Source of the DNA: Asterionellopsis glacialis | Lineage: Eukaryota; Bacillariophyta; Plagiogrammaphyceae; Rhaphoneidales; Asterionellopsidaceae | DNA length: 18,985 nt | Reading direction: 5' to 3' | Assembly (NCBI GenBank): GCA_014885115.2 | Contig: WKLE02005327.1 | Coordinates: 1 to 18,985 of the forward strand | Part shown: positions 1 to 18,985 of the stretch, piece by piece | Layout of the letters: each line of letters opens with the position of its first letter | Numbering within the stretch: position 1 is the first letter of the stretch | Program-made: the position numbers and the translations under genes | Notes under the pieces: generated by a model | What the model was told of the DNA's origin: nothing | What the model saw: only the letters and a program-made list of their open reading frames with translations | Databases searched by the model: none

Positions 1-127
1 GTACCCAACGTACGTAGTTCTACATACACGGTCATTGCTGTAGAGCCCGGTAGGTGGAATCTCATTTCACCCGAAAGGTACTGCTCACGCTACGAACAGG
101 TGAGTCGTTCTGATACTGTACCCCAGG

Positions 128-146
128 TACCTGGTAATACCAGGTA
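128..146. repeat. Inverted repeat TACCTGGTA/TACCAGGTA
   Basis: Two perfect 9-bp arms (128-136 and 138-146) are separated by one base. The left arm overlaps the 12-bp palindrome CCAGGTACCTGG at 123-134, so several alternative hairpins are possible. It belongs to the same motif family as the palindromes at 257-278 and 15702-15780. Confidence 0.85.
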
Positions 147-256
147 GTCTACCTGTACCTGTACCATGTACAATACTTATAGTAGTAGAATATAAAGATT
201 CGACTAATTCGTTGTATTTTGGCTGTGGGTAAAACAACTACCGGTAGGTCCCTACG

Positions 257-278
257 TACCAGGTACATGTACCTGGTA
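257..278. repeat. Perfect 22-bp palindrome
   Basis: The 22 bases are identical to their own reverse complement, with centre ACATGT and outer arms TACCAGGT/ACCTGGTA. It is flanked by further self-complementary pieces: CTACCGGTAG at 238-247 and GTACCGGTAC at 291-300. The role is unknown; it may be a dispersed intergenic repeat or a dimeric-protein site. Confidence 0.9.
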
Positions 279-841
279 GGACTACCACAGGTACCGGTAC
301 TGTTCGTGAAGCACGACCTCGAGAGTAGTGCGGTTCGGAATATTATTCAATTCGGTTTATTGTAATATTTCACTTTAATGAAATACCTAGTTATTCTCAT
401 TTCTCCTCCTGCGCCTATTCATACTTTGAATATTACTCCTATTAATCAACTTACTTGAAAATCCAAAATCATTCAAATCAATTGGCTTATAGCTACTTTG
501 GATGTCCGGGCCGATATGTTCTCGGTTTGGGGTTTGCGGTTTCTCTCCAAACAACTGCTTAAGAAGACATCATTCCCCAAAACACATCTCCTGCCCAGAA
601 GAAGAAATGTTCTCTACGGCTGCAAACGCTGTTCTTCAAGTTTGCACGGTAGCAACAGCAACAGTAACCGGCTACTAAAGTGTTTTGTTATTCCACGAAG
701 CATTGCATCCGAAAGCAATAAAGATTTTCGGACGTGCCGCCAATCACATCATTGATTTTTTCTGGCGAATAAATAAGTTTGATTTGTAGTTCACATCCAT
801 CAAAGAAAATAAAGGTTCCCCATATCGCAATTTAAGTAATC

Positions 842-3800
842 ATGGAACGTATCGAACTAGGCCTACAGCAACAACAAGAGAGCAAAGAAATCAGATATAA
901 TTCTAATCCTCAAACAACAATGCAGGAAAAAGATGAAATGAATGATTCCTCTCGTTCATTTGATTTTGATACAGAACTTGACAACAACGACTACTCTCAA
1001 GCAGAAACATCATCAGAAACAAAAATAATTGTAGCTCATCATCAACAAAATGATGATGGCGGTGATTTTCCAGAGCTACATTCAACATCACAATGGAGAG
1101 ATTCTTCATCGTGTTGTCGATCCTTGAACGATGACAACTGTTCCTCGCCTAGTGACAGACAACAGGCATCAACTACAATAGACGACAGTGAACAAAGACG
1201 ACAACAGCAGCAACAGCAAAGAACGCCTCAATTACGCTCATCACTGCCTCCAATATCACCAGATGAGGAAAAAGGTCCAAGTTTTGCAGAATTGGTAAAC
1301 CTTTTTACAAACTGGCTCCAAAGTTTAGTTACAAGCTGGCTTCAAAATATAGTGACTAAATTGATGCAATTTCTTACTAGAATAGAAAGCCTTCTTCTGG
1401 ATAAAGAAGTTGCAAAACCAGATGAAGAAGATGTTCAAGAAGATTGTGATAATAATGAGGTCAACCGCAATGATAAGGGTGTCATTACGTCATCAGTGGA
1501 GACTGCAATAGTCCAGGAACAACCACAACAAGAATATGACTATGATCGCATGGTAATGCTGCATGCATCTCCTCTTGCATTTCGTGACAGATATCAAACG
1601 GTGCATAAATTTGATTATCATGATTTTACAGAAGAAAAACGGAAGATACGTGATGCGTTCAAGGAGGCACATGATTTATGTGGTAAACAAGTTGATGTTA
1701 TATTTGATGTAGCAACATTGGATCGATTTGAATTAGCATTGACATCAAATACAAATCCTATACTACATTTTTCATGCCATGGACATAAAGATCATTTATA
1801 TTTGGAGAGTGAAACTAACTGGGGTTTTATGAATTGTATTAAAAAGGATACTCTGAAAAAAATGGTAACGGCATCTTCGTCATCCTCATCATCGGGGGGG
1901 CAACAAACACATGAGCATTTACAAGTCGTATTTGTGGCGGCATGCCATTCAGAAGAAATAGGGAAAGCCTTTTTGGAGGCAGGTGTTCGTCATGTTGTAT
2001 GTTGTCCTACAGATATCAAAATTCGACATACAGGTGCTATGGTCTTTGCTCAGAGTTTTTATCGCGCTTTGGGATGTGGACGAACGCTAAAGGAAGCTGT
2101 ACAAATCGCACGCGCTAAAGTATCCGAATCGACAGAACATGTACGGAGCGCTCCAGAAGAAGCAGAGAAATACTTGCTGTTACCACGTCAAGAAACTTTG
2201 GGTGATCCAGATTATCATAATGTTCGTGTATTCTACCAAAAAAAGAAAAATCCACCACTTGCAGAACGACAACGCAGCTATGCTATTCAACGATACCTCC
2301 CACCACCGCCTCAAGCTTTTAGAGGGCGAACTATTGAGGTGGACGAGTATAGAGTGTTAACCGATATTCGGACCAAGCCAATTACTCAGATAACTGTTGG
2401 GAAATACGAAGCTGATCCAACCCTACTGGCTAAGGCTGTCTGTAATTATCTTTATGAACGAAGTCAGGTATTCAAAATACAAGATATTCTTTGGATTGAC
2501 CCAAAATCTTCGTCAATACCACTAAATGATAGAGTAAGCAGATCGTTTCAGCGTGTTCTTGACATGCTCACTGACAACCATCACCATTTCTACGGCAATG
2601 TCTCTGATCAATCCTCAGCGCAACCTAATTATGAAGAATGCTGTTCTCATATAGTGCAAGATATTGGCAGGTTGAATGCAGTTGTTTTCTTACAAATCAG
2701 GCACATACCCATGGACGATCATGCTGCCGAGAAAAAACTTCGAAACTTTTTGAACCATATGGTCAAAGAAACTCAACCGACCGTCAAATTTGTTCTAATT
2801 GGTCCTTCCGGCTTTGATATCAGCGGACCAGAGCCGGTACTTCCTGTGAGCCCTAGTAATAGCAATGTGACCTTGACGAAAATAAATATGAAGGAGGCAG
2901 AGAAGGGAGCGAAAAGGGTAGTAGACGCTTACTTTGCATTTCATTACCCTTCAACGAAGCTTGACCATCTTGACTCTATACCACGATTGTGCCATAGTTT
3001 GAAATATTTGGCAGCTCATGTAAGATCCCTTCAGAAATCAGATGCGAACATGAAAGCTACTTCGCTTCTTATCACTGATGGCCGTCTGGAAGATTTGAAG
3101 AAAGAATTAAAACCCGCGACTACGACGATTCGGCTTATAGTTTGGTGTGGCGAAGGCATTGAAATTTCGAAACCCACCAATAATAGGGCTAAGACTTTGA
3201 TGAATTCGCCTATCCTATCCGCGATTGCCAAGCGAAAACCTAAACTTGTTGTGGTCTGCCTGAAATATGGTGCTGAATGTGCTGCTAACAAATTGGTTCA
3301 GGAACTGGACATTGATGCTGTTGTTATTTGGATTACCATGGACCCTTTTCAAAAGGATGTAAAATGGATGTTTACAATGATTTTCCACCCATTTTGCGAA
3401 TCATTTTTTTCCGGAAAAGCAAATCCGAAAGAATGTTTTGCCGTTTTGAAGGAAAGGACAATCAAGGCCGGATGTCAGGGATGCGATATGGTGAGCCAAG
3501 TTGAGCTATCCGGATCATTCATACGACTTCAAAAACCTGCATGTCCAAGTGCGGAAGGTGTGAAGCTAATGACTCATTCCTGTTCGACAACACCGTGGTT
3601 TTTATCACGTGAGGTAAGAAACTTAAAGATGAATGCAGGTGATTACTCTTTGTTGGATGATGCAAAAGATTACATTTCCCGGCAAAGTACTGAGGGAGAC
3701 CCTAGTTATTTGTTCTTGACGCCAGAGTGGGAGGCGGTCGACTCGACAGAGGTTAACTTGAAAAAAATTAACAGAAAACTTTCTGAGCGAGCTAGAGCAG

Positions 3801-6800
3801 CAGCCTTGTACGTCTGCAATGAAGTCAGTTGTGATAGCTCTGGAATTTTTGGTGGCGGGATATATCTAGTTTCATCAGAGAATGATAAGGCAAAGGTTGA
3901 AGCGGCATTAGCCGAAAAAGTCGAGAGTGCGCTTGTGTGGATCGACTTCCAACGGACCGCGAAAACTCCTATATTCGAGAATGCCGAAGACCTTAATATA
4001 TGGGTAGAAAGTATTGGGAAATCTTCAACAGTTGTTGTCATTCTAACTGGCGATGAAAAGTATTTGCAGCACATTTTTTATCTAGAAGATGAGCTCTACT
4101 CGTATAGTACAAAATATGAACATATCGAAGTTAAAAGGAGCACTGGTAGAGAAGATTTTCCAATCAGAAATCTGATTGGATTTGTCCGTATTCTTCCTTT
4201 GAAAAGGGATGAAGTTAGTAGTGAGGGCTGCATCTTGGACCATGTGCAATACGTCACATTTCTTCTTGCCTTGGAAAAGGTGTTACTTCCCCAAGAAGAA
4301 GGTGGTCTGCGTGACGAAATTCGAGTGTACCGCGATGATGATGGCTCTGTGCAGGTGCGCCTTTGCGTAAGTGATTTTCGTCACTTAACGCGATTGCGAG
4401 ACCTCATCTTGATGGGAGATGCCGCGGAGCAAATGTGCAAACTATTACCAGACCTTAAGCAAAAGGGGTACTCCATTCACTTCGACCGTTCCGCCATGGC
4501 TGAAATATACGAAAGTTTAATACTACAATTGGAGAGTCCAACCGAACACCAACAGATAAAGCTTGAAGAAATTGAATCAAAACGACGGACCCACATTGAA
4601 TCTCCGGCTGGAACAGGTAAGATTATTATGCTTTCTTTCCCTGTTAATGTGAACCCATTTTTCTATAGCATTTTCTTACGTGTTTCTCATGTGTTCAATA
4701 ATTACTAAAGGTAAAACATTTGTAGCTTTAAATAGCACCGTCGACTTTCTTGAGAGAACTAAGTCGGAGGAAAAGGTTTTGTATATCTGTCGCAACAGCT
4801 GCCTGGCAATTCATTTTGTAAAGTGGCTGTGCTATAGAATGCAAAAGGAGTCTGGACTGAACAAAACTTTGAAAAGACTCTACACCTTGAGCGACGATGG
4901 CACGTATGGAATTTGCTCGTATAGTTTTAACAAAAAGAGAGGCATTCTTGATGTATCTTCGTACAAGAAACCATCAGCGCTTTCTTTCGGGAAAATCATA
5001 GTTGATGATGCTCACGATATCTTTGGTAACCATAGGGATAATATTATTCGTGATTTACGAACGAAGGCTAGAAAAATTGTGGAAAGACACAAAGAGTGTG
5101 AATTGATGGTGTTGTCGGACGAGTCACAAGCAAGTGTTTATCGTGATGGTGAAATTACGTACCCGAAAGACCTTAGTCGTGTGCAACTTACAGAGGTTTG
5201 TCGGAATAGTAAACGAATTGTTGCAGGAGCGCTCGCCTACCAGCTACCTGGCACAAACCACCTGACATGTGCACACGACTCGGTTGGTGTACCATTGTCT
5301 CCGATCTTGTTTGACTGCGACAGTACCAATGAGATGCAAACATATGCTGAACAGATTATTGAGGCTATTGGGGACTTGCTACAAGAATTTCCTGGACTCA
5401 ATCTTCACGATCGTCTTGCCATCGTGGTTCCGGATGAAAAATTTCGCGAAGAGCTCTGCTGTGGAGCTGCGCTTGGCGAACTATTGGAAAAAAGCAAAAC
5501 CCAATTCGGTCAGCTATTAGTTCCAAAGACTGCATTTGAAGCCTCTCGCGTACTTAATCTCAGTGACATTAAAGCGGAAGAGGCCTGGATTGTCGTGGAC
5601 TGTATTGACAAACTAGAGGGTCTCGAGCGCTTGATTGTATTTGGTGTTGGGCTTGATGAGAGTTTGGCTGATGTGAGCACCCCGAACTCTATAGTGCGTG
5701 CACGGATTTATCGAGCAATAACGAGGGCGCACTTGGCTTACTTCCTTATTAACAAGCGTGTAGAGAAAGGGTGGTTTGAGTACATAGAAGCACTTGATTT
5801 TGAAGGAGATACATTTTCGCTAGACGACGAGATGAGAAAGACAAAATCGGATTCGACGGTTACATTGATTAGGGAAAACAGTGCAGAATTGTTGGCTGAT
5901 GAGAGTAATGTTGCCCATGGAAGTGCCCAGGGGAGACTAGAAAACTCCGTGTTAAGTGAAAGTGAGCAAGAAGGGTCTACAGATACAAAAACCACTGTCG
6001 ATGCAACAAATTTCAAACAGGGAACATGGGCCGTCCGTAAAAGACTTCAAAAGGAACATCGTAATCATCCTTTCTTCATGCCATTTAAATCCATCGAGTC
6101 AGAAAGCTACGCTGGTAATAGACAGAAGCATGGTGTTCCGGAGGATGATGAGCTTGCTTTTCCGGAAACTGAAGGAACTCCAACCAGAAGTAATGTTAAA
6201 AGCTTATCAGAAGAAGTAGACAAAGAAAAAGATGAAGGGGCAAGCTTGCACTTGATTTCTCCGACAATCGATACCATAAGCTCTCCTCCAAGTGGTGAAA
6301 AGATGGAATTTGAAAAAGAAAAAGTCAGTGCGACAAGCTTAGAGGTACTTTCGCCAGCAAGTGACACACGAAAGTCTGACAAAATTTTATCTGAGACCCC
6401 TCCTCCTAAGCCTGACCGGAAACCAGTAGGAAGAGTGTCATCATTTCGTGACGTAGTGATGTTGGGGCACTCAGAGAGCCTTGATAGCCTCCCAGTCAGT
6501 ACACCAACCTCAAGCTTTGTTCATCATAACAAGGTCTCGCCAATGATAGTTGTCGAACCGATCAGACGCCAAACCATTAGTATGCTGGACATGCATCTGG
6601 AAGATACCATCAAGGAAGAAGACGAGGTCCACCCAGAAGTTTCTGGCGGTACGGAAGATTACTATCATCAAAAGATTAGGGGTGCACAAGCTCGATTCCA
6701 TCGAAAACAATTACGACCAGACGAAGCAAAGCGGAAGGAGCATAGTATCATGAGGAAGGAACAACAGAAGAAGATTCAAAGGCAGCGAGAGGCGAAACTA

Positions 6801-6842
6801 GCTAATGAAAAGAGCCCTAAAAACTATCGTCTAAGTGGTTGA
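842..6842 (+). CDS. CHAT protease / NB-ARC-like / SF1 helicase fusion
   Basis: The gene is join(842..4616, 4711..6842), giving 1968 residues. Residues 1-145 are Gln/Ser-rich and disordered. Residues 148-188 form a hydrophobic amphipathic helix with a tandem WLQSLVT/WLQNIVT. The CHAT domain (~235-430) keeps the caspase-type pair: His313 in FSCHGH and Cys368 in VAACHS. Residues ~490-740 follow the NB-ARC order: FRGR at 493, a P-loop position reduced to VGKYEADPTLLAKA (519-531), a hydrophobic strand at 614, FVLIG at 650, LTKINMKEAE at 678 and IPRLCHSL at 713. Residues ~760-890 look like a second, catalytically dead CHAT unit, and ~1004-1130 is weakly TIR-like. The helicase motifs are complete: I SPAGTGKT (Lys1260), II VDDAHD (1356), III LSDESQ (1393), IV CRNSKRI (Arg1423), V LEGLE (1560) and VI YRAITRAH (Arg1597). 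The tail is disordered, then basic and coiled. Family knowledge places CHAT plus NB-ARC in STAND/NLR-type signalling; a defence or death role is inference. Two separate genes are possible but unlikely, since splicing rebuilds the P-loop. Confidence 0.85.
4617..4710 (+). other. 94-nt intron inside the helicase P-loop
   Basis: The donor is GTAAG at 4617 and the acceptor AAAG ends at 4710. Joining completes a split glycine codon (G|GT, residue 1259) and creates the Walker A motif SPAGTGKTF, which neither open frame has on its own. The length is not a multiple of three, and a stop at 4706-4708 would end a retained-intron product at 1288 residues. Confidence 0.9.
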
Positions 6843-6862
6843 ACCGGTCGTGTCGACCGGTT
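6842..6862 (+). other. Hairpin at the stop codon
   Basis: AACCGGTCG (6842-6850), a 3-nt loop TGT and CGACCGGTT (6854-6862) form a perfect 9-bp, GC-rich stem. It starts on the last base of the TGA stop of the CHAT-helicase gene, so it lies at the start of the 3' UTR. No T-run follows. It may affect termination, mRNA stability or 3' processing. Confidence 0.8.
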
Positions 6863-7324
6863 GGCGGAGTGAAATCTCGTTCAAACTCTGTCTCGATTTA
6901 GCTTCAATCTTATAAAATAGTCTACTTTGTCAGCAAGTACATCATTTTCTTTCTCATTGAGATATTTTTCTTCTGTATTACCTTCATACTTTCTTGCCCA
7001 AATAATTAACAAGTCCGACCCCTCGGGTTAGACCTAGTAGAGCAAAGCATAGGTTAGACAGTACATTTTCGAACTAATAATCTTAATGAAAAAAAAAACG
7101 GACATATACTCTGGAGACAAATAATAATTATAATCATAAAATAATAATAATAGTAATACTGTTTGTAGAGCGTTTTACGTTTTGACGATCTCCCCTTATT
7201 TGGCCAGAATTTCTGAAATTTCATGTGAACGTTGCATCCACAAAAAAGGCTGTATGTCCATTGTCTTTCCTCTCCCTCCAAGTGGATTATAAGCCTCCTT
7301 CCTTCCTTGTTCCTGTCTGTGCTT
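6863..7324. other. Convergent 3' spacer
   Basis: This is the 3' UTR space of two convergent genes, the CHAT-helicase gene (+) and the EH-domain gene (-). It is AT-rich, with a run of ATA/ATT repeats around 7120-7160 and a short A-run at 7088-7098. I see no gene or RNA element. Poly(A) sites of both genes are expected here, but none can be pinned from sequence. Confidence 0.6.
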
Positions 7325-10300
7325 TTAGAAAGGATTGGCGTAGGGATCTCCACCATCACCGGCAGAGCCACCCATGACTGCGCCAAATCCAAATCCATCG
7401 TAGGCTGAATCAGCTTGAGGAGTGGGAATAGTAAGTCCACCACCACTACCCATAACATTGGCATTATTATAAGCTGCACCAGTCGAAGCAGCAGGAGGAG
7501 GACCACCAGGATATCCACCCATAGGAGCACCAGGAGCAGGTCCATTACCAAAAGGATTTGAATAAGCCCCACCATATTCAGGTGCTTTTGGTGCCGCCGC
7601 GGGAGGAGCCGGTTCTGGAGCCTTGGGAACATCATTCATAGATGCAGCAGAAGCAGCTGCAATTTCAGCCTTTTCCAAATCTTGTTGAAGTTTTTCATAT
7701 TGATACTTGGTGTCGCTTGCTACAGTTTGTGCATTGTTTGCCGCAGTTTGTGCTTCCATGTATTGTCTCTTTTTATCGGCGGCTTCTTGCGTCAATTGTT
7801 CTGCTGCTTTCTGTAAAATGTTCCGACAAAGTTAAGAGTTGAAAAAGAAAAAAAAACGGAACAATTCAAAAAAGGTGTAAGAGCAAGACAAAAGCGAGAA
7901 ACGCGGAGTGTGTCTGTCCCAATCAAACACCCAAACCCCACATTATGCCTTGCCATTTCATGTCATACATGGCACCACCATTGCAATACTCAACAAACAA
8001 TACGTACCAAATCTTTTTTCTTTCCACGTCCAAATCCTTTCTTTTTCTCATGTGCTTTTCTTTCTTGGTCTTTGGCTGCTTGTTCTGCCTCGTCGGCAGC
8101 GCGTTTTAACATATCAGCTTGTTCTGCAAATTGGCGTCGTTGTACTTCAGCATCAGCAGCTGTTTGTTGTGCTTCACGAACAGACTCTGTCAATTCTTGC
8201 AAATCTTGGGCAGTTGGTCCTGAAGATGTTGCGATTGGAGCAGGTGCTGCAGCAGCAGGAGGAGGTGCAGGTGCACCATACGCAGCTGGTGCATGTCCAT
8301 TTGTTTGTGGATAATCCACAGGCGCGGGCGCAGGTACAGGTGCAGCAGGTACCGGTGCACCACCCATATACCCATAGGCGTCACCATATCCTGGTGCTGG
8401 AGCATCAGCAGCAGGAACACCACCATACGACAAAGGTAATGTTTCTGTTGCTGCAGGAATGGAAGAAGCTGAAACACTTTCATCTGACATGACTGTTTCT
8501 ACCGCAGCAGCACTACGTGGTGCAGGGGCAGCTGCTGGAGCAGGTGGTGCTTCCGCCATGGGTGCAGGAGCAGGCATAGGTGCCGGAATAGGTGCAGCAG
8601 GTGGTGTATTATCCATAATTGGAGTAGGTGCAGCATCAAATGCAAAGAAGTCCATCTCTGGTGCTGGAGCTGGTGGTGCTGGCAAGGGAACTGGTGCTGA
8701 AGCTACCACCTTACTTGCATCACTGATCGCTTCATGTGCGGCATCAAGTGCATCCTTAGTTGCTTGTGTTTCAGTTACCATATCCGTCATGTTTCTGGCC
8801 AAGGCAGAAGAAGCAAAGAGACGAGGAAGAAGCAGAATGAGTAAACATAAAAGATAACAATGGCATCATTGTATATACAACAATACAATACAATAAAAAC
8901 ATACCCTTTCTTTTCTTTGGCAGCTTTTAATTCAGCTGTTGCTTCAACTAATGCTGATTTAGCACTGAGCACTTGCGCACGTAATCCAGTTAAGGATTCT
9001 GATAATTCACCAATTTCATGAACGGTGGCTGCAATTTCTTTTTGAACTTCTTTTTCTTCATCCGTCAAGGACCCTAATTGTGCCTTTAATGATATGTTTT
9101 CAGCTTGTAATTTTTGTAAGGTTGTTTTTAACTTGCCTAATTCCACAGTATCATCATTCGACATGTCATAGGATTGTGCCAATGCCTTGGTCGACTGTGC
9201 AGGTTCAGGAATACTAGTAGGAGTGGGAGCAGGTTCAGGTACTGCAGCGGGGGTAGGTGCAGGTGCCATTTCAGGTGTGGTTGTCATGGTAGGTTGTTCT
9301 GTCATTTGTGGAGGTGGAGGAAGTTGTTGCTGGTGCTGGTGCTGTTGTTCTGCTGGTGCTGGTTCAGTAGTAGCAGCACCGAAACCTCCGACACTCATAC
9401 CACCACCACCACCAACGCTAGCAGCATCTGTTGTTGACAATCCTTCAAAGGCATCTGAAATACTCATACCACCCGCCGTACTAGCACCACCAGAGGGTAA
9501 TGGTGGTGGTCCCTGTAACCCACTTAAATTAGTCTCTGTAGATGTAGAAGCATGAATCTCAGGTGGTGGAGCCATACCCTGTTGTTGTTGTTGTTGTTGC
9601 GGTTGTTGATACTGACCAGCAACAGCTGCAGCAGTGTGTGCAGTTGCTCCTGGTGGTAAAGGTGGACGTCCTGTTGCACTTCTTGTAGATGCTGCAGGGG
9701 ATGGTGGTGGTTGATACGTACTGGGTGCTGGTGCTGGTGCCGCTGCAGGTTGTTGTTGTTGTTCCTTTAACATTTTAAGACTTACAGGTAACGAAGCTGG
9801 CATGGGTAAATTCTTTTTGGATAAGCAAACTATAAGATGCATAGCAAAGGCAAACTCAGTCTTGTCCAATTTGTTATCAATAGGAGAATCTACCATATTC
9901 CAGATTTGTCCTAATTGGGATGTAGGTAATCCAGATTTACTAAACAATGCTACAGCCTCAGGACCATATACGTACCCATCTGCCTTGGCATATTGAGGAA
10001 ACAAGGATTCGTACCTTGCCATATCTTGGGGGAATAATGTATACGGGTCCTGTGTGGTCAAGGCTGTCGTAGGCATTGCACCTGCTGCCGGAGGGACTGG
10101 AGCACTTGCAATCGAAGGAGGAGGTGCAGGTGTGGCAGCAGAAATACCAGATACATGTGAATATCCAGAAGGTGAAGGTGGAGCTTGCAATTGTTGTGGA
10201 TGTTGCTGTTGCTGTTGTGGCTGCTGCATGACAGGCGTAGCAGCACGGTGAGGTGAAGGTTGAGGAGTTGGTGCTGCAGGTTGTTGCTGTTGTTGCATCT

Positions 10301-11066
10301 GGGGCTGCTGCATCTGCTGCTGCTGCTGTTGTTGGGGCATTGGGACAGATACACCGGAAATACCTTCAAAGACGACAGATCGGATAGGCACACCTTGTGG
10401 TGCAGCCAAGTCGGGACCTTGAGCTTTTTGTCCATTTTGAGCTAATTCAATTAAACGGATTGCAACATAAAATTTGCGTTTATCTAATGAATTAGTGGTT
10501 GGACCCTGATCAGCCAATGTCCAAATACTTTTAAGTGTATCCATGGGTAATTTTGAACGTGAAAAAAATGCTACAGCTTCTGCACCACCTAAAATACCTG
10601 TACGATTCACATCTGCAGCTGAAAATAATCCATCATAATATGCCTTTAGTTAGTAGAATGTCACATTACACGAGGTACCATGCAATAGAGTTTATTGATT
10701 TTATTTGTTTGTTGAGTTTGGTTCAGATTATTAGATATAATTCATCGAATAGAAAAAAGAGAACAGAAAAAGCAGAAAGGTGAGTTTCCTTCTCATACAC
10801 CGAAAGAGGGTGGAAATCCTATGCCGCACTCTCCCTCAAAAAAAAAGACAAAAGATTTTGTACGTAGAATCTAACGTAGACATCCTACGAACGGCAATGA
10901 TTCTTGACCTTGGTAACTCTTTCTTTGTCGGATCCCTCAACCAGAACAGATCTACTACAGGTGACCTCTAGAAACCCATGTCAAATATTGTTGTTCTCCT
11001 CCTAAAGAATAAACTTACAGCCTCATGAGGTGCAGGAGAATAAGAAACGACAGGTGCTGCTGCCAT
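7325..11066 (-). CDS. Eps15/Pan1-like protein with two EH domains
   Basis: The gene is complement(join(7325..7810, 8008..8794, 8905..10643, 11019..11066)), giving 1019 residues. Two EH domains lie near the N-terminus (~17-95 and ~224-312). Each keeps the Trp that binds Asn-Pro-Phe ligands (SIW57, QIW264) and an EF-hand-type second half ending in Leu-Asp-Lys-x-x-Phe. A Gln-rich linker (~117-175) and Pro/Ala-rich stretches connect them to coiled coils at ~490-630 and ~790-912. The C-terminal region holds NPF at 943-945 and ends exactly in NPF at 1017-1019. EH proteins of this layout (Eps15, yeast Ede1/Pan1, plant AtEH/Pan1) are scaffolds at the plasma membrane in clathrin-mediated endocytosis; that role is inferred here. 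The first exon encodes only 16 residues, and its ATG has good context (ACCATGG). Splice joints preserve both the EH1 start and coiled-coil continuity. Confidence 0.87.
7811..8007 (-). other. Intron 3 of the EH-domain gene
   Basis: 197 nt on the minus strand, donor GTACGT at 8007 and acceptor TTTTACAG ending at 7811, phase 0. It joins GKKKDL to KAAEQLTQEA, continuing the coiled coil. Confidence 0.82.
8795..8904 (-). other. Intron 2 of the EH-domain gene
   Basis: 110 nt on the minus strand, donor GTATGT at 8904 and acceptor GGCCAG ending at 8795. It splits a Gly codon (GG|A) and joins two halves of a coiled coil (KEKKG-NMTDM). Confidence 0.82.
10644..11018 (-). other. Intron 1 of the EH-domain gene
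   Basis: 375 nt on the minus strand, donor GTAAGT at 11018 and acceptor ACTAAAG ending at 10644, phase 0. Splicing joins HEA to AYYDGLF, the conserved first helix of EH1, which would otherwise lack its start. It is longer than the other introns in the window. Confidence 0.82.
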
Positions 11067-11377
11067 GGTTGTGCAATATATAACACTTCACTGTATGATG
11101 AATGATGATGTTGTCTGGCGTCTACCTTGGGTAGGACTAGATCCGGTGTCGAGTAAAATCAGCAGTCCGCGGATGGAGAGACCCCGAGAGAAAAGAGAAG
11201 AGTACCGTAGCACATACAAGAAGACAAAGCACTGCTGTAGGGTCTACGTAGGATTACACTAGTATCTACCGGTACACGACAAGCCAGGCGGAGCATCTGA
11301 AAAAGCGGCACCGTCGCACCAATTTTTGGTTTCCCTCTTTTTTGAATCCAAAGCCACGACCCGAGAGTTACCTTATG

Positions 11378-11385
11378 TGACGTCA
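11378..11385. promoter_or_regulatory. TGACGTCA palindrome, CRE/bZIP-type site
   Basis: A perfect 8-bp CRE palindrome lies about 310 bp upstream of the EH gene start and 720 bp upstream of the methyltransferase start. In Phaeodactylum, TGACGT/ACGTCA elements act in CO2/cAMP-responsive plastid gene promoters through bZIP factors. Function at this locus is not shown; one such site can occur by chance. Confidence 0.4.
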
Positions 11386-11866
11386 TAGTAACGGCTCAAA
11401 CAAATTTTTTGGACCATTTTTTTTTTTTTTGATGAAGATACAGCAGCATGCCAAGGCCGACAAACTGTCTGTACCGATTTGGTCCTACCTACTTGAGTAA
11501 AACTACATGTAAATACTGTCTGTCTGTTTGTTATTTTGCCGTTGCAAGCTTAGGAGTATCACTGATACACATGAAACGCACAGATACCAGTCTATTGATT
11601 TTTCTCTAGGCACAGTTACCGTAAACTGTAGTAGTACTATTTTAGTGTTTTTGTTTTGGAATCCTCCTGTCTGTGTGATGTATGTTCAAGATTCAAGATG
11701 TGTCCCTCATCCAGCCGACCTTTCTGGGATTTGTTCTTTGGTCGAGCTCGTTCGGGTTCATCGTCACACCACACATCAGATCTTCATCGCACCCATCACT
11801 CATCTATTTTCAGATTCCAAATTTTCAGCGAAACATAACACACAAACTAGAGAGAGAGCCCTGCTG

Positions 11867-11896
11867 ACAACAACAACAACAACAACAACAACAACA
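11867..11896. repeat. (ACA)10 microsatellite
   Basis: Ten uninterrupted ACA/CAA units lie in the probable 5' UTR of the plastid methyltransferase gene, about 210 bp before its ATG. Similar CAA runs occur in coding regions nearby, encoding Gln or Thr. Confidence 0.85.
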
Positions 11897-12105
11897 CGAG
11901 TACACCATTTAGACACCATTGCAGACAGACTAGAGCACCTCCGACTACGAGCGTTAGTTAAGTCAATAGAGAGTCTACAAGATCTTGAGATTGAGAAGGT
12001 TGAGCGTTTCGACAGACAAGATCGAATAAAATAGCGCCACTCACTCACTTGAGAAAAAAAGAAAGAAAAAAGAACAACTATTTAAATCGCAAAGTAGCAT
12101 ATGAT

Positions 12106-13836
12106 ATGATTTTATTACCATCGTCATTGCCATTATCGTCACTTCAAAGAAAACAACACACGTTTCGTGTGGCACTTGCACAACAACAACAACAACAACA
12201 ACCATCATTATTCTTGGTAACAGCCATCATTTTTGTCTTGTTTCTTACTAGTACGACACTAACCACTGTTACAGCTTTTGCCATTCCTACTACAACATCT
12301 ATTTCGTTCTCCTATCCAACCACCACCCATAATAATAATAAAAATTATAGAAACATGAGGAGGATGATCATGCTTAGGACACATACTGCAGCATTCCCAA
12401 GTCCAACAATCCAAAGTCATCGTCCCTTTCTTGCTGCAACATCAATAATTACAAGTAGAAAAAGTCATTGCGTATCAAGAAGGACAACATTTTTGAAATC
12501 ATCTATTCAAGATGATACCAATACCAACAACAATACTAATAACGCCACGGGAACACAAAAGGCTTTTGTAGAATCATTACTTGGTAATGTCATGGGACGT
12601 GCAGCTCGGACTCTTTCCTATGATGCAACAACTGCAACAACAACAACAACAACAAACAAGGATAATCATACTCCTTCGTCACAATCCAACAAGAACAACG
12701 GCAATGACAATGAGTTAAAAAATCGGAAAAAGAAGAAGCAACATCAACAACAAAAGCAGAAGAAAAAGAAGAAGAATGATATTTCAAATGGTACTCCTTA
12801 TTTAGACAATCCAGCTATTACATTAACAGCTTTAGCCAAGGAACAATGGTCACATATTATTCGTCCAAATATAGATACCGTTATTGATGCTACATGTGGA
12901 AATGGATATGATTCATTAGCTATTGCCAAAATGCTATTCCCGCCATCTACTACGAATAATCATCAACAAGAGGAGGACAACAGCAATACCCACAATACTA
13001 CCAAATCGCAAGCGAAACTTATTTGTATCGATATTCAACCACAAGCATGTGATGCTACGAAACAAAAATTACAAACTTATTTTAATCACGACAATGATAT
13101 GATGGATCAATATGTCGAAATTCGAACTACATCACATTCACCGTTGTTCCCATTATTATCATCATCATCATTGTCGGAGGAGGATCACACTCATGACAAG
13201 AACAACAACGACAAGAACAACAAAAATATTGGTTTAGTATGTTATAATTTAGGATACTTACCAAGTAATACTAACACTCCCTCCTCCCCCAAAAAAGATG
13301 ACCATGATGAAACAACAACAGCAACGCCATATACACAAGTATCGAGTACAATATCCTCTATAGCAGATGCAGCTTTATCCTTACGATTAGGTGGGATGTT
13401 ATCCATTGTTACATACCCACGTACAAATCCAAATGAAGATTATGCTGTTCATGCCATGTTGGAAGGATTAGGATTATTAAGTTCGAAAACCATTGATTGG
13501 AGACAATTTATACAAGACTTGGGTCCTGATTTACAAGTTTCGTATGGTACTACTAATTCAGATAATACTGCAGGAGGAGCAGGGACGGTGAAAATTAGTC
13601 ATATTGCGTACAATACAACAACTACTGCAGATAGTGACGGTCCTGATGGTAAGTACGAAGATAATAAAGCAGTATCAGCGTCATTGTTATCCTATTCAGT
13701 ACGAGATACTGTAATGCAGGCATTGGAACGCATTGTAGAAGAAGGGCCAAACAAACATACATGGCGTGTTATGGAACACAAACAAATGGGAAGACCTTTA
13801 TCACCTATCTTTTTAACAGCTATTCGAATAAAATAA
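12106..13836 (+). CDS. Plastid-targeted YtqB/MnmM-like methyltransferase
   Basis: 576 residues from the first in-frame ATG; the longer open frame begins at a TTG. The N-terminus has a hydrophobic signal stretch (~35-52) ending in TVTA|FAIP with Phe58 at +1. This is the diatom plastid import motif, followed by a Ser/Thr/Arg-rich transit region. The catalytic domain begins near residue 240 and shows the family signature: DATCGNGYDS (Asp261), the acidic CIDIQPQACDATKQKL segment, YNLGYLP (Asn381) and TYPR (437). Bacterial members of this family (Pfam rRNA_methylase, YtqB) are about 190 residues; here Asn/Ser/Asp-rich inserts separate the motifs, and a Lys/Gln-rich block lies before the domain. 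B. subtilis YtqB was identified as MnmM, which methylates the aminomethyl group on tRNA wobble 2-thiouridine, so a plastid tRNA role is the best inference. No intron is needed. Confidence 0.85.
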   Translation: MILLPSSLPLSSLQRKQHTFRVALAQQQQQQQPSLFLVTAIIFVLFLTSTTLTTVTAFAIPTTTSISFSYPTTTHNNNKNYRNMRRMIMLRTHTAAFPSPTIQSHRPFLAATSIITSRKSHCVSRRTTFLKSSIQDDTNTNNNTNNATGTQKAFVESLLGNVMGRAARTLSYDATTATTTTTTNKDNHTPSSQSNKNNGNDNELKNRKKKKQHQQQKQKKKKKNDISNGTPYLDNPAITLTALAKEQWSHIIRPNIDTVIDATCGNGYDSLAIAKMLFPPSTTNNHQQEEDNSNTHNTTKSQAKLICIDIQPQACDATKQKLQTYFNHDNDMMDQYVEIRTTSHSPLFPLLSSSSLSEEDHTHDKNNNDKNNKNIGLVCYNLGYLPSNTNTPSSPKKDDHDETTTATPYTQVSSTISSIADAALSLRLGGMLSIVTYPRTNPNEDYAVHAMLEGLGLLSSKTIDWRQFIQDLGPDLQVSYGTTNSDNTAGGAGTVKISHIAYNTTTTADSDGPDGKYEDNKAVSASLLSYSVRDTVMQALERIVEEGPNKHTWRVMEHKQMGRPLSPIFLTAIRIK

Positions 13837-13950
13837 AACCCATCCCATTACAAGTTGCACTTGGTGATTCCTTCGTTTCTTCCCTGTGACAAAACCAAAC
13901 CTTTCAGTCCATTTTTTAGAATTTAATTCCCTTCCGTAAGAGCATTGTCA

Positions 13951-15008
13951 TTATTGTTGATTATTTGGAACAAGGATGGTTAAATATGCAGCTTGCAATA
14001 CTGTATCGATACTACCAGGAATGACGGAATGATCTTGAACCGTTACATTACATTGAGTCACAAATTCTTCATGAAACAATTTGTAAGCTTTTGACTCTGT
14101 AATCAATTGTCCAAAATCAATAGTAATCATATATCTCAATAATGGTTTAATCCATGGTAACAATGGTGGTGTTTTACGTTGATAGGTTTGTGTAATATAA
14201 ATTTTGCCCTTTTGCAGTAATTTCTGAACCACATTCAATGCACCACTCATATCGGGTAAAAGTGAAAATGATCCTGAAAAGTAAATTGCATCAAAGTATT
14301 TTTGTGTTGACTCATTCTTGTGATTTCCAGCAGTAGCGGTGGTACTAAACCATGTAGATGGTACAATGTCCCATAATTGGTCTTGTTCTTCATATACATC
14401 ATAGACACTCATACAAATGACACGTACATGATCTTCCAAGTTGGCCTTGGATATAGCGGCTTTGGCTTGATGGATGTAATCTTCATCATAATCTAACCCT
14501 ACTACTTTAATTTGACGTTCTTTTAAAATATGAGAACAATTCAATAATGCACCTGCTGTACCAATTCCAACATCTAAAATTATGGAATTTTCAGGTATTT
14601 TCATCAAGACGGTATGATACCATTTGGTTGTCATTTTTAATATGAATGTATCATATATCCATGAACCTATAACCAAGTAGTATACAGTATACCATAATAT
14701 GATAGAGTGGAGGAGGGGGTTGAGCAATTTCGTGAGATGATTGGATGCCACTACATTGCTGTTGGGACATTATGATATATTGCATGGTGTCGTGTCTAGG
14801 TCGTTAGAGACTATCAAGAGTCAAAACACAGTAACAACAACATCATTATTATTAATTACAAGTACAACAATATATTAAAAAACTTACGAAAACTACCAAT
14901 CATATAGAAAGGAAGATAAAAAATAGATGAAAGGTAACTTGTCGTTGACGTTGAAACTGCAACTGTAGTTGTGGACTGTTTCGACGATGATTCTGGTGTA
15001 GCAGTCAT
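13951..15008 (-). CDS. Membrane-anchored class I SAM methyltransferase
   Basis: The gene is complement(join(13951..14750, 14888..15008)), giving 306 residues. The first exon encodes a Ser/Thr-rich head and a hydrophobic stretch (YLSSIFYLPFYMIGSF). A second hydrophobic segment (~54-75, HSIILWYTVYYLVIGSWIYD) suggests a membrane anchor. The methyltransferase fold follows: motif I ILDVGIGTAG (Asp100), motif II VVGLDYDEDY with acidic Asp127, a post-I segment DHVRVICMSVYDV and a strand FDAIYFSGSFSLLPD. These indicate SAM binding, but the substrate is not evident; lipid, quinone or small-molecule methylation are all possible. The start ATG sits in ACCATGA. The second exon was set by frame, because the more upstream CAG acceptor would bring an immediate stop. 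The gene is convergent with its left neighbour, with only 114 bp between stops. Confidence 0.72.
14751..14887 (-). other. Intron of the SAM methyltransferase gene
   Basis: 137 nt on the minus strand, donor GTAAGT at 14887 and acceptor AATGTAG ending at 14751. It restores a Leu codon (C|TG) and keeps frame into ASNHLTKLL. The acceptor lacks a strong pyrimidine tract, so its exact position is the least certain splice site in the window. Confidence 0.6.
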
Positions 15009-16222
15009 GGTATTTCAAAATAAATGTTTCTCTCCTGGTGTAAATAATATGAGTATGTGTTTCTTATTTGGTAATCACCTATTTACAATATCTGGCTAGC
15101 TCCTCGACTTGCCTCTCTTCTTGTCGTTGTTGTCGGTCGTGTCGACTTGACGACTACCCTACTTGTTCTGCGTTCTGAGTATGTTGTGCGCGGGAGACGG
15201 CTTGAGAAAAACGCAACAACAGCAAAAAAATGACCGAATCTGAAAATGAGGTCAACCGAGGGTGAAAATAGGCGTGAAGGGAATCTTCCCGGTTGCTTTT
15301 TCGTGTGAGAATCCAAGAGGAATCTTGTCATTCGGGAGACGAGCACCGAACGAACGAACAACCACACAAACGACTAAAGAACAGACCCTGTTGAAATTAT
15401 TATCTTTAACTCGAACAATGAAATATAACAATGACTCCATGAAATGACTATGCCAGTTAGGAAGCAACAAGATCGGAAGATCCGGCAAATTATCCTCAAC
15501 TCTAATATAGATTCCATCAATATCCGAAGACAATGACCGTTCCAACGGGAGGTCAAGGTCTTTTTCCTTTTGATTGACAACGAATTATGTAGAAAGTATA
15601 CTGGGTTCTTGAGGTCCCACGAACGCTTTATGTGAGCATCATGTGTGCATGCTCAACCCTTCGTCGGAAAGCGTCGACTTGCCTACAATGTACGATAACT
15701 CGTACCGGTACTAATTGTAAATACCAGTATTAATACCTGGTACTAAATATGTGCTTTCTCCTCTACCAGGTACCAGGTACTATCTACCTGTACAGAAGAA
15801 TGACTCTTTGACCCAAGCAGTTAGTTACAGATACCGTAGAATTAGTAGTGGACCTACAGTAAACGTGATCTCAATCAGGTCCTACCTTACCCAAGGTACT
15901 CAATAGGACTAGACTACAGTAGGTGACGCGAGGGTGTAATATGTAGGTACACTGTATGGACGGATGTAAAAAAAAATAACGCGACTGCTGGCGGTGGATC
16001 AAAAAAACTCTGTCGGGGAAAGACATAAAACAGCCAAGAGTTATTCTGTTGTCGCGTTATTCCAATTCGTTGTCTTCTACTTCCAATAGCGAGAGGACAA
16101 GAGAGAGAGAGAACGACGCCTCAAGCAGTGGAGATCATTGGTTGTTTGCTTGAAAATCGTTTGCTAAATCTCGTTGTAAGAGAATAAAAATAAAACAGAA
16201 AAGGAACCAAGCAAAAAAAATC
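15009..16222. promoter_or_regulatory. Divergent promoter region with palindromes
   Basis: This spacer lies between the starts of the SAM methyltransferase (-) and the SPPL protease (+), so it should contain both promoters. No conserved gene was found; open frames on the minus strand at 15083-15580 overlap one another in different frames and show no domain. Visible features are GTACCGGTAC (15702-15711), the TACCAGG tandem (15764-15780), a TAGGACTA motif (15904-15911) and a GA-rich run in the probable 5' UTR of the protease (around 16092-16112). Confidence 0.55.
15702..15780. repeat. GTACC/TACCAGG palindrome cluster
   Basis: The cluster contains the perfect palindrome GTACCGGTAC (15702-15711), an imperfect inverted pair TACCAG/CTGGTA around 15722-15742, and a head-to-tail TACCAGG duplication (15764-15780). 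These are the same words seen at 120-300, about 15 kb away, again in a spacer upstream of a plus-strand gene. Confidence 0.75.
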
Positions 16223-18583
16223 ATGACATTTCGTAACAGTTGTCGTCCCTTGTTACTACTCTCCTTGTTCTGGAGTAGTCTCGTAGGGAGAGCTTATGGT
16301 ATTTTACCTACAGCGGGCATTGATATTCAACCAGAATTTGGTGAACCGTATTCGTTTACAGTTTCACAAGCTAGTTTTGGTTCCTACCCTTCCATGTCCA
16401 ACCCTGGTGCCGTTGGCAATGATGCTACGAATCCACAACATATGTTAAGTGTCCCACCCGCAGATAATCCTTACCTGTGCTCCAATGCCACCATTCCTTC
16501 ATCCTTGTATAAGAATCATGTCCTTTTGGTACCCCGTGGTGGTTGTACATTTGAACGCAAGGCATTGAACGCTCAACAATTATTGAGTGCTGCAGGTATT
16601 ATTATTTATGGAACACTCGAATCAAGATATGACATCAATGAAACTACGCAAGACATTGTATTCCCTAAAAAATACTACGATTATGATTGTAACCATGGTA
16701 TTGCCAAAGTCCCTGCATCTGAAATTAGTTTCAATCCGAAACCCTACAATGCACAAATCAATGATCCCTTGTTGAGTGGTGACCATGCTGGTAATCTCTG
16801 TATTACGCATTCAGAAGATCATCTCCAGAGTTGTCCCTCCAAGGCATGTCTATTGACAGGCGAAACGGATGTTGTGCAAGATGAAACTAATATGAAACAT
16901 GAATTCATGGTGGCATGTTGTGCATGGGATTTACATGTGTGGTTGTACGCAGATCCATCCATTCCACAAGATGTACCTGTCGATATACCTGCCATGTATG
17001 TTACCATGGAACAGGGACAAACCCTTTTACGAGATGTCGTCAATTCAAAACAAGTTTTGATTACCATGTATGCCAGATACAGACCCTCCATCAACTATTC
17101 AGTTGTATTAATTTGGGCCATGGGTGTCTTTGTCTGTGCTGTTGCAGCCTACATGTCTGCCAATGATTATCGAGTCGCAACCAAACATATTTTAGCACGA
17201 AATAGAGGATATGATAAGGTGTCCACTACGAATGGGGATGCTGATACGACTCGTGCTCAGCGTAATGATGGCCGTACAAGATCACGATCGCCTCAAACAA
17301 GAAGCAATGGTAATTCTTCCAACAATGGTGACAACTTGGATCAATTAGAAGCCATGCCAGCATCGTATCAAACACAAGAATCAGGTGAATCCATGGAATT
17401 AGGTGCAGAGCATGCATGTGGATTTATTATTATGGCATCCTCTGGATTACTTATATTGTTCTTTCTCAAGATTTATAACTTTGTCAAGTTTATGTATGCC
17501 TTTGGTTGTTCCGGTGCTGTCACACAAGTGTTAACCTATCCATTGGTATGCAAGGTCATGAACAGTCTCAACATACAAAACCGTATTGTCTTAAGAACTA
17601 CAGTGATGGATATTGGGCATGTAACCTTACATGAAATGATTGCATTGATTGGTGGCTACGGGTTAGGAATGGCATGGTTATTCGTGGCATTCATGACCAA
17701 ACATCCCGAAGAAGTCACTTTTTTCTGGGTCACACAAGATATCATGGGTTCATGCATGTGCATTATGTTTTTGAGTATCATCAAACTCAACAGTATCCGA
17801 GTGGCATCCATCTTATTGATTGTAGCCTTTGTCTATGATATCTTTTTCGTCTTTGTCACGCCCTTGATTTTCAATGGTGATTCGGTCATGATTACCGTCG
17901 CAACGAGCGGTGGACCACCCAAGGCGGATCCATCATGGTGTGAAAAGTATCCTGATGATGAAAACTGTCAAGGCGGTGATCCACTCCCCATGTTATTGAC
18001 AGTTCCCCGTATTGGTGATTATCAAGGTGGTGCAAGTTTGCTTGGCTTGGGTGATATTGTCTTGCCTGGTTTACTCCTTAGTTTTGCTGCAAGATTAGAT
18101 GCTGCCAAACATTTGGTTGGATTAATGGGTGGTGGATCGGGTACATTACATTCTAATACATGTCCAACTGATTCAATGATGGGTAGTAAATTATGTTGTG
18201 GTCTATCCAGTTTGTGCAATGGTGGATATTTCATGCCCTTGGTGGTTGCATATGGTATTGGATTATCCATGGCCAATGCAGCTGTCTATCTAATGAGTAT
18301 GGGCCAACCTGCCTTGCTGTACTTGGTCCCCTGTTGTTTAGGAACAATGACATTCATGGCCTATCAACGTAATGAACTACAAATGCTTTGGGATGGTCCG
18401 AAAACGATCAAGGCAGCTGATACCTTGGTATATGGTGAAGAACAAAATGATGGACATGTACCCCTACCTACTTCCTCTGAACATGGCGGCGGTGGTGGTG
18501 GATACCAAAATTCGCATCTTCCAGGTGAATTTGAAGCTACATCAGTCCCATCCGCAGTGGAGGATCAAATCAATCATAGATAG
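16223..18583 (+). CDS. Signal peptide peptidase-like protease, SPPL2 type
   Basis: 786 residues, no intron. A cleavable signal peptide (1 to ~26, LLLLSLFWSSLVGRAYG) leads to a lumenal protease-associated (PA) domain with the LLVPRGGCTF core (residues 101-110). After the first membrane span (~293-314) comes a hydrophilic linker (~315-395) with an Arg/Ser-rich patch, an unusual length for this loop. The hydrophobic core carries all three GxGD-protease signatures: YD in FVYDIFFVF (Asp539), GLGD (Asp611) and PAL (696-698). The two aspartates are the catalytic pair in presenilin/SPP enzymes, which cut type II membrane segments within the bilayer of ER, endosome or vacuole membranes. PA domain plus signal peptide points to SPPL2 rather than SPP itself. 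Substrates are unknown. The C-terminal tail is Gly-rich and cytosolic or lumenal depending on topology; nine spans are usual. Confidence 0.93.
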   Translation: MTFRNSCRPLLLLSLFWSSLVGRAYGILPTAGIDIQPEFGEPYSFTVSQASFGSYPSMSNPGAVGNDATNPQHMLSVPPADNPYLCSNATIPSSLYKNHVLLVPRGGCTFERKALNAQQLLSAAGIIIYGTLESRYDINETTQDIVFPKKYYDYDCNHGIAKVPASEISFNPKPYNAQINDPLLSGDHAGNLCITHSEDHLQSCPSKACLLTGETDVVQDETNMKHEFMVACCAWDLHVWLYADPSIPQDVPVDIPAMYVTMEQGQTLLRDVVNSKQVLITMYARYRPSINYSVVLIWAMGVFVCAVAAYMSANDYRVATKHILARNRGYDKVSTTNGDADTTRAQRNDGRTRSRSPQTRSNGNSSNNGDNLDQLEAMPASYQTQESGESMELGAEHACGFIIMASSGLLILFFLKIYNFVKFMYAFGCSGAVTQVLTYPLVCKVMNSLNIQNRIVLRTTVMDIGHVTLHEMIALIGGYGLGMAWLFVAFMTKHPEEVTFFWVTQDIMGSCMCIMFLSIIKLNSIRVASILLIVAFVYDIFFVFVTPLIFNGDSVMITVATSGGPPKADPSWCEKYPDDENCQGGDPLPMLLTVPRIGDYQGGASLLGLGDIVLPGLLLSFAARLDAAKHLVGLMGGGSGTLHSNTCPTDSMMGSKLCCGLSSLCNGGYFMPLVVAYGIGLSMANAAVYLMSMGQPALLYLVPCCLGTMTFMAYQRNELQMLWDGPKTIKAADTLVYGEEQNDGHVPLPTSSEHGGGGGGYQNSHLPGEFEATSVPSAVEDQINHR

Positions 18584-18920
18584 ATTACGGTTAGGTGGAC
18601 AAGGAAATGCCTATACTATACATGAAAACTTGGATGAAAAAGAAAATAGCACTAATTAAAATGGAAAGGGCAAAATAAACAATTTTTATCATGGTTAGTA
18701 GTATGGGTGCTAACTTGGAAAAACAAAAATGCAAAAAAAAAATGATAAAAACGAAACTTTAAAAAATATAGGAGTATAAAAATACAATGCATGTACAAAC
18801 CATTTCAAAGAGAAAACCTATTTTATTTTATCCATGCACATGATGTGGTCATTGTGACTTGATTTTGGTAGGGTACGTGCAACAGAGAATGCATTGTACG
18901 ACTTAAACAGATACTGAACC
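18584..18920. other. 3' UTR/spacer between SPPL gene and 5S rRNA
   Basis: AT-rich sequence with several A-runs, probably holding the SPPL 3' UTR and poly(A) site. No coding potential was recognised. The downstream flank of the minus-strand 5S gene lies at its right end. Confidence 0.6.
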
Positions 18921-18985
18921 AAAAGAACAACACCCGGGATTCCAACGTGGTCCCCCACCGTAGTACTAACCGGGCCAGAAGATGC
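18921..18985 (-). rRNA. 5S ribosomal RNA, 3' half (runs off the window)
   Basis: Read on the minus strand, the last ~65 bases match the eukaryotic 5S rRNA 3' half: GGTTAGTAC, then the GGTGGGGGACCAC loop-and-helix region, TTGGAATCCCGGG and a GTTGTTC 3' end, closing in a TTTT run as expected for Pol III termination. Aligned from memory against the human 5S, the block around GGCCCGGTTAGTAC fits without gaps. The intermediate element and box C of the internal promoter are inside the window. The 5' half, including most of box A, lies beyond the edge, so an intact gene cannot be told from a pseudogene. Confidence 0.85.

Follow-up and report, generated by a model that had tools for sequence, protein, structure and literature searches.

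A single diatom gene joins an intact-looking CHAT protease to a member of an algal family of SF1-type helicases. The gene lies in the window, an 18,985-nucleotide stretch of Asterionellopsis glacialis DNA. The wider family is the real find: its core combines a dead CHAT-like domain, a STAND/AAA+-fold domain lacking a P-loop and an SF1 (Schlafen/UvrD-like) helicase, with effectors swapped in front of it or behind. We read the window's gene as a diatom member of this NLR-like family, in which a nucleic-acid-driven helicase would release CHAT and so trigger defence or cell death, and we put the probability of this reading at about one half. The motor half seemingly belongs to an undescribed algal family whose related motors are joined to other cell-death and signalling enzymes, and the diatom protease-helicase fusion may represent a kind of algal immune sensor not recognised before.

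Two exons encode one protein. Joining 842-4616 to 4711-6842 yields exactly 1968 residues and one terminal stop, the length given in the initial annotation. The residue positions named there are exact (His313 in SCHGH, Cys368 in AACHS, Lys1260 in GTGKT, VDDAHD at 1356, Arg1423 and Arg1597), and its domain identities and order are correct. The features of the gene are as follows.

842..4616, + strand: exon 1, residues 1-1258 and the first base of codon 1259
1283..1411, + strand: possible amphipathic helix before CHAT, residues 148-190, by hydrophobic moment (calculation only)
1538..2137, + strand: CHAT protease domain, residues 233-432, His313 and Cys368 intact
2285..2902, + strand: NB-ARC/nSTAND-like region, residues 482-687, with loss of Walker A and Walker B
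3068..3451, + strand: pseudo-CHAT part of the conserved middle module, residues about 743-870, with unconserved dyad columns
3575..4414, + strand: STAND/AAA+-fold domain without a P-loop, residues about 912-1191, with a Walker B-like Asp1035 and an RxR (983/985) near the P-loop position
4322..5837, + strand: SF1-type helicase module, residues 1161-1634, intron inside, with K1260, D1357-D1358, R1423 and R1597, from the relatives' alignment and PDB profile matches
4617..4710, + strand: intron of 94 nt, GT-AG, within the helicase Walker A codon (GTG|KT)
4711..6842, + strand: exon 2, residues 1259-1968, then the stop
6021..6086, + strand: variant of a C-terminal W...FMPF motif, residues 1696-1717, the pattern being found in some helicase relatives

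It is extremely improbable that an assembly or gene-model artefact joined two genes here. The assembly is fragmented and the window stands as its own stretch, but a single uninterrupted frame of 1290 codons (836-4708) takes in CHAT, the NB-ARC-like region and the middle module and reaches the helicase Q-motif, so the fusion is independent of the intron. The exon junction is supported as well, because it restores a PAGxGKTF block, invariant in nine aligned sequences, that the spliced protein crosses without a gap. The intron at 4617-4710 cuts the helicase P-loop codon; a transcript that kept it would meet a stop at 4708 and encode the protease without the helicase, possibly as a regulated isoform.

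Neighbouring frames with Pfam matches, from a scan of four of the seven window frames, carry an EH domain, an rRNA methylase, a methyltransferase and a signal peptide peptidase, and look like ordinary nuclear genes. The own-genome assembly that we searched (40.3 Mb, 1503 contigs) also encodes a silicon transporter (PF03842, E 7.3e-82), which marks it almost certainly as that of a diatom. Window positions 865-1392 align with L028 (C35:2917-3450) over 535 columns at 95% identity with frame breaks; this fragment is a recent partial duplication of the 5' part of the window gene. The charged C-terminal tail recurs at about 35% over 121 columns in another gene (L029:4629-4979, C190), which we rejected as a second own-genome relative since its match is limited to that tail.

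The front half of the protein carries a CHAT domain with an intact dyad. PF12770 scores 33.3 bits against a cut-off of 24 over residues 233-432, and the His and Cys lie in the right strands. Fold matches to the predicted structure are filled by CHAT (model residues 6-245), which crowds out rows for the NB-ARC-like part. Profile and fold thus agree on CHAT, with both members of the His313/Cys368 pair present. CHAT alone passed a curated cut-off when the two exons were searched as single sequences against Pfam, NCBIfam and the PDB; the Pfam search of this kind returned no NB-ARC and no helicase.

The NB-ARC-like region behind CHAT is homologous to the NB-ARC/nSTAND region of CHAT-STAND chains and has lost both Walker motifs. 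It scores 90 bits against a profile of its own paralogues built without it, with 6.7 the best of 200 shuffles. Walker A is degenerate (GKYEADPT for GxxGxGKS) and the Walker B Asp is missing (FLQIR for IVDAR). The NB-ARC-like core of the initial annotation therefore holds as homology to CHAT-STAND paralogues, but the state of these motifs rules out a P-loop ATPase switch in this region.

CHAT-NB-ARC-like frames occur at six further loci in the genome (C1350, C179, C930, C1082, C853 and C296), besides the broken 5' copy and one short weak match on C687. Pfam CHAT falls below its own cut-off in C179, C930 and C1082, and C1350 scores just below the nSTAND1 cut-off (1e-5, 25.8 bits against 27.1). 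The P-loop GK pair is present in four of the six (C1350, C179, C930, C1082); C853 has its Lys changed, and C296 is degenerate in both halves. Partner regions are varied: LRR-like repeats below cut-off in C853, macro in C179 and C930, WD40 in C296, a coiled coil by eye in C1350 and a C-terminus without a recognised domain in C1082. With residues 225-760 as query, two further chains appear at E<=1e-3, P0012 (LRR-CHAT-macro) and P0013 (CHAT-nSTAND1-SH2). On this evidence the front half derives from a diatom CHAT-STAND family, and this front appears to have been placed before the helicase core in this lineage.

Some of these paralogues have unusual layouts. C179 (L023:3868-6342) and C930 (L024:3478-6054) are CHAT-NB-ARC-coiled coil frames that end in a macro (ADP-ribose binding) domain, and in both the CHAT Cys strand reads MCDS. 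C296 (L026:2937-7271) is one 1445-codon frame with two CHAT-NB-ARC-like halves, their dyads degenerate, around WD40 repeats; to judge by its residues it is a natural double pseudo-CHAT.

The back half belongs to a family spread across algae. The helicase-containing half matches its best relative at E 2.6e-68. Residues 460-1640 as query retrieved 11 relatives at E<=0.01; each aligns with the helicase at about 28-37% identity, and none has Pfam CHAT in precomputed lists. With the relative P0002 as a second query, 180 proteins came up at E<=1e-3, of which 120 were listed, and the listed matches of both queries gave 123 helicase relatives. Named sources include Aureococcus, Chrysochromulina tobinii, Baffinella, Symbiodinium, Durusdinium, Effrenium and Chromera, alongside MMETSP, single-cell and metagenome entries; beside the diatom, the named species include dinoflagellates, haptophytes, cryptophytes and a pelagophyte. 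The searches scored roughly 8000 candidates sharing most words, within a length range, so an absence of diatom orthologues is unproven. No bacterial or archaeal relative was confirmed: 101 stretches matched the pattern and 0 passed tblastn. Fourteen matches on viral contigs (22-41% identity) are limited to the N-terminal helicase part (query residues 5-161).

Profile searches recover the helicase that single-sequence Pfam missed. The nine-sequence profile matches 72 PDB sequences at E<=0.01. Among the 60 of these that were listed, the top match is Brr2/U5-200K (3.5e-11), and SLFN11 (5.3e-8), PcrA, SLFN5 and SLFN14 also appear; SF2 helicases such as MDA5 and RIG-I are listed too, mostly across the N-terminal domain. 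Pfam SLFN-g3 (cut-off 24 bits) passes in some relatives, such as P0002 (30.0) and P0100 (31.3), but not in others, such as P0003 (20.3), and the window's exons, searched apart, give no helicase family match and stay below this cut-off. A W-D...FMPF pattern is shared by 26 of 124 proteins and by none of 124 shuffled sequences, the window's looser variant not being counted.

The helicase motifs are conserved with one exception. The nine-sequence alignment shows motifs III (SDxSQ), V (DGLE) and VI (YRAxTRAH) that are SF1-like. Across 124 rows (window plus 123 relatives), the residues examined in motifs Q, I, II, III, IV, V and VI are kept in 118-124, the motif II Glu excepted: this position is Glu in each of the 122 relatives that align a residue to it, and Asp1358 in the window. 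The full SF1 motif set claimed initially stands, with the correction that motif II reads DD where relatives have DE. With this replacement, seen in the window alone, hydrolysis may be weak, and the helicase may hydrolyse slowly or act as a clamp.

A stress-triggered death protease whose helicase is now a non-hydrolysing nucleotide- or nucleic-acid-binding clamp would account for the lone Asp at 1358, as well as for the missing P-loops of both STAND-like domains. Its trigger would be binding or nucleotide level and not unwinding, since the helicase would not hydrolyse. We consider this quite unlikely: Lys1260, Thr1261, R1423, R1597 and motif V are intact, and Asp in motif II may still support some hydrolysis.

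The same change bears on whether the gene is simply decaying, fast-evolving with its function lost. The catalytic Glu is changed, no branch in the tree is longer than that of the window helicase, and a broken 535-bp copy of the 5' part sits on another contig. That copy is a separate fragment, however, and the gene itself keeps a 5.9 kb open frame, one clean intron, the CHAT dyad and the other helicase motifs, which makes decay very unlikely.

Between the two halves lies a middle module, present in the window and in 66 of the 123 helicase relatives and preceding the main helicase match in each. Its first half aligns with the CHAT profile in register: the hhalign score is 38.0, against a maximum of 21.0 over 200 column shuffles and 18.3 reversed, with a probability of just 28.6% (16.3% with a smaller alignment). 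Control comparisons gave P 0.52 for middle module versus helicase and P 0.026 for CHAT versus helicase. The second half is predicted to adopt an AAA+/STAND fold, its model matching CED-4, Avs5, NSF and ORC among others, and G-x4-GK[ST] is found in 0 of 45 second-half sequences. Mean pLDDT of the module model is 65.8; the second half alone fills the fold list, where the pseudo-CHAT half has no independent match. The module's profile hit no PDB sequence at E 1, and Pfam found no family common to more than one of nine members. An assignment of residues 929-1165 to NB-ARC by sequence was dropped (score 15.2, shuffles up to 16.9); the fold comparison later favoured AAA+/STAND.

Effectors are exchanged on this conserved core. 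The slot before the middle module holds TIR in P0001 (433-538) and P0019 (2-82) and, weakly and below cut-off, in P0043 (439-505); caspase C14 in P0080 (276-499); and CHAT in the window, where the NB-ARC-like region intervenes. Swappable effectors on a conserved core, as in NLR receptors, are therefore found here with TIR, C14 and CHAT. P0082 has a caspase-like GHA/DSC pair in the slot by eye, its best Pfam C14 stretch being C-terminal. Other effector-type domains are C-terminal too (P0064, P0083, P0096, P0018). Precomputed Pfam lists for the 123 relatives give TIR in 6, C14 in 4, PARP in 1 and protein kinase in 12, 22 proteins in total with two kinds in P0083; the other 101 list none of these. 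WD40, RCC1, ankyrin, LRR and TPR are also listed. Single chains can be elaborate: P0083 (2963 aa) carries a trypsin-like domain, TPR, protein kinase, the family helicase and caspase C14, and P0001 has a HET-type-like region (by eye, about residues 160-260) ahead of its TIR and so possibly two tandem effectors.

CHAT itself may precede the core outside this diatom. The initial annotation knew of no described CHAT plus SF1-helicase chain, and our literature search found none. The arrangement is nevertheless less solitary than that suggests: P0087, metagenomic and lacking its N-terminus, has a CHAT Cys half in the slot (E 6.5e-5 to the CHAT profile in a set of 126 sequences; no Pfam CHAT among the 25 of 29 rows listed), and P0062 and P0066 have a CHAT-like GHA/NGC pair there by pattern, without Pfam CHAT.

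Domain content also speaks to an RNA/DNA-metabolism or stress-signalling scaffold, where CHAT would trim or regulate RNP partners and the relatives' domains would serve general signalling and not immunity. We judge this somewhat unlikely. In place of death effectors, many relatives have RCC1, F-box, U-box, FYVE, WD40 or kinases; kinases, RCC1 or WD40 need not signify immunity, and the top listed PDB match is spliceosomal. Yet the family brings together TIR, C14 caspase, PARP and CHAT, domains typical of conflict and death systems, some of which occupy the same slot, and a dead caspase-like domain next to a STAND-like fold would be odd for RNA processing.

The simplest model for these observations is a helicase-released protease in a scaffold-plus-helicase arrangement. 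The analysis shows the domain content, the conserved motifs, the family and the exchange of effectors; ligand, coupling, protease activity and outcome are what we infer. The active-looking CHAT would have arrived with its own P-loop-less NB-ARC-like partner, and the two STAND-like domains would be nucleotide-independent scaffolds, keeping CHAT inactive or determining its oligomeric state. The helicase, the sole part with an intact Walker A, would bind nucleic acid or RNP with ATP and change shape; CHAT, released or clustered, would cleave its target and lead to defence or cell death. The switch first proposed, a nucleic-acid-sensing helicase controlling a caspase-like protease, is plausible given TIR, caspase and CHAT before the same core elsewhere, but its NB-ARC-like region is no P-loop ATPase switch. 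By analogy, the model fits the NLR and RLR pattern and the fungal NLRs in which CHAT serves as a death protease, a role linked to gasdermins in the available part of PMC10197012. Gasdermin PF04598 had 0 matches in the diatom genome, but control genomes were equally silent, so this zero is uninformative.

Two features weigh against a close parallel to NLRs. Neither STAND-like domain has a P-loop, so the functional STAND ATPase that acts as the switch of an NLR receptor is missing. Two queries of its genome also turned up no family helicase other than the window's, and this is the tree's longest branch, which argues against a large receptor role and is unlike an expanded receptor repertoire.

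Virus sensing and death commitment in single-celled algae are poorly understood. Algal death research has focused on metacaspases, going by sources such as the accessible part of PMC8455989. The open literature, most subscription journals and bioRxiv lying outside it, yielded no description of a helicase-core algal family or of diatom CHAT proteins; the sole paper pairing "CHAT domain" with "diatom" was a cyanobacterial extract study. Tentatively, and at somewhat less than even odds, we propose a widespread, undescribed class of algal intracellular receptor: a dead caspase-like domain and P-loop-less STAND scaffold, an SF1 helicase replacing the STAND ATPase as nucleic-acid-driven switch, and TIR, caspase, CHAT, PARP or kinase exchanged between lineages, the diatom form being a one-chain helicase-triggered caspase-like death protease. 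If true, this helicase-centred family with TIR and caspase effectors would offer a concrete candidate for the sensor layer that is missing, as a parallel to NLRs and RLRs, and would exemplify a helicase replacing a STAND switch. A vague question would become one about concrete proteins with predicted catalytic and sensor residues.

Known systems share parts of this architecture. Like fungal and bacterial NLRs that bear CHAT (with NB-ARC/NACHT and repeats), the window protein has an intact-dyad CHAT followed by an NB-ARC-like region; unlike them, that region lacks a P-loop, and a middle module and SF1-type helicase stand in place of repeats. SAVED-CHAT and TPR-CHAT (Craspase/Csx29) are prokaryotic systems, whereas the window puts protease and candidate nucleic-acid sensor on one eukaryotic chain. 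In helicase receptors (RIG-I-like receptors and others, with MDA5 and DDX60 as examples) an effector is joined to a helicase that serves as nucleic-acid sensor, and profile similarity to the window family lies over the N-terminal helicase domain. RLRs are SF2 helicases with CARDs; the window has SF1-like motifs III, V and VI and a protease in cis, and a Pfam scan of its exons found no CARD. Schlafen group III (SLFN5, SLFN11, SLFN14) is the closest named SF1-type helicase family by profile, with Pfam SLFN-g3 in relatives, but the matches span only part of the helicase domain, and Schlafens, which carry an N-terminal RNase core, have no CHAT, TIR, caspase or middle module. STAND conflict systems, as described in the available parts of eLife 52696 and 70394 (PMC7159879 and PMC8195603), likewise exchange effectors on a conserved core, and the helicase partners described there are different ones, SF2 and SF1 modules in bacteria and DDX60 and Mov10 in animals. 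The switch of STAND systems is the STAND NTPase; in the algal family the STAND-like domains are P-loop-less and the Walker A comes from an SF1-type helicase.
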